Source: Candidatus Tumulicola sp. (lineage in GTDB: Bacteria; Vulcanimicrobiota; Vulcanimicrobiia; Vulcanimicrobiales; Vulcanimicrobiaceae). From it: a stretch of 64,000 bases of DNA. The first letter of the stretch is position 1. Every line of letters begins with the position of its first letter. Of the stretch, positions 1 through 64,000 are shown piece after piece. The position numbers and the translations under genes were made by a program. Below the pieces are notes generated by a model. It did no database searches. It was given only the letters and a program-made list of their open reading frames with translations, and was not told where the DNA came from. The DNA lies in the NCBI GenBank assembly GCA_036490475.1, contig DASXDT010000006.1, forward strand, positions 1,674,001 through 1,738,000, in the 5' to 3' direction.

Positions 1-756
1 GGCGTCCACCTCGATGCGTGCGATGATTTCAGCCAATACTTCTCGTAACCGCTCGTTATTGCGCGCGAACATCTCGACCACCGACTGCACCGACACCGGC
101 GGCATGCCCTCGAGACCGACGTCGTAATCGGTGATCAACGACACGTTCACGTAGCACATTTCGAGCTCGCGCGCTAAGTAACTTTCGGGATATTGCGTCA
201 TGTTGATGACTTCCCAGCCCTGGCTTTGATACCACTTCGACTCGGCTCGGGTCGAAAAGCGCGGTCCGGAGATCACCACGACGGTTCCCCGGTCGTGCGT
301 TTCGATGCCGCACCCGCGCAACGCATCCACAGCCAACGGGCGCAGCGTCGGACAATACGGATCGGCGAACGAAACGTGCGTCGTCGGCGGGCCGTCGTAG
401 AACGTGTCGCGACGTCCGCTCGTGCGGTCGACGAGTTGATCGCAAACCACCATGGATCCGGGTGCGACATCGCGATTGAGCGATCCGGAAGCGGTTGGTG
501 CGAGGATCCAGCGTACGCCGAGTTTCTTCATGGCATAGACGTTGGCACGATAGTTCACGGCATGGGGCGGAAAGCGGTGGTGCGCTCCGTGGCGCGCTAA
601 AAAGGCTACGCGCTTTCCGCCGATCGTGCCGATCGAAATGCGATCGCTGGTGGCCCCGTACGGCGTTTCGATCCACGCTTCGTGCGTGTCGTCCATCAGC
701 GAATAAAAACCGGAACCACCAAACACGCCGATGTCGGCGCTCAACGTTTCGTTCAT
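1..756 (-). CDS. mtnP: S-methyl-5'-thioadenosine phosphorylase (3' end outside window)
   Basis: Phosphorolytically cleaves methylthioadenosine to adenine and methylthioribose-1-phosphate in methionine salvage; cytosolic. I translated the minus strand from ATG at 756, preceded by a GGGAG ribosome site, and found 252 codons without a stop to the window edge. The N-terminus has the phosphate-loop pattern GVFGGSGFYS, followed by ARHGAHHRFPPHAVNYRAN, the family signature GPRFSTRAES, and NMTQYPES then TDYD. The TDYD aspartates are the ones that select adenine (MTAP) over hypoxanthine/guanine (PNP) in this family. Members are about 270-290 residues, so roughly 20-40 residues are missing beyond position 1. 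It is divergent from the binding-protein gene at 830. Confidence 0.93.
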   Translation of the reverse strand, partial: MNETLSADIGVFGGSGFYSLMDDTHEAWIETPYGATSDRISIGTIGGKRVAFLARHGAHHRFPPHAVNYRANVYAMKKLGVRWILAPTASGSLNRDVAPGSMVVCDQLVDRTSGRRDTFYDGPPTTHVSFADPYCPTLRPLAVDALRGCGIETHDRGTVVVISGPRFSTRAESKWYQSQGWEVINMTQYPESYLARELEMCYVNVSLITDYDVGLEGMPPVSVQSVVEMFARNNERLREVLAEIIARIEVDA

Positions 757-829
757 TCACTCCCGCAGGCGCTCGGCGCCGTCGGCGGTGTTCGAGGTGG
801 CGCCGTCGTCCCCTCGAACGCTGGCGCCC

Positions 830-2449
830 ATGCGCCGCTACGTGTGGGCCGTACTCGCCTTGCTCGCTGCCGGCTGTTCGGCTCGATCGACGCAGGCCGA
901 AGGCGGACGCCTGCCCTGGACCGTTCCACACGTTCTGCGGATTGGAATTGCGAGCGATCCCGATCGCTTAAACCCGTACCTTTCGGAGATGGACGTCAGT
1001 TACGACATCGCGTCCCTGGTCTATTCGTACCTCATCGTCGCCGATGCGCGCGGCCGTTTGATTGGCGACCTGGCGTTGGCGGTTCCGTCGCGCGCCAACG
1101 GCGGCATTTCACCCGACGGACGCACCTACGTGTACCGCTTGCGCCGTAACGTCATTTGGCACGACGGTGCGCCGTTCACTTCCGCCGACGTTGTCGCGTC
1201 CTGGCGAGCGGTGATGGATCCGCGTAACGATACGTTCGAGCGGGAAGGGTACGACGAAGTTACTTCGATTCGAACGCTCGGCCGGTACGCGATCGCCATT
1301 CGCCTGCGGCGTCGATACCCGCCGTTCGTATCGCGCTTTTTCGCACCGTTGCAAGAGGGTGGCAAACCCATTTTGCCGGCCCACGTCCTGCGGCGCGAAC
1401 GCAGCTTCAACGCCGGTCCACTGTCGAGCGCGCCGGTCGGAACCGGGCCGTTTCGTTTCGTTTCTTGGGCGCGTGGCGATCGCATCGTGCTCGAGCGTTT
1501 CGACCGCTACTTTAAGGGCCGGCCGAAGCTGCAACGCATCGAGCTGACCGTCGTTCCAAACGACCGTTCGTTGGCGCTCGCGCTGCAGACGCACCGTGTC
1601 GACCTCATCGCCGCCGCTTCGCCCGCGTTGTTGCCGGAATATCGTAGCGCCGCGGGCACGGTCGTTTCGACCGCGCCGTGGAATTCGCAAGGCGCGCTGT
1701 TTGCCAACTCGTCGAAGCCGGCGCTGTCCGACTCGCGCGTTCGCCGCTCGATCGCGGACGCAGTGCCGTACGACGAGATACTGCGCGACGTAGCGGGCGG
1801 TTCGTTCCGTCCGGCGCTCGACAGCCTGCCACCCACTGCGATCGGCTACCGGGTCTTTGCTGCGCGCACGCAGCAGCTGGAAAATGCTGCCCGCGAACTC
1901 GACGCGGCGGGATGGCGCATGGGCCCCGACGGAACGCGCCGTCGCGGAGGAACGCGGCTCGATTTGACGTTGGCGACGATTGCCGGCAACGCACAGTTCG
2001 AACGCATCGCGCTGTTGGTTCAGGCATCGTTGCGGCGTGTGGGCATCGACCTGGCGATCCGCACGTATGCCTATAGCACGATCTTCGCCGCGCCGGCCGG
2101 GCCGATTTACGGTGGAACCTACGACTTGGCGCTGTATTCGAATACGCTCAACTGGGATCCGGACGTATATAACTTCGTGGCGTGCGATCGGTGGTATCCG
2201 CGCGGTCAGAACATCTTTCGTTATTGTAATCCGCAACTCGACCAACTCGAGCGCGCCGGCCTGCAAACCGACGACATCGCACGCCGTGCGACGATTTATC
2301 GCGCGGCCGGCCGCATTATTTGGAACGACGTCGCGTACGTTCCGCTGTACGAATCAGACCGCATCGTCGTGCGATCTTCGGATTTGCGCGAGTACCTGCC
2401 CAATCCGACGGCGACGCCGTGGTGGAACGCCTGGCGTTGGGATATGTAA
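830..2449 (+). CDS. ABC transporter solute-binding lipoprotein, peptide/nickel type (SBP_bac_5)
   Basis: Extracytoplasmic binding protein of the oligopeptide/dipeptide family, 539 residues. The ATG at 830 gives a clean lipoprotein signal (MRRYVWAVLALLAAGC), with the lipidated Cys at residue 16. Upstream in-frame starts would add a non-signal-like tail. Family hallmarks include LRIGIASDPDRLNPYLSEMD at the mature N-terminus, DGRTYVYRLRRNVIWHDGAPFTSADVV, and GTGPFRF. No permease or ATPase genes are adjacent, so the translocator must be encoded elsewhere or the protein acts alone. Substrate cannot be told; oligopeptides are the usual ligand. The gene is divergent from the phosphorylase gene, sharing a promoter region of about 75 bp. 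Confidence 0.9.
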   Translation: MRRYVWAVLALLAAGCSARSTQAEGGRLPWTVPHVLRIGIASDPDRLNPYLSEMDVSYDIASLVYSYLIVADARGRLIGDLALAVPSRANGGISPDGRTYVYRLRRNVIWHDGAPFTSADVVASWRAVMDPRNDTFEREGYDEVTSIRTLGRYAIAIRLRRRYPPFVSRFFAPLQEGGKPILPAHVLRRERSFNAGPLSSAPVGTGPFRFVSWARGDRIVLERFDRYFKGRPKLQRIELTVVPNDRSLALALQTHRVDLIAAASPALLPEYRSAAGTVVSTAPWNSQGALFANSSKPALSDSRVRRSIADAVPYDEILRDVAGGSFRPALDSLPPTAIGYRVFAARTQQLENAARELDAAGWRMGPDGTRRRGGTRLDLTLATIAGNAQFERIALLVQASLRRVGIDLAIRTYAYSTIFAAPAGPIYGGTYDLALYSNTLNWDPDVYNFVACDRWYPRGQNIFRYCNPQLDQLERAGLQTDDIARRATIYRAAGRIIWNDVAYVPLYESDRIVVRSSDLREYLPNPTATPWWNAWRWDM

Positions 2450-2459
2450 GGCGATTCCG

Positions 2460-2936
2460 TTAGCGGTTGAAGTCTGACGGTTTCAAATCGTCGAGAAACT
2501 TTTTGAAGCGTGCCATCTCGTTGTCGTTGATCGGGCGCTTGTCGGAGTTGGCTTCTTCCAAAACGATTTTGTCGGATACGAAGATCGGTGCTTGCGCCCG
2601 GAGCGCCAGCGCTATGCCGTCCGACGGACGGGCGTCGATCTCGGAGAGCTCGCCATCCGCGCGCACGACTAACTTCGCAAAGAACGTGGCGTCTTTGATG
2701 TCGTGAATGACGACTTGTTCGAGCCGGGCGTCGAGCGTTTCGAGAATGCTGCGCATCAAGTCGTGCGACAACGGCCGCGGAACCGGAGCGCCTTCGAGCG
2801 CGAGTGCGATCGCGGTCGCCTCGAACGGCCCGATCAGAATAGGAAGATAGTGCGCGCCGTCCATGTCTTTGAGGATTACGACGGGGTCGTGGGTCAGGAG
2901 GTCGATTCCCAGCTTGTCGACCTTCATTTGTCGCAT
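2460..2936 (-). CDS. Bifunctional nuclease family protein (BFN/DUF151)
   Basis: A 158-residue protein of the BFN (DUF151) domain family, named from a plant enzyme with DNase and RNase activity; the bacterial role is poorly known. The domain is recognised by DPVVILKDMDGAHYLPILIG near the start, followed by IALALEG, the central VVIHDIKDATFFAKLVV, and the ARPSDGIALALRAQAPIFV block. Two in-frame ATGs are close together (2936 and 2927) and neither has a good ribosome site; 2936 is used here. Longer versions would run into the antisense of the next gene's start. It is convergent with the binding-protein gene and divergent from ychF. Confidence 0.85.
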   Translation of the reverse strand: MRQMKVDKLGIDLLTHDPVVILKDMDGAHYLPILIGPFEATAIALALEGAPVPRPLSHDLMRSILETLDARLEQVVIHDIKDATFFAKLVVRADGELSEIDARPSDGIALALRAQAPIFVSDKIVLEEANSDKRPINDNEMARFKKFLDDLKPSDFNR

Positions 2937-3039
2937 ACGCGACGTATCCGACAAGCGCGCGACGAGCGCCTCCAAAACGCGTCCGAGCGCAATCCGGTAG
3001 GTCGGCTTACACGAGCGGCCGAACGGAGTTCCCTCCAAT

Positions 3040-4137
3040 ATGGCTCTTTCGTGCGGAATCGTCGGGTTGCCCAACGTCGGCAAATCCACCATTTTCAACG
3101 CGCTTACTCGCTCGGCGCAAGCGCTTGCGGCGAACTATCCGTTTGCGACGATCGAACCCAACATCGGTGAGGTCGCCGTTCCGGACGATCGTTTGACGCA
3201 GCTCGAGCGGCTCGTTTCGGCGCGAAAAGTAGTACCGGCGACGGTGCGTTTTGTCGACATCGCGGGCTTGGTTCGCGGCGCGAGTTCGGGCGAAGGGCTC
3301 GGCAACGCATTCCTCAGCCACGTTCGCGAGACGGATGCGATCGCGATGGTCGTGCGGTGCTTCGAAGACGACAATGTGACGCACGTCGAGGGCCATCCCG
3401 ATCCGCAGCGCGACATCGAGATCATCGAGATCGAGTTGGCGTTGGCCGATCTGGATTCGATGCAGCGCCGCGTTTCGAAGATGGAACGCGAAGCGCGCAA
3501 CGACGTCAAGGCAAGAGCACGCGTGGAAGCGGCCAAACGCCTCGTCGCGGCGCTGGAAGCCGGCACGCCGGCCCGCTCGTTCGCAGAAGGTTCGGTCGAA
3601 CGAGAAATCGCGCACGAGGCGTTTCTGCTGACCGCCAAGCCGTTGCTCTACGTTGCCAACGTCGATGAGTCGCAGGCGGTTGAAGGCTCGGATGCTGCGA
3701 TCGAGGCAGTGCGCCGGCGGGCCGAGGCCGAGGCCGGTCACGCGGTCGTCCTTTCGGGAAAAGTCGAAGCCGAGCTAGCGGGTCTCAGCGAGGACGAGGC
3801 CACTGCGTTTCGCGCCGAGCTGGGGATGCATCGAAGCGGTCTGGACGAGTTGGCCGCCGCGGCCTACGACGTTTTGGGCTTGATGACGTTTCTTACGGCG
3901 GGCGAGAAAGAGGTTCGCGCCTGGACGATCCCGCGCGGCACCAAAGCCCCCGAGGCCGCAGGGCGGATCCACGGCGACATCGAGCGTGGATTTATTCGTG
4001 CCGAAATCGTTTCGTACGACGACTACGTGGAATATCGAACGATGGACGCTATGCGAGCCGCCGGGCTGATTCGCAGCGAGGGTCGCGAGTATGTGATGCG
4101 CGAGGGCGACGTCGTGAACTTCCGATTTAATGTGTGA
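3040..4137 (+). CDS. ychF: Redox-regulated ATPase YchF (Obg-family P-loop NTPase)
   Basis: Universally conserved 365-residue ribosome-associated P-loop protein of the Obg/TRAFAC group that prefers ATP over GTP. The P-loop GLPNVGKST lies at residues 9-17, followed by the switch II region DIAGLVRGASSGEGLGN. A coiled-coil insertion covers roughly residues 130-190 (RRVSKMEREARNDVKARARV). The C-terminal TGS-like domain contains GRIHGDIERGFIRAEI and ends GDVVNFRFNV, the normal YchF terminus. The start follows a GGAG motif about 10 nt upstream. Length and all blocks match the family, so the call is firm. Confidence 0.97.
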   Translation: MALSCGIVGLPNVGKSTIFNALTRSAQALAANYPFATIEPNIGEVAVPDDRLTQLERLVSARKVVPATVRFVDIAGLVRGASSGEGLGNAFLSHVRETDAIAMVVRCFEDDNVTHVEGHPDPQRDIEIIEIELALADLDSMQRRVSKMEREARNDVKARARVEAAKRLVAALEAGTPARSFAEGSVEREIAHEAFLLTAKPLLYVANVDESQAVEGSDAAIEAVRRRAEAEAGHAVVLSGKVEAELAGLSEDEATAFRAELGMHRSGLDELAAAAYDVLGLMTFLTAGEKEVRAWTIPRGTKAPEAAGRIHGDIERGFIRAEIVSYDDYVEYRTMDAMRAAGLIRSEGREYVMREGDVVNFRFNV

Positions 4138-4194
4138 ACAGGTCGTCCGCTCGTTCGAATCTAAGTGAGTTGCGTTGGAGGCTTATAACTGATT

Positions 4195-5454
4195 ATGGCG
4201 ACGCCCACGCGTGAGGTTTCGGTTTTCGGCGATGCTATCGCCTACTTTATGGAGGCGGCGGATCTCCTCGAACTCGACGCCGGAATGCGGCGGATTCTCA
4301 CCATCCCAGCTAGACAAATCATCTTCGCAATCCCGTTTCAACGCGATTCCGGCGAATTCGAAGTGTACACCGGATATCGCGTACAATTTAGCTTCGCGCG
4401 CGGCCCGGCAAAGGGCGGCATTCGTTACCATCCGGGCGTAACGCTCGATGAAGTTACGGCGCTTGCGTTTTGGATGACGTGGAAGTGCGCCGTCGTCGAT
4501 CTGCCGTTCGGCGGCGGTAAAGGCGGAGTCACCTGCGACCCGGGCTCGCTCTCGATGAACGAACTCGAACGAATCACTCGCCGCTATGCGGCCGAACTGG
4601 TCGAAGTTGTGGGACCCGATAAGGACGTCCCGGCGCCCGATGTCAACACGACGCCGCAAATCATGGCGTGGTTCATGGATACGTACTCGATGCACGTTCG
4701 CCAAAACACGCCCGGTGTCGTTACCGGCAAGCCGATCGAAATCGGCGGCTCGCGCGGCCGCGTCGAGGCCACCGGCCGCGGCGTCACGATCTGCGCGCTC
4801 GACGAGATGAACGAGATCGGTTTGCGTCCGGAAGAGGCGCGCATTGCCATTCAAGGCTTCGGAAACGTCGGCCGCTATGCGGCTAAACTGTTTGAGGAGC
4901 GTGGCTGCAAGATCGTCGGCATATCCGACGTTACCGGCGCGTACTACAACGCAGACGGGATTTACATCGGCGGTGCGATGGCGCACGTCGGCCAGCACGG
5001 TACCCTCGAAGGTTTCAAGGGCGGCGATAAAATCACCAACGCCGAGCTGCTCGCGAGCGATTGCGACGTGCTCGTTCCGGCCGCGCTCGAAAAGGTGTTC
5101 ACGGCCGAAACGGCCCCGAAAGTAAAGGCCAAGCTGATCGTCGAGGGCGCTAACGGCCCGACCACGCCGGAAGCCGACCGCATCTTCAAAGAAAAAGGCA
5201 TCACCGTCATTCCCGATATCATGGCGAATGCCGGCGGCGTCACCGTCTCGTATTTCGAGTGGGTGCAAGATCGTATGGGATTTTTCTGGCGCGAGAGCGA
5301 GGTCAATCAGCGTCTAGAAGAAGCGCTGTTGGAGAACCTGCACGAGATTCGCTCCATCGCAAGTTCGCGCAACGCGACGCTACGCACCGCAGCCTACACG
5401 CTGGCAATCGACCGGGTCGTCAAGGCACTCAAGCTGCGCGGCATCTACGCCTAA
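4195..5454 (+). CDS. gdhA: Glu/Leu/Phe/Val dehydrogenase, probable glutamate dehydrogenase
   Basis: Oxidatively deaminates glutamate to 2-oxoglutarate and ammonium (or the reverse), linking carbon and nitrogen metabolism; cytosolic, 419 residues, the size of the short hexameric class. Visible hallmarks are KGGIRYHP (residues 73-80), WMTWKCAVVDLPFGGGKGGV with active-site Lys97 and Lys109, PDVNT, and the dinucleotide-binding turn GFGNVGRYAA near residue 220. A GGAGG ribosome site sits about 15 nt upstream of ATG. Leucine or valine dehydrogenase is less likely, because length and the DLPFGGGKGG context fit GDH. Cofactor preference cannot be read confidently. Confidence 0.93.
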   Translation: MATPTREVSVFGDAIAYFMEAADLLELDAGMRRILTIPARQIIFAIPFQRDSGEFEVYTGYRVQFSFARGPAKGGIRYHPGVTLDEVTALAFWMTWKCAVVDLPFGGGKGGVTCDPGSLSMNELERITRRYAAELVEVVGPDKDVPAPDVNTTPQIMAWFMDTYSMHVRQNTPGVVTGKPIEIGGSRGRVEATGRGVTICALDEMNEIGLRPEEARIAIQGFGNVGRYAAKLFEERGCKIVGISDVTGAYYNADGIYIGGAMAHVGQHGTLEGFKGGDKITNAELLASDCDVLVPAALEKVFTAETAPKVKAKLIVEGANGPTTPEADRIFKEKGITVIPDIMANAGGVTVSYFEWVQDRMGFFWRESEVNQRLEEALLENLHEIRSIASSRNATLRTAAYTLAIDRVVKALKLRGIYA

Positions 5455-5468
5455 ACGCTAAACTCGCA

Positions 5469-5495
5469 TAGGGAGCCTCGTTACGAGGTTCCCTA
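5469..5495. terminator. Bidirectional hairpin between convergent genes
   Basis: A near-perfect 12-bp inverted repeat, TAGGGAGCCTCG / CGAGGTTCCCTA with a TTA loop, lies just past the glutamate dehydrogenase stop and overlaps the stop codon of the convergent SGNH hydrolase gene. One pair is a G-U wobble. There is no strong T-tract on either side, so it may work as a weak terminator or a 3'-end stabiliser for both transcripts. Confidence 0.6.
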
Positions 5496-7166
5496 CAAGA
5501 AGACAAACAGCGGGTACGGGTCGGGATAGCAGTAACGCTTATTGCTGCATCGGGTCCCCTTGTAGGCAGCCTTAACGTCGACCTGTGGGATCTTCGTGCC
5601 GTAATGGCTGTTGATTGTGTCGATGAAGTACGAAGCGAGCAGCGCGTAACCGGTGTTCGACGGATGTAAGCCGTCGAAGCTAACGAGCCCACTGCCGAAG
5701 CCCAGCCCGCAGCACCCATCCGATACATCGATATGGCTGGCCCTCTGGAAGTACGGGTTTTTCGGGTCTCCGCTCGCCACGCCATCGAAGAAGGCCGTGA
5801 CATCGACGAGCGGCGTTTGCGTTTTAGCGGCGGCCTGATTGAGGCCGGTGTTGATGGTGTTGTTCAACGCTTGGATCTTTGCGGCAAACTCGGGCGTTAT
5901 GTAGTACATCCCAAGCCCGCTTCCCGGCTTTCCGTTGTCGAAATCCGGCAGGTTGGGTTTGTCGGGATTGTTTGAGGGATGATCGATCGAATATTGTAAG
6001 GCCGCAAACATGCCTTGCAGGGTAAGGTAGCCGCACGGTTTCGTCAAGCTTCCGGGTGCGCAACCGTTCGGGGTTCCTAGATGATATTTCTCGGTGACGG
6101 TGTGCGCGACGTATTCAGCCGCCTGAAACTCGTTCGTAATTTTTCCCCACACGCAGAAAACGTAGGTTTGGGTGGTTATGCCAAACTGGGGACAAATCTT
6201 ATTTTGGTACTGCGGTAACGCGCTGCGCATAAAGTACGGCGTCAGCAGAATGTTCGGAATGTTGGCAGTCACGACGCGCGCGCCGCTACGCGTCAGCGTC
6301 GTTATCGTCGTTTCGAGATCGCCGGACACTTGACCGACGGTGTTATCGCCTCCTACGAAGCGGCCGCCGGAACCCATATACTTAAGGACGTCGTTCGCGC
6401 CGAGCCAGACGATTGCTAGCGACGGTTTGAGTTTTGCCGCCGCGGCCGTCATCGAGAGATTGGGTCCCATGCCGCGGAAGCCACGTAGGACCGGCCAAAA
6501 CGTGCTGGCCTCCTGATCGACGACGGCGGCGAGTTCGCCGAGGATTCCCGGAAGCGGTTCGCACGTGGTCGACTGCGGTTGCGACAGTGTGTTGGCTTCG
6601 TGCAGGCTGATACCCGGAACCGCCAGGTCGCGAATCGTATTCGAACCCGGGTTCATTCTAACGCGAGCACTATTCTCCAAAAAGTAGCCGTCGGCGTTGA
6701 ATCCGTTGTCGTATTTGCACGGATTCGCTTTAAACATGTTGAAATCGGGCGGATTGACGTCCGGAATGACCTGGTTGTTGATGCCCGGCCCCGCGATCAG
6801 CGGCAGCGGGCTCTTGGCCGGATCGAATTCGCGCGAGATGGCTTCGTCCAAAGGCAAGCCCGAAGCTTGCTCGTCGACGACCGCCCAAAATCCGTTTTCT
6901 TGCGTCGGCGGTATAACCCCCTGATGCGTGAGCGGATTGACGACGTCGGATTGACCAAGCATGCCGTTTGCTTGGTAACCGGCGGTTAGACTGTCGCCGA
7001 CTCCCACGATGTTTGCGAGAATCGGGTTGACGTTGCGTGGTTTCACTTGCCCGGCAGCGTTGGGAATGGGCAGCGCGCTGGTCGTACCCGAGGGCGAACC
7101 GCAGGCGGCCACCGCGCACAACGCGGCGAGGGAAAGAATGCGTCGCGCGGTTGAAGACATCGTCAT
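5493..7166 (-). CDS. SGNH/GDSL-family esterase lipoprotein
   Basis: Secreted serine hydrolase, 557 residues. The ATG at 7166 has GAGG upstream and yields a lipoprotein signal MTMSSTARRILSLAALCAVAAC with Cys22. Block I GVGDSLTAGYQ (Ser59), block III WLGANDVLKYM and the C-terminal DGLHPSNTGYALLA (Asp-x-x-His) supply a complete SGNH catalytic set. It is longer than a minimal SGNH domain (about 200 residues); the inserted region between blocks I and III is rich in Pro and Gly and of unknown role. It follows a secreted protein gene on the same strand by 16 nt and is probably co-transcribed with it. Substrate is unknown; lipid or polysaccharide esters are typical. Confidence 0.88.
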   Translation of the reverse strand: MTMSSTARRILSLAALCAVAACGSPSGTTSALPIPNAAGQVKPRNVNPILANIVGVGDSLTAGYQANGMLGQSDVVNPLTHQGVIPPTQENGFWAVVDEQASGLPLDEAISREFDPAKSPLPLIAGPGINNQVIPDVNPPDFNMFKANPCKYDNGFNADGYFLENSARVRMNPGSNTIRDLAVPGISLHEANTLSQPQSTTCEPLPGILGELAAVVDQEASTFWPVLRGFRGMGPNLSMTAAAAKLKPSLAIVWLGANDVLKYMGSGGRFVGGDNTVGQVSGDLETTITTLTRSGARVVTANIPNILLTPYFMRSALPQYQNKICPQFGITTQTYVFCVWGKITNEFQAAEYVAHTVTEKYHLGTPNGCAPGSLTKPCGYLTLQGMFAALQYSIDHPSNNPDKPNLPDFDNGKPGSGLGMYYITPEFAAKIQALNNTINTGLNQAAAKTQTPLVDVTAFFDGVASGDPKNPYFQRASHIDVSDGCCGLGFGSGLVSFDGLHPSNTGYALLASYFIDTINSHYGTKIPQVDVKAAYKGTRCSNKRYCYPDPYPLFVFL

Positions 7167-7182
7167 CGTAAAGCCTCGAAAC

Positions 7183-8445
7183 TTAGAGTGGGAAATAGCC
7201 CGGCGAACCGATGCCGAACTGAAGTTGCAGCTGCGTCGCTTTAAATCCGCCGACGACCGGTGCGCAGACCGCGGTCGTCTCACATTTGATTGCTTGAATG
7301 CCGTACGAGCCGAGGTTGGTCGAACCACCGCTGTTCAAAACGAGCTGCACGAAACCGTATTTCTCGATACGTTGCGAAACCCCGAGGAAGTATGCGATCA
7401 AGTGCTCGGGATATTGATCGGTCGGCAGATAGTCGCGGGCGCTTTGCGGCTCGAAAAAGAGCTTGGTTCCGCGCGTCGGCGTGTACTCCATATAGAGTAC
7501 GAGCGGTGTTTGCATGCTGTTGAGCGTGTTGGCACCGGCGGTATGCACGAGCCACTGCGCCGCGACGGTGAATGTCATGAACACTTTGGGTGTCTTCATG
7601 AACGGCAGCGTGACCGCGACGGCTTTGTATTGGGCGCTACGCGTTGGGACCGTCGTGTAAACCTGTCCGCCGGGCGGGTTAACCGCGAACGGAACGACGT
7701 CGTTGTCCGCGGTGCCCGACTCCTGTACCACACCGCTGCGCGCGACATAGGATGGGGAAATGACGATCGGGATCGGTTTTTCTTTGCTGCCAAGCACGAA
7801 CAACTTTTGCAACATGAAAACGCCGAACGTATCTTTGGTGCCGACCGCGACGTTTTGCCCGGCACCCGCGCCACATTTATTTCCGCCGCTCAAATCGGCG
7901 CAACCAACCGGGTTTCGGAAACCGGCTAGATAGACCGGCACTTGGCCCGAGTTGAACCCCTGCGGCCAGTGCTGGAGCTGAAACATGCTTGCGACGACGC
8001 GCGTGTAATCGTCGAACTCATACAAGATCGATGCGTCCATGCCGCCCATCAGCCATCGTCTGCCGAAATCGCCGGTGTTGCCGTACGGATATGCCACGGT
8101 GAGATCGGCAAAATAATCCAGGCCTTTGTTGCCCATCGAAATGTGAATCGGATGCTGGCTGACCGGCGGCACCTGCGCCACCGTGTTATCCGGCAGCAAG
8201 CTCCATTTTAGTGCGCCCGGCGATGGCTCGGGCTGCGCCGATTGACGGCGTTGCGCCGCGGCTTCGGCTGCACGTCGCTTTGCTGCTTGGTCCAGCGCGT
8301 GTTCGAGAGCCTGATTGGCCGGTCCGACGATCGAGCTTTCATACACGTCGTCGATGCCGTCGGCGCGTGCCGGAACGTAGACAAACATTGCGGCCACGGC
8401 GACCAAGCCGGCGGTAACGCGAGAAAGCAAGACAGGCATGCGCAT
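7183..8445 (-). CDS. Secreted protein of unknown function, possible outer-membrane beta-barrel
   Basis: A 420-residue protein with a Sec signal peptide (hydrophobic stretch LLSRVTAGLVAVAAMFVYV, likely cleavage after ARA). A short Ala/Gln-rich helix follows (about residues 45-70). The rest is rich in alternating aromatic/hydrophobic strands such as TRVVASMFQLQHWPQGF and YGFVQLVLNSGG, ending GIGSPGYFPL. Two Cys pairs appear (CADLSGGNKC and CETTAVC). The pattern suggests a beta-rich, perhaps porin-like, envelope protein; I do not recognise the family. It precedes the SGNH lipoprotein gene by 16 nt. A second start, ATG at 8439, is equally possible; neither has a clear ribosome site. Confidence 0.7.
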   Translation of the reverse strand: MRMPVLLSRVTAGLVAVAAMFVYVPARADGIDDVYESSIVGPANQALEHALDQAAKRRAAEAAAQRRQSAQPEPSPGALKWSLLPDNTVAQVPPVSQHPIHISMGNKGLDYFADLTVAYPYGNTGDFGRRWLMGGMDASILYEFDDYTRVVASMFQLQHWPQGFNSGQVPVYLAGFRNPVGCADLSGGNKCGAGAGQNVAVGTKDTFGVFMLQKLFVLGSKEKPIPIVISPSYVARSGVVQESGTADNDVVPFAVNPPGGQVYTTVPTRSAQYKAVAVTLPFMKTPKVFMTFTVAAQWLVHTAGANTLNSMQTPLVLYMEYTPTRGTKLFFEPQSARDYLPTDQYPEHLIAYFLGVSQRIEKYGFVQLVLNSGGSTNLGSYGIQAIKCETTAVCAPVVGGFKATQLQLQFGIGSPGYFPL

Positions 8446-8470
8446 CGGGCGGAGGTTGTGTCCGTGCCGC

Positions 8471-8508
8471 TAAAAACCTTTTACCAAGGCGGGCGTGCGC
8501 CCGCCTTG
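8471..8508 (-). terminator. Hairpin terminator downstream of the RND pump gene
   Basis: A perfect 10-bp inverted repeat CAAGGCGGGC / GCCCGCCTTG (8485-8494 and 8499-8508) with a 4-nt loop lies 26 nt beyond the RND gene stop. Reading the minus strand, it is followed after a few bases by a T-run (GGTTTTTA), consistent with Rho-independent termination. Confidence 0.65.
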
Positions 8509-8533
8509 ACGAAAGCTATGTTGATTTCTAAAC

Positions 8534-11500
8534 TTATGTCGCTATTTGCGTCGAACCCGAACCGTCGGTTCCAGCAAGCGCGGGGCCGTTACGATGCGGC
8601 TTACCTCGCGACTCGAGCGACTTGATGATGACGTACAGCACCGGCGTGATCGCCAGGTTCAGGAACGTCGATACCAACATGCCGCCGAAAACCACGGTGC
8701 CCAACGAGTGGCGGGCCGCGTTGCCTGCGCCGGATGCAAACACCAGCGGCGTTACGGCCACGACGAACGCGATCGAGGTCATCAGGATCGGACGCAACCG
8801 CGTTTGCGCCGCCCGCATCGCTGCTTGAACGATGGTAGCGCCCTCACGTAATTGCTGGTTTGCGAATTCCACGATAAGAATTGCGCTCTTGCTCGCCAAG
8901 CCGATCAACATGACGTAGCCCACCTGCGCATACGCGTCCTGTGCAAGTGAGGGATCGAAGAGAAACGGAATCGGGAAGTGGCGCAGATTCATGAAGCCCA
9001 GCGCGCCGAAGAGCGCTGCCGGGACCGCCAGCAGCACGATCAACGGATCGATGAAGCTTTCGTACTGCGCCGATAGCACCAGGTACACGAAGACCAGGCC
9101 GAGCGCGAAGATCAGGACCGCCAGCGGTCCGGCTGCGATTTGATCCAGCTGCAGGCCGGTCCACTCGTAGCTAACGCCTTGCGGCATAACTTTGGCGGCG
9201 ATGTCTTCCATGGCGGTAATCGCTTCGCCCGAACTGTGCCCGGGCGCAGAGTTACCCTGCATTTCGATGTTGCGATACAGATTGTAATGCGTGATGACCG
9301 GCGGGCCGTTCACCATCTTTAACTTCATCAGGGCGCTGATGGGTGTCATCACCACGCCGGTGGCGGTGGTCTGGGTCGTTCCGGACCCCGGCGGCGGCGT
9401 CGCGAACGGGTTGCTGCCGGTGGGAATGTTGGGCGCTTGCGACCCGGAGTGTACGTAGATCTGTTGTAACGACGCGATGTCTTTGCGGAATTGCGCGTCG
9501 GCCTGAACGTCGACCTGCCAGGCGCGGTTCAAGTACGTGAAGTTGTTGACGTAGAGCGAGCCCAGCTCGACTTCCATCGTTTGGAAGATATCGCTGAGCG
9601 AGATGCCGATCGCCTTAGCCTTATTTCGGTCGACGTCGACTTGCACTTGCGGTGAGTTGTTGCGGAATTGCGTGAACACGCCGGTGAGCCGCGGATCTTT
9701 GGCGGCCGTGCCCATCACTTGATACGCCAGCAGCATCAGCTTATCGAGACCGACGTTGCCGCGATCTTCCAATTCGAATTGGAAGCCGCCGACCGTGCCG
9801 ACGCCGTTGATCGCGGGCGGATTGAATCCGAAGATCTGCGCCTGCGGAATCTGCATGTAGAAGGCGCCGTTGAGCCGTTGCAGCACCGACTGAACGGTAT
9901 GCGTGCAGGGCTGCAACGTCAGCGCCGATACGAACGAGCACTTACGGTCGCCCCACGGCTTGAGCAAGGCGAACATGATGCCGCGGTTGGGTGCGGCGCC
10001 GCTGAAGCTGAAGCCGCCGACGTCGAAGAGATGCGCGACTTCGGGCTGTGCCAAGATAATTTTCTCGGCGCGCTTGCTGACGGCTTGTTCGGCCTGCAAT
10101 GACATGCCTTCGGGGCCTTGCAGCAAGATGATGAAGTAGCCTTGATCTTCATCCGGGATAAACGCCTGCGGCGTGCTGACGAACAAGAATCCGGTGAAGG
10201 CGAGCGCTAGCGCGAACGCGCCGGCGACGAACCAACGGAACCGGAACGCCCGCGGAAGTTGGCGCGCATACCATTCGCGGAAACGGTGCAAGCCGTGATT
10301 GAACCAGCGGAAGAAGATGAAGTTCGATTCGGATTCGCCGCTGAGCAAGCGCGCCGAAAGCACCGGTGCGAGCGTCAGGGCTTGGAACAGGGAGATGGTG
10401 ATCGCCGCGGCGATCGTCAAGGCGAACTGCTTGTACAGTTGGCCCGTGGTACCCGGGAAGAAGCCGACCGGAATGAACACGGCAAGCAGAACCAGCGACG
10501 ATGCGATGACCGCGCTTTGAATTTCGGTCATGGCTTCAGCCGCGCTCTCGAGCGCGCTCTTCTTGCCTTTGTTCATCTCGATGTGACGTGCGATGTTCTC
10601 AATGACGACGATCGCGTCGTCGACCACCAGTCCCGTGGCCAAGGTCAACCCGAATAACGTAATTGTATTGATCGAGAAACCGAAAATCTTCATGACGAAG
10701 AACGTTCCGATGAGCGAGACGGGAATCGTCACGGCCGGAATCAGCGTCGACTTCGGGTCCTGCAAGAAGACGTAAATGACCAACACCACCAAGAAGATCG
10801 ATAGAAGCAGCGTGATCACGACTTCTTTGATCGACTCTTGCACGAAGGTGGTAGTGCTAAACGCAACCGTCCAGTGAACGCCCGGCGGAAACGCTTTCGC
10901 CAGTTGGTTCATCTGCGCAAGTGTCGCTTTCGAAACGTCCAGTGCGTTGGCGGTGGGATACTGCTGCACGCCCAATCCGACGACCTTCGATTCACCGTCG
11001 AACCGCAGCGCGCTCGAATAGTCTTGCGCTCCCAGTTCCACGCGGCCGACGTCGCGGATGCGGGTGTAGCCGCCGTTTAGGTTCTGCCGCAAAATAATGT
11101 TGGAGAACTCTTCGGGAGTCGATAATTGCGTCACCGCGTTGACGGTGTAGGTGTGTGCCTGCGTCTTCGGCTGTGGGGGCGAACCGATGCTGCCGACACC
11201 GATGGCGACGTTTTGCTCTTGCAAGCTGCTGATCACGTCGCCCACGTCGAGCCCCTGTTGCGCGAGCGCGACCGGGTTGAGCCAGATGCGCATGGCGTAC
11301 TGGCGCTGACCGAAGATGCGGATGCCCGAGACCCCCGATACGCGCGACAAGTTGTTGACGATGTTGAGCTGCGCGTAGTTGCTTAGTTGCAGCGTGTCGA
11401 TATCTTTGTTGTCGGACGTCAGCGCGATACCCATGACGAACGTGCCGGCGTTCTTAGAAACCGTGATGCCGAGCTGTTGAACGCTGCTCGGCAACTGCCC

Positions 11501-11842
11501 GAGCGCCGTCTGCGCCGCGTTCTGAACGTCGGCGGCGGCGATGTCGAGATTGGTTTCCAGCGTGAACGTCAGCGTGATCGACGAGATGCCCTGAGCGCTG
11601 GTCGACGAGATATAGCGAAGCCCTTGAACCGTGTTCACGGCTTGTTCGATCGGGGTCGTCACCTGCGCCTCGACCGCCTGAGGGCTGGCACCAACATAGG
11701 TCGCCGAAACGGTGACGACCGGGGGCGCGATTTGCGGATATTGCGCGATCGGCAGCACCGGGATGACGACGCCGCCGCCGATCAGGATGATCAGCGAGCA
11801 TACGACGGCCAACACCGGGCGCGTCAGGAACATCTTGGTCAC
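8534..11842 (-). CDS. RND multidrug efflux transporter, HAE1 family (AcrB/MexB-like)
   Basis: Proton-driven inner-membrane pump that captures substrates from the periplasm; 1102 residues against about 1030-1050 for AcrB. Family features include the N-terminal segment TRPVLAVVCS, the PIAQYPQIAPP motif at the start of the porter domain, and the TM4 proton-relay motif GLVVDDAIVVIENI near residue 410 with its two Asp. The repeat half carries the closing motif ITPVLYVIIK. GTG at 11842 is used; ATG at 11833 would remove three residues. No periplasmic adaptor or TolC gene is adjacent, so this is an orphan pump gene. It could use the adaptor and TolC at 34-37 kb, or partners elsewhere. Confidence 0.95.
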   Translation of the reverse strand: MTKMFLTRPVLAVVCSLIILIGGGVVIPVLPIAQYPQIAPPVVTVSATYVGASPQAVEAQVTTPIEQAVNTVQGLRYISSTSAQGISSITLTFTLETNLDIAAADVQNAAQTALGQLPSSVQQLGITVSKNAGTFVMGIALTSDNKDIDTLQLSNYAQLNIVNNLSRVSGVSGIRIFGQRQYAMRIWLNPVALAQQGLDVGDVISSLQEQNVAIGVGSIGSPPQPKTQAHTYTVNAVTQLSTPEEFSNIILRQNLNGGYTRIRDVGRVELGAQDYSSALRFDGESKVVGLGVQQYPTANALDVSKATLAQMNQLAKAFPPGVHWTVAFSTTTFVQESIKEVVITLLLSIFLVVLVIYVFLQDPKSTLIPAVTIPVSLIGTFFVMKIFGFSINTITLFGLTLATGLVVDDAIVVIENIARHIEMNKGKKSALESAAEAMTEIQSAVIASSLVLLAVFIPVGFFPGTTGQLYKQFALTIAAAITISLFQALTLAPVLSARLLSGESESNFIFFRWFNHGLHRFREWYARQLPRAFRFRWFVAGAFALALAFTGFLFVSTPQAFIPDEDQGYFIILLQGPEGMSLQAEQAVSKRAEKIILAQPEVAHLFDVGGFSFSGAAPNRGIMFALLKPWGDRKCSFVSALTLQPCTHTVQSVLQRLNGAFYMQIPQAQIFGFNPPAINGVGTVGGFQFELEDRGNVGLDKLMLLAYQVMGTAAKDPRLTGVFTQFRNNSPQVQVDVDRNKAKAIGISLSDIFQTMEVELGSLYVNNFTYLNRAWQVDVQADAQFRKDIASLQQIYVHSGSQAPNIPTGSNPFATPPPGSGTTQTTATGVVMTPISALMKLKMVNGPPVITHYNLYRNIEMQGNSAPGHSSGEAITAMEDIAAKVMPQGVSYEWTGLQLDQIAAGPLAVLIFALGLVFVYLVLSAQYESFIDPLIVLLAVPAALFGALGFMNLRHFPIPFLFDPSLAQDAYAQVGYVMLIGLASKSAILIVEFANQQLREGATIVQAAMRAAQTRLRPILMTSIAFVVAVTPLVFASGAGNAARHSLGTVVFGGMLVSTFLNLAITPVLYVIIKSLESRGKPHRNGPALAGTDGSGSTQIAT

Positions 11843-11910
11843 GAAACGGTTAAAAAACCCTTAGGCGCCCTGGGTTGCGCGTCAAAGGAACTATTCCGAA
11901 GAAGCGTTTC

Positions 11911-12807
11911 TCAGGCGGGAAATGCTTGCTCGGCGTGATACGAGCTGCGCGAAAGCGGGCTGGAGACCACCTGATGGAAGCCCTTGCCGCGCGCCAGGAG
12001 CCCGTAGGCTTCGAATTCCTCCGGCGTTACGAAGGCGTGGACGGGTAGATGCCGTTTGCTCGGCTGCAGATACTGCCCCATTGTAAAGATATCGACGCCG
12101 GCCGAGCGGGCGTCGTCCATCGCGGCCTCGACCTCTCCGGCCGTCTCGCCCAGTCCTAGCATCAATGACGTCTTCGTGTAATGCTGTGGAGCGCGGCTCT
12201 TTGCGTACGACAGCACGCGCAACGATTGATCGTATCCGGCGCGCTTGTCGCGTACCGAGGGCGTGAGTCGCCGAACCGTCTCCAGGTTATGCGCGAAGAC
12301 ATCGGGCTCGGCGTCCATCACGATATCGAGAGATCGAAGGTCGCCGCGATAGTCGCCGCTCAGGATTTCGACCTTCGATCCAGGCACGCGAGCGTGAATC
12401 TCGCGCACAGTGTTGGCGAAAATCAGCGCCCCGCCGTCGGCAAGATCGTCGCGGTCGACGGCCGTGAGCACTAAATAGCGCCAGCCGAGGTCTCGCACCG
12501 CATCCGCCACGCGTACCGGCTCCAGCCAATCCACTTGGCCGCGCGGATTTCCGGTCTTCACGTTGCAGAAGCGGCAGCCGCGCGTACACGTATCGCCGAG
12601 AATCATGATCGTCGCCGTTCCGGCTCCCCAACACTCGGCCAGATTCGGACACGCCGCTTCCTTGCACACCGTGTGAAGCGAGAGTCCGGCAACCTTCGCC
12701 TTGACCCGCTCGTAATCGTCGCCGGCCGGAAGCGAGACCTTAAGCCACGCCGGCTTGCGAATACGCGTTGCCGGATTTGCGGCCAGGAGATCGATTTCGA
12801 TAGCCAT
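11911..12807 (-). CDS. lipA: Lipoyl synthase
   Basis: Radical-SAM enzyme that inserts two sulfur atoms into protein-bound octanoyl groups to make lipoyl cofactors; 298 residues, normal length. The auxiliary cluster cysteines are Cys48, Cys53 and Cys59 (CKEAACPNLAEC), and the radical-SAM triad CTRGCRFC is Cys74, Cys78 and Cys81. The C-terminal RSSYHAE carries the conserved Ser that ligates the auxiliary cluster. ATG at 12807 lies 4 nt after the lipB stop, so lpd, lipB and lipA form one transcription unit acting on 2-oxoacid dehydrogenase or glycine-cleavage lipoyl domains. Confidence 0.97.
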   Translation of the reverse strand: MAIEIDLLAANPATRIRKPAWLKVSLPAGDDYERVKAKVAGLSLHTVCKEAACPNLAECWGAGTATIMILGDTCTRGCRFCNVKTGNPRGQVDWLEPVRVADAVRDLGWRYLVLTAVDRDDLADGGALIFANTVREIHARVPGSKVEILSGDYRGDLRSLDIVMDAEPDVFAHNLETVRRLTPSVRDKRAGYDQSLRVLSYAKSRAPQHYTKTSLMLGLGETAGEVEAAMDDARSAGVDIFTMGQYLQPSKRHLPVHAFVTPEEFEAYGLLARGKGFHQVVSSPLSRSSYHAEQAFPA

Positions 12808-12811
12808 GTCG

Positions 12812-13462
12812 TTAGCAGGCCAGAGCCGTTTCGTACGCTTCGAAACGTACGTCGAACGTGCGTGCCAGTTCTTCGAGGAGAGCGCGCTTGGCAGCGGCGA
12901 CCGAGACCGGCATCGCGCTCTCGCGGGCGAGCGAGGTGATGCCGCGTGCCGGAAGACCGCAGGGAACGATCAGTTGGTCGTAATCCAGGGCGGTCGTTAC
13001 GTTAAACGCGATGCCGTGCAGCGAAGTCATCTCCCGAATCGCCAGGCCGATCGCACATATCTGATTGCCGCCGACCCAAACGCCGGCGTGTTCGCTCCAT
13101 CGTTCGGCCTTCACGCCGAAGCGCGCGCATGCGTCGATCGCGGCGCCCTCGAGCGCGCGCACTAGCGGCACGACTTCGCGGAAGCGTTCGAGACGGCGAA
13201 TGGGATAGACGACCAACTGTCCCGGTCCGTGATACGTCACGTCGCCGCCACGTTCGATTGCGACCAGGTCGATGCCGCGGCGCGCGAGTTCCACGCGGTC
13301 GATCAGCACGTGCTCGCCTTTTGCTTGGCGGCCGAGCGTCACGACCGGCAAATGCTCGACGACGATCCAAGTGTCGGGCGCGCGTCCGTCTCGGACCTCG
13401 GCGTGTACGCGGCGTTGGAGATCCAACGTCGCAGCGTACCGGCAGGTTCCGAGATCGATCAG
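12812..13462 (-). CDS. lipB: Octanoyl-[ACP]:protein N-octanoyltransferase
   Basis: Transfers octanoate from acyl carrier protein to lipoyl domains, the step before LipA. Motifs seen are VVEHLPVVTLGRQ, the signature GGDVTYHGPGQLVVYPI, the G-x-x-A-I-G-L block and the catalytic Cys in LIVPCGLPARGITSLA. The first ordinary start is TTG at 13426. However, the reading frame upstream (LIDLGTCRYAATLDLQRRV) is exactly the expected LipB N-terminus and has no stop. The boundary at 13462 assumes a CTG start there; no ATG, GTG or TTG exists in frame back into lpd. Translational coupling to lpd, whose stop is 25 nt upstream, may help. Function is firm, start is not. Confidence 0.88.
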   Translation of the reverse strand: MIDLGTCRYAATLDLQRRVHAEVRDGRAPDTWIVVEHLPVVTLGRQAKGEHVLIDRVELARRGIDLVAIERGGDVTYHGPGQLVVYPIRRLERFREVVPLVRALEGAAIDACARFGVKAERWSEHAGVWVGGNQICAIGLAIREMTSLHGIAFNVTTALDYDQLIVPCGLPARGITSLARESAMPVSVAAAKRALLEELARTFDVRFEAYETALAC

Positions 13463-13487
13463 CCTGGCAGTCGTCGCGGACTGTGCG

Positions 13488-14936
13488 TTAGGCTTTAGCA
13501 GCGGCGGGCGCCTTCGGTTTGGGATTGACGATGTGAATCGCCTTGCCGTGCGCGGCTTCGGCGGCGTCCATGATCGCCTCGGTCAGCGTGGGATGCGGAT
13601 GGACCGAAAGACCGATGTCTTCCAAGGTCGCGCCTATCTCGAGCGCGATCAGTCCTTCGCCGATGAGCGACTCGGCCTGTGGTGCCACGATGTGCATGCC
13701 CAGCAACAGATCGGTCTTGGCATCGCCGACGAGTTTGAGCATCCCGTCCGACTCGTTCATCGTGCGCGCGCGTCCGCTCGCCGCCAACGGAAACTTTCCG
13801 ATGCGCACTTCGTAGCCTTGCGCTTTGGCTTCTTCCTCGGACAAGCCGACGGTGGCCACTTCGGGATCGGTATACACGCAGTTCGGTATGGCCATCGGAT
13901 CGAATGCGGCCGACGCATCGCCACCGATTACTTCGGCCGCGATGACGCCTTGCTTCATCGCGCGGTGCGCGAGCAGCGGTTGCCCGGTGACGTCGCCGAT
14001 CGCGAAGATATTCGCAACTTTGGTGCGCAGCTGTTGGTCGACCGCGATGAATCCACGCTCGTCGGTCGTCAAGCCGACGGCGGGCAGATTCAGATTGTCG
14101 GTAACCGGGCGGCGCCCGACCGCCACCAGCACCGTATCGTATTCGCGCGTTTCATCTTTGCCGTTGGTGCCGGTTCCATTGAACGTCGCCTTAACGGTTT
14201 TGCCGGACGGGGCGATGCCAGTCACTTTGGTATCGAGCATGATTTCGACGCCCTGTTTTTTCAAGATGCGTCCGAGCGTCTTCGAAATTTCGGTATCCGT
14301 GCCGGTAAGGATTTGCGGGAGCATCTCGACGACCAAAACTTTAGCGCCCATGCGCGCGTAAACGGTTGCGAACTCCAGACCGATCACGCCGCCGCCGATG
14401 ACCAGCAAGTTCTTCGGAATGCGTTTGATTTGCACCGCGTCGTCGGAGTTGATGATGCGGTCGCCGTCGCGCGGCCACGCTTTTACGTCGACCGGCGCCG
14501 ACCCGGTGGCGATTACGACATAATCGGTCGCGTACGTCGTAACCGTGCCGTCTTTGCCTTTGACCGAAATTTCGGTCGGGCTCTTGAACGATGCCTCGCC
14601 GTATGCGAACTCGACGTTGTTGGCCTTGAACAGCGTTTTGACGCCGCCGACGTTCGAGTTAACGACGTCCGACTTGAATTTTTCGACGCCTTCGCGGTTC
14701 ACTTTAGGGCGGTCGACCGTCAGTCCGATCGCGTCGGCGTGTTCGATGTGGCGAATCACCTCGCCGACGTGCAGCAACGCTTTGGTCGGGATGCAGCCCC
14801 AGTTGAGGCAAACGCCGCCAACCTCGTCGCGATCGACGCAGATCACGCGCTTTCCAATCTGGGCCAACCGGATCGCGGCGTGATAGCCACCGGGGCCGGC
14901 GCCGATAACGACTGCGTCTACGCGATGTTCAGACAA
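13488..14936 (-). CDS. lpdA: Dihydrolipoyl dehydrogenase
   Basis: Flavoenzyme (E3) that reoxidises dihydrolipoyl groups of 2-oxoacid dehydrogenase complexes with NAD+. The FAD motif IGAGPGGYHAA is at residues 11-21, the redox-active disulfide GGVCLNWGCIPTK contains Cys43 and Cys48, and the NAD-binding GGGVIGLEFA lies centrally. The C-terminal catalytic His-Glu pair lies in HPHPTLTEA. The TTG at 14936 has GGAGAG 6 nt upstream and gives a standard N-terminus (MSEHRVDAVVIGAG). ATG at 14957 would add seven residues but lacks a ribosome site. First gene of the lpd-lipB-lipA unit; the E1 and E2 genes are not nearby. Confidence 0.95.
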   Translation of the reverse strand: MSEHRVDAVVIGAGPGGYHAAIRLAQIGKRVICVDRDEVGGVCLNWGCIPTKALLHVGEVIRHIEHADAIGLTVDRPKVNREGVEKFKSDVVNSNVGGVKTLFKANNVEFAYGEASFKSPTEISVKGKDGTVTTYATDYVVIATGSAPVDVKAWPRDGDRIINSDDAVQIKRIPKNLLVIGGGVIGLEFATVYARMGAKVLVVEMLPQILTGTDTEISKTLGRILKKQGVEIMLDTKVTGIAPSGKTVKATFNGTGTNGKDETREYDTVLVAVGRRPVTDNLNLPAVGLTTDERGFIAVDQQLRTKVANIFAIGDVTGQPLLAHRAMKQGVIAAEVIGGDASAAFDPMAIPNCVYTDPEVATVGLSEEEAKAQGYEVRIGKFPLAASGRARTMNESDGMLKLVGDAKTDLLLGMHIVAPQAESLIGEGLIALEIGATLEDIGLSVHPHPTLTEAIMDAAEAAHGKAIHIVNPKPKAPAAAKA

Positions 14937-15013
14937 ACTCGTCTCTCCGTTTCTCATGCGGTAATATCAACAGCTTCGAGGCTTCTTTGGGTGCGCCCCG
15001 CGAATCGCGCGCG

Positions 15014-15931
15014 ATGGATCCCAGGATCGGCCGGGTGCGCGCCGCGCTGCTTGGCTGGTACGAGCGCAACGGCCGAAGCCATCTTCCTTGGAGATCGCGA
15101 CGTTCGCCGTACCGGACGCTGGTGAGCGAGTTCATGCTGGCGCAGACGCAGGCCGAGCGGGTAGCGGCGGCCTTCGAACCGTTCGTCGGTCGCTTCGACT
15201 CGTTCGCGGCCTTAGCCGAGGCCTCGGTGGCCGACGTGTTGCGCGCCTGGCAGGGCCTCGGCTACAACAGCCGGGCCGTCCGGCTGCGCGCGCTCGCCCA
15301 AATCGTCATGGAGCGCCACGCTGGGAGCCTGCCCGCCGAAGCCGAGACTCTGCGATCGTTACCCGGCATCGGCCCGTATACGGCGGCGGCGGTTCGCGCC
15401 TTCGCGTTCGATCTGGACGACGCTCCGATGGACGTCAACATCCGCCGCGTGCTGCAGCGCTCGTTCCTCGGATTGGAATATCCCGAGCCGGCGCCCCGGA
15501 GCGAGGTCGAATCCCTTGCGCGCGAAGCCGCGTCTCCCGGCCGCTCGCACGATTGGAACTCGGCCTTGATGGATCTGGGAGCGACGATCTGCACGGCTCG
15601 AGCCCCGAAATGCCTTATCTGCCCGCTACTCGCGGATTGCAGCGCGGCGCCGGTCGATGCCGTGCGCTTAGAGTCACTTCGAAGGCAGGCTTTGAAACCG
15701 GCCGCGCACCTGCCGTTCGAGCGTACGGTCCGCTTCGCGCGCGGCCGGATCGTCGACCGGCTGCGCGCGTTGGAAGCCGGGGCGACGATGTCGTTCCTTG
15801 ATTTGCACGGCTCGCTGCACGCGCTGCTCCCGGAGCGCGACGCCGGCGACGTCCGAGCGATCCTCGCTGGGCTCGAGCGCGACGGATTGGTGACCGTTCG
15901 CGAGGAGCGCGTCTCGCTGCGCGAGGGATAG
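15014..15931 (+). CDS. mutY: A/G-specific adenine glycosylase, MutY family, without NUDIX domain
   Basis: Removes adenine mispaired with 8-oxoguanine. The 305-residue protein has LPWR near residue 25, SEFMLAQTQ with catalytic Glu39, the helix-hairpin-helix LPGIGPYTAAAV, the catalytic Asp in PMDVNIRRVL, and a 4Fe-4S motif C-x6-C-x2-C-x5-C. The C-terminal about 90 residues do not resemble the MutT-like domain of classical MutY. They read as a short helical/winged region (AGLERDGLVTVREERV), a layout I recall from actinobacterial MutY. ATG at 15014 fits the family N-terminus; TTG at 14987 has a GAGG site and would add nine residues. It is followed by nth. Confidence 0.87.
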   Translation: MDPRIGRVRAALLGWYERNGRSHLPWRSRRSPYRTLVSEFMLAQTQAERVAAAFEPFVGRFDSFAALAEASVADVLRAWQGLGYNSRAVRLRALAQIVMERHAGSLPAEAETLRSLPGIGPYTAAAVRAFAFDLDDAPMDVNIRRVLQRSFLGLEYPEPAPRSEVESLAREAASPGRSHDWNSALMDLGATICTARAPKCLICPLLADCSAAPVDAVRLESLRRQALKPAAHLPFERTVRFARGRIVDRLRALEAGATMSFLDLHGSLHALLPERDAGDVRAILAGLERDGLVTVREERVSLREG

Positions 15932-15967
15932 CGAAGGAGCCATCAACGCGCCGGATAAGGCGCTCGC

Positions 15968-16717
15968 GTGCCGGCTATTCCGTTTCCCAAGAAAAAAGTC
16001 ACTCGAGCGGTAGCGCTCGAGGAGCTCGCGATCTTAGAGCGCGAGTATCCGAGAGCCGAAACGGCATTGCACTATCGCAATGAGTACGAGCTGCTCATCT
16101 CGGTGATCTTGTCGGCACAGACGACCGACGTGCGCGTGAACATGACGACGCCGGCGCTCTTCGAAAAATACCCGCAGCCCAGCGATCTGGCCGCGGCAAG
16201 ACTCTCCGACGTCGAAAAAATTATCAAGTCGACCGGATTCTTTCGCATGAAGTCGCGCAACATCGTCCGCTGCGCGCAAGACTTGTTAGAACGCTTCGGC
16301 GGTGTCGTTCCGCAAGATCGCGATTCGCTCGAATCGCTCGCCGGCGTCGGTCGCAAGACCGCCAGTGTGGTGATGGCCAACGCGTTCGATAGCGCCGCGT
16401 TAGCGGTGGACACGCACGTGTTTCGCGTCTCACACCGCCTCGGCCTGACCTTGGGCACGACGCCGCGACACGTCGAAGACGATGTTACGAAACTCGTTCC
16501 AAGCGCCAAGTGGGGTGCCGCTACGCATTGGTTGATTTTGCACGGCCGGGCGATCTGCAAGGCGCCGCGCCCGCTGTGCGAGCGCTGCCCGGTCAATCGC
16601 TTGTGTCCGACTCCGGCGATTCTAGCGAAAATTGCAACGGTCCGGGCGAGAGCAAGTGGGAAGGTGTCGGAAGCTCGGCGTCCTTCGCGATCCGTCGCAA
16701 CAAAGAAGAAGGCGTAA
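15968..16717 (+). CDS. nth: Endonuclease III (DNA glycosylase/AP lyase)
   Basis: Base-excision repair enzyme for oxidised pyrimidines; 249 residues, with a GTG start. Hallmarks are LISVILSAQTTD, the HhH LAGVGRKTASVVMANAF with the catalytic Lys, the Asp in AVDTHVFRVSHRLG, and the 4Fe-4S motif CKAPRPLCERCPVNRLC (C-x6-C-x2-C-x5-C). A basic tail of about 35 residues (ending SVATKKKA) extends past the usual end. That tail is antisense to the 3' end of the convergent hypothetical gene. It lies 36 nt after the mutY-like gene and is probably co-transcribed with it. Confidence 0.95.
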   Translation: MPAIPFPKKKVTRAVALEELAILEREYPRAETALHYRNEYELLISVILSAQTTDVRVNMTTPALFEKYPQPSDLAAARLSDVEKIIKSTGFFRMKSRNIVRCAQDLLERFGGVVPQDRDSLESLAGVGRKTASVVMANAFDSAALAVDTHVFRVSHRLGLTLGTTPRHVEDDVTKLVPSAKWGAATHWLILHGRAICKAPRPLCERCPVNRLCPTPAILAKIATVRARASGKVSEARRPSRSVATKKKA

Positions 16718-17144
16718 TCGCCTCTCCGTAGCCGGCTGCGGTCGATATCTTGGATACGTCGATCAGCGCCGGCAGGTCCGACGACGCATCGAACTGATAG
16801 TCGCCGTCGAGTTCCAGCCCGCGTATGCGAACGAGTTGTTCGATGTCGTCGAGATCGAGCGCTATCCGCAGTTCTCCAAATCGAAGCCGGAGACGCAACG
16901 GCCGTTCCAGGCGAATCACCTTGACGCCGGTGCGTTTGCCAAGCACGGCGTTAACGCGCTTGGCTCCCGTCACCAAATAGTCGAAGAACGCTCGCAGCGA
17001 TTCTTCGGCGTCCTCGGGGCGCCGCGGAGGGGCGCCCTGCGACTCGGCCGCGGCGCGCTCGACCTCGCGTTGCGCGCGGATTTTGGTTGCCGCCGCGACG
17101 ATCGGATTCATTGCGGTAAACTCGGGCTTCATCGGGTCGGACAT
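16593..17144 (-). CDS. Hypothetical protein overlapping nth tail-to-tail
   Basis: A 183-residue soluble protein I do not recognise. ATG at 17144 begins MSDPMKPEFTAMNPIVAAATKI. A charged, Ala/Glu-rich helical stretch follows (residues about 18-50), then FFDYLVTGAKRVNAVLGKRTGV and a basic/hydrophobic alternation VIRLERPLRLRLRFGELRIALDLDDI that looks like beta-strands. No signal or membrane segment is seen. Its last 125 nt overlap the 3' end of nth on the other strand. Such a long convergent overlap means either this ORF or the nth tail may be shorter in reality. Confidence reflects the coherent composition and a plausible start, not homology. Confidence 0.55.
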   Translation of the reverse strand: MSDPMKPEFTAMNPIVAAATKIRAQREVERAAAESQGAPPRRPEDAEESLRAFFDYLVTGAKRVNAVLGKRTGVKVIRLERPLRLRLRFGELRIALDLDDIEQLVRIRGLELDGDYQFDASSDLPALIDVSKISTAAGYGEAITPSSLLRRIAKDAELPTPSHLLSPGPLQFSLESPESDTSD

Positions 17145-17193
17145 GTCTGCCAGTCTTTTCGGCGCGGGCCGGCTTTGGGCTTTGTAAACCGTC

Positions 17194-18558
17194 TTAGTAG
17201 TCTTCCTCGTCGGATGCCGGGCCGAAGGACGGCACAAATGGCGGCGCCTTGATGACCTTAAAACGACGCGGTGACTGGTGGAAGTCGAAGAAATCGTCGA
17301 GACCGTGCGACGTCGCGTCGGTCGTGCCGAGCGATCCGGCGTGGAACGTTTCTTCGGTGAACTTCAAGATGCTGCCGAACTCGTAATGTTGATGTGAAAC
17401 GTAGCCTTTCTTGGAATACGGGGAGATGACGACCAGCGGCACGCGAAAACCCAGTTCGTAGTTGTTACGAACGACCGGCGCCACATGATCGTACCAGCCA
17501 CCCCAGTCGTCCCACGTGAGGATAATCGCCGTGTTGTTCCAATACGAGCTCGTCCCAACCGCGTTGACGACCGCCGCCACCCACGATGGGCCGGCGGCCG
17601 ATTTCGTGCCGGAGTGATCGCTGTGCAGCGCGTCGGGCATCACCCACGCTACGCCGGCTAGCCGGCCGTTTTTGATGTCGGTAAGAATTTGCTGCGAAGG
17701 CTTGATCACATAACGGTAGTCCTTGCCGTAACGGATGTGCCGGATCGCATCGTAGGCCTTCCATAACCCTTGACCCAGGGTATGCTGGTAGTATCGCCAC
17801 GATACCCCGTTGGAATCGAGCAGATCGGCCAACACCGGTCGCTCGAAGCAGGGAAACACGCGGTCGCCTTCGGGCGAACCTAGCGGTTCCAGCGCAATGG
17901 TTTCTACACGTACCGACGCTTGGCTGTCGCAGCCGCCGTGCGCTCCAAAGAGCCCGTGACCGATGCCGTTCTCGGCAACCTGCCGATCGGGATAGCGCGG
18001 TGCGGCCGATGCGTCTCCGCTGATGATTTCCTGATGGGCGGGAAAGCTCGGGCCCTGATTGGTTTGGAACATCCTATCGCCGAAGCCGTACTGCGTCGCC
18101 ATGTCGAAGTAGGGTTGCGCTTCGGTGCGCGGGACGTAGGCGTAGGCGCAGTCGGCGCTTATCTTGCACGATGGCGAGTTGGTTTGGATCAAGTCGAACC
18201 CGTCCATCCGGCATGTCGTAAGCTGGGATGGCGCGGCGTTGCAACTTTGCGTGAAGGCTAGATGCCGATGGTTGAGGTCATACTTCCATGCCAGCGAGGT
18301 CTCATGGAGCGGTACCGTTTGGCCCTTGGAGTTGAGACCACTCGAAACGGTGTCGGCACCCGGAAGTCCGTGAAACAGGTTGTCGGGTGTGCGGTTTTCT
18401 TGAAAGATAATGACGACATGTTGGATCGGTGAGATTGCGCGCAAAACGGCCTGGCGATCCACCGCGGCCGTAGTGGGGATGGCCTCGTGCTGGGCCCCGC
18501 ACCCGGTAACGCAACAGCTAACGGCGATGAATGCGAACACGAGCGTAAATCGTTGCAA
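17194..18558 (-). CDS. Phosphoesterase-family lipoprotein (phospholipase C / acid phosphatase type)
   Basis: Predicted exported phosphoric-ester hydrolase of the phospholipase C/AcpA-like phosphoesterase family (PF04185 type); 454 residues. TTG at 18558 has AAGGAG upstream and gives a lipoprotein signal ending VTGC (Cys20). The family's metal/active-site motifs are present: VVIIFQENRTPDNLFHG, FPAHQEIISG, HSDHSG, and WDDWGGWYDHV. The protein probably faces the periplasm or cell surface and may release phosphate from phospholipids or other esters. It is paralogous to the gene at 19250-20683, which points the other way, with the remnant of a third copy between them. Substrate is not predictable. 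Confidence 0.88.
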   Translation of the reverse strand: MQRFTLVFAFIAVSCCVTGCGAQHEAIPTTAAVDRQAVLRAISPIQHVVIIFQENRTPDNLFHGLPGADTVSSGLNSKGQTVPLHETSLAWKYDLNHRHLAFTQSCNAAPSQLTTCRMDGFDLIQTNSPSCKISADCAYAYVPRTEAQPYFDMATQYGFGDRMFQTNQGPSFPAHQEIISGDASAAPRYPDRQVAENGIGHGLFGAHGGCDSQASVRVETIALEPLGSPEGDRVFPCFERPVLADLLDSNGVSWRYYQHTLGQGLWKAYDAIRHIRYGKDYRYVIKPSQQILTDIKNGRLAGVAWVMPDALHSDHSGTKSAAGPSWVAAVVNAVGTSSYWNNTAIILTWDDWGGWYDHVAPVVRNNYELGFRVPLVVISPYSKKGYVSHQHYEFGSILKFTEETFHAGSLGTTDATSHGLDDFFDFHQSPRRFKVIKAPPFVPSFGPASDEEDY

Positions 18559-18711
18559 AGTATGGTCTCCTTACGCAACACGGACCTTGCCAATGTGTTT
18601 GAGCCAGTTTGTTTTAGCAACTAGCTCGAATTGATATTGGAAAGACAAGCCGCCATTTCCCGTTCGAATACTGCGGGCGAGCGGTAATCCAGTCCTAAAT
18701 GGCTAATATAA

Positions 18712-19045
18712 TCAACTCTTAATAAAACAACGCATGCCGCACCCGACTTCGACGCGTTTATTCCATTAGCGTTTGCCACGTCGATCGTTTCTTGTTCCGG
18801 CTAACGGCAGAGTTGCGTGCAGGACGAGTTCGTCAGCCGATAGCGTTCGCCGAAGAGACGTTCGGCATTCGCAAAGGTTCGCTGAACGCCACCGACGTGC
18901 GTGCTAATGATCTGTCGTATGCGCTTGACTTCACCCAGACGCCGCGACCGTTCGTACAGATCGGCTCTCCGAAGTTTAGCCCCGCCTGGCCTGCGCTTTA
19001 TTCGATGGTACGATATCGGAAGATGCCGACGGCGGTAGATTAACT
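18712..19045 (+). pseudogene. Collapsed copy of the phosphoesterase gene (head joined to tail)
   Basis: This stretch aligns by eye with the gene at 19250-20683 in two pieces. Bases about 18712-18818 match its leader and signal-peptide region, including a shared GATCGTTTCTTGTTC. Bases about 18818-19045 match its last roughly 290 nt: the translated piece FAEETFGIRKGSL, DVRANDLSYALDFTQTPRPF closely follows the functional protein. About 1.1 kb of the middle is missing. The start codon region is lost and the signal part has a TAA where the intact gene has CAA. It is therefore a deletion remnant of a duplicated gene and should make no product. Confidence 0.75.
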
Positions 19046-19249
19046 GCAGGACTGTTCATAACACGGGCGAGCGCGCCAACGGCGATGATGCGACAGGCTC
19101 CAAAAGTAACCTAAGTTAACTTTATTAGCCATCACGGCAGGCGAGCGTGCGCGTGCCAGTACCGTTTCGTAAGATTAATGCGCGAAGGTTTTGTAACGAA
19201 TGCGCTCAAGTCTACGCAACACAACGTGCGCCGCGCTCGAGGGTCGACA

Positions 19250-20683
19250 ATGAAGTACATTGCGTTTTTTCCATTGGCGTTAGCCATATTGATCGTTTCT
19301 TGTTCGGGTCAACAGCAGAGTGCGGCCATCCCGCAAAGTGCGTCGATGAGTCTACCCGGCAAGAAGCAAGATCCGTCGAACTACATCCAGCACGTCGTCG
19401 TCATCTTCCAGGAGAATCGCACGCCGGACGATTTGTTCCAAGCGCTGGCTTCGGAAGGCGCCAACATCCAGTCGTGGGGTATGCTCGGTAACCAGCGCGT
19501 CAATTTGAAGCAGGCATCGCTGGCGACCCGCTACGGCCTGGGCCACGGGCACAAATCGTTCGTGTTGGATTATGATTGTGGTGCGAACGACGGTTTCGCG
19601 TCGGGCATACCTAAAGAATTTCAGCTGCGTCCATATTCATTCGCACCGTTGAGTGAAGTGCAGCCGTACGACGACATGGCCACGCAATACGTGTTCGGCG
19701 ACGACATGTTTCAGACGCAGCAAGCCGGCAGCTTTCCGGCGCATCAATATATCGTGAGTGGGTCGGGCGCAGCGCTGCCTGAGACGACGTTCGACATGTC
19801 CAGCGACCCCTTCGACAGCAAGACCGGCATGAAGACGGAAGCCGGTTGCGACGGCCCGCCGACCGAAGCGATCGACACGATCAATCCGAACAACGGCCAA
19901 CCCGGACCCACGCCGCGCCCGTGCTTTAACCGGCCGGTACTCACCGATCTGCTCGATTTTCACGGCGTAACGTGGCGCTACTACCAGAACGGCACGGGAC
20001 CGGGCTTGTGGCACGCCTTCGACGCGATCCGTCACGTGCGATACGGTCCGGATTATGCCAACGTGGTCACGCCGCCGGCGACCATCATCTCGGACATCGC
20101 GACCGGTGCGCTGCCCGGAATGTCGTGGGTCATGCCTGCCGACAGCAAACACTCGGACCATCCGGGTAACCGTAGCAACGAAGGCCCTTCGTGGGTTGCG
20201 GCCGTCGTCAATGCGATTGGGGCTAGCCAATACTGGAACAGCACCGCGATCGTCATTACGTGGGACGAGTGGGGCGGTTTTTACGATCACGTCCCTCCGC
20301 CGATGGAGAACAACTACATGGAGTTGGGATTCCGGGTTCCACTGATCGTCATCTCCCCGTACGCCAAACAAGGCTACGTCTCGCACGTGCAGTACGAGTT
20401 CGGCAGCATTATCGCGTTCGCCGAAGAGACGTTTGGAATACCCAAGGGTTCGCTCAGAGCGACCGACGTGCGCGCCAACGATTTGTCGGACGCGTTTGAC
20501 TTCACCCAGGCGCCGCGCCCGTTCGTGCCGATTAACGCTCCGCCGTTCGTCCCCGAAACCGGACCGGCGTCGTTATCCGACGGAACGATCTCCGAAGATC
20601 CCGACGAGGATCCGGTCGGTAACGTTCATCCCGACTGTATGACCGTTCGCAAGACGGGCGTCGCTCGCACCGCCTTGCGTTAA
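19250..20683 (+). CDS. Phosphoesterase-family lipoprotein (phospholipase C / acid phosphatase type)
   Basis: Second member of the same exported phosphoesterase family, 477 residues. The start at 19250 has GAGGG 7 nt upstream and yields a lipoprotein signal MKYIAFFPLALAILIVSC. Motifs parallel the paralogue: VVVIFQENRTPDDLFQ, FPAHQYIVSG, KHSDHPGNRS, and WDEWGGFYDHVPPP. Compared with the other copy it has longer insertions around residue 190 and an acidic C-terminus (ISEDPDEDPVG). It stands alone on the plus strand between its remnant and the convergent acyl-CoA dehydrogenase gene. Substrate unknown; phosphate scavenging or phospholipid hydrolysis is the family theme. Confidence 0.88.
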   Translation: MKYIAFFPLALAILIVSCSGQQQSAAIPQSASMSLPGKKQDPSNYIQHVVVIFQENRTPDDLFQALASEGANIQSWGMLGNQRVNLKQASLATRYGLGHGHKSFVLDYDCGANDGFASGIPKEFQLRPYSFAPLSEVQPYDDMATQYVFGDDMFQTQQAGSFPAHQYIVSGSGAALPETTFDMSSDPFDSKTGMKTEAGCDGPPTEAIDTINPNNGQPGPTPRPCFNRPVLTDLLDFHGVTWRYYQNGTGPGLWHAFDAIRHVRYGPDYANVVTPPATIISDIATGALPGMSWVMPADSKHSDHPGNRSNEGPSWVAAVVNAIGASQYWNSTAIVITWDEWGGFYDHVPPPMENNYMELGFRVPLIVISPYAKQGYVSHVQYEFGSIIAFAEETFGIPKGSLRATDVRANDLSDAFDFTQAPRPFVPINAPPFVPETGPASLSDGTISEDPDEDPVGNVHPDCMTVRKTGVARTALR

Positions 20684-20700
20684 GGCTTCGCGAGGCTGGA

Positions 20701-20742
20701 GCGCGCGCTCGTTACGGCTTGGCTTTGCCGACGAGCGCGCGT
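20701..20742. terminator. Inverted repeat at the convergent phosphoesterase / acyl-CoA dehydrogenase ends
   Basis: GCGCGCGCTCGT (20701-20712) is followed 18 nt later by ACGAGCGCGCGT (20731-20742), giving an 11-bp GC stem. It begins 17 nt past the phosphoesterase stop and overlaps the last codons of the acyl-CoA dehydrogenase gene on the other strand. There is no T-tract; a terminator role is inferred from position only. Confidence 0.4.
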
Positions 20743-21884
20743 GAAATGACGAGACGCTGAATCTGCTGGGTTCCTTCGTAGATCTGCGTGATCTTGGCGT
20801 CGCGCATCATACGCTCGACCGGATATTCGGTAGAGTATCCGAACCCGCCGAGAACTTGCACCGCATCGGTCGTCACCGACATCGCGACGTCTCCGCACTT
20901 GAGTTTGGCCATAGCGGCCCATAACGTGACGTCGGGGGCGCCCGCGTCGCACTTGCGCGCCGCTTCGTACAGCATCATTCGCGCGGCTTCCACTTCGGTT
21001 TTCATGTCGGCCAACATGAAGCCGACGCCTTGGTGTTGGCCGATCGGTTTACCGAAAGCGATGCGTTCTTTGGCATAGTTGGTGGCGTAATCCAGTGCGC
21101 CGGCGGCGATGCCGAGCGCTTGTGCGGCAATTCCGGGTCGTGACTTATCGAGAACACGCATTGCGATTTTAAAACCTTCGCCCTCCTCGCCGAGCCGGTT
21201 TTCGGCGGGAATCTCGCAGCCGTCGAACGACAGCTCGACGGTAGGTGACCCGCGAATCCCCATTTTCTTTTCTTTCTTTCCAACCGAGAAACCGGGCGCG
21301 TCTTTCTCGACGACGAACGCGCTAACGCCGCGCGAACCGGCCTGCGGATCGGTGACGGCAAACACGCACACGACGTCGGCCACGCTTCCGTTGGTGATCC
21401 AGATTTTTTGACCGTCTAAAACGTATGTATCGCCGCGGCGTTCGGCGCGCGTGCGCATCGACCCGAGCGCGTCGGAACCGCTGGACACCTCGGTCAGCGC
21501 ATAGGCCGCGATATGTTCGCCGGATGCGATGCGTGGAAGGAAACGGCGCTTCTGTTTCTCATCGCCGGCGATCATGATCGGGAGCATGCCGAGCTCCTGC
21601 ACGGCGACGATGAGCGAACTCGAGGCGCACGCTTTCGCGATCTCTTCGACGACTTTCACGTAGGTAAGAAACGTTCCGCCGAGGCCACCGTACTCGCTCG
21701 GAATCGGAATGCCGAGCAAATCGTTTTCGGCGAAAAGTTGTTTGATGTCCCACGGAAATTCGCCGGTTTCGTCGATTTCGGCCGCTCGCGGCGCAACTTT
21801 TTCGTTTACGAGCTCGCGCACCGCCTCGACGATCATGCGTTCTTCGTCGTTGCTTGCGCCGGTCGATACGGTGGTCGTCGTCAT
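20712..21884 (-). CDS. Acyl-CoA dehydrogenase
   Basis: FAD enzyme for alpha,beta-dehydrogenation of acyl-CoA, 390 residues, typical of the short/medium/branched-chain class. ATG at 21884 has GAGGAG upstream; the open frame continues further upstream but is only antisense to the CoA-transferase gene. Seen are AYALTEVSSGSDALG and QKIWITNGSVADV (FAD binding), KMGIRGSPTVELSFDG, and the C-terminal MRDAKITQIYEGTQQIQR with the catalytic-base Glu in the YEGT position of this class. It is divergent from the scoA/scoB pair, so both units may serve fatty or branched-chain acyl-CoA breakdown. Chain-length specificity is not evident. Confidence 0.94.
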   Translation of the reverse strand: MTTTTVSTGASNDEERMIVEAVRELVNEKVAPRAAEIDETGEFPWDIKQLFAENDLLGIPIPSEYGGLGGTFLTYVKVVEEIAKACASSSLIVAVQELGMLPIMIAGDEKQKRRFLPRIASGEHIAAYALTEVSSGSDALGSMRTRAERRGDTYVLDGQKIWITNGSVADVVCVFAVTDPQAGSRGVSAFVVEKDAPGFSVGKKEKKMGIRGSPTVELSFDGCEIPAENRLGEEGEGFKIAMRVLDKSRPGIAAQALGIAAGALDYATNYAKERIAFGKPIGQHQGVGFMLADMKTEVEAARMMLYEAARKCDAGAPDVTLWAAMAKLKCGDVAMSVTTDAVQVLGGFGYSTEYPVERMMRDAKITQIYEGTQQIQRLVISRALVGKAKP

Positions 21885-21977
21885 GTGTTTCTCCTCGATA
21901 CGAACATGGCCGAGCTTCGCGACGGACGCCGCCGCGCCTTGGCAGGACGCGGGCGGCTCCTCACGCATAAGCCGGGC

Positions 21978-22736
21978 ATGGAGAAAGTGTACGCCTCCTG
22001 CACCGATGCGGTCGCCGACATTCCCGACGGCGCGACGCTGGCGGTGGGTGGATTCGGGCTCAACGGTATCCCGCACAATCTCATCGAGGCGCTCTTCGAA
22101 CAGGGCGCAACCAGCCTGGTAACGGTGTCGAATAATTGCGGCGTCGACGGCTGGGGTTTGGGCGTTTTGTTGGATCACAAACGTATCGTGCGCACCACCG
22201 GCTCGTACGTCGGCGAAAACCGCGAGTTCGAGCGGCAATACTTGAGCGGCGAACTCGAAGTCGAATTGTGCCCGCAGGGCACGCTGGCCGAACGCTTGCG
22301 CGCCGGCGGTTGCGGCATACCGGCTTTTTATACGCCGGCTGGGGACGGTACGATGATTGCCGACGGTGGCCTTCCATGGCGCTATGCGTCCGACGGCAGC
22401 GTCGCGATCGCATCGCCCAAAAAGGAAACGCGCGTTTTTAACGGGCGAGAGTACGTGCTCGAGGCCGGCATCGTTTGCGACTTTGCGTTGGTGCGGGCGT
22501 CGGTCGGCGACCGTGCCGGCAATTTGATTTTTAATCAGGCGACGCGCAATTTCAACCCGTTGTGCGCGATGGCCGGCCGCATCACGATCGCCGAAGTGGA
22601 AGAGTTGGTCGAGCCGGGCCGGATCGATCCGCAAGACGTGCACCTGCCGGGTATTTTCGTTCAGCGCATCGTGCGCGTCGGGCCGCAAGGAAAGCGCATC
22701 GAACGCGTTACCACGCGTAAGCGCGGGGAGGCATAG
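21978..22736 (+). CDS. scoA: 3-oxoacid CoA-transferase subunit A
   Basis: Alpha subunit of a succinyl-CoA:3-ketoacid (or acetate/acetoacetate) CoA-transferase; 252 residues. It begins at ATG 21978 and shows the family glycine-rich segment [31 protein letters not shown], the C-terminal-half block [18 protein letters not shown], and [20 protein letters not shown]. The stop is 2 nt from the start of subunit B, so the two are translated together. With the divergent acyl-CoA dehydrogenase it suggests ketone-body or short-chain acid activation. Whether succinyl-CoA or acetyl-CoA is the donor cannot be told. Confidence 0.93.
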
Positions 22737-22738
22737 TC

Positions 22739-23410
22739 GTGGCCCTAACTCGCTCGCAGCTAGCCGCGCGTGTCGCCGCCGAACTCCGCGACGGACAGTA
22801 CGTGAACCTTGGAATCGGACTTCCGACGCTCGTGCCGAACTTCGTCGCTCCCGACGTCACCGTTACGCTGCAGAGCGAGAACGGCATTCTTGGCATGGGA
22901 GCATATCCGTACGAAGGCGAGGAGAACCCGGACCTCATAAACGCCGGCAAAGAAACGGTGACGGTGCAGCCGGGTGCGTCGTTCTTCGACTCGTCGCTTT
23001 CGTTTGGAATGATTCGCGGCGGACACATCGATCTCGCAGTGTTGGGTGCGATGCAAGTTTCCGAGCATGGCGATCTGGCGAATTGGATGATTCCCGGAAA
23101 GATGGTCAAGGGAATGGGCGGCGCGATGGATTTGGTGCACGGCGCCAAACGCGTGATCGTGATGATGGAGCACGTTGCCAAGGGCAACTCGCATAAGATC
23201 GTTCGAACCTGTTCGCTGCCCTTGACGGGGCGGAGGGTGGTGCACCGGCTGATCACCGACTTGGCGACGATCGACGTGACGCCCGAAGGGCTGGTATTGC
23301 GCGAACTCGCGCCGGGGGTTTCGATCGACGACGTGCGGCGCGCCAGCGAGCCGGAACTGTTGGTACCGGTCGCCCCGGCCGTGATGGACGTTCCGGCCGC
23401 TACGGATTAA
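22739..23410 (+). CDS. scoB: 3-oxoacid CoA-transferase subunit B
   Basis: Beta subunit carrying the catalytic glutamate that forms the CoA-thioester intermediate; 223 residues. The motif [13 protein letters not shown] holds that Glu (SENG), preceded by [11 protein letters not shown], the other conserved block. [17 protein letters not shown] and the C-terminal half ([21 protein letters not shown]) complete the family pattern. GTG start 2 nt after the subunit A stop. It has no fused partner; it forms the enzyme with ScoA. Confidence 0.93.
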
Positions 23411-23496
23411 CTCTCGCTGAAGAAACGGGAACATTGGTAATACGGTTCAAAAAAAGTGGTAAAGTCCGTACAACGCAACTTCAACGAGGAGACACC

Positions 23497-23745
23497 ATGC
23501 AACTCAAATCACGTTCGGGCCTTCTGGCGTTCGCGCTGGCCCTGATTCTCGGTATCGTCATTGGCGGCACCGCCGTCGCGGCTACCCAGGTACACATGCG
23601 AAACGCCCTCACCGATCTAGAATCGGCGGCAACGCAACTCCAGACCGCAACCGCCGATAAGGCCGGCCACCGCCAGCAAGCAATCAGCCTCGTCAGCCAG
23701 GCCATTCACCAGGTGAATATGGGAATCGCCGCCGGAGCGTACTAA
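23497..23745 (+). CDS. Small exported or membrane-anchored helical protein
   Basis: An 82-residue protein with a strong GAGGAG ribosome site. The N-terminus is a signal peptide or anchor (GLLAFALALILGIVIGGTAVAA). The remaining 50 residues are a hydrophilic helix rich in Ala, Gln, Thr and His (ALTDLESAATQLQTATADKA, then QQAISLVSQAIHQVNMG), probably coiled-coil or helical-hairpin forming. No Cys or catalytic motif. I do not recognise a named family. It sits alone behind its own short leader after scoB and is tail-to-tail with the ABC exporter gene, sharing the 4 nt CTAA across both stops. Possibly a small periplasmic or envelope accessory protein. Confidence 0.75.
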   Translation: MQLKSRSGLLAFALALILGIVIGGTAVAATQVHMRNALTDLESAATQLQTATADKAGHRQQAISLVSQAIHQVNMGIAAGAY

Positions 23746-25568
23746 GCCCGATCGAGCGCCGACGCGCTGACGTCGCGGAACTGCGTGTGATACAGCCGCG
23801 AATAGAGACCACCACGTGCCAGCAGTTCCGCGTGCCTCCCGGATTCAACGATGCGCCCGCCATCGACCACGAAGATCGTATCGGCCGACAGCACGGTCGA
23901 AAGCCGGTGGGCGATTACTAAGCTCGTGCGGCCGCGCATGGCGATTTCCAGCTCGACCTGAATCGCCGCCTCGCGTTCGGAATCGAGCGAGCTGGTGGCT
24001 TCGTCGAGAATCAGGATTCGCGGGTCTTTCAAAAGCACACGGGCGATCGCCAAACGCTGGCGCTCGCCACCCGAGAGCTTGTGGCCGCGCTCGCCGACGA
24101 TCGTTTCGTACCCGTCGGGCAGCGAACGGATGAACTCGTCGATGTTAGCTGCAGCGCACGCCGCTTGCAACTCGGCGAGGGTCGCTTCGGGCTTCGCATA
24201 GCGCAAGTTCGACGCAATCGTATCGTGGAAGAGATACGTTTCTTGCGTGACGATGCCGATGTCGCGACGCAGCGATTCGAGTCCGAGCGTTTTCACATCG
24301 TAGCCGTCGATCAGAACGCGCCCTGCGGTCGGGTCATAGAAGCGCGGCACCAAGGACGTGATCGTGGTTTTCCCGGCTCCCGAAGGCCCCACGAACGCGG
24401 CGATTTGCCCGGCCTTCACGTTGAAGGAAACGCCATTAAGAATCGAGCGAGAGTCGTCGTACGAAAAATGCACGTCCTCGAACGCAACGTCGCCGTGGAC
24501 TTGCGGTAGCGATACTGCACCGGGCGGATCGTACTGCTCGGACGGCAGATCGAGATACTCGAAGATGCGCTCGAACACTGCAAAGGCGCTAACGATCTGC
24601 ACTTGGATCCCGGCGAGCGCAGCGGCCGGTCCGTACAAACGCCCCTGGATAAACGACACGAATGCGACGACGACGCCGACCTTCAGGGTGCCGGCGATGG
24701 CGTACCATCCGCCGCCGAACCATACCAGCGCCGGCCCGACGATCACCATTGCCGTTATCAGCGCGAGGAACCAGCGTCCGACCATCGCGAGGTCGATCTC
24801 CAGGCCCATCAGACGCGTGCCCGTGTCGTAAAACCGTTTGCGCTCGTAGTTCTCGCGCGCAAACGACTTGATCAGGGTGATGCCCGAGATCGACAGCGTT
24901 TCTTGCGTGATCGATTCGATCTCGTCGCGTTTCTCGCGCGTCTTCTTGCGCACGTCGTACATCTTGCGGCCGACCGGCCCAAGAGGTAGGACCATCAGCG
25001 GGACGATGACGGTCGAAATCAGCGCGAGGCGCCAATCCCACACGAACATCGCGACCAAGGTGGACGCGATCGTCACCACGCTGGTCACGATCGAGGTCAG
25101 CGTCCCGGTCACAACGTTGTCGATATTATCGACGTCGTTGCTGACGCGGTTCATGATTTCGCCGGTCTTGGTGCCGGTGAAAAACGAGAGCGGCAGCCGA
25201 TGCATGTGTCCGACGAGTTGCGTTCGGATGTCTCGCATGATGCCTTCGCCGACCACCGAATTGAGGTAGCCCTGCGCGACACCGATCAACGCTGCCACGA
25301 GGGCCGCGGCGAGAATGATGCCCACGTCGATGGCTAGTTCGGAAAGCGAACGGTGCGGGATCGCCGTGTCGATAATTCGGGCCGTTACGAAGCCCGGGAT
25401 CAATCCAAGGAGCGAACCGAGCACGATGCACACCAGAACGGTGGCTTGCTGGCGCCAGTAAGGCCCAAAAATGCCGGCCAGGCGTTTGAAATCGATGCGC
25501 CGGCGCGGGCCTTTGGGTTTATCGTTGCGGTACATCGCGGAGTACATGAGGCCGTGCCCGCTAATCAT
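23742..25568 (-). CDS. ABC exporter, fused permease-ATPase (MsbA/YknU type)
   Basis: Half-transporter of 608 residues: a six-helix membrane domain in the first about 330 residues, then an ATPase domain. The ATPase has Walker A VGPSGAGKTTI, signature LSGGERQR, Walker B ILILDEATSSLDSE and the H-loop VIAHRLSTV. It works as a homodimer or with another half-transporter; substrates of the class include lipids and drugs. No second ABC gene is adjacent. The start could be ATG at 25568, 25547 or 25535; none has a clear ribosome site, and the first is listed. Upstream on the same strand is the VOC gene, 36 nt away, so co-transcription with the dnaK unit is possible. Confidence 0.93.
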   Translation of the reverse strand: MISGHGLMYSAMYRNDKPKGPRRRIDFKRLAGIFGPYWRQQATVLVCIVLGSLLGLIPGFVTARIIDTAIPHRSLSELAIDVGIILAAALVAALIGVAQGYLNSVVGEGIMRDIRTQLVGHMHRLPLSFFTGTKTGEIMNRVSNDVDNIDNVVTGTLTSIVTSVVTIASTLVAMFVWDWRLALISTVIVPLMVLPLGPVGRKMYDVRKKTREKRDEIESITQETLSISGITLIKSFARENYERKRFYDTGTRLMGLEIDLAMVGRWFLALITAMVIVGPALVWFGGGWYAIAGTLKVGVVVAFVSFIQGRLYGPAAALAGIQVQIVSAFAVFERIFEYLDLPSEQYDPPGAVSLPQVHGDVAFEDVHFSYDDSRSILNGVSFNVKAGQIAAFVGPSGAGKTTITSLVPRFYDPTAGRVLIDGYDVKTLGLESLRRDIGIVTQETYLFHDTIASNLRYAKPEATLAELQAACAAANIDEFIRSLPDGYETIVGERGHKLSGGERQRLAIARVLLKDPRILILDEATSSLDSEREAAIQVELEIAMRGRTSLVIAHRLSTVLSADTIFVVDGGRIVESGRHAELLARGGLYSRLYHTQFRDVSASALDRA

Positions 25569-25604
25569 CGCGCACGGCCCCCGAACTCAGACCACTTGGA
25601 ACGC

Positions 25605-25973
25605 TTAATGCGGAACGGTAATCTGATGGAACGAAACCTTGTTTCCTTCGGCGTCTTGGAAACCGGCAATTTTGCACACCGGCGTTGCATAGGGATCCTC
25701 GACCATTACGCCTTTTTCGCGCAGGCGCGCGACTTCGGCGTCGATATCGTCGACTTCGAAAACGACGCTTCCGGCACTGCCCGGGTCGCGCTCGACCCAG
25801 TCAGGCGTCATCAAGCTGAACGTCGCGCCGCCGATGGTCGTTTCGTTGTATTTCTCGACGCCGTCTTCGACGTACGGCCCGGTGAACTTTAAGCCTAAAT
25901 TGTTTTCGTACCACTCGCGCAACGCGCGAACATCTTTGGCAGGGTAAACCGTGAAGGCGATCTCTTTAATCAC
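25605..25973 (-). CDS. VOC/glyoxalase-superfamily protein
   Basis: A 122-residue single-domain vicinal oxygen chelate fold. It starts [30 protein letters not shown] and shows the second half [22 protein letters not shown] then [16 protein letters not shown], the usual paired beta-alpha-beta-beta-beta pattern. Metal-ligand His/Glu cannot be assigned firmly: the first strand has no His. It may therefore be a binding protein or an isomerase/dioxygenase relative rather than a true glyoxalase I. Its start overlaps the dnaJ stop by 8 nt, making it the last gene of the chaperone unit. Confidence 0.85.
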
Positions 25974-26985
25974 GTTGTTCGTTACCTCTTCGGATGGATG
26001 CGAGTTCTTTGAACAGTTTTTTTTCTTTATCGCTTAGATTCTGCGGGAGCTGACCGATCAGGCGGACGTATTCGTCGCCGCTGCCGCCGGCTTTTACGCG
26101 CGGCATGCCTTTGCCGGTTAGTCGCAGCAGCCGGTTGTTCTGCGTCCCCTCGGGGATCGTCATCGCAACCTGTCCGCCCAGCGTCGGAACCGAAACTTCG
26201 CCGCCCAGCAGCAGATCGTAGATGCCGACCGGCAGATCGACGTACAGATCGTCGCCCTTGCGCTTGTAGGTCGGATCGTCGATGGCTTTGACGATCAAGT
26301 GCAGATCGCCGTTGGGCGCTCCGTTGCGTCCGGCGCCGCCTTGGCCCGCCAGACGAATCCGTTGGCCGTCGCCGATGCCGCGCGGAATGGTAACCTCGAA
26401 CTTCTTGAGCAACAGCACGCGGCCGGTGCCGTGACATTGCGGGCACAGCCGTCCGGCTTCGGTTCCGGTTCCGTGACAGCGCGGACAGAGATCTTCGACT
26501 TGCAGCGAGATGGCTTTCTTGCCGCCGTCGTAGACGTCGCGCAAGCCTAACTCGATGCTCGTTTCCAAATCTTGTCCGCGTTGCGGAAAGCCGGTCGTCT
26601 GCGTCGTCTGCCGGCGTCCGACGCCGGAGAAGAACATGTCGAAGAAATCGGAAAAACCGCTCGGCCCCGGTTCGCCGGCTCCGCCGAAATCACCAAAGCC
26701 GAAGTCCTCGCCGGAACCCGTGCGATATTGGCGCTGCTGGTCGGCTTGTCGCGCCGCCTGCTGCCAATCGGGTCCGAGCAGATCGTATTTCCGGCGCTTC
26801 TCGGCATCGCCGAGCACCTCGTAGGCCTCGGAGATTTCTTTAAATTTCTCCTCGGCTTGCTTGACGTTGTCGGGATTCGCGTCGGGATGCCATTTGCGCG
26901 CCAGCCTGCGATAGGTCGATTTTATATCTTTTTGCTGCGCGTCCTTAGGAACGCCGAGGACCGTGTAATAGTCCTTAAAATTCAT
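25966..26985 (-). CDS. dnaJ: DnaJ-type co-chaperone with half a zinc-finger region
   Basis: Stimulates DnaK ATPase and delivers substrates; 339 residues. The J domain has HPD at residues 33-35 (KWHPDANPD). A Gly/Phe-rich linker follows (about 85-125). There are only two CXXCXGXG motifs (CPRCHGTG and CPQCHGTG) where canonical DnaJ has four, so one zinc site at most. C-terminal substrate domains then follow ([49 protein letters not shown]). It is therefore intermediate between DnaJ and CbpA types. ATG overlaps the grpE stop by 4 nt. Confidence 0.93.
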
Positions 26986-27512
26986 TCCGCGTTTTTCGCG
27001 ACGACGACCTTCGCGGGCCGCAACAACTCGTCGCCCAATCGGTAGCCCTTCTCGGCGACTTCGATGACCACGTCATCGTCAACGCCTTCGCGGGCGGCGG
27101 TGGCGATCGCCTCGGCAACGTGCGGGTCGAACGGTTTGTTCTTGACGTCGATGGCGATCACGCCTTCCGCTTTCATGACCGCTTCGAATCCGCGCAGCGT
27201 CTGTTCTAGGCCGCCGCGCAGAACGTCGCCGCCGCCTTCGTATGCCATAGCGCGTTCGAGATTGTCGAGCACCGGCAGAAAGCGCTCGAGCAGCGAACGC
27301 CGGCGCAGGCTGACCATTGCGTCGATGTCGCGTCGCCCGCGCTTCTTGTAGTTCTCAAAATCCGCGGTGGCTAGCAGAAACTTGTTGTAGTTTTCTTCGG
27401 CTCGGGCTTCGGCTTGCGCCAAACGCTCTTCGAGCGAAGCGGTATCGGACGCATCCGTTTCGATGACGGCGTCTCCGGCTTCGGTGTTCAACACCGATTG
27501 ATCGTCAAACAT
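26982..27512 (-). CDS. grpE: Nucleotide exchange factor GrpE
   Basis: Releases ADP from DnaK; 176 residues. An acidic N-terminus and a long coiled-coil helix ([20 protein letters not shown]) are followed by the family core [27 protein letters not shown], and the beta domain with the signature [12 protein letters not shown] and [16 protein letters not shown]. All GrpE landmarks are present. It lies between dnaK and dnaJ on the minus strand, 96 nt after dnaK with a hairpin in the gap, and overlaps dnaJ by 4 nt. Confidence 0.97.
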
Positions 27513-27552
27513 TCGTCTTTCTACACTCGTAATGAAAAGCGCCGCGCGCGTT

Positions 27553-27575
27553 CCGCCGGCTTTTGAAGCCGGCGG
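27553..27575 (-). promoter_or_regulatory. Hairpin in the dnaK-grpE intergenic gap
   Basis: A perfect 10-bp inverted repeat CCGCCGGCTT / AAGCCGGCGG with a 3-nt TTG loop lies between the dnaK stop and the grpE start. There is no following T-run on the minus strand. It could be an attenuator, an mRNA processing site or a 3' stabiliser that makes dnaK mRNA more abundant than grpE-dnaJ mRNA. Confidence 0.5.
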
Positions 27576-27608
27576 ATTGCACGTCGTTGCGTCGTAGCGA
27601 AAGAGACC

Positions 27609-29474
27609 TTACTTGGACTCTTTGAATTCGGCGTCGATGACGTCTTCCGGAGGAACTCCGGCCGACGACGAGCCGTTCTGACTCGCGCCCGCGCCGTCTT
27701 CGGCTCCCTCACCGGCGCCTGCCGCTTCGCCTTCGGGCGCGGTGGCTTTGTACAGCAGTTCGGCCATCTTGTAGCTGGCCTGCTGCAGCCGGTCGATCAC
27801 CGGCCGGATCTCATCGACGGTTCCGTTTTCGCTGACGCGCTTCAGGTCTGACAGCGCGTTTTCGACTTCGCCCCGCGCTTGCGGGTCGAGCTTCTCGCCG
27901 ACTTCCTTGAGCGACTTTTCGGTGGAATAGATCAAGCTCGACGCGTTGTTGCGCACTTCGGCTTCATCCATCTTCGCTTTATCCGCGGCCGATTGCAGCT
28001 CGGCATCGCGAACCATCCGGTCGACCTCTTCTTTGTTGAGGTTGGTCGAAGCGGTGATCGTGATCGCCTGCTCTTTGCCCGTGCCGAGATCTTTGGCACC
28101 GACGTTGACGATGCCGTTGGCGTCGATGTTGAACGACACTTCGATCTGCGGAACGCCGCGCGGCGCCGCCGGAATGCCTTCTAAGCGGAAGCGCCCTAAG
28201 GTCTTGTTGTCTTGGGCCATCGGACGTTCGCCTTGCAGAACGTGGATGTCGACCGACGTTTGACCGTCTTCAGCCGTCGTAAACGTCTGCGATTTCTTGG
28301 TAGGAATCGTCGTGTTACGTTCGATCAGTTTGGTCATGACGCCGCCGAGCGTTTCGAGACCGAGCGAGAGCGGCGTAACGTCGAGCAGAACGACGTCGCG
28401 CACTTCGCCGGAAAGCACGCCGGCTTGAATCGCCGCGCCGACCGCGACGACTTCGTCGGGGTTGACCGTGAGATTCGGTTCTTTACCGGTGAGCTTACGA
28501 ACGAGTTCTTGGATGACCGGCATGCGCGTCGATCCGCCGACCATGATGATCTCGTCGATCTTCGAGGCATCGAGCTTCGCATCGGCGATCGCGCTCTTGA
28601 ACGGACCGACGCAACGATCGGTGAGATCGCTGGTGAGTTCTTCGAACTTGGCGCGCGTCAGCGTGTAATCGAGGTGCTTGGGACCATCTTGATCTGCCGT
28701 GACGAACGGCAGGTTGATATTGGTGGTCACTACCGACGAGAGTTCGATTTTGGCTTTTTCGGCAGCTTCCGTGAGACGCTGCATCGCCTGGCGATCTTTG
28801 CTTAGGTCGATACCTTGATCGCGACGGAACTGATCGACGAGCCATTCCACCACGCGGTGGTCGTAGTCGTCGCCGCCAAGGGTCGTGTCGCCGTTGGTCG
28901 ACTTCACTTCGAAGACGCCGTCGCCGACTTCTAGGATCGAGACGTCGAACGTGCCGCCGCCGAGATCCCACACGAGAATGGTTTCGTTGCCTTTTTTCTC
29001 GAGACCGTAGGCCAATGCTGCGGCCGTCGGTTCGTTGATGATGCGGAGCACATCGAGACCGGCAATTTTGCCGGCGTCTTTGGTCGCTTGACGTTGCGCG
29101 TCGTTGAAATACGCGGGGACCGTGATCACCGCTTTGCTCACGCGTTCGCCGAGATAGTTGCTGGCGTCGTTGACCAGCTTTTGCAGAATCATCGCCGAGA
29201 TTTCTTGCGGCGTGTAATCCTTGCCGTCGATCTTGACGGAATAGTCGGGTTGTCCCATATGCCGCTTGATCGAACTGATCGTGCGGTCGGGATTGGTGAT
29301 CGCCTGACGCTTAGCGAGTTGGCCGACGAGTCGTTCGCCGGTTTTGGTGAAGGCCACGACCGACGGCGTCGTGCGCGATCCTTCAGCGTTGGGGATGACG
29401 GCGGGCTGCGTGCCCTCCATCACGGCGACGACAGAGTTGGTCGTGCCTAGGTCGATTCCGACCACTTTAGCCAT
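27609..29474 (-). CDS. dnaK: Hsp70 chaperone DnaK
   Basis: ATP-dependent folding chaperone, 621 residues. It has the phosphate-1 motif [18 protein letters not shown], the connector and adenosine regions ([15 protein letters not shown] and [17 protein letters not shown]), and the linker [18 protein letters not shown]. The helical lid ends in a Gly/Ala-rich tail and the terminal EEVD-like region DVIDAEFKE. The start follows a TGAGG ribosome site. It is first in dnaK-grpE-dnaJ-VOC. No full CIRCE operator (HrcA site) was found in the 5' region, so heat control would be by another route. Confidence 0.98.
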
Positions 29475-29785
29475 ATATTAGTACCTCAAAGAATGCGTCC
29501 GGTCTCACCCGGGACCAGCATGCCGGCGGAGGTGCGAATGGGATCCATCGGGCCGGCGCACCGAGGTTGAGTGCACGGGATTCACACGAGGGTTCCGGTT
29601 CGCGCCCGGCCGGGCGCCTTGCCGCTTACGAGCGATTGCAGACTGATGTTGTTCGCCCATCATACACTGAGGGCGGTTCGAATGTTCCACAAAGTAAAAC
29701 AACCGGCGCGATTGGCCGGTTGCAGGATATGAGAAGGGCGACGCCTTTCGGCACCGCCCTCGGTTCTAGTGGCCTTCGGAGGACC
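29475..29785. other. Gap: dnaK leader and htrA 3' region
   Basis: No gene is seen here. Both flanking genes are on the minus strand. The htrA terminator occupies 29690-29722, leaving about 215 nt as dnaK leader. A TATGAT sequence on the minus strand (29659-29664) could be a -10 element, but no convincing -35 stands before it. A single GAGTGC (29569-29574) resembles half of a CIRCE element without its partner. Confidence 0.5.
29690..29722 (-). terminator. Rho-independent terminator of the htrA gene
   Basis: CAACCGGC (29700-29707) and GCCGGTTG (29715-29722) form an 8-bp stem with a 7-nt loop. On the minus strand it is directly followed by TTTTACTTT. Position is 64 nt past the protease stop and upstream of dnaK, so it separates the two transcripts. 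Confidence 0.75.
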
Positions 29786-31033
29786 CTACGGCTGTTGATC
29801 CTGCGGCTCTTGCTCCTGTCCTTGGCCTTGGCCCTGCGATACGGGTTGGGCCGCCGGCGTTTCGCCGAGCTTGATTACGGCGAGTTTCTTCATGCCATTC
29901 GACCATAAGTCCACGTGGATCGTATCGCCCGGCTTCTTACCGCTGATGTAGTTATGCAGGTCTTGGCGCGTGTTGTACGCCTTGCCGTCGACCTTGAGGA
30001 TAACGTCCCCGGGCTGGATGCTGGCCTGGTCGGCCGGCGATCCCGAGAAGACCTGTTGCACCGCGACGCCACCCTGGCCGGTGTAGCCGATCTGGTTACG
30101 AACGCCGTCGGTGATATCGGCCATGTAGATGCCGAGGAAACCGGTGTCGGTTCCCTGATGGATGCCCGGGTGCTTCAGCAAGTCGGCGACGACCGAGCTA
30201 ACGGTATTCGACGGAATCGCAAAGCCGATGCCTTGCGCGTACGACGAACGGACGGTCGATTGATTGATGCCGATCACTTGGCCGTCGAGATCGATCAGCG
30301 GGCCGCCCGAGTTGCCGGGGTTGATCGGCGCCGAAGTCTGCAGTAGTCCCTTGAAGTCGATGACGGTGCCATTTTCGGTCGGAATCGGCTCGGAGCGATG
30401 GAAGGCCGAAACCACGCCGACGGTCACGGTTTGCGTAAGCTCCAGCGGTTCGCCGATGGCGATGGCCCACTGGCCCTGCTCGAGTTTGTCGGAGTCGGCC
30501 AGTTCCAGCGGCGGCGGAAGCTTTCCGTAACGATCCACCTTGATGATCGCCGTGTCGGAGCCAACGTTGGCTGCGATAACGTGCGCCGGGACGTGATCGC
30601 CGTTCGCAAACACGACCGTCATCTTGGTTACCTGCGCGCCTTGTTGCGGTTGCACGACGTGCGCGTTCGTGACGATGTCGCCCTGCGAATCGTACACGAA
30701 GCCCGAACCGGACGCTTGCGCTTTATATTGACGCTCGACGCCGCCGCTCTGTCCGCCGAAGAATTGTTGCATCGGATCGGCCGGTACGTATTGCTGGCCG
30801 TTGATTTGTTCGACGATCGCGACGACCGACGACTTCGTTCGTTTGACCGCGCTCACGATGCGATCTTGATCGCTCACGCCGTTGAGCGGAAGCGCCGCCA
30901 CCGCCGGAGGCGTCTGACCCGGGCCGGTTGCGCCGCCGAAGTGTGAGCTCGCGTACAGCATCATTAAAAAGCTGCCGACAATCGCGCCGATCAGACCAAC
31001 GATGAGGGTGGGAAGAATTCGTTTATTCACCAT
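29786..31033 (-). CDS. htrA: HtrA/DegP-family serine protease with PDZ domain
   Basis: Membrane-tethered periplasmic quality-control protease, 415 residues from ATG at 31033. One N-terminal transmembrane helix (ILPTLIVGLIGAIVGSFLMM) is followed by a trypsin-like domain with His124 (TNAHVV), the Asp in GSDTAIIKVD, and the Ser in NPGNSGGPLID. A PDZ domain then follows (GSPADQASIQPGDVILKVDG), and a Gln/Glu-rich tail. The catalytic triad is complete. A TTG at 31078 would add 15 residues of cytoplasmic tail. It is separated from dnaK by a terminator, so co-location with the chaperones is thematic rather than operonic. Confidence 0.93.
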   Translation of the reverse strand: MVNKRILPTLIVGLIGAIVGSFLMMLYASSHFGGATGPGQTPPAVAALPLNGVSDQDRIVSAVKRTKSSVVAIVEQINGQQYVPADPMQQFFGGQSGGVERQYKAQASGSGFVYDSQGDIVTNAHVVQPQQGAQVTKMTVVFANGDHVPAHVIAANVGSDTAIIKVDRYGKLPPPLELADSDKLEQGQWAIAIGEPLELTQTVTVGVVSAFHRSEPIPTENGTVIDFKGLLQTSAPINPGNSGGPLIDLDGQVIGINQSTVRSSYAQGIGFAIPSNTVSSVVADLLKHPGIHQGTDTGFLGIYMADITDGVRNQIGYTGQGGVAVQQVFSGSPADQASIQPGDVILKVDGKAYNTRQDLHNYISGKKPGDTIHVDLWSNGMKKLAVIKLGETPAAQPVSQGQGQGQEQEPQDQQP

Positions 31034-31122
31034 TCTCCAGAACCATAGGCGTTCGAGTTGCTTAGACCTATCTACCAAGATAACGCAGAAATGTCACACA
31101 TCGTGTCGATTTGGGCACTATC

Positions 31123-31815
31123 CTAGGAGGTCGCTGAGTCCGAAACGACCCGCCCGTCGAAGAGGCGGACGACCCGGTTCGCTCGCTCGGCGACGTGCTC
31201 GTCGTGCGTGACCATCACGACGGTACGGCCGGTTTCATGGAGTTTGCTGAAGAGGGCCATGATGTCGTCGCTCGTGCGCGAGTCCAAATTACCGGTGGGT
31301 TCGTCGGCTAGCAGCACTGCCGGATCGTTGATCAGCGCGCGAGCGATCGCCACCCGCTGCTGCTGGCCGCCCGAGAGCTGGCTAGGCAAGTGATGCCCGC
31401 GGTCGCCCAGGCCCACGCCCTCGAGCGCGGCGCGAGCGCGTGTAACCCGCTCCCGGCCCGACAGTCCCGCGTAGAAGAGCGGCAGCGCGACGTTGCCCAG
31501 AGCGTCGCTGCGCGCCAGCAGGTTGAAGCCTTGGAACACAAAGCCGAGTTTGCGCAACCGGATGTGTGCCAGCGCTGCGTCGTCGAGCTTGGAAACGTCG
31601 ACCCCGTCGAGCACGTAGGTCCCCGCCGTCGGCCGGTCGAGGCAGCCGATCAGATTCATCATCGTCGACTTGCCCGAGCCCGAAGGACCCATGATTGCGA
31701 TATATTCTCCCGCGCGCACCGTCAGATCGACGCCATGCAGTACCGGGACGCGCAGCGGGCCTTGCTCGTAGGTTTTTTCGATGCCGGTTAGCTCGATGGC
31801 GACGGATTCACTCAT
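31123..31815 (-). CDS. ABC transporter ATPase, MacB/LolD type
   Basis: Cytosolic ATPase of 230 residues powering the MacB-like permeases encoded just upstream. It contains Walker [17 protein letters not shown], the Q-loop [20 protein letters not shown] typical of the LolD/MacB group, signature LSGGQQQR, Walker [14 protein letters not shown] and H-loop [13 protein letters not shown] at 31815 overlaps the permease stop by 8 nt. It is the last gene of the efflux operon. In MacB of enterobacteria this domain is fused to the permease; here it is a separate polypeptide. Confidence 0.95.
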
Positions 31816-33004
31816 AGCGCAAAGCCTCGATCGGATCGAGACCGGCCGCGCGAAAGGCCGGATACGTTCCGAACGCGAGCGTGACCACAATCGCGAATAC
31901 GACGGCGATCGCCAACGTCGGTACGATCGGTAACGCGGGAATCGAACCCGCCACCTTGACGATGGCGAGGTTATCGACTGCCCATCCGGCTACTATTCCA
32001 AGCACCCAACCGATTGCGCAACCCGCACTGCATAAGGTCAGGGCCTCGATAAAAAACTGCGCGAGAATTTGCGAACGTCGCGCCCCGATGGCCTTGCGAA
32101 CACCGATCTCGCGCGTGCGTTCGGCGACCGAAACGAGCATGATGTTCATGACGCCAATACCGGCCACGAGCAACGAGATCGCACCGATAAAGGCAACGAT
32201 CGCCGTGATCACGCCGAACACGACGTTGATGCCTTGCGTGGCCTGCGACTTGTCGAAGCTTTGATATTGGAGATCCGGGCGGTTGCGGAGTACGCGCATC
32301 ATTTTTATCACGGCCGTCTCTGCGGATGCGATGTCGCCCGCGTCGCGCACGACAAATCGAGCAGCGAAGACGCGGTCTCCGCGAACGTAGCGCTGAACGA
32401 AGGTCGTCCACGGAATGGCGATCGGACCCGAAAAGTTGGCGTTGAGAAAACCTCGCCGCGGTTCGGTAAGTACGCCGATGACCACGAATCGATTCGGTCC
32501 GGCATAGATGCTCGATCCGGTGGGGTCGCCCCCCTGCGGGTAGAGCCGGAGATATGCGCCATGCTGGAGCACGGCGACGTGACCGGCAGCATCGATGTCG
32601 TGTTGGTCGATACGTCGTCCGTAGAGAAGCGGCAGATTGGTGAACGGAATCGCGCTTTCGGGCGATAAGCGATAACGACCGCGTTGGTGGCCCGAACTCA
32701 CGAGATCGGTCACTTGTGCGATCGGAACTGCATCGACGACTTGCGGAAGGGCTTCCCGAATTGCGGGAAGATCCGACAACCGAAATTCGGAGGCCGCAAA
32801 ATCGGTTTGCTGCTGATTAGGAAAGAGGATAAACGATTCGTCGGACATGCCGCCGAGCAAGCCGCCTACGCCGCCGGCCATACCGCTACCGAGGACCGCG
32901 ATCGCAACGACCGCTCCGACACCCACAATAAGCCCCAGCATCGTCAGCAGCGATCGCAGCTTGTTTGCGAACAGAACTCGAAAGGCTTCGACGGCGTAAA
33001 TCAT
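31808..33004 (-). CDS. MacB-like ABC permease (second of two)
   Basis: FtsX/MacB-family permease, 398 residues. ATG at 33004 overlaps the previous permease stop (ATGA). The N-terminal TM helix (FANKLRSLLTMLGLIVGVGAVV) precedes a periplasmic domain of about 230 residues. Three C-terminal TMs follow, including VAFIGAISLLVAGIGVMNIM and the coupling-helix motif VAERTREIGVRKAIGARR, ending [17 protein letters not shown]. The shape matches mechanotransmission-type MacB permeases, which drive substrates through a TolC partner instead of across the inner membrane. It shares the fold with the preceding gene but the periplasmic domain is clearly different, which suggests a heterodimer. Confidence 0.93.
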   Translation of the reverse strand: MIYAVEAFRVLFANKLRSLLTMLGLIVGVGAVVAIAVLGSGMAGGVGGLLGGMSDESFILFPNQQQTDFAASEFRLSDLPAIREALPQVVDAVPIAQVTDLVSSGHQRGRYRLSPESAIPFTNLPLLYGRRIDQHDIDAAGHVAVLQHGAYLRLYPQGGDPTGSSIYAGPNRFVVIGVLTEPRRGFLNANFSGPIAIPWTTFVQRYVRGDRVFAARFVVRDAGDIASAETAVIKMMRVLRNRPDLQYQSFDKSQATQGINVVFGVITAIVAFIGAISLLVAGIGVMNIMLVSVAERTREIGVRKAIGARRSQILAQFFIEALTLCSAGCAIGWVLGIVAGWAVDNLAIVKVAGSIPALPIVPTLAIAVVFAIVVTLAFGTYPAFRAAGLDPIEALRYE

Positions 33005-34197
33005 GTGCGCAGCGCCTCGATCGGATCGAGTCGTGCGGCGCGAATCGCCGGATACGTACCGAACAGCGTTCCTACCACGAGCGAAAACGTTAGTGCGATG
33101 CAGATGATGGCCAGATACGGAATTAACAGCGCGCCAAGTTGGCGACTGAGAATAGACGCCGCTCCGATCGTCACGACCAGGCCGATAAGCATTCCGATTC
33201 CGCCTCCGGCCAGCGATAAGACGACCGATTCCATCACGAACTGCATCGCAATATTTCCGCGGGTCGCACCGATGGCTTTGCGGATGCCGATCTCGCGGGT
33301 GCGTTCGGTGACCGATACGAGCATGATATTCATAATACCGATACCGGCGACGACCAACGCCACCCCGCCGATTGCGGATAAGCCCGTAGCTATGACGCTC
33401 AATGCCCCGTCGAAACTGCTTACGAATCCGGCACCATTTTGCACCGTGTATTGCGAACGTGTTCCGTGGATGTGCTGCAATACCGCGACAGCCGCGGCTC
33501 CCACGGCGTCCGCGCGGTCCTGTTGCGCAGCGAATACCTGCAACGAATCGACGCTGCCCGGCGAAAAGTCCTGATAGAACGCGGAGTACGGAACGAAGAC
33601 GGCGCTGGAGCTTAAAATAGAATTTAAGAACGACCCTTTTATATCCGCGTAAACGCCGGTCACGACGAAGCGTGCGCCGCCGACCCTCAAAACGTTTCCG
33701 ACTGCCGGTTGCGTACCGAAGTACTTCCGCGCTAAATCCGCGGTGAGCATGCAGATACGCGCGGCACCGTCGATATCTTGTTGGGTAAATCGCCGACCGC
33801 CGAGTAGCGCCATTGAGTCGTTGTGATATCCGCCGTCGGACGCGACCGATTCGTAATCGTGTGCAGTCGCAGAAGTGATGCGATAGGTGCGCTGCCACGA
33901 AGGCTGGACGGACGCCGCTTCGTCGCCGAGCGCAGACGCAACGGTTTTGGCGTCGCGATACTGAATGGCGGCTTGCTGCGGGTAGTTTTGCGAGGGATCG
34001 GGGAAGACGCTGACCGGTAGTTGTCCGAACGATGCGAAGGTCGACGCGATGCCGCCCGAAGCCGCACGGCTCACGCCGAAAACGGTGATAATCGACGCGC
34101 TGCCGATGATCATGCCGAGCATCGTCAAACCCGAACGGGCGCGATTACGCCAGAGCGCAGTAACGGCTTCTTCTAAGTAGGAGAAGAACGCCGTCAC
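33001..34197 (-). CDS. MacB-like ABC permease (first of two)
   Basis: Also 398 residues, from a GTG at 34197 that overlaps the adaptor stop (GTGA). The layout is one TM (ALWRNRARSGLTMLGMIIG), a periplasmic domain, then three TMs with VALVVAGIGIMNIMLVSVTE, the coupling motif RTREIGIRKAIGATRGN and the terminal PAIRAARLDPIEALRT. The longer open frame upstream is antisense to real coding sequence and is not the start. Having equal length to the next permease but a different periplasmic part points to an old duplication and a heterodimeric transporter. Confidence 0.93.
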   Translation of the reverse strand: MTAFFSYLEEAVTALWRNRARSGLTMLGMIIGSASIITVFGVSRAASGGIASTFASFGQLPVSVFPDPSQNYPQQAAIQYRDAKTVASALGDEAASVQPSWQRTYRITSATAHDYESVASDGGYHNDSMALLGGRRFTQQDIDGAARICMLTADLARKYFGTQPAVGNVLRVGGARFVVTGVYADIKGSFLNSILSSSAVFVPYSAFYQDFSPGSVDSLQVFAAQQDRADAVGAAAVAVLQHIHGTRSQYTVQNGAGFVSSFDGALSVIATGLSAIGGVALVVAGIGIMNIMLVSVTERTREIGIRKAIGATRGNIAMQFVMESVVLSLAGGGIGMLIGLVVTIGAASILSRQLGALLIPYLAIICIALTFSLVVGTLFGTYPAIRAARLDPIEALRT

Positions 34198-35492
34198 GCG
34201 CCGGCCGGCGCAGCGGATGCGGCCGGAAGTACGCGCACGCGAGCTCCGTCGGTGAGGCCGGGAACCTTCGTCGAAACGACCGATTCGCCAGGCCGCAGGC
34301 CTAACGAGATCCACGTTTGCGTATCCGAGGCCTTGCCGATCTTCACGACGCGTTTGTGCGCGACACCCTTGTCGACCACGAAGACGCTCGAGCGGCCGCC
34401 GGCGGTAGTAACGGCGTCGTTTGGAACCACGATCGCGTGCGGGACGTAGGTGGTGAGAATGTCGACATCGGCGCTCATGCCGTCGCGGAGAAACGACGGC
34501 GAGCCGTCAAGCGAGATCGTGGTCTCGACTTGTTTGGCCGTGTTGCTGGCGTCGGCCGACTTGGCTGCGACCGGTGCGATGCGAGCGACGTGTCCGACGA
34601 TCGTGCGGCCGGGAAAGTCTTGGCCGCCGACGTTGACGCGTTGGCCGATCCGAACGTCGATAATATCTTGCTCGTCGACCTGCGCTTTGACGATGAAACC
34701 GCCTTGACGCGCGATGGTGAACAGCGCTTGACCCTGCGTCACGGGATCGCCCGATTGCAGCGTGCGAGTCGCGTCACCGCTTCCCATGGCGATCGTTTGA
34801 ATCGTTCCATCGAAGGGTGCGGCGATCCGCTCGAACGCGAGTTGCTGTTGGTCTTGCGCGCTGGCGATTTGCGACTTGCGCGCGGCGGCCTGTGCGTATT
34901 GCACGCTGTTTCCGTTGAAGCCGGAGACCGCGCCAAGCTGTTCTTGCTCTTGGGCTTGGTCGTACGCCACTTGGGCTTGATCCAGCTTGGCCTTGTCTTC
35001 GTCCAACTGGTTGCGCGGGATAGCCTTATTATCGAACAGCGATTTGTCTGCCAGATAGATTCGCCGGGCGTCCTCGAGTTGCGAGCGCGTCGTCGCGACT
35101 TGCGCGCGGTATCCGACGCCGGCATTACGTTCTTGAACCCGGGCGGCAGAAACGTTCGCGACGGCCGAATTGTAATCGGCTTGCGAGCCCGATGCCGTGT
35201 ACGAAAGCGTGGGGTTTTCGATCGTCGCCAGCGTCTGCCCGGCGGAAACTGCGTCTCCGACTTTGACGTTCATCTGGGCTACGTTGCCGGCGATCAACGT
35301 CGGTACGGTGGCTACAACGGGACGAAGAATCGTACCGCTTTCGGGAAGTTTTACTTCGAAGGTCGTCGGCGATATGCGTATGGTCCGCACCCCGATTGCG
35401 TCGCTTCGATGTCCGCGAGACGCAAAAACCGCTATACCGACTACGATCGCAACCGCGGCGACGAGAATGAGTAAGTTGCGCACGCGTTTCAT
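34194..35492 (-). CDS. Periplasmic adaptor (membrane fusion protein) for ABC efflux
   Basis: HlyD/MacA-type adaptor, 432 residues from ATG at 35492 (GGGAG upstream). It has a single N-terminal anchor (NLLILVAAVAIVVGIAVFA), then the first lipoyl half (QMNVKVGDAVSAGQTLATIE). A long coiled-coil hairpin follows (about residues 110-220, rich in Gln and Ala), then the second lipoyl half and a beta-barrel (ERIAAPFDGTIQTIAMGSGD, QVDEQDIIDVRIGQRVNVGG). The C-terminal membrane-proximal domain is VVPNDAVTTAGGRSSVFVV. It bridges the MacB-like permeases to the TolC-like protein encoded just before it. Coiled-coil length fits a TolC-contacting adaptor. Confidence 0.94.
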   Translation of the reverse strand: MKRVRNLLILVAAVAIVVGIAVFASRGHRSDAIGVRTIRISPTTFEVKLPESGTILRPVVATVPTLIAGNVAQMNVKVGDAVSAGQTLATIENPTLSYTASGSQADYNSAVANVSAARVQERNAGVGYRAQVATTRSQLEDARRIYLADKSLFDNKAIPRNQLDEDKAKLDQAQVAYDQAQEQEQLGAVSGFNGNSVQYAQAAARKSQIASAQDQQQLAFERIAAPFDGTIQTIAMGSGDATRTLQSGDPVTQGQALFTIARQGGFIVKAQVDEQDIIDVRIGQRVNVGGQDFPGRTIVGHVARIAPVAAKSADASNTAKQVETTISLDGSPSFLRDGMSADVDILTTYVPHAIVVPNDAVTTAGGRSSVFVVDKGVAHKRVVKIGKASDTQTWISLGLRPGESVVSTKVPGLTDGARVRVLPAASAAPAGA

Positions 35493-35508
35493 CGTTCGTT
35501 CTCCCGCC

Positions 35509-36942
35509 TCATTCGAGGTCCGCCACCGCCGCGCGGGCGTCGTAGGTGCCAAGCGACACACGGAGTTTGACCACCGCTTCGACGTAGTCGACCCGTGCCG
35601 TAATGTCGTCGACCGCCGCTTGTTGCGCGGCTTGCTGCGACTGCAGCACGTCGTAGATCGTTTTCACGCCGGCCTTGTACTGGAGTTGCGCGATCCGCGC
35701 CGACTCAATGCCGAACGCCGCCTCTTGTTTGGCCCATGCCAACTGCCCGAGGGCCGTCTGCGCACCGCGATAACTCTGGCGCACGTCTAACTCGCTTTGT
35801 AACACGGTCTGCTCGAAGGTCGATTGCGCCGAGGCGAGTTGCGCGTCGTCGTTCACTCGTTCGCTGTGCCGCGCGTTGTAATCGACCAGGGGCAGCGAGA
35901 ACGTCGAAACGGCCTGAAGCGACCAATACCCGAACGAACCACGCGGCGCAAAGAGCGGACAGCCCTGAGGCGGGGGCACGGACGCCGGCGGGTTGCACTC
36001 TTGATCGAGTTCGGTTTGTAGCTCTACCGCGCTGGTCGGCGAAAACTGGTTGCCGATCCCGGCCGAGATCGCGATCTGCGGAAAGAGTTCGACGTTCCAG
36101 CTGCGACGCGTGGCTCGCGCGGCAACCACCGCTTGATGCGCGGCGCCGACATCCGGGCGGCTGTTTTCGGCAACGCCAACCAGCGTGTCGACGGTCCCAT
36201 GCGGAATGGGCGGCTGCGGAATATGAATAGGTGCCGCGAACGCCGTCAAGATCGGAGCTCCGATTTGCTGGGCCAACGTCTGACTGGCGTCTTCGACCGA
36301 AGCGCGATCGGCGATTAACGTCGATTCGCTCTTGGCCGCCGAAGTCTTGGCCTGAAGGACGTCGACACCCGCGGCTACGCCGGCGTGTTCCTTGATCTGC
36401 GCTTGATTGACAAGTTCATTTTGATACTTCAGCGTGAACTCGTCGACCGCTACGAGTCCGCGTCGTTCCACGATCGCGTAAAAGCTGTTGGTGACGCTGC
36501 TGGCGATTTGGTTTTCGGTGTTGGCCAGCGTTTTGGCGGCCTGCTCTTCCTGAGCTTTCGCGGCGGAAACCAGCAAGAACGAATAGCCGCCGGTCGTGAG
36601 ATTCCAATTCGAAATTCCGACTTGAGCCGTGTTCTGGCTCACGACGTTTTGTTGTTGGGCACCGATCACGGCGAAGCTGCCTTGATAGTTTGCGCTCTTG
36701 GACAAGATGCTCTGCAACGACGCATCGACCAACGGATAGGCCACCCCGCGTTGCAGGGCTAGTTGATGTTGCGCCTGCGTGAGCGCCGCTCGTTGCGACG
36801 CGACCGTCGAACTGTGGTCGAGCGCGTACGCAACCGCGTCGGGGAGCGTCATCGTTGCGGCTCCGGCGCTCGAGGGCCGCAAGGCGACTGCCAGCAACGC
36901 CGCCATAACTACGGCAGCGCGGCGAGCGGACGAACCGATCAA
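35509..36942 (-). CDS. TolC-like outer-membrane efflux protein
   Basis: Outer-membrane channel of a tripartite exporter, 477 residues. A signal peptide (about residues 1-28, ending SAGAA) is followed by the duplicated TolC repeat. Each half starts with the family motif: TLPDAVAYALDHSSTVASQR in the first, and NSRPDVGAAHQAVVAARATR in the second. Long Ala/Gln-rich helices and strands SFGYWSLQAVSTFSLPLVDY follow. The second half ends with an EAVVKLRVSLG helix. It ends 16 nt before the adaptor gene and its start overlaps the stop of the Yip1-like gene by 4 nt, so it belongs to the same operon. A 9-residue Cys-bounded insert (about CNPPASVPPPQGC) is unusual. Confidence 0.93.
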   Translation of the reverse strand: MIGSSARRAAVVMAALLAVALRPSSAGAATMTLPDAVAYALDHSSTVASQRAALTQAQHQLALQRGVAYPLVDASLQSILSKSANYQGSFAVIGAQQQNVVSQNTAQVGISNWNLTTGGYSFLLVSAAKAQEEQAAKTLANTENQIASSVTNSFYAIVERRGLVAVDEFTLKYQNELVNQAQIKEHAGVAAGVDVLQAKTSAAKSESTLIADRASVEDASQTLAQQIGAPILTAFAAPIHIPQPPIPHGTVDTLVGVAENSRPDVGAAHQAVVAARATRRSWNVELFPQIAISAGIGNQFSPTSAVELQTELDQECNPPASVPPPQGCPLFAPRGSFGYWSLQAVSTFSLPLVDYNARHSERVNDDAQLASAQSTFEQTVLQSELDVRQSYRGAQTALGQLAWAKQEAAFGIESARIAQLQYKAGVKTIYDVLQSQQAAQQAAVDDITARVDYVEAVVKLRVSLGTYDARAAVADLE

Positions 36943-37667
36943 CGTGCCAAGAGCGCGACGAGCGCGCCGTTAACCAAGAGCCAAACGAGCCCGGTCAGCC
37001 ACGCCCATGTGCGCGACACGCCGGCGACGATCACCATCGCGGCGACGGTCAGACCTACACCCCACAAGGTGAAAGGGTTGAAGATGCTGAGGAACGCGTG
37101 CAGTTTGAGCGCCGTTTCCGGAACCAGAATCGCCAGAGACGGCATGACCCCTTGCAGCGCTTTCGGCGAATCGAACGACTGCGGACCGCGCACGAGCGCG
37201 ATGATCGCAGCAACGACGTAGTAGATGGCGATCATCGGAATGCCGATGTTGACAGCAACGGCCCACAACCGGCGAAACGACGCGGTTCCGCGGCCGGCCA
37301 TGTTTCCGATCGTCATCATGACGGCCAGCAGAAGACTTCCGAGAAAGACTACGGCGGGCGCTCCGACCCACGCCCATTGCGAGACCTTTAGTACGAGTGC
37401 GAGATGCATTTGTTGTTGTGCCGGTGTCTCGGCTGCCCAGGTTGGATTCTGTGCAAGTACTTCGGGCCAGCCGGCTTGCGTGGCGTGAAGCAACGCCGGA
37501 ACCATCAAGAAACTCGCCAGCGTATAAAGAACGATGACGATCAGTATCGCCCATCCCCATGTCGCGTGGACGCGAAGTCGCTCCAGCGCGTCCCGCGGCG
37601 CAACGACGATGTCGAGCGCTGTCTTTAGCCCGTCGGCGTTCGACGTTTGACCGCTTTCGATTGCCAC
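36939..37667 (-). CDS. Yip1-domain-like integral membrane protein
   Basis: A 242-residue membrane protein with five predicted hydrophobic segments (for example WGWAILIVIVLYTLASFLMV, GAPAVVFLGSLLLAVMMTIG and MIAIYYVVAAIIALV). The opening, with DIVVAPRDALERLRV before the first helix, and the pattern NPFTLWGVGLTVAAM near the end, are typical of bacterial Yip1-family proteins, whose function is unknown. It overlaps the TolC-like gene by 4 nt and the small exported protein gene by 43 nt. This places it inside the efflux operon, where an assembly or membrane-partner role is a guess. Confidence 0.8.
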   Translation of the reverse strand: MAIESGQTSNADGLKTALDIVVAPRDALERLRVHATWGWAILIVIVLYTLASFLMVPALLHATQAGWPEVLAQNPTWAAETPAQQQMHLALVLKVSQWAWVGAPAVVFLGSLLLAVMMTIGNMAGRGTASFRRLWAVAVNIGIPMIAIYYVVAAIIALVRGPQSFDSPKALQGVMPSLAILVPETALKLHAFLSIFNPFTLWGVGLTVAAMVIVAGVSRTWAWLTGLVWLLVNGALVALLAR

Positions 37668-37999
37668 CCGTATACCTCGCTATAAGACGGATACGAACGC
37701 CGATAGGTACCCGGCGTCGCCTTGCATTGTTTCGCACTGTCCGAGTCGGAGCCTGGAGGGACTAGTTCTGCGGGAAGCCGGCGCAAGATCGCAGCGCGCA
37801 CGCATTCGAGACGTTCGGCACGCAATTCCAGCAATCGCATTTGAATTAATAGACGTGCGTTGCGGAGCGCGCGCCGCGATAACAACGCGCTGGGAGCGAC
37901 GTGGTGCGGGGTGGCAATCGGTGCAGGGGACACCTTTTCGCGGGGTAGTGAGGCCGGAGCGGTGAACAGCACCGTCATAACAATCATAATGATATTCAT
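37625..37999 (-). CDS. Small exported basic protein heading the efflux operon
   Basis: A 124-residue protein from ATG at 37999, which has GGAGG 4 nt upstream. The N-terminus (MNIIMIVMTVLFTAPASLP) is a short signal peptide or anchor. A Pro/Ala segment is followed by a strongly basic amphipathic helix (RRALRNARLLIQMRLLELRA, ERLECVRAAILRRL), and the C-terminus is Ser/Tyr/Lys-rich with one more Cys. No family recognised. It overlaps the Yip1-like gene by 43 nt, indicating translational coupling, and is the first gene of the seven-gene efflux unit. It could be a regulator of the exporter or an exported peptide-like substrate; both are conjecture. Confidence 0.65.
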   Translation of the reverse strand: MNIIMIVMTVLFTAPASLPREKVSPAPIATPHHVAPSALLSRRALRNARLLIQMRLLELRAERLECVRAAILRRLPAELVPPGSDSDSAKQCKATPGTYRRSYPSYSEVYGWQSKAVKRRTPTG

Positions 38000-38065
38000 A
38001 GAACCTCCGGGCGGGCAGGGTAATTCGCCATTCACGCCCCGGACGGTCAGGAGCAAGACCAGCTA

Positions 38066-39760
38066 TTGAACTCTGACGTATTGAGCGTACCGGCGCCCCC
38101 CGACGCGCCGTACACGCGGGTTGTCCCGTTGGGCGGCTGCGGCGAGATCGGCCGCAACATGACGGTCATCGAAACCAACGACGACATGGTGGTCGTCGAC
38201 TGCGGCCTGATGTTCCCCGACGACGAAATGCTCGGAGTCGACATCGTGATCAACGACTTCACCTACGTTCGCGAACGGCAACACAAGCTGCGCGCGGTGC
38301 TGGTGACACACGGCCACGAAGACCACATCGGCGGCATTCCATATTTCTTGCGCGAATTTCCCGAAACGCCGATCGTGGGTACGGCGCTGTCCTTGGCATT
38401 GGTGCGCGCGAAATCGCGCGAGCAGCGGCCGGGCGACGTCAACTACGTGCAAGTGAAGCCCGGCGACCGCGTGCGGCACGGTTCGATCGAGACCGAGTTC
38501 GTACACATCAATCACTCGGTGGCTGGGGCGTGTTCTTTGGCCATCCGCACGGCGGTCGGAACGATCTTTCACACCGGCGATTTCAAATTCGACCAAACCC
38601 CGATCGACGGCAAACCGGCGGACTTCGCGCGCATCGCGCGGATCGGCGACGAAGGCGTGCTGTGCATGCTGTCGGACTCGACCAACGCCGAGCGCCCGGG
38701 ACACACGCTGTCGGAGCGCATCGTCGGCGAAGCGTTCACCAATATTTTTTCGCGCGCTAAAGGCCGGATTTTAATCGCGTCCTTCGCATCGAACGTGCCG
38801 CGTATTCAGCAAGCGGTCGATCATGCCGTGCGGTTCGGCCGCAAGGTCGCGTTCTTGGGCCGTTCGATGCAGAACGTCGTGCATTTTGCCGGAGAGCTCG
38901 GACATCTCAAAATTCCGGCCGGCACGGTCGTAAAGATTGAAGAAGTCGGCGGCCTGCCGCCCGAGCGCGTGCTCGTCGTGACGACGGGCTCGCAAGGCGA
39001 ACCGATGAGCGGCCTATCGCGTATGTCGGTGCGCGACCATCCGAAGTTTGCGATCGTCGCCGGCGATACGGTCGTCATCAGCGCGACGCCGATTCCCGGA
39101 AACGAGCAAGGCGTCTACCGCACGATTAACAATCTCACGAAGCTCGGGGCGATCGTCATCCACGGCACCGACGGGCGTTCGCACGTATCCGGACACGGAT
39201 CGCAAGAAGAGCTGTTGCTGATGCTCAACCTCGTGCGCCCGGAGTTTTTCATCCCGGTACACGGCGAGTATCGCATGCTGGTCGCGCACGGACGGCTGGC
39301 GGCCGAAACCGGCGTCGATCCGGCCAACGTGTACGTCAGCGAAAACGGCGACGTGTTGGAGTTCACCGGCGAGTACGCCGACAAGATCGGCAGAACATAC
39401 GGCGGGCACGTCTTCGTCGACGGATCCGGCGTGGGCGATATCGGCCAAGCCGTGTTGCGCGACCGGAAAGCGCTGTCCAACGATGGCATCATGGTCGTGG
39501 TGCTCGCGATCGATTCCGAGGAGGCGCGAATTTCGGCCGGCCCCGACATCATCTCGAAGGGCGTGTTTTATCTGCCCGAAGCCGGCGGCGTGATCGAACA
39601 GTTACGCGACGAGCTGATGGCTACGTTGGCGCAGCTCTCGGTCGAAGGAATGCGCGACACCAACACGGTGCGCGAACACGTGCGCGCAAGTCTAGCGAAA
39701 GCGGTGTTCGCGCGCACGAAGCGGCGCCCGGTCGTGATTCCGGTAGTGCTCGAAGTCTAA
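38066..39760 (+). CDS. rnj: Ribonuclease J
   Basis: Metallo-beta-lactamase/beta-CASP nuclease with 5'-exo- and endonuclease activity in mRNA decay and rRNA maturation; 564 residues. It has PLGGCGEIGRNM, the zinc motif THGHEDHIGG, HINHSVAGACSL, HTGDFKFD, LSDSTNAERPG, and the beta-CASP blocks ending in VSGHGSQEELLLML and HGEYRMLVAHGRLA. The C-terminal domain completes the usual about 555-residue form. The start is TTG at 38066, with AGGAG 12 nt away. It is divergent from the efflux operon, whose first gene starts 66 nt away. Confidence 0.96.
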   Translation: MNSDVLSVPAPPDAPYTRVVPLGGCGEIGRNMTVIETNDDMVVVDCGLMFPDDEMLGVDIVINDFTYVRERQHKLRAVLVTHGHEDHIGGIPYFLREFPETPIVGTALSLALVRAKSREQRPGDVNYVQVKPGDRVRHGSIETEFVHINHSVAGACSLAIRTAVGTIFHTGDFKFDQTPIDGKPADFARIARIGDEGVLCMLSDSTNAERPGHTLSERIVGEAFTNIFSRAKGRILIASFASNVPRIQQAVDHAVRFGRKVAFLGRSMQNVVHFAGELGHLKIPAGTVVKIEEVGGLPPERVLVVTTGSQGEPMSGLSRMSVRDHPKFAIVAGDTVVISATPIPGNEQGVYRTINNLTKLGAIVIHGTDGRSHVSGHGSQEELLLMLNLVRPEFFIPVHGEYRMLVAHGRLAAETGVDPANVYVSENGDVLEFTGEYADKIGRTYGGHVFVDGSGVGDIGQAVLRDRKALSNDGIMVVVLAIDSEEARISAGPDIISKGVFYLPEAGGVIEQLRDELMATLAQLSVEGMRDTNTVREHVRASLAKAVFARTKRRPVVIPVVLEV

Positions 39761-39776
39761 AGAAAGCGAGACTTCG

Positions 39777-40868
39777 CTAGAGCGTCGACCAGACGTCGAG
39801 TTTGCGGCGCACGCCTTCGATGACCGCGTCGGTGTATTCGGTGGTGGTGGCGTGGCCGCCGAGGTCGGCGGTGGCAACGCCGGCGTGCAGCGTTTCCAAC
39901 GAAGACTCGTAGATTGCGCGCGACGCGTCGGCGGCGCGACGGCCCTCGACGTACGATAGCACGGCGGCTCCGGCCAAAATCATCGCCAGCGGGTTGGCGA
40001 CATTCTTTCCTTGCAGTCGCGGCGCGGTGCCGTGCGGCGCTTCGGCCATTACGACGCTCGGAGCGGCGCCCGCTGTATGATTCGCATCGTCGAACGCCAG
40101 CAGGAGCGATTCCGCACCGGCCAGCGAGCCGAACAGCTGCATCACCATGTCCGACAAGCAATCGCCGTCGCGATTGAGCGACGGGATCACGAGCGGCCGG
40201 TCTCCCGAACTCGACAGCAACAGCGCGTAGGTCGCGTCGATCAATTGCGGGTCGTACGGAACGTTCGGATGGCGCTCGTGCGCCGCGTCCATCTCTTCTT
40301 TCAGCATGCCTTCGTACACCGGACTCACGGTGTACTTGGGGCCGCCGAAGACGACGCCGCCCACTTTCTTGGCATGGGTGAACGCATATTCGGAGACGTG
40401 ACGGCAAACCGAACGCGAGATCGTTTCGGTGCGACAGGCGATTTCGTCGCCGTCCCGAGACTCGCGCCACTCCTTGGCGCCGTAGGCGTCGCCGACGGCC
40501 ATGCGCACGATCGAAATCGGAGCGTGAATTCCGGCCACGGGACGCACGCGCGGCAATCGCCGTCCGGTTCGCACGATTACTTTGCCGTCGACGCGTTCGC
40601 GCAGAATGCGATTCGGGGAGCCCACATCGCCCGTTTGTTCGGGTGTAATCGTCGCCGCTTTCAAACCCAGCCGTGCGCGCCGCATCGCGTCGGCCGCTTC
40701 GTGAACGATTTCGTTGCCGGACGAACGCCGGCGCTCCAGCGATAAGTCGTAGCGTTCGAATTGCAGCTCGAGCCCGATGACCGATGGATCGAGCACGCGG
40801 AGCGCTTCGAGCAGCAGCTCTTGGCCGGTTTGATCGCCTTCGAGCACGACGAGAGTGGGCGCGTTCAA
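39777..40868 (-). CDS. Isocitrate/isopropylmalate dehydrogenase-family oxidoreductase, divergent
   Basis: NAD(P)-dependent beta-decarboxylating dehydrogenase superfamily, 363 residues. Family traits are VVLEGDQTGQELLLEALRVL (GDG-like nucleotide/substrate loop), the late EAPHGTAPRLQGKNVANPLA block, and DRPLVIPSLNRDGDCLSDM. The classical VREnTEG-Y substrate segment is replaced by IVRMAVGDAYGAKEWRES, and the arginine cluster is atypical (NRILRERVDGKVIVRTGRRL), so the substrate need not be isocitrate or isopropylmalate. TTG at 40868 has GAGG 8 nt upstream and is preferred; ATG at 40907 shares the palindrome CCATGG with the ftsK ATG. Convergent with RNase J. Confidence 0.8.
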   Translation of the reverse strand: MNAPTLVVLEGDQTGQELLLEALRVLDPSVIGLELQFERYDLSLERRRSSGNEIVHEAADAMRRARLGLKAATITPEQTGDVGSPNRILRERVDGKVIVRTGRRLPRVRPVAGIHAPISIVRMAVGDAYGAKEWRESRDGDEIACRTETISRSVCRHVSEYAFTHAKKVGGVVFGGPKYTVSPVYEGMLKEEMDAAHERHPNVPYDPQLIDATYALLLSSSGDRPLVIPSLNRDGDCLSDMVMQLFGSLAGAESLLLAFDDANHTAGAAPSVVMAEAPHGTAPRLQGKNVANPLAMILAGAAVLSYVEGRRAADASRAIYESSLETLHAGVATADLGGHATTTEYTDAVIEGVRRKLDVWSTL

Positions 40869-40905
40869 AGTGAAGTCCTCGCAGGGTGACGAATCCGAAG
40901 TTTCC

Positions 40906-43122
40906 ATGGCACGTGCGCGCCGTAAGGCGACCGCCAGGACACGGCTCAATCTCGAGATCGTTGGAATAGCCGCGATCGGAATCGCCATCCTGATGGGGAT
41001 TTCTTTGGCGACTCCGCATCATGCCGGTCGAATCGGCGAATGGACTGCCGACGCGCTCCACCATCTCTTTGGAGGTGGGGCGGTTCTTTTCCCCGTGCTC
41101 GTTGCGCTGTTCGGTGCGATTCTGTTTCTCGAAGTAAACGTTCCGAGATTGGTGAACGAAATCGGGACGTCGGCGCTTGCGTGCTTTCTGATCGTCGATG
41201 CCGCGCTCGGTTCGGGCGGCTACGCGCGCGGCGGCGTCGTCGGTTCGAACATCTGGTGGGCGCTGCGTTCGTTGATCGGCGTCGCGGGTGCGTGGATCGT
41301 CGTGGCGGTCGCGGCCGTTTCGCTGCTGCTGTGGTTGACCAACGCTAGTTTGAAGCGGACGATCGGACGCGTCGCAGGTTGGGCGGGATCGATCCGTATG
41401 CCCGACCTTCCGGCGGTCCGAAGACCGAAGATCGAACTACCGCCCGGTCACGCTTCATTGCGCGAGGCGTTTGCGCTCGGCGCTCCATCCCCCAAAGCCG
41501 AAGTCGTCGCCCCGACGGCACGCGAACCGCTGGTCGCAGTCGAACCGGCCGCACCTATCGTTCCTCAGCCTCCGGTCGTTCGCACGCCGTACTTCGAACC
41601 CGAGCCGGTGCCGCCCGAACCGGTGCGTCCGGAACCGGCGCGCGGCTTATCGGGTGAGTACGAGCCGCCGGCCCCGGGTTCGATCAACTACCGGCTGCCG
41701 GACCTGGCGATTTTTGACCCGCCCGTGGCGCAAGTCACGGACGATTCGAATCGCGCACACCTGCTGGAAGATACGCTGGCTAGCTTCGGCGTCGGCGCCA
41801 AGGTCGTGCATATCGAGCGCGGCCCATCGATTACGCGGTACGAGCTCAAGCCCGAGCGCGGCATCAAAATCGCGCGCATCGCATCGTTGGCCGACGATCT
41901 GGCGCTCGCGCTGGCCGCGACGAGCGTGCGCATCGAAGCACCGATCCCCGGCAAATCGGCGGTCGGCATCGAGATCCCCAATCAAACGGTCTCGCTCGTC
42001 GCGATTCGTGAAATCCTCGAAGCGATTCCAAACCGCGGGCAAATTCCGCCGCTGTGGATGGCGCTCGGCAAAGATATCAGCGGCCGGCCGGTGTTTGGCG
42101 ATCTCGGAAAGATGCCGCATTTACTGGTGGCGGGTGCGACCGGCGCCGGCAAGTCGGTATGTCTCAACACGATTCTCGCATCGCTGCTCGTGACGGCGAC
42201 GCCCGATCAAGTGCAGTTGCTGATGATCGATCCCAAACGTGTCGAGCTGAGCGTGTATAACGGAATTCCGCATTTAGTGCGCGAGCCCATCACCGATCCA
42301 CGCATGGCGGCCGGCGCGCTGTTCGAAATGACCAAAGAGATGGATTCGCGCTACGAGCGTTTTGCTAAAGCCGGCGTGCGAAAGATCGAAGAATACAACG
42401 CGAAGTTTCCGGACGAAACGCTGCCGTACGTCGTGATCGTGATCGATGAGTTGGCCGATCTGATGCTGGTCGCGCCGGCCAAGGTCGAATCGACCGTCAC
42501 GCGTTTAGCGCAGTTAGCTCGCGCCACCGGGATTCATCTGATCGTCGCGACGCAGCGCCCGTCGGTCGACGTCATCACCGGATTGATCAAGGCCAACATT
42601 CCATCGCGCATCGCCTTCGCGGTGAGCTCGCAAACAGATTCGCGCGTCATCCTCGATATGAACGGTGCCGAACGATTGCTGGGTCGCGGAGATATGCTGT
42701 ATCTGCCGATCGACGCTCCGAAACCCATTCGCGCGCAGGGCGCGTTGATCACCGGGGCCGAGGTCGAACGGCTGGTGGATTTCTGGGCACGTCAATCGCG
42801 ACCGAGCAATCTCGTGGAGGTCGAAGCCGTTCCGGTGAGCGACGAGGAAAACGGAAAAGCCGTCGATTCGTTGTGCTACGAAGCGGCCAAGTTCATCATC
42901 GAAACCAACTATGCATCGACCGCTCAGCTGCAGTCGCAGTTTTCGATCGGACATCCGCGCGCCGTTCGCCTTATGAAGCAACTGGAAGAATTTAAGGTCG
43001 TCGGTCCGCACGAAGGGACCAAACCGCGCAAAATCGTCGTCGGTTTGGCCGAACTCGAATTGCTGGCTCCGCGTTTGGGCTCGGGCGAACGGCAGACCGA
43101 TCTGTTCGGGTCCGAATCGTGA
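40906..43122 (+). CDS. ftsK: DNA translocase FtsK/SpoIIIE
   Basis: Septal DNA pump that clears chromosomes during division; 738 residues from ATG at 40906. Four N-terminal TM helices (from about residue 15 to 150) lead into a Pro/Glu-rich linker (residues about 195-250, with EPEPVPPEPVRPEP). The motor has GKDISGRPVFGDLGKMPHLL, Walker A GATGAGKSVCLN, Walker B YVVIVIDELADLMLV and TQRPSVDVITGLIKANIPSR. A C-terminal gamma winged-helix domain (STAQLQSQFSIGHPRAVRLM) reads KOPS-like sites. Its stop overlaps the PAP2 gene start (GTGA). Confidence 0.96.
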   Translation: MARARRKATARTRLNLEIVGIAAIGIAILMGISLATPHHAGRIGEWTADALHHLFGGGAVLFPVLVALFGAILFLEVNVPRLVNEIGTSALACFLIVDAALGSGGYARGGVVGSNIWWALRSLIGVAGAWIVVAVAAVSLLLWLTNASLKRTIGRVAGWAGSIRMPDLPAVRRPKIELPPGHASLREAFALGAPSPKAEVVAPTAREPLVAVEPAAPIVPQPPVVRTPYFEPEPVPPEPVRPEPARGLSGEYEPPAPGSINYRLPDLAIFDPPVAQVTDDSNRAHLLEDTLASFGVGAKVVHIERGPSITRYELKPERGIKIARIASLADDLALALAATSVRIEAPIPGKSAVGIEIPNQTVSLVAIREILEAIPNRGQIPPLWMALGKDISGRPVFGDLGKMPHLLVAGATGAGKSVCLNTILASLLVTATPDQVQLLMIDPKRVELSVYNGIPHLVREPITDPRMAAGALFEMTKEMDSRYERFAKAGVRKIEEYNAKFPDETLPYVVIVIDELADLMLVAPAKVESTVTRLAQLARATGIHLIVATQRPSVDVITGLIKANIPSRIAFAVSSQTDSRVILDMNGAERLLGRGDMLYLPIDAPKPIRAQGALITGAEVERLVDFWARQSRPSNLVEVEAVPVSDEENGKAVDSLCYEAAKFIIETNYASTAQLQSQFSIGHPRAVRLMKQLEEFKVVGPHEGTKPRKIVVGLAELELLAPRLGSGERQTDLFGSES

Positions 43123-43748
43123 CGCGCCGAATCGTTCTCGCGCTGGTAGCGCTAGCGGCGTTTGTCGCGTTTTGGCGGCTCGGCGCATACGTTCGCGCAA
43201 ACGGCGAACCGGCGGCGCTGATCGTGTTCGAGGCGGAACTGGCCGGCCACGGCCTTCTGGCGGCGTGGTGGCTCACGTTCTCGTGCTACGTGCAGACGCT
43301 GGTCCTCGTTGGCGTGCTGCTCATCGTTCTGGCCTGGCGCTTCCCGGCGTGGCGTGTGCGCATCGCATGTACGCTCGTCAGTGCGATCGTATGCTGGCGC
43401 CTCGCCGATTTCTTTCAACACGTGTACGCGCGGCCGCGACCCGCAGTTTGGTTCGTACACCACGAAACCGCGTTTTCGTATCCCAGTAGCCACGCCGCCA
43501 TCGCACTCGGATTCTACGGGTTGTGGGCGGTGTTGCTCTACAGCAGCGAGTTGGGTCGCCGGACGCGGCTGCTATCCGCCGCCGCCCTCATCTGCTTGAC
43601 CGTTGCGATCTACTGGGCGCGTCTGGCGCTCGGCGCCCATTATGCGACCGACCTGGCAGGCGGCGCGTTCCTGGCGGTGGGCATCGTATGTGCCGGCGCA
43701 GCCGTACTCCCGGGAAACGTTGTTGCGCCGTTCGCGGGGCGCCGCTAG
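43119..43748 (+). CDS. PAP2-family membrane phosphatase
   Basis: Integral membrane lipid-phosphate phosphatase, 209 residues, about six TM helices. The three-part phosphatase motif is visible: HVYARPRP (Lys replaced, RPRP kept), SYPSSHAA with the catalytic His, and ARLALGAHYATDLAGG with the final His and Asp. Likely substrates are undecaprenyl pyrophosphate, phosphatidate or another prenyl diphosphate. GTG start overlaps the ftsK stop by 4 nt, and mqnE follows within 55 nt. This context would allow a role in cell-envelope lipid carrier recycling or, less surely, in prenyl metabolism for quinones. Confidence 0.9.
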   Translation: MTRRIVLALVALAAFVAFWRLGAYVRANGEPAALIVFEAELAGHGLLAAWWLTFSCYVQTLVLVGVLLIVLAWRFPAWRVRIACTLVSAIVCWRLADFFQHVYARPRPAVWFVHHETAFSYPSSHAAIALGFYGLWAVLLYSSELGRRTRLLSAAALICLTVAIYWARLALGAHYATDLAGGAFLAVGIVCAGAAVLPGNVVAPFAGRR

Positions 43749-43800
43749 AGTAAACCCGAAGATTCGAACCGAGCTCCCGCCCCTCGAAGAAAGGTCCGCC

Positions 43801-44937
43801 TTGGTATACCGCGATCCGGCGCTCACCGGCATAGCACGCAAGATCGACGCCAACGCTTCCCTGTCGCTCGAAGACGGGGTCGCACTCTATCGCACCGCCG
43901 ACCTGCACGGCTTGGGCGCGCTCGCAAGAGCCGCGAAAGAGCGCAAGAGCGGCAAAAAAGTCTTCTACGTGCTCAACCGCTACATCAACTCGACGAACGT
44001 CTGCTTTGCGGCGTGCACGTTCTGTTCGTTCGCAGCCGACGAGTTCAAAGAGAAAGAACGCGTCTTCCGGATGACGGCCGATCAAGTGTTCGCCAAGGCG
44101 CTCGAGACCGGCACGAACTTCAATCAGATCCACATCGTCGGCGGGCACGACCCGCGCCAGCTATCGCTGGACTATTGGTTGCCGCTGATGCGCCGCTTGA
44201 AAGAAGCCGTACCGCACGCGCAACTGTCGTTTTTTACGGCGGCCGAGATCGAATATATGGCGAAGCGCCATCGCCTGTCGTTTCCCGAGATCGTGTCGGT
44301 GCTCAAAGAAGCCGGGTTGGATAACGTCAACGGCGGCGCGGCCGAAATCTTCGCCGAAGAAACGCGCGCGAAAATTTGCCCGAACAAGGTTTCGAGCGCA
44401 AACTGGATCGCGATTCACGAGGAGCTGCACCGCCAAGGTGTCGCCAGCAACGCCACGATGCTCTACGGACATATCGAATCGATCGAAGACCGCGTCGACC
44501 ATCTTATCCGTTTGCGCGAGTCGCAAGCTCGCGTGCCCGGGTTCAACGCGCTGATCCCGCTGGCGTTCCATCCCGACGGCAACGCGCTATCGTATTGCGG
44601 CTGGACCACCGGACTCGACGACCTCAAGACGTTTGCCGTCGCCCGCCTTATGCTGGATAACTTCGATCACATCAAAGCCTATTGGATGATTCAGGGCCTC
44701 AAGGTGTGCCAGGTCGCGCTGCAATTCGGCGCCGACGACATGGATGGCACGCACGGTTCGACCGATGAGGAGATGATCTATCACTCGGCCGGAACGCGTT
44801 CGGGCCAGTACGTCGACGACCGAGAGTTTCGGCGCTTGATCGAGGACGCCGGCTACGTCGCCGTGCGACGGAATTCCACGTACGACGAGTTTCCGTTCGA
44901 TTGGACTCCGCCACAGCGAGAACTCGTCGAAGCGTGA
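43801..44937 (+). CDS. mqnE: Aminofutalosine synthase
   Basis: Radical-SAM enzyme joining 3-[(1-carboxyvinyl)oxy]benzoate with SAM to give aminofutalosine in the futalosine route to menaquinone. 378 residues from TTG at 43801, which has AAAGG 7 nt upstream. The cluster motif is CFAACTFC (Cys68, Cys72, Cys75). Other blocks are TNFNQIHIVGGHDPRQLSLD, FFTAAEIEYMAKRH, GLDNVNGGAAEIFAEETR and the C-terminal GADDMDGTHGSTDEEMIYHS, as in MqnE rather than MqnC. A longer upstream frame is antisense-free but lies inside the PAP2 gene and is not needed. Followed by mqnA with a GTGA overlap. Confidence 0.96.
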   Translation: MVYRDPALTGIARKIDANASLSLEDGVALYRTADLHGLGALARAAKERKSGKKVFYVLNRYINSTNVCFAACTFCSFAADEFKEKERVFRMTADQVFAKALETGTNFNQIHIVGGHDPRQLSLDYWLPLMRRLKEAVPHAQLSFFTAAEIEYMAKRHRLSFPEIVSVLKEAGLDNVNGGAAEIFAEETRAKICPNKVSSANWIAIHEELHRQGVASNATMLYGHIESIEDRVDHLIRLRESQARVPGFNALIPLAFHPDGNALSYCGWTTGLDDLKTFAVARLMLDNFDHIKAYWMIQGLKVCQVALQFGADDMDGTHGSTDEEMIYHSAGTRSGQYVDDREFRRLIEDAGYVAVRRNSTYDEFPFDWTPPQRELVEA

Positions 44938-45770
44938 GCTTACGGTGTGGCCGGATGGCTTATACCAACGTCGTTCCGCTCTATGCCGCGTTCGATTGCG
45001 GCGTGCTGGAATATCCCGGCTCGCTGGTTTCCGGAGTTCCGGCCGAGCTCAACGCGATGTTGGCGGACGGCTCGCTCGATCTCAGCCCGGTCAGCACTAT
45101 GGCCTGGGCGCAACACGCCGATGCGTTCGCGCTGCTTCCCGATTTGTGTATCGGCGCGCGCGATGAAGTCGTTTCGGTGTTGCTCGCGTCGGAACGGCCG
45201 CCGGCTCTGCTCGACGGAGCGACGGTATACGTGACCGACGAATCTGCCAGCGGCTACAATCTCTTGCGCGTTCTGCTGGAACGACGCTACGGCGTGCGCG
45301 CATCGTACGAGCGCGCCCACGATGTGCTGCCTCGAGCGCGCTCCGGACAACCGGCGCTGCTCATCGGCGACGCCGCGATCGACGCGTTCGAAACGATCGA
45401 CCCGCAGCATATCTACGATTTAGGACGCCTGTGGCGTGACTGGACGCAGACGCAGCCGGTCTTCGGCGTTTGGGCCGCGCGTCGCGAGATTTTAGAGCGC
45501 CGGCCGGCGGAAGTTCGCGCCTGTATGCTCGCAATGACCGACGCGTATTCGTGGTCGCGTGCCAATCGCGAGCGCGTTATCGAACGTGCGCAGGCGCAGC
45601 GATTGCGCAGTGCAGCGTTCTACGAATCGTATTTCGACAAACTCAACTTTACGTATCATCTCGCCGCGCAAACCGGCTTGGCGGCATTTTGCCGCGAGCT
45701 GCGCGCGATCGGCGCGATCGATCGCATTCCCTCGGTCGTTCCGGAGAATCTCGATGCCGTCGCTTGTTAG
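44934..45770 (+). CDS. mqnA: Chorismate dehydratase
   Basis: Converts chorismate to 3-[(1-carboxyvinyl)oxy]benzoate, the entry step of the futalosine pathway; 278 residues, periplasmic-binding-protein-like fold. GTG at 44934 overlaps the mqnE stop and gives the family start VSLRCGRMAYTNVVPLYAAF. Then come GVPAELNAMLADGSLDLSPV and SMxW-like STMAWAQHADAFALLPDLCI. LLIGDAAI and YDLGRLWRDWTQTQPVFGVW follow near the middle, characteristic of MqnA/MqnD. MqnD is excluded because the neighbour set and the entry motif fit MqnA better. Overlaps mqnC by 17 nt. Confidence 0.93.
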   Translation: MSLRCGRMAYTNVVPLYAAFDCGVLEYPGSLVSGVPAELNAMLADGSLDLSPVSTMAWAQHADAFALLPDLCIGARDEVVSVLLASERPPALLDGATVYVTDESASGYNLLRVLLERRYGVRASYERAHDVLPRARSGQPALLIGDAAIDAFETIDPQHIYDLGRLWRDWTQTQPVFGVWAARREILERRPAEVRACMLAMTDAYSWSRANRERVIERAQAQRLRSAAFYESYFDKLNFTYHLAAQTGLAAFCRELRAIGAIDRIPSVVPENLDAVAC

Positions 45771-46839
45771 CCTATTAGATCGCGCCGCCGGTGGCGGCCG
45801 CTTGACCTTCGACGAGGGCGTGCGCCTGTATCGCGAGGCGGACTTGCACGAGCTGGGTGCTGCGGCGCACGAACGGCGCTCGCAGATGTACCCCGGCGAC
45901 GTCGTGACCTACGTGATCGATACGACGATCAACTATACCAACGTTTGTAACGTGCACTGTACGTTTTGCGCGTTCTTCCGCCCCGAGCAGCACAAAGAAG
46001 GCTACACGATGTCGCACGACACCGTGCTGGAACGGGTTCGCTACGCCGAGGGTCACGGCGCCACGCAAATCATGATTCAGGGCGGCGTCAACCCGGAGTT
46101 GCGGATCGATTGGTTCGAGTCGTTGTTCCGCCGGGTCGCGAGCGAGTTTCCCGGCGTCGACATTCACTCGCTGTCGGTTTCCGAAATAATCGGATTGGCA
46201 CATGTCGAAGAAATGCCGGTTCGTGACGTGCTCCAAAGACTACGCGAAGCTGGAATGAAGTCGCTACCCGGCGCCGGCGCGGAAATTCTCGTCGAACGCG
46301 TGCGCAAACGGATCTCCGCACGCAAGGTCAAGCCCGACGAGTGGCTCGGAGTTATGCGCGAAGCGCAGCTGCTGGGTATGCCGACCACGGCGACGATGAT
46401 GTTCGGATCCATCGAAACGCCGGAAGAGCGGATCGAGCACATGCACGTGGTGCGCGAACTGCAAGACGAAACCGGCGGCTTTACCGCGTTCATTCCGTGG
46501 TACTACGTGCCGCACAAGACGCCGCTGCGCGGAAAAGAAGCCACCGGCCTCGAGTATCTGCGGGTGCTGGCGATTTCACGCTTGTATCTGGATAATGTGG
46601 CGCATCTGCAAGCGTCGTGGCTGACGCCGGGTCTCAAGCTGGGGCAGCTCGCGCTGTTCTACGGTTGCGACGATATGGGCGGCACCATCCTCGAAGAGCG
46701 CGTGGTGCACGACGCGGGAAGTACCAACGAAGCCACGCGTAACGATCTCGAGCATCTCATCATCGACGCCGGGTATCGTCCGGTCGTGCGCGACACGTAT
46801 TGGAACATTCGCGACGGCATGGCGTTAGCCGCCGTCTAG
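45754..46839 (+). CDS. mqnC: Cyclic dehypoxanthinyl futalosine synthase
   Basis: Radical-SAM cyclase forming the spiro intermediate of menaquinone synthesis; 361 residues. ATG at 45754 lies 8 nt after GGAG and inside mqnA. Cluster motif CNVHCTFC (Cys65, Cys69, Cys72), then the signatures [48 protein letters not shown] and [17 protein letters not shown], distinct from MqnE. MqnB (futalosine hydrolase) and MqnD are not in the window, so the pathway is completed elsewhere. Convergent with mnmA, with a 4-nt overlap of stops. Confidence 0.96.
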
Positions 46840-47915
46840 GCTACAGCGCGCTCGATCGTCGCGGCGCCCAGCACTTCTAAACCGCCTTCGTCGAACAGTG
46901 CGACCAATTGTCCGGGCGTTACGGCACGCTGCGGCTGATCGAAGCGCACGCGCAGCGCGCCATCGACGACGCGAACCGTCGCCGGAACGGCCGTACCGCG
47001 ATAGCGGACCGTCGCCAACACGCGTCGTTCGTCCGTACCGAATCGCTCCGGGCGAATCGCGTTGAATTCACCGGCCTCGAGTCCGTTCGCCAATAGCTCG
47101 AGTTCGTCGCCCACGACGACGGTGTTGGTTGCTGCGTCGACACGTGTAACGTACCGCGCGCGCTCCGAACCTCCGGGTAAGCCGCTGCGCTGCCCTACCG
47201 TATAACCGGCAACTCCCGCGTGCGTCCCTATCCGCTGGCCACCGGCGTTCAACACTTCGCCCGGCCGGCGGATGCCAGGACGAATGCGCTCCAGCACGTC
47301 GCGATAATCACCGCCTTCGACAAAGCAGATGTCTTGCGACTCGGTCTTGTCGTGCACCGGCAACCCGAGACGGAGGGCGTGGGCGCGAGTCGCGGGCTTG
47401 TCGAGCTCGCCCAACGGCAAGAGCAATCGATCGAGCTGCGCGGGCGTCAACTGGGCCAATGCATACGCCTGGTCTTTTCCGGACGGGCTGCGGAACAGCC
47501 GCGGTCCGCCCGGCCCGTGTTCCAACTGCGCGTAATGGCCGGTCGCGACGAAACGCGCGTCGAGCCGATCGGCATATTGCAGCAGCGTTCCGAGCTTGAC
47601 GAAATTATTGCACGCGACGCACGGGTTCGGAGTGCGGCCGGCTTCGTAGTCGTCGGCGAAGCGCTCCACGACGTTTTTCCTGAACGTTTCCTCGAAGTTG
47701 AGCACGTAATGCGGAATGCCCAGAATCGACGCGCTGGAGCGCGCATCGTCGAAATCGTCGGAACCACAGCAGCTTTTCGCGTGCGCGGGCCGGGTTGGCG
47801 CGTACATCTTCATCGTCACGCCGACGACGTCAAAACCACGCTCCACCAGCAGGCCGGCGGCGACAGCCGAATCGACTCCGCCGCTCATAGCAGCGATCAC
47901 GCGTTTCTTCATCAT
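46836..47915 (-). CDS. mnmA: tRNA-specific 2-thiouridylase
   Basis: Thiolates U34 of tRNA-Lys, tRNA-Glu and tRNA-Gln using ATP and a persulfide; 359 residues. PP-loop [13 protein letters not shown] at residues 8-20, the catalytic Cys in TPNPCVACN and the second Cys in [16 protein letters not shown]. Other blocks: [20 protein letters not shown], and [11 protein letters not shown]. An extra pair Ser-Cys-Cys near residue 49 ([13 protein letters not shown]) matches a variant seen in some MnmA. Two adjacent ATGs (47915, 47912) are possible starts. It is divergent from the RodZ-like gene. Confidence 0.96.
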
Positions 47916-47962
47916 AGACTCTGGACAGGATAACACTAGGTCGAATCTAAGAAAAGCCGCGC

Positions 47963-48700
47963 ATGGCATCGCTGGGCGAGCGCCTTCGCGAAGCGCGCGA
48001 AGCTCGCGGTCTTAGCCCGTCGGAAGTATCCGAGAAAATCCGCATCCGCACCGTCTATCTCATCGCCATCGAAGAGGAAAATTGGCGGGCGGTCGGTGCG
48101 CCGGTCTACATCCGAGGCTTCTTACGAACCTACGCCCGCTTCCTCGGCTTAGATCCCGAGGAGGTGGTGGCCCAATTCGGCGAGCTGGAGCCCGGTAACG
48201 CGGCCTCAGAACCACAGTTCGTGGTGGGTCCGCCGGCCCGGAGAAATCATGCTCTCACATGGATCGCCGCCTGTGTCGCCGTGCTGCTCGTGGCATTCGT
48301 CGCCTACAATGCGCTGACGATGCACCGCCAGGGCCAGGAGCCAGCCGTCGCAACGGCCGCATCGCGTAGCCCCGAGGCACCGCCAACCGCCGGTACCACA
48401 GCCACCTTCGCCCCGGCGAAGGCCACCGTAGCCGGGCATTCAGCCACGCCGACCCCGGGACCAGGCGGAAGGCAGTCGATCGCTCTCGTGCTGTCGGCAC
48501 CGTCATGGCTTCGGGTCACCGTCGATGGTACTGTTAGCATGGAGGGTACGTTTCCGGCAGGGACGTCTAAGACGTTCCACGGTCGGGCAGCGTCGATTCG
48601 AGTCGGTAATGCCGGTGGGGTAGACGTTTGGGTCGACGGCAAGAGCGTCGGCGCGCTCGGTAAGACCGGTGACGTCGTCGACCGCGCATTCGACTTATAA
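47963..48700 (+). CDS. RodZ-like membrane protein with N-terminal HTH
   Basis: Bitopic protein of 245 residues likely linking the cytoskeleton to cell shape. The cytoplasmic HTH_25-type domain is [20 protein letters not shown] then [18 protein letters not shown] and [20 protein letters not shown]. One TM helix ([20 protein letters not shown], about residues 95-115) is followed by a Pro/Ala/Thr-rich linker. The C-terminal periplasmic domain of DUF4115 type is [18 protein letters not shown] then [23 protein letters not shown] at 47963; it heads a plus-strand run leading to YajQ, RimO and the LCP protein. A classic transcription factor role is less likely, given the TM and the DUF4115 end. Confidence 0.88.
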
Positions 48701-48732
48701 GCACCCCTACAAAAGGAAAGCGGGATTAGAAG

Positions 48733-49224
48733 TTGCCTACAGACCCGTCGTTCGACATCGTTTCTCGAATCGACCAACAAGAACTGGATAACGCGCTCAA
48801 TCAGTCGCGCAAGGAGATCGAGAACCGTTTTGATTTCAAGCACAGCAAGACGAGCATCGAAGCGAACGAAAAGGCGATCACGATCATTAGCGATGACGAG
48901 CTGAAGATGCGCAACGTGGTCGATATCCTTCAGGGCAAAGCCATCAAGCGCGGCCTCGATATCAAGGCATTCGATTTCGGTACGGTCGAGCCGGCCGCCG
49001 GCGGCACGGTGCGTCAAGTGCTGACGCTGCGCTCCGGAATACCGAAAGACAAGAGCAAACCGCTGATGGAGAAGATCAAAGCGCTCAAACTCAAGGTCTC
49101 CGCACAGTATCAAGACGAGCAGATCCGCGTGACCGGCAAAAACCGCGACGATTTGCAAACGGTGATTGCGGCGATGAAAGAGCTCGACTACGAACTCCCG
49201 TTGCAGTTCGTCAACTACCGGTAA
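48733..49224 (+). CDS. yajQ: YajQ-family protein
   Basis: A 163-residue two-domain ferredoxin-like protein; in some bacteria YajQ proteins bind cyclic di-GMP and act with a transcription factor. The family sequence is intact: DPSFDIVSRIDQQELDNALN at the start, then KEIENRFDFKHSKTSIE and RGLDIKAFDFGTVEPAAGG. It continues with VLTLRSGIPKDKSKPLMEKI and ends TVIAAMKELDYELPLQFVNYR. The start is TTG at 48733 with AAAGGAAAG about 12 nt upstream. It precedes rimO by 17 nt. Confidence 0.96.
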   Translation: MPTDPSFDIVSRIDQQELDNALNQSRKEIENRFDFKHSKTSIEANEKAITIISDDELKMRNVVDILQGKAIKRGLDIKAFDFGTVEPAAGGTVRQVLTLRSGIPKDKSKPLMEKIKALKLKVSAQYQDEQIRVTGKNRDDLQTVIAAMKELDYELPLQFVNYR

Positions 49225-49241
49225 CCCAGGAGAATCGTTTA

Positions 49242-50618
49242 GTGCGTTCGGTAGCGTTCGTGAGTTTGGGCTGCGCCAAAAATCTGGTCGACACCGAAGT
49301 CATGATGGCAAAACTCGGTGCGGCCGGCTGGCGTCTCGAGAGCGAGGCAAAAGACGCCGATGCGGTGGTCATCAACACCTGCGCCTTCATCGATCCCGCG
49401 AAGGCCGAGTCGACCGAGACGATCATGGAACACGCCGCCGCCAAGCGCGACGGCCAGCAATTGGTCGTGGCCGGATGTTTGGCGCAACGCTACGGTGCGC
49501 AACTGCAAGCACTCGTTCCCGAAATTGACGCCGTCGTCGGGACGGGATCGTACGCCGGTATCGTCGAGCTCATCGAAGACGCGTTCGGCGGACAGCGTCC
49601 GTTGCGTCTGGAGTTCGAACCGGAGCCCGAACACGATTTTCTTCCGCGTCTCGTTACGACGCCTCGTGCTACAGCATATCTAAAGATCGCGGAAGGCTGC
49701 GACCATCCGTGTACGTTCTGCATCATCCCGGCGCTACGTGGAAAGTTCCGCAGCCGCAGCGAGGAATCGATCCTCGCCGAAGCGCGCGCGTTGGCCGCTG
49801 CGGGCACCAAAGAGTTGATCTTGATCGCGCAAGACACGTCGATGTGGGGCCGCGATCGCGGGATCCGTCGAGGCGGTCTAGCCACGCTGCTCGAGCGGTT
49901 GCACGAAGTCGACGGCCTCGAGTGGATCCGGCTTCTGTATCTCTATCCTGCGACGGTCGATTCGGAATTAATCGATGCTATCGCCGATCTCCCCAAAGTC
50001 TGCAAGTACATGGATATGCCGTTGCAGCACGCGCATCCCGAGGTGTTGCGTGCGATGCGTCGCCCGAGCAACGGCGAGCGCTATCTCGAGATTCTCGATA
50101 CGTTTCGCAATCGCGTGCCCGGCATTACCTTGCGCTCCACCTTTATCGTGGGCTTTCCGGGCGAAACACCCGAACACGTCGAGTACCTCGAACGCTGGAT
50201 CGCACGGGCAGAGCTCGATCGCGTCGGCTTCTTTGAATATAGCGCGGAAGAAGATACGCCGGCCGCGACCTTGGACGGTCGCATCGGTTCGCGCGAACGG
50301 CGCCGGCGATTGATTCTATTGCGCGAAGCACAGCGGGCCGCATCCGAGCGCGCACGTTCCAAGCGAATCGGACGTGAGGTGCGCGTTCTCGCCGAAGAGC
50401 GCCGCGAGTTGCGTCGTTCGGATCCGATGCGCGCGCATTTGGCGGGCGGCGTCACGTGGTTCGGACGGTCGGAAGGTGAGGCACCGGGTGTCGATGGCGG
50501 CGTGTACTTCGACGATACGGGCGGTGGCGTGACGGCCGGCGATTTCGTTCCGGTCCGCTTAACCGGACACGGTGCGTTCGACTTTTGCGGTTCGGCCTCG
50601 GAGGCGCTCGTTGGGTAA
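49242..50618 (+). CDS. rimO: Ribosomal protein S12 methylthiotransferase
   Basis: Radical-SAM methylthiotransferase that modifies an Asp of ribosomal protein S12; 458 residues, GTG start after AGGAG. The UPF0004 N-terminal domain holds Cys11 (FVSLGCAKNLVDTE), Cys47 (INTCAFI) and Cys79 (VAGCLAQRY). The radical-SAM motif is CDHPCTFC. RimO rather than MiaB is supported by FVSLGCAKNLVDTEVM and the block LRSTFIVGFPGETPEHVEYL, with the C-terminal TRAM domain (SEGEAPGVDGGVYFDD, then GDFVPVRLTGHGAFDFCG). The stop overlaps the LCP gene by 8 nt. Confidence 0.96.
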   Translation: MRSVAFVSLGCAKNLVDTEVMMAKLGAAGWRLESEAKDADAVVINTCAFIDPAKAESTETIMEHAAAKRDGQQLVVAGCLAQRYGAQLQALVPEIDAVVGTGSYAGIVELIEDAFGGQRPLRLEFEPEPEHDFLPRLVTTPRATAYLKIAEGCDHPCTFCIIPALRGKFRSRSEESILAEARALAAAGTKELILIAQDTSMWGRDRGIRRGGLATLLERLHEVDGLEWIRLLYLYPATVDSELIDAIADLPKVCKYMDMPLQHAHPEVLRAMRRPSNGERYLEILDTFRNRVPGITLRSTFIVGFPGETPEHVEYLERWIARAELDRVGFFEYSAEEDTPAATLDGRIGSRERRRRLILLREAQRAASERARSKRIGREVRVLAEERRELRRSDPMRAHLAGGVTWFGRSEGEAPGVDGGVYFDDTGGGVTAGDFVPVRLTGHGAFDFCGSASEALVG

Positions 50619-52026
50619 GCATTTGGCTCCGCTCGATCCGGATACGCACCGCCGTACGGGTATCTGGCGCCGCGTATTGATGGTCGTCGGATTGCTGGTT
50701 ATTGCCGGCGGATCGGCGCTGGCCGCATACGCATTCTTCGAGCACAAAAATCCGGTCGTGGCGATCACGCAGATGTTCGTGCCGTCACCGGAGCAAGTGT
50801 TCGGCAAACAAAACATCTTAGTGCTGGTCGAAGGCTTGGATTACGACTACACGGCGAAGGACGAAGAATTCTCGACCAACTCGCGCAGCGACGCTATCTG
50901 GGCCGTCAATCTCGACTTTCGCACCAAGCGAATTTACCAATTATCGATTCCGCGCGACATGGAGGCGACGCTACCCAACGGTGCGCACGCCAAAATTAAC
51001 GAGGCGCAATCGGACGGGGGCATCAAAGAAGCCCGCAACGTCATCTCGCAGTTTTTAGGCATTCCGGGCTTCGACCGGTACGTGATCCTGCGTATCGACG
51101 CGACTCGCGAATTCGTCAACGCCGTCGGCGGCGTGGATGTCGTCGTCAAAAACTCAAACTGCCTGCGATACAAAACCGATTGCACCGGCCAGACGATCGA
51201 CTACGACGATAATTGGGGCCACCTGCACATTCATCTCAAAGAGGGCATGCAGCACCTCAACGGCGATCAGGCCGTCGCGTACATGCGCTTCCGGCACGAT
51301 TGGTGCAGCGATCCGTGCCGCATCATGCGCCAACAGCAAGTGATGCACGCCATGGCCTCGCGAATGCGTGGCGACCGTCTGAATCTGATCATGCACGTGG
51401 GCGACTTGATGAATATTTTCCACAAGTACGTGCAGACGGATTTCTCGAATTCGGAACTATTGGCGATCGCTTCGCATTACCAAGGGGTTCCCGACGCCTC
51501 GATCATCAACAAGCAAGTGCCGTACACCGACACGGTCGAGTTGCCGAACTACGGCGACACGCTCGTGCCCGACGACGCGGCAAAACAACAACTGGTCGCG
51601 AGCATGTTGTTGGCTCCGCCGGCACCCGAACCGTCGCCCGACGCGATGGCTTTGGCCGCGATCCCTCCCGCGACGCTACGGGTAGACGTCGAAAACGGCA
51701 GCGGCGTGGCGGGCGCGGGTAAGCGTGTCGCGGGCGCTTTAGCGAAGGCCGGCTTCGTCGTTTCGACGGTTGGAAACGCAGAACGTTCGGATTATACCGC
51801 GAGCGAGATCCACGAGCACTCGACCGTATCGTTTGCGGGCGCGCGCGTGCGTGCCGCCTTGCCCGCCGCGTTCTCCAAGGCGACCGTCGTTCCGGATCCC
51901 TCGCCCTCCGGTTCTCCCGACGCACAAGCGACCGCGACGACGACCGACGTAACCGTAATCGTCGGCGAAGATCTTGCGAAAGAGCCGTTGCAGGCCAAAT
52001 CGCCTCCTAGCCTCCCGAATTTGTGA
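50611..52026 (+). CDS. LytR-CpsA-Psr (LCP) family protein
   Basis: Membrane-anchored transferase family that attaches polymers to the cell wall; 471 residues. TTG at 50611 has GGAGG 6 nt upstream inside rimO. One TM (RVLMVVGLLVIAGGSALAAY) is followed by the LCP domain: NILVLVEGLDYDYT, STNSRSDAIWAVNLDFRTKR, SIPRDMEATLPNGAHAKINE, YMRFRHDWCSDPCRIMRQQQ. Conserved Arg and Asp residues that bind the pyrophosphate lipid are present. A C-terminal LytR_C domain (LRVDVENGSGVAGAGKRVAG) is followed by a Pro/Ser/Thr-rich stretch. It is coupled to the deacetylase gene by a GTGA overlap. Confidence 0.92.
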   Translation: MGKHLAPLDPDTHRRTGIWRRVLMVVGLLVIAGGSALAAYAFFEHKNPVVAITQMFVPSPEQVFGKQNILVLVEGLDYDYTAKDEEFSTNSRSDAIWAVNLDFRTKRIYQLSIPRDMEATLPNGAHAKINEAQSDGGIKEARNVISQFLGIPGFDRYVILRIDATREFVNAVGGVDVVVKNSNCLRYKTDCTGQTIDYDDNWGHLHIHLKEGMQHLNGDQAVAYMRFRHDWCSDPCRIMRQQQVMHAMASRMRGDRLNLIMHVGDLMNIFHKYVQTDFSNSELLAIASHYQGVPDASIINKQVPYTDTVELPNYGDTLVPDDAAKQQLVASMLLAPPAPEPSPDAMALAAIPPATLRVDVENGSGVAGAGKRVAGALAKAGFVVSTVGNAERSDYTASEIHEHSTVSFAGARVRAALPAAFSKATVVPDPSPSGSPDAQATATTTDVTVIVGEDLAKEPLQAKSPPSLPNL

Positions 52027-52853
52027 TGCTCCCGAAGTCTCCGTCTATTCGCGCGGCGATCGCGCTGCTGCTCGTCGTGGCCATTGCCTACGGCGGGTGG
52101 CGATTGCTCGTGCACGGCAGTAACACTCCGCCCGCATTGGTGACGCCCAAGACCAACGTACATAGCGAAATCTCCGAAGACGTTCCGTCGCGGTTGCACC
52201 GGATCGCAGAAGATTTGCCGTTGCGAAACCGCGACAGCCGTCCCCGCCTGATCGCGCTCACATTCGATGACGGCCCCTATCCGATCTTTACGCCGCTGCT
52301 ACTCGACACGCTGCGCGACTTGCACGTGCCGGCGACATTTTTTCTGATCGGTCACGACGCCGTGCAGTGGCCGGAGATTACCCGACGCATCGAGGCCAAC
52401 GGCGACGAGGTCGCGGATCATACGTACACACACCCGGATCTCGATCGCGAATCGGATGCGACCGTGCGATCGGAGATTCTCCGGGGCCGCGATGTGTTGT
52501 GGCAATTCACCCACGACCCCTCGGTGCGCACGCTGATGCGGCCGCCGCATGGCCGGTACACGGAGCGGACGCTGAAGGTGGCTCAGTCGCTGGGTTATTC
52601 GGTTGTTCTGTGGACCGACGATAGCGGCGACTGGCGAACGCTGACCTCAGCCCAAATCCAGCGGCACCTCTTAGCCCACGCCACTGCCCCGGAGATCGTT
52701 TTGCTACATAGTGGAAAACTCGCCACGATCGAGGCGCTGCCCGAAGTGGTCGCTCGCTTCGAACAAGCCGGCTATACGTTCTTGACCGTCGGACAGCTGC
52801 TTCGGCAGGTGACGCCCACCGAGCTCAACCATCCGCTCAGGCGCCCGGTCTGA
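52023..52853 (+). CDS. Polysaccharide deacetylase (NodB domain), membrane-anchored
   Basis: Carbohydrate-esterase-4 enzyme of 276 residues that would N-deacetylate peptidoglycan or an exopolysaccharide. An N-terminal anchor (IRAAIALLLVVAIAYGGWRL) precedes the NodB domain: ALTFDDGPYP with the catalytic Asp and metal Asp, the metal His pair in ADHTYTHPDL, RPPHGRYTERTL, WTDDSGDW and VLLHSGKLATIEALP. GTG at 52023 overlaps the LCP stop; ATG at 52026 is an alternative. Its adjacency to the LCP gene suggests joint cell-wall or capsule modification. Confidence 0.92.
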   Translation: MMLPKSPSIRAAIALLLVVAIAYGGWRLLVHGSNTPPALVTPKTNVHSEISEDVPSRLHRIAEDLPLRNRDSRPRLIALTFDDGPYPIFTPLLLDTLRDLHVPATFFLIGHDAVQWPEITRRIEANGDEVADHTYTHPDLDRESDATVRSEILRGRDVLWQFTHDPSVRTLMRPPHGRYTERTLKVAQSLGYSVVLWTDDSGDWRTLTSAQIQRHLLAHATAPEIVLLHSGKLATIEALPEVVARFEQAGYTFLTVGQLLRQVTPTELNHPLRRPV

Positions 52854-52856
52854 AGG

Positions 52857-53009
52857 ATGCCTCGTCAAATTATCGATACCGAGTCGAGCCGGCCCGCTTA
52901 CGTGAGGCGGCGGGTCTTCACGGCTGTGGCTTATGTCGTCGGTGGGGCGATCCTCGCCGTTGCGGTTTGGGCATTCTGGCTCCACTCAACAGCACACGTA
53001 ACCCATTAG
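52857..53009 (+). CDS. Small single-pass membrane protein
   Basis: A 50-residue open frame from ATG at 52857, only 3 nt after the deacetylase stop and preceded by AAGG. It reads a basic N-terminal segment (SSRPAYVRRRVF) and one strong transmembrane helix (TAVAYVVGGAILAVAVWAFW), ending HSTAHVTH, a His-rich tail. No family recognised. The tight coupling and TM signal support a real gene that may be a small partner of the envelope enzymes upstream. Confidence 0.5.
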   Translation: MPRQIIDTESSRPAYVRRRVFTAVAYVVGGAILAVAVWAFWLHSTAHVTH

Positions 53010-53088
53010 AATCGAGTAAGCGTCAAGGAAACTTGGCGGCCCGCGGGAACCTGGGACCGGTTCCGGGGGTTACTTTCGAGGAGAAAGC

Positions 53089-54288
53089 ATGCGTTCCAAG
53101 CTCAGCATAGGGTTCATCGCACTGGGGATGGCGATTGCGGTCGCGGCCTGCAGTTCGTATGGCGTCAACAATACCGTCAACGTCGGGCCGGATTTTCCGT
53201 CGATGACGCTGTACGCCAGCAACAGCAACCAAAACGCGGTTGGGATCTACACGTCCGCGCAAAAGGGCGGCACGGGGCCGACCTATCAAATCGGCGGCGC
53301 GACAACCGATTTTAACGGGCCACAATACCTGGCCTTCGACGCGGGGCAAAATCTGTGGGTGACCAACTACAACCCGTCGACGAATGCGGCGGCGCTGATC
53401 GAGATCGAAGCGCTTGCGACCGGTGACGTAGTTCCGTTGCAGGCAGTCGCGTTGAACGGTCACCTGCGCGGCATCGCGATCACGCCCAGCACGAAGACCG
53501 AAGCTGGGTTGATGGTGATCTCCGACGTCATCCCTACCAACAAGTATCCGAGCCAGCTCTTGTTGTTCGCCCCGGGTTCCACATCTACGTACGCGCAGAT
53601 CGCCGGGCCAAAGCCCTCACTGCACGTTCCGGGCGGCGTGGCGCTCGACGGAAATAACAAGATCTACGTCGCCAATATTCAGGGCCGCTCGGTACAGCAG
53701 TTCATCGTGCCGTCGCCGACTCCGACCCCGAGCGGGTCGCCGAGTCCGACGCCGTCGCCCAGTCCGACGCCGTCCGGATCGCCGAGTTCGTCGCCAACGC
53801 CGTCGCCGACCCCGACGCCGATCAACATCAATCCGCATTTTCAACTCTCGGGTTCCAACACCGGAATCATCACGCCGATCAGCGTCGCGATCGATAGTAG
53901 TTTGAACATCTACGTCGTCGATCAGGGTGCCCTCGGCGCGCAGTGCTCGGCGTCCAACGCCGCGGCGATCTTGGTCTTCCGCAAGCCGTCCTCGAAAGGG
54001 ACGCTGAACGTTAAGCCGATTCGCACGGTACGAGGCTGCGCTACCGAGCTAACGACGCCGACCGACATCAAAATTAACATTAAGAAGTCGTTGATCTACG
54101 TCGCCGACTCGCAGAAGATTCTGGTCTTCCCGCTCACCGCCAACGGCTCTCCGGCACCGATGTCCTTCTATAATTCCCCCGGCGCGGTTACGGGCATCGG
54201 CTTGGTGCCAGGCCCGCAACCGACCGCCACGGCTACGCCTGCAGCGCGCAGGCTAGGGCCGAAATCCACCACGGAGAAACACCCATAA
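53089..54288 (+). CDS. Lipoprotein with NHL/propeller-like repeats and a Pro-Thr-Ser linker
   Basis: A 399-residue secreted lipoprotein, with the ribosome site GAGGAG. The signal ends AVAAC, with Cys21 as the lipid site. Repeated units such as [31 protein letters not shown] and [15 protein letters not shown] are the strand pattern of beta-propeller (NHL-like) proteins. Residues 208-244 are a run of Pro-Ser/Thr dipeptides with a few Gly, inserted between repeats. Such linkers are flexible or cell-wall spanning. Function unknown; no catalytic motif. It ends 4 nt before secA. Confidence 0.8.
53710..53820 (+). repeat. In-gene Pro-Ser/Thr codon repeat
   Basis: 37 codons, almost entirely CCG/CCC/CCA with TCG/ACG/ACC/AGC, form an imperfect short tandem repeat inside the lipoprotein gene (P-S-P-T-P-type units). 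It keeps the frame and encodes the flexible linker. Copy-number variation between strains would be expected here. Confidence 0.75.
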
Positions 54289-54292
54289 CCCC

Positions 54293-56938
<2,646 letters not shown>

Positions 56939-57275
56939 CGGGCATAGGGGAACGGACCTAAAACCGGGCCCCTCTCCGGCGCTCGTCCGCGTCGGCGATC
57001 GTCGAAAAAGCCCGTAAAATAAGGTGTTTCTACATATCGCGCCATCGGCCAACCTCGCGCGCGGCGCGTGCAAACTTTGCAATCGCGTTTGCAAAAGTCG
57101 GGATGCGTCGAAAACGCTATATAAGATAACGCTTTTCGCACAGTCCGGACATGCATGCTCCATGTGCGATGCATCGGGCGCTGCGACTTGCCCCGCTACC
57201 ATCCTCAAGCGCAATGCGAATCCAGCTGCGGTGTAAGTGCCGCGGCCATTGTTTCGGCCATTACTGTGCTTGTGG
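56939..57275. other. Gap between convergent secA and the cyclase-STAND gene
   Basis: About 337 nt without a supported gene. It contains a possible weak hairpin just after secA (AGGGG and CCCCT, 56947-56973), the short inverted pieces GCAAAC and GTTTGC near 57068-57090, and an AT-rich TATATAAGATAAC near 57118-57131 unlike its GC-rich surroundings. Short open frames on both strands have no ribosome site and no recognisable sequence. Both neighbours end here, so a 3' role is most likely. Confidence 0.5.
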
Positions 57276-59999
57276 TCAGACCTTGAGCGCTTCTTCGGCC
57301 GCTTGATCTTCCGACCACGCTGCACCTTCGGCCGCGAGCTTTCCTATCTCGGCTTCGCTCAGCTGCTCGTGCAATGCGGCCATGAGCTTCTCGTAGCCCC
57401 ACGTCTCCGTGGCCTCGCGTTCGTACCGCAGCTCGTTGAACTGCACGTTGACGTAGCCGATGAGCCGCGCTGCATCGTTCACTTCTCCACGCAGCGCCAA
57501 GAGCAGCCCGATATGCTGCAGCGCGATCGCGATGTAGAACGTATTCTGTGCTTGTCGCGCCCAGCGCAGCCCCTCGCGAGCACTCTCGCGCGCTCTATCC
57601 ACGTCTCCCAGCGCAATGCTATAGGCAGCGACGTTGCTATGGTCAACCGCTAAGGTCAGCGCGTGCTTTCCACGCGAGTCGATCTCAAGGGCCTCGCCTG
57701 CCAGCTGCAGCGCCTCCTCGACTCGACCGCGTGAAAACTCCAGCTCCGCGAGATTTCCCAGCACCACAGCTGCCCCGGCCTCGTCTCCGTAGGCCTTGTA
57801 TGCCGCCAGCGCCTGCGCGAACGACTCACGCGCCGCGACATCACCGCGAGCCTCCTGGATTCCCGCTTGGATGTTCAGGCAATGAGCTATTCCCGATTTA
57901 TGTCCTAACGAGTGCATCGCCGCAAGCGCGCGTGCGTTCACGTCACTCGCCTCTTCAAGTTGACCCATTTGATAGAGACTGTGCGCAAGACTATTGAGCG
58001 CCCGAGCCTGCCCCTTCTCGTCGCCCACTGACTGGTACAGCGCGACGGCGCGTTGCGCACAGTCGTGTGCGCGCTCGCCGTATGAAATATTACCGAGCGC
58101 AAGCCACAGCCGGGCCGCCACCTGTGGGTGCATCGATTCGTCAAGGCCCGCTTGCGCAAGGCCAATCCAATAGCGCCCCTCCACCGTGAGTCCACCAGCA
58201 AACCAAAGCGGGTACAGCGTTCCGGCCACGGCACCACCCAGCGTCAGGTCGTGCCCGTCTTTCAGCGCCCACTCCAACACGGCGCGGTAGTTGTCCAGTT
58301 CCAGTTCCACGCTCACCAGCCACGCCGCCGTCGAGCCGGTGCCCCAACGTTCGCCGGCTTCTTGCGCCGGGTCACGAAAATACTCTGCGTGACGGCGAGC
58401 CAGCCGTTCGTGTTCGCCGGCTGCGGTGAGCTTCTCCAGCGCATAGGCACGCGTGCTTTCCAGCAACGAGTAGCGTTCTTGCTGGCCGGCGGTATCGGCC
58501 ACGACCAACGACTTGTCGGTCAGCGATGAGACCAGGTCTAAAATGTCAATCTCATCGAGGTCCTCGCCACTGCACACCGCGGCAGCCGCATCCAGGCTGA
58601 ACCCGCCGGCGAAGATGCCGATGCGATCGAACAGCATCTGCTCCTGGGCAGTGAGCAGATCGTAGCTCCAGTCGATGAGTGCGCGCAGCGTCTGCTGGCG
58701 CGGGAGCACGTCGCGGCCGCCGCCGGTGAGAATCCGCAAGCGTTCGTTGAGCCGTTGAGCCAGGTTGGGAATGCTCAAGACCTTCACCCGCGCCGCGGCG
58801 AGTTCAATCGCGAGCGGAATGCCGTCCAGGCGACGGCAGATTTCGGCAATAATCGGCGCAGTGTCATCGGTGAGTGCAAACGTAGCGCTGGCGGCTCGCG
58901 CGCGTTCGACGAAGAGCGCAACGCCGGTCGGAAGATCGAGCGAGGGCACGTGATACGTCGCCTCTCCGGCGACTCCAACCGCTTGGCGGCTCGATGCCAG
59001 CACTTTAACCTTCGGCGCAGCGCGCAAGATCGTGGAGATGACGTGCGCGGCGGGCTCGACGAGATGCTCGCAGTTGTCGAAGATCAGCAGCAGCTCTTTG
59101 CCCTTGAGCGCACGCGCGAGATGCTCGACGAGATCACCTTGAGATGGGAGCGTGATGCTCAGCGCAGACGCGACGGTGGTGGGGATGTATTCGCCTTGGC
59201 TGAGCGGTGCGAGTTCGACAAACCACACTCCATCGTGGAACTCGTCAATGCGATCGGCTGCAACGTGTAAGGAGAGCCGCGTCTTGCCGACACCGCCCGA
59301 GCCGACGAGAGTGACAAACCGATGCCGTTCGATAAGCGCGGAGACCTCGATGATCTCCGCCTCGCGGCCGATGAAGGACGAAACCTGCGCCGGCAGGTTG
59401 TTGGAAAGATGTTCGAGCGAACGCAGCGGTGGGAAGTCGCTGATCAGCTCGGGTGCGAGCAGCTGGTAGATGCGTTCGGGCTGCGCGAGGTCTTTGAGCC
59501 GGTGCTCGCCCAGATCGCGCAGACTGCACTTCGGCGGCAGCGTATTGGCGAGCAGTTCGGTGCAGGCGCCCGAGAGCAACACCTGACCGCCGTGACCGAC
59601 GGTGAGTAACCGCGCGACGCGATTGACCGTCGGGCCGAAGTAGTCGCCGTCGCGTTCGTCGGCAATGCCCGCGTGCAGCGCCATGCGCGCACGCAATCCC
59701 TCGACTGCGGAGAAATCTTCGTTGGCCAGCGCACGCTGAGCGTCGAGTGCCGCGGCGAGGGCATCGAGCGGCGTTGCGAAGGCCGAGCAAAACGCGTCGC
59801 CCATCGTTTTAAAGACGTACGCGCCGCGCGCTTCCAGCGCCGCGCGCACCAGCGCATCGTGGCGCGAAAGCGCCGTGGCCATCGCTTCGCGGTCGCGCTC
59901 CCAGCGCACGGTGCTGCCTTCGATATCCGAAAACAGAAAGGTAACCGTGCCTGTCGGACGCGCCGAACCCGGCGGGCCCGAATCGAGCTGGGTCGCCAT
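57276..59999 (-). CDS. Class III adenylyl/guanylyl cyclase fused to a STAND ATPase and TPR repeats
   Basis: A 907-residue cytosolic signalling protein; ATG at 59999 follows AAAGGCG. The N-terminal cyclase domain has FLFSDIEGST (metal Asp25), FKTMGDAF (Lys64, second metal Asp68), Asp119 and GPTVNRVARL (Asn126, Arg130), so the catalytic set is complete. A signal-transduction ATPase then follows: Walker A LVGSGGVGKTRL, Walker B ELLLIFDNCEHL, then LPRQQTLRALIDWSYDLL, the AAA/NB-ARC-like pattern. The last about 350 residues are helical TPR-like repeats (LGNISYGERAHDCAQRAVAL, ALNSLAHSLYQMGQLEEAS). No DNA-binding domain is seen. It likely couples ligand or protein sensing to cyclic nucleotide output. 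Confidence 0.92.
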   Translation of the reverse strand: MATQLDSGPPGSARPTGTVTFLFSDIEGSTVRWERDREAMATALSRHDALVRAALEARGAYVFKTMGDAFCSAFATPLDALAAALDAQRALANEDFSAVEGLRARMALHAGIADERDGDYFGPTVNRVARLLTVGHGGQVLLSGACTELLANTLPPKCSLRDLGEHRLKDLAQPERIYQLLAPELISDFPPLRSLEHLSNNLPAQVSSFIGREAEIIEVSALIERHRFVTLVGSGGVGKTRLSLHVAADRIDEFHDGVWFVELAPLSQGEYIPTTVASALSITLPSQGDLVEHLARALKGKELLLIFDNCEHLVEPAAHVISTILRAAPKVKVLASSRQAVGVAGEATYHVPSLDLPTGVALFVERARAASATFALTDDTAPIIAEICRRLDGIPLAIELAAARVKVLSIPNLAQRLNERLRILTGGGRDVLPRQQTLRALIDWSYDLLTAQEQMLFDRIGIFAGGFSLDAAAAVCSGEDLDEIDILDLVSSLTDKSLVVADTAGQQERYSLLESTRAYALEKLTAAGEHERLARRHAEYFRDPAQEAGERWGTGSTAAWLVSVELELDNYRAVLEWALKDGHDLTLGGAVAGTLYPLWFAGGLTVEGRYWIGLAQAGLDESMHPQVAARLWLALGNISYGERAHDCAQRAVALYQSVGDEKGQARALNSLAHSLYQMGQLEEASDVNARALAAMHSLGHKSGIAHCLNIQAGIQEARGDVAARESFAQALAAYKAYGDEAGAAVVLGNLAELEFSRGRVEEALQLAGEALEIDSRGKHALTLAVDHSNVAAYSIALGDVDRARESAREGLRWARQAQNTFYIAIALQHIGLLLALRGEVNDAARLIGYVNVQFNELRYEREATETWGYEKLMAALHEQLSEAEIGKLAAEGAAWSEDQAAEEALKV

Positions 60000-60247
60000 G
60001 GGTTCGCCTTTCGTGTTTGGGGTGTTCCCCACCGCCAAGCAGCATAAGGGCTGCCGCGATCTTCGAGATCGTCGCGGTGTTAGGCGTGGTCTTCCGGCCA
60101 ACAAACCCTTGAAGCTGTGAACGAGTGCGCCGCTTATGCGGACGATTCGCTTAATATCCGCCGCCCCGACCGCCACGCGTAAGGCTTCGAGCTTCTCTCG
60201 GGGTTGCGATATTCTAGAACGTCGGTCGCGCTGAGCATCTCCGCAGT

Positions 60248-61025
60248 CTAGTCTTCATTTGCATCGGTAGGATCTGCGGTCAACTCCTTGCCGATTCGGG
60301 TTCTCAACTTCACGTGGACCGGCCGCGGAATCGTCACGCCGTGCATCACCATTGTTGCCTCGCTGCCGTCGGCATTGAGCGGCTTACGGTCGACCGTTTG
60401 CAGCGTACGTTGCACGAGTTCCCCGTAGGTACGCAAGCGGGGAAACGTGTCAAAGTCCCAGGCTGCGCCGCAGCTCAAGCAGCGCCAATCCTGTGCACTT
60501 CGAGATCGCGCTGATGGGACTTAGAGCAGCATGCATTAGATGGGTTATGATATCGATCCGATTCTTCGAAAGTGATTCCGCCTTAAAATAGAGCTTGATC
60601 GCGTGTTTATCCCCGTTGATGTCTAGCCCCAATTCGGGGTTAACCGCGACCTCGAAAACGCTAGCGGGTGGTGACCACGTGCCACGCGGCGGAGTCGCCC
60701 AGGTTAAAGTCTTGCGGCCCCACCAGCCGTTGTAGTTCGTCGCCAAGGCGGTATAGGATGAAATCCGGTTTGCGTGCGCCGACGCAGCAGTGTTCGTGAT
60801 ATGCCTCTTTCCCAGTCCTAGCTGGTGCGCCTCGATGATCGCTTCACGAATGCCTTTGTAAAAATCCGTGGCGGGATCATACGGAGTCGTAACCTGCTCC
60901 TTGACAACTTTGGCGGCGGTGGCTTTAGGCGTGCCCGACTTAAGCACAATATCCACGAGGCCTGTTAATGGTAACGTCGGCACTTTATACATCTCCCCAC
61001 GCCTGATCTGGCGCACGCTGCCCAC
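60248..61025 (-). pseudogene. Unknown gene, probably split by a frameshift
   Basis: Two overlapping open frames on the minus strand. The first (61025-60450, 191 residues, GTG start with GAGAAG upstream) has coherent sequence: YKVPTLPLTGLVDIVLKSGT, PYDPATDFYKGIREAIIEAH, then NPELGLDINGDKHAIKLYFK. It ends in KCTGLALLELRRSLGL. The second (60478-60248, 76 residues) begins LSCGAAWDFDTFPRLRTYGE from a TTG inside the end of the first. One 1-nt shift would join them into about 255 residues. Either this is one broken gene or two translationally coupled ones. No family is recognised. It lies downstream of the Cas1 gene on the same strand. Confidence 0.5.
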
Positions 61026-61093
61026 GATGTCTTCTCATAATGGAGCCGCCAAAATTTTTTGCTGACTTACACAGACTAAGCGTCACCCCTTGT

Positions 61094-61111
61094 GGTCTTC
61101 ATGTAAAGACC
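61094..61111. repeat. Hairpin GGTCTT-CATGTA-AAGACC
   Basis: A perfect 6-bp inverted repeat with a 6-nt loop in the gap between the Cas1 homologue and the broken gene. The same hexamers recur in the hairpin 37 nt away, in the opposite order, so four copies of AAGACC or its complement fall within 78 bp. Confidence 0.6.
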
Positions 61112-61147
61112 CCCCCATATATGCCGCGACCGGCAATAATTGGTACG

Positions 61148-61171
61148 AAAGACCTATCCCATAAGGTCTTT
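61148..61171. repeat. Hairpin AAAGACCT / AGGTCTTT over the Cas1 stop codon
   Basis: A perfect 8-bp inverted repeat with an 8-nt loop spans the TAG stop of the Cas1 homologue (61154-61156). It could terminate or stabilise the transcript, although there is no T-run on the minus strand. It contains the same core hexamer as the hairpin at 61094-61111. Confidence 0.6.
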
Positions 61172-62769
61172 TAGCATTGCCTCCAGAGCGGTCCAATGCC
61201 GTTTGTGCGGTACCCGTTTGCCAGCGCGGAATCGCGAGCATGCGGCTAAAGAGAGCCCCGTTACCGCCGCGATTTGACTCAGCGGTACCTCGTCTAACTT
61301 GCGCAGGATGTGGAAGTGAAACCACTTCTCGTCACGTCCGTCGTTCGCATAATCGCTGCTCCTCTCGCGGTTGCGGCGGTGGCCTTGTGCAATGGCTCGT
61401 CCGCGACGCCGGTTCACCTCAGGGTCTTTGCGTGGATCTTCACCTGCGGCTGTCTGCACGGCGAGAGTAGCACGGGCCACGACGACGATCTTACGAGCAT
61501 GATCGGCTCGCACGCCGGGAATGCATTTGTCGCAGTGCTTTCGTCTGCGCTTAACGACCGGCTCGTTACACCTCGCGCATGCATTGGGAGTCAGAAGTAG
61601 CGGCTCAGGGCGCGGGGTTCCCCACGCCTTCGACGCATATGGTCGTTGAGGTCGCTTTCTGCGCGGTGTAGCAAGGAGTGGAGATGGTGAGCTCGCTGGC
61701 GTACGCGTTGCCTGCGAGAGCTTGCGATGGGGTGCAGCGGCTAACGTTACGGCGCTCGGATCGACTCTGCGGAATGCTTGCGCGAGATCGGTTGCGACCG
61801 GTGCCATTAGTTGACGCCAACGCGGTAATGTCAGTGCGAGGTCATGCGTCATTGGTGCACGGACGCGGCAAACACCATTGGGCAACTCTACGAAATCGCG
61901 CGAGGTCAGTATGCGTTCTTCGAGGAGATCCAGGATGAATGCGTCGACCATTGGCCGCACCGGTTCCATAGCGTCCAATGCGAACGAGTCTCTATTCCGT
62001 TGGTCCGCATGAAGAATCCCCAAAGTAGGATCTAAACCCACGCTTAGGAGTGCTAGGCGTGCCTCAGATTTCAGGAGACTGTAGGAATAGTTCAATAGGG
62101 AATTTATCGGATTGGTCGCTGCTCTCGGTGCTCCCGTGAGCGTGGACTTCCGTGTTTCGTACCTCGTCCAGCTAACCGGGACTCTGGAAATGTCCCTCGG
62201 TCGCAGACGAATCGAGACGTTCGTCCACGAGTTCCAGTAGATCGCGGCACATTTAGCCTCGCAGAGACGTACTTCTTCAATAGTCCGAGCAGTCTCGATC
62301 GATGCGTGCATTGCATCGAATCCACTCAAACTCGCGGCCCTAAGACGCACGAGGTTTATTCGTTGGCCCGCGACCTTTTGCTGGACGAGTTTGCGCGCGA
62401 GTACGACATCCTGTCCGTTGGCGACGGCCAGCGCCTGGGCGCGACGAATAGGGTATCCGTCGTAGCCGAATGGCGCTGAATGCGTGAGCACATTACCATC
62501 GAGGCGAGGTGAATGAGCGAGGCACCCATTGCTCGCAGCCACGCAAGGCTTTCGAGCGTCACGGAACCGGTTTTCCCGAGGAGTACGAGCCTCTCAAGGC
62601 CCGAGCCGGCCCGATCGATCTGTATCGACCGTCGATGGTGTCCAATCCCATCTTCCACCACGAGCTTGCCGTAAAGGACGCGCACTGAGATGCCGTAGCC
62701 GTCAACCACGAGTACCCCGGCTCGTACTTGCAGCGATGGAAAAGGAAGTGTAAACTTTTGAACTTGCAT
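61154..62769 (-). pseudogene. cas1: Stand-alone Cas1 integrase homologue with zinc finger and HTH; 1-nt frameshift
   Basis: Cas1 integrates DNA into CRISPR arrays or, in casposases, into target sites. ATG at 62769 has GGAGGG upstream. Residues 1-90 give the Cas1 beta domain (VVDGYGISVRVLYGKLVVED, LVLLGKTGSVTLESLAWLRA); the frame then shifts by one base near 62500. The other frame continues DGNVLTHSAPFGYD, then EAKCAAIYWNSW and NPINSLLNYSYSLLKSE with Glu236. It goes on to GILHADQ with His254 and FALDAMEPVRP with Asp266: all three metal ligands are kept. After the core come a Pro/Arg-rich linker, a zinc finger C-x2-C-x11-C-x2-C (398-416) and a C-terminal HTH-like block (PLSQIAAVTGLSLAACSRF, then RVPHKRHW). 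The 1616-nt span becomes 539 codons with one base restored. No cas2, effector gene or array is near. Confidence 0.85.
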
Positions 62770-63388
62770 AGGGAGATCACCCTCCTGATGCGACGCCTCC
62801 GGTTCCGCGCCAACGGAGCCGGGGGCACCTAGTGTGTTATTGCGAGGTCGTAAGAGACTCGATATCAGGTAGGTCCGCGAGCCTTACTTGCGGCATCATT
62901 GTGAACGTTGATGGTCTTGGCACGCGCGTCATTACGGGCGCCCCGCCAAGCGGACCGTACACAAAACGTGGCGCCCCCCTGCGGCTAGGCTCGCGTGGCT
63001 GGCTTTGCCGATCGGCCAGCGATGCGGCCAGGGCGTGGATGCGCAGGGTGCTCGCAGCTATGCTAGGCGCAACCACAGCAGTTAAGTTTAGCGCGCCAGC
63101 ATCGGGGCTTCGAGATGAGGTTTGGTTCAAGGATGAAATCGTGCTAAAGCGTGACTGATCACTCATGTGGATCGGTAAGGTCACGGGATCGTCGCAGTTG
63201 AGATGCTCGTGATCCACCCCGCAGCGATAGAACCGGAGCCGAGGCATTGGGACGGTCCGCTCGCGCCGATCAAAAAATGACCGTTCTTACGGTGGAACCT
63301 GACTTCACTTTCCAGAACATGCGCGGCGTGTTTTGCCGAATAGGCCTTCGCCGATCTAATGCCTCTGAAAATGAAGGAGCTCTTTAAA
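62770..63388. other. Gap between the Cas1 homologue and the DUF4239-like gene
   Basis: About 620 nt with no well-supported gene. The best candidate is the minus-strand frame listed separately at 62837-63166. An inverted repeat GGAGGGTGATCTCCCT covers the Cas1 ribosome site. Frames of similar length on the plus strand overlap the same DNA and are equally anonymous. I saw no repeated 25-40 bp units that would make a CRISPR array. The last 60 nt hold the leader of the plus-strand gene, with AAGGAG before its ATG. Confidence 0.5.
62837..63166 (-). CDS. Doubtful hypothetical protein upstream of the Cas1 homologue
   Basis: A 109-residue frame from ATG at 63166 on the same strand as the Cas1 homologue, ending 68 nt before it. 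Sequence samples: MSDQSRFSTISSLNQTSSRS at the start, RFVYGPLGGAPVMTRVPRPS near the end. No motif, signal or membrane segment, and no ribosome site. A longer version begins at 63247. It is listed only because it fits the operon direction; it may be non-coding. Confidence 0.25.
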   Translation of the reverse strand: MSDQSRFSTISSLNQTSSRSPDAGALNLTAVVAPSIAASTLRIHALAASLADRQSQPREPSRRGAPRFVYGPLGGAPVMTRVPRPSTFTMMPQVRLADLPDIESLTTSQ

Positions 63389-64000
63389 ATGACGCAATTG
63401 ATCTTTTCGAGCAATCCTATCGTGATGTTCGGCGCCCTGCTGCTAATACTGTTACTCGCCATTGAGATTCCGTATCGGTGGGGAAAACGCAACGAGAAGC
63501 TCGCAGAAATCGACAAGGGCAACTGGAATACAATTCAAGCGGGAATCATAACGCTAGCAGCCTTCATGTTGGGACTTACATTCGCTCAAGCTCAGGGTCG
63601 ATTTGACGCTCGCCGCGATTTGGTCGTAAAGGAGGCCAACGCGATCGGAACGACGTGGCTAAGGGCGGACCAACTCGTCCCGCCCGAGACCGTGCGGTTC
63701 CGCAAAATCCTAACGGCTTATACGCGCGAGCGACTTCAAGCTTATTCAACGCCTGGAGATTCGAATATTCATCGACAAGTCATCAGCGACTCCGACGAGC
63801 AACAGGCGCAAATGTGGTCGATTGCGTCAAAAGCGCTGCGGGATAAGCCCAACGACCTCGGACACTCACTGTTGATGACGACGCTCAACGATACGATAGA
63901 TATTTCATCGGAGCAGCTAAACGCCTTGACACATCACGTGCCAACTGCAGTAATCGAGTTAACCATTCTCCTCGCCATGCTTGGAGCCATTAGTATCGGC
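63389..64000 (+). CDS. DUF4239-like membrane protein (3' end outside window)
   Basis: 204 codons from ATG at 63389 (AAGGAG 9 nt upstream) run to the window edge without a stop. Two N-terminal TM helices are clear (VMFGALLLILLLAIEIPY and AGIITLAAFMLGLTFAQAQ), and a third begins near the end (AVIELTILLAMLGAISIG). Between them is a soluble helical part with FDARRDLVVKEANAIGTTWL and TAYTRERLQAYS, the pattern I associate with DUF4239 (bestrophin-related in shape). The family's role is unknown. Codon choice looks less G/C-biased than the core genes. It faces away from the Cas1 homologue. Confidence 0.75.
   Translation, partial: MTQLIFSSNPIVMFGALLLILLLAIEIPYRWGKRNEKLAEIDKGNWNTIQAGIITLAAFMLGLTFAQAQGRFDARRDLVVKEANAIGTTWLRADQLVPPETVRFRKILTAYTRERLQAYSTPGDSNIHRQVISDSDEQQAQMWSIASKALRDKPNDLGHSLLMTTLNDTIDISSEQLNALTHHVPTAVIELTILLAMLGAISIG

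Follow-up and report, generated by a model that had tools for sequence, protein, structure and literature searches.

The stretch at 18712-19069 of the window (the whole 64-kb stretch of DNA analysed, whose coordinates are used throughout for positions given without a contig name) is very probably a non-functional pseudogene of the adjacent phosphoesterase gene at 19250, formed by a local duplication after the lineage parted from a same-genus relative and by a subsequent internal deletion. It consists of two collinear pieces, on the same strand as the gene, that match the gene's two ends. In bacterial gene families, pseudogenes that arise by duplication take the form of a copy beside an intact relative, with its start lost, a premature stop and an internal deletion. 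The stump, as we call it here, resembles these in its lost start, premature stop and internal deletion, in its apparent neutral drift and in the intact relative alongside, and shows no difference in kind, except that it sits within an unusually large family. The stump by itself is an ordinary dead duplicate, and the surrounding family is the more interesting subject; the value of the stump is as a polarised example of loss within a family that fills a remarkable share of these genomes.

Structure of the stump and its intact neighbor

Coordinates are collected in Table 1. The start codon of the intact gene was chosen by its signal peptide, in a frame that opens at 19178, and by eye the protein begins with what resembles the signal peptide of a lipoprotein. 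It matches the whole PF04185 profile (1-356), and its 171.8 bits exceed the cut-off of 23. By sequence it resembles the acid phosphatase PDB 2d1g (7e-18) and the phospholipase C PDB 9gy2 (1.5e-20), and its sequence relatives also include the phospholipase C entries PDB 8yk5 and 8k3g. For this putative phosphoesterase the NCBIfam scores lie far under the cut-offs: it reaches 110.1 of 362.75 bits for TIGR03397 (acid phosphatase) and 109.5 of 580.25 bits for TIGR03396 (phosphocholine-specific phospholipase C). A second, divergent family member lies on the minus strand on the other side of the stump; it is 52% identical to the gene at 19250 and is not the stump's nearest relative.

Table 1. Coordinates of the stump, the flanking genes and the inverted repeat; gene positions are those of the intact gene at 19250
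Feature	Coordinates	Strand	Match or content	Support
Second, divergent phosphoesterase gene	17194-18558	-	PF04185, 454 aa	Pfam E 4.3e-51
Inverted repeat partners	18699-18717 and 19114-19132	- and +	AGTTRAYTWTATTAGCCAT	16 of 19 positions matched
Stump, leader part	18712-18753	+	aligns with leader of intact gene, 19206-19248	
Stump, 5' piece	18754-18813	+	signal-peptide DNA, 19262-19321	blastn 50/60 identical, 83%, E 2e-14
Stump, deletion junction	18814-18815	+	stands for 1064 bp, gene 19322-20385 (alignment coordinates)	
Stump, 3' piece	18816-19031	+	20386-20606	blastn 172/221 columns identical, 78%, E 8e-46
Stump, tail part	19043-19069	+	27 nt, 20634-20660, near stop of gene	2/1000 shuffles equally good
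Intact phosphoesterase gene, predicted exported	19250-20683	+	PF04185, 477 aa	Pfam E 2.9e-50

The initial annotation had the leader and signal-peptide DNA of the intact gene reappearing at 18712-19045, joined directly to DNA matching its last about 290 bp, with roughly 1.1 kb of the middle gone. Pairwise alignment by blastn (query 18700-19060 against 19101-20800) bears this out: both main pieces have significant identity to the gene, the distance from 20386 to the stop codon is 298 bp, and the missing middle has the length given in Table 1. The extent holds for the pieces, and the match runs slightly further, to 19069. The leader part is the weaker component, with a local alignment score of 27 that was equalled in 18 of 1000 shuffles; comparing the DNA that precedes each of the two flanking genes gave the same score, equalled in 28 of 1000 shuffles. 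Weak by itself, the leader match counts mainly through its collinearity with the 5' piece, from which it is separated by the point where 13 nt of the gene, start codon included, have no counterpart in the stump.

When the whole genome was searched at the DNA level with 18700-19060, four places were found: the stump itself, its two pieces in the neighboring gene, and one paralogue (72% over 140 nt, E 3e-13). The best genome match of the stump, itself excepted, is thus the adjacent gene.

The C-terminus of the intact protein, encoded at 20606-20683, extends about 25 residues beyond the ends of both the minus-strand neighbor and the gene that occupies this locus in G001, the same-genus relative; this extension may stem from read-through of an older stop.

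Origin and age of the duplicate

A tree was built from 75 of 93 aligned rows (66 of them different) and 135 of 147 columns, the 18 other rows having been dropped for a local score below 80; rows from relatives came from loci matched by the 19250 protein (30, some from this genome) and from L055. The stump and the adjacent intact gene came out as sisters (98/77, not starred), on branches of length 0.18 and 0.027, respectively. The next row is another G001 gene, on contig C56 (80/31), followed by the G001 gene at the orthologous place (86/62); on these alignments the branching order beyond the sister pair is weakly resolved.

Of 24 relatives searched with Nth, ten served for a comparison of gene order around the locus, with an E limit of 1e-5 for phosphoesterase matches. 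G001 has at this place Nth, a hypothetical gene, one phosphoesterase (64% identical protein) and acyl-CoA dehydrogenase, and lacks both the stump and the minus-strand gene; the interval between its hypothetical gene and its phosphoesterase is only some 120 bp, which leaves no room for a stump. Eight of the nine further relatives, with stretches reaching acyl-CoA dehydrogenase, gave no phosphoesterase match at that limit; two of the eight (L060 and L061) also gave no match to the hypothetical gene, and some have several kb between Nth and the dehydrogenase. The stretch from the ninth, L064, was too short to judge. Given the sister placement and the single gene at this place in G001, the duplication most likely took place after the two lineages parted.

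The stump might instead be older, both copies having been present in the ancestor of the genus, its counterpart having been lost in the relative, and conversion from the gene at 19250 having kept the stump young-looking. The 3' piece does match the relative's gene too, at 71-74%, the nodes next to the stump in the tree are weakly supported, and an identical stretch at the ends of three contigs (see below) fits local conversion, or merely an assembly branch. Gene conversion could indeed make stump and gene seem younger than their true age. This older origin is improbable, in that the 5' piece is 83% identical to the adjacent gene and finds no match in the relative's gene at E 0.01, and the relative carries just one gene here, with no stump.

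The initial annotation read the arrangement as a tandem duplication followed by internal deletion. That order of events is supported by the sisterhood of stump and gene, by their head-to-tail order with the stump 180 bp upstream, and by the single gene in G001. That the duplication was tandem is what we infer, since shared flanking DNA beyond leader and tail is not demonstrable: no counterpart was detected of 19070-19205 or of the DNA upstream of 18712, and the downstream comparison was equalled by 282 of 1000 shuffles.

The sequence of events that we favor would thus begin with the copying of the gene at 19250 next to itself, after the split from the same-genus relative, as the tree and the relative's single gene suggest. 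An internal deletion would then have removed from the copy the 1064 bp that separate signal peptide from C-terminus, probably as a single event with no long repeats involved, through illegitimate recombination or strand slippage. Without a start codon and with a stop in its signal-peptide frame, the stump is unable to make an enzyme, and it seems to be drifting neutrally while the neighboring gene remains intact.

Loss of coding capacity and the deletion junction

The coding capacity of the stump has been destroyed in three ways: its start codon is without counterpart, its translated signal-peptide frame contains an in-frame TAA at 18802-18804, and the length of the deletion is no multiple of three. 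Compared with PF04185 phosphoesterases it keeps only the two ends.

That the stump nevertheless serves as a functional short gene, or as a regulatory RNA acting on the mRNA of its neighbor, is extremely improbable. There is indeed an 83-codon open frame inside it (18792-19043), but this starts with TTG and had no match in Pfam (18792-19040, at 0.001) or in NCBIfam; changes on the stump branch look neutral by codon position; Rfam gave no match across 17000-23500. A scan of 18500-19300 for promoter and terminator consensus sequences found none for either the stump or the intact gene (shuffle means 0.5 and 1.4) and hence does not discriminate between them.

Short direct repeats were sought at the junction, as the initial annotation had proposed: the longest exact word common within 25 nt of the breaks is the 6-nt GTTCGG, and it lies off the breakpoints. 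Microhomology at the breakpoints themselves, judged from the letters by eye, amounts to at most the 4-nt GTGC, provided that one T was inserted in the stump. With roughly one position in five differing between the copies, any short repeats once present at the junction may have been lost to decay.

Raw differences between stump and gene fall 8/7/17 on the three codon positions (dN 0.16, dS 0.69), an excess at third positions that would suggest a stump that long remained functional. This reading was rejected on polarising the differences over 147 nt with G001 as the sole outgroup, which puts the excess on the side of the intact gene. Changes by codon position were then 7/6/8 on the stump branch, 0/1/6 on that of the intact gene and 5/1/12 on the relative plus stem, with 1/0/3 unresolved. 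On the stump branch 13 of 21 changes fall at positions 1 and 2, no different from two thirds (p 0.65), against 7 of 25 when the two functional lineages are pooled, which does differ from two thirds (p 0.0001). Fisher's test gave p 0.036 for the stump against the pooled functional lineages and p 0.077 against the intact gene alone, with small counts and tested post hoc. The overall rate on the stump branch, 21/147 over all sites, is close to that at the intact gene's third positions, 6/49, as expected for early death of the stump. The simplest reading of these small numbers is that the copy died early and appears to have drifted neutrally since.

The inverted repeat around the stump

The stump is flanked by a 19-nt inverted repeat (Table 1), and no pair as good was found between the two intergenic stretches in any of 60 shuffles. 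With 17 nt of one copy as the pattern and up to 3 mismatches allowed, two matches turned up in none of 100 shuffled versions of the window. By blastn the pair reaches only E 0.9. A degenerate pattern, written from both repeat sites, which consequently match it exactly by construction, was found at one further place in the genome within 3 mismatches, and a control with the reversed pattern found two.

These repeats bear on a different origin of the stump, in which its pieces would be inserted copied fragments, or a small mobile element bounded by the repeats, and no whole-gene duplication took place. We consider this highly improbable. The flanking position of the repeats, their absence in shuffles and the lack of any other genome place for the joint pattern within 2 mismatches would fit such an insertion, but the blastn value is poor, no target-site duplication was seen by eye, and a second copy of the bounded unit was not found in the genome, nor any match in a plasmid collection. 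Moreover, the pieces correspond to both ends of a single gene, keep its order and meet at one junction. Each repeat precedes one of two related genes, at 141 and 118 nt from the gene starts, and both are oriented alike relative to the gene that follows, so that they may be part of the upstream DNA.

The repeat core, TATTAGCC, was sought in the 46 upstream regions compared (from 52 paralogues with frames read, out of 55 matches). It occurs in two of them, both belonging to the window's two genes, and is absent from the other 44; as a family-wide promoter it was accordingly rejected. The commonest upstream 8-mers of the family occur in up to 9 of the 46 regions; in 10 shuffles the top 8-mer reached 5-7 each time. 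Upstream DNA common to the two genes, a regulatory site or chance could each explain the inverted repeat.

The PF04185 family

A profile search of this genome (3.3 Mb) gave 55 PF04185 matches, including a weak one (21.7 bits) and one that is truncated where its contig stops. With the 19250 protein as query (E 0.001, several matches being possible per gene), 64 matches were found in this genome and 107 in G001. All 41 genomes compared, this one included, have a PF04185 match; 35 have 1-17, and the remaining six (G000, which is this genome, with G001, G010, G014, G016 and G021) have at least 37 to 39. Across 118 genomes of the phylum, 90 have a match at 1e-10 and 28 have none; in 18 of the 118 the first look gave at least 34 candidates, as yet unscored. 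The 19250 protein has its nearest named relatives in metagenome genomes of Candidatus Eremiobacterota, and a stretch of G001 (L073) is identical over 3341 bases to PLLA01000091, from isolate palsa_1529; on these grounds the window probably belongs to the same phylum.

The paralogues include tandem groups, for example six copies on C1 at 216569-225177. A block of two phosphoesterase genes is found both at C1:284700-287739 and at C5:362400-366000, 84% identical over about 2.7 kb, and part of it matches C6:701600-703700 (86% over 1454 nt). Three contigs, C1 (287739), C5 (848811) and C6 (1751565), end inside phosphoesterase copies and have an identical 124-nt stretch in common, so that the true family count may differ from 55; the contig-end copies of C1 and C6 are 89% alike over 1251 nt. 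The identical stretch reflects either a repeat at which the assembly branches or a recent conversion event.

Further stumps were sought by tblastn with the 52 paralogues against 36 stretches totalling 199,725 bases, made up of the window and stretches around paralogues. Four stretches outside the frames read were found, and the one decayed fragment among them is the stump described here. The other three are an intact paralogue (C5:139690), a copy truncated at the end of its contig, and a weakly matching segment (30%) within a 763-codon frame. Elsewhere the genome was covered only by the PF04185 profile, the 19250 protein and the stump DNA, a coverage that stumps of distant paralogues would escape.

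The initial annotation saw in the stump a record of copy-number turnover in this exported enzyme family. The large number of family matches, the tandem groups and the two-gene block on two contigs agree with such turnover; only one stump was seen, and turnover is accordingly inferred more from copies than from stumps. A broader and rather doubtful proposal is that several Eremiobacterota genera carry dozens to about a hundred predicted exported phosphoesterases in constant flux, as genes are duplicated locally, copied in blocks, converted and rapidly deleted, the stump being a rare fossil of dead ends that would normally be erased fast. Such a flux would be comparable to that of diversifying surface-protein arrays. 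As to why there should be so many predicted secreted phosphoesterases, scavenging of organic phosphorus is a possibility, offered as a guess. Among the literature matches listed, those for PF04185 expansion concern, judging by their titles, fungi, plants and archaeal elements, and we found no description of such an expansion in Eremiobacterota/WPS-2, which is not proof that none exists, and a term search of the main text of PMC9758169 found no mention of phosphatase, phosphoesterase, phospholipase, paralog or duplication in that part of the paper.

By eye, many of the paralogues end in a short acidic C-terminal tail, for example PVDRE, PPDYE, IPDSE or LDAEDY.
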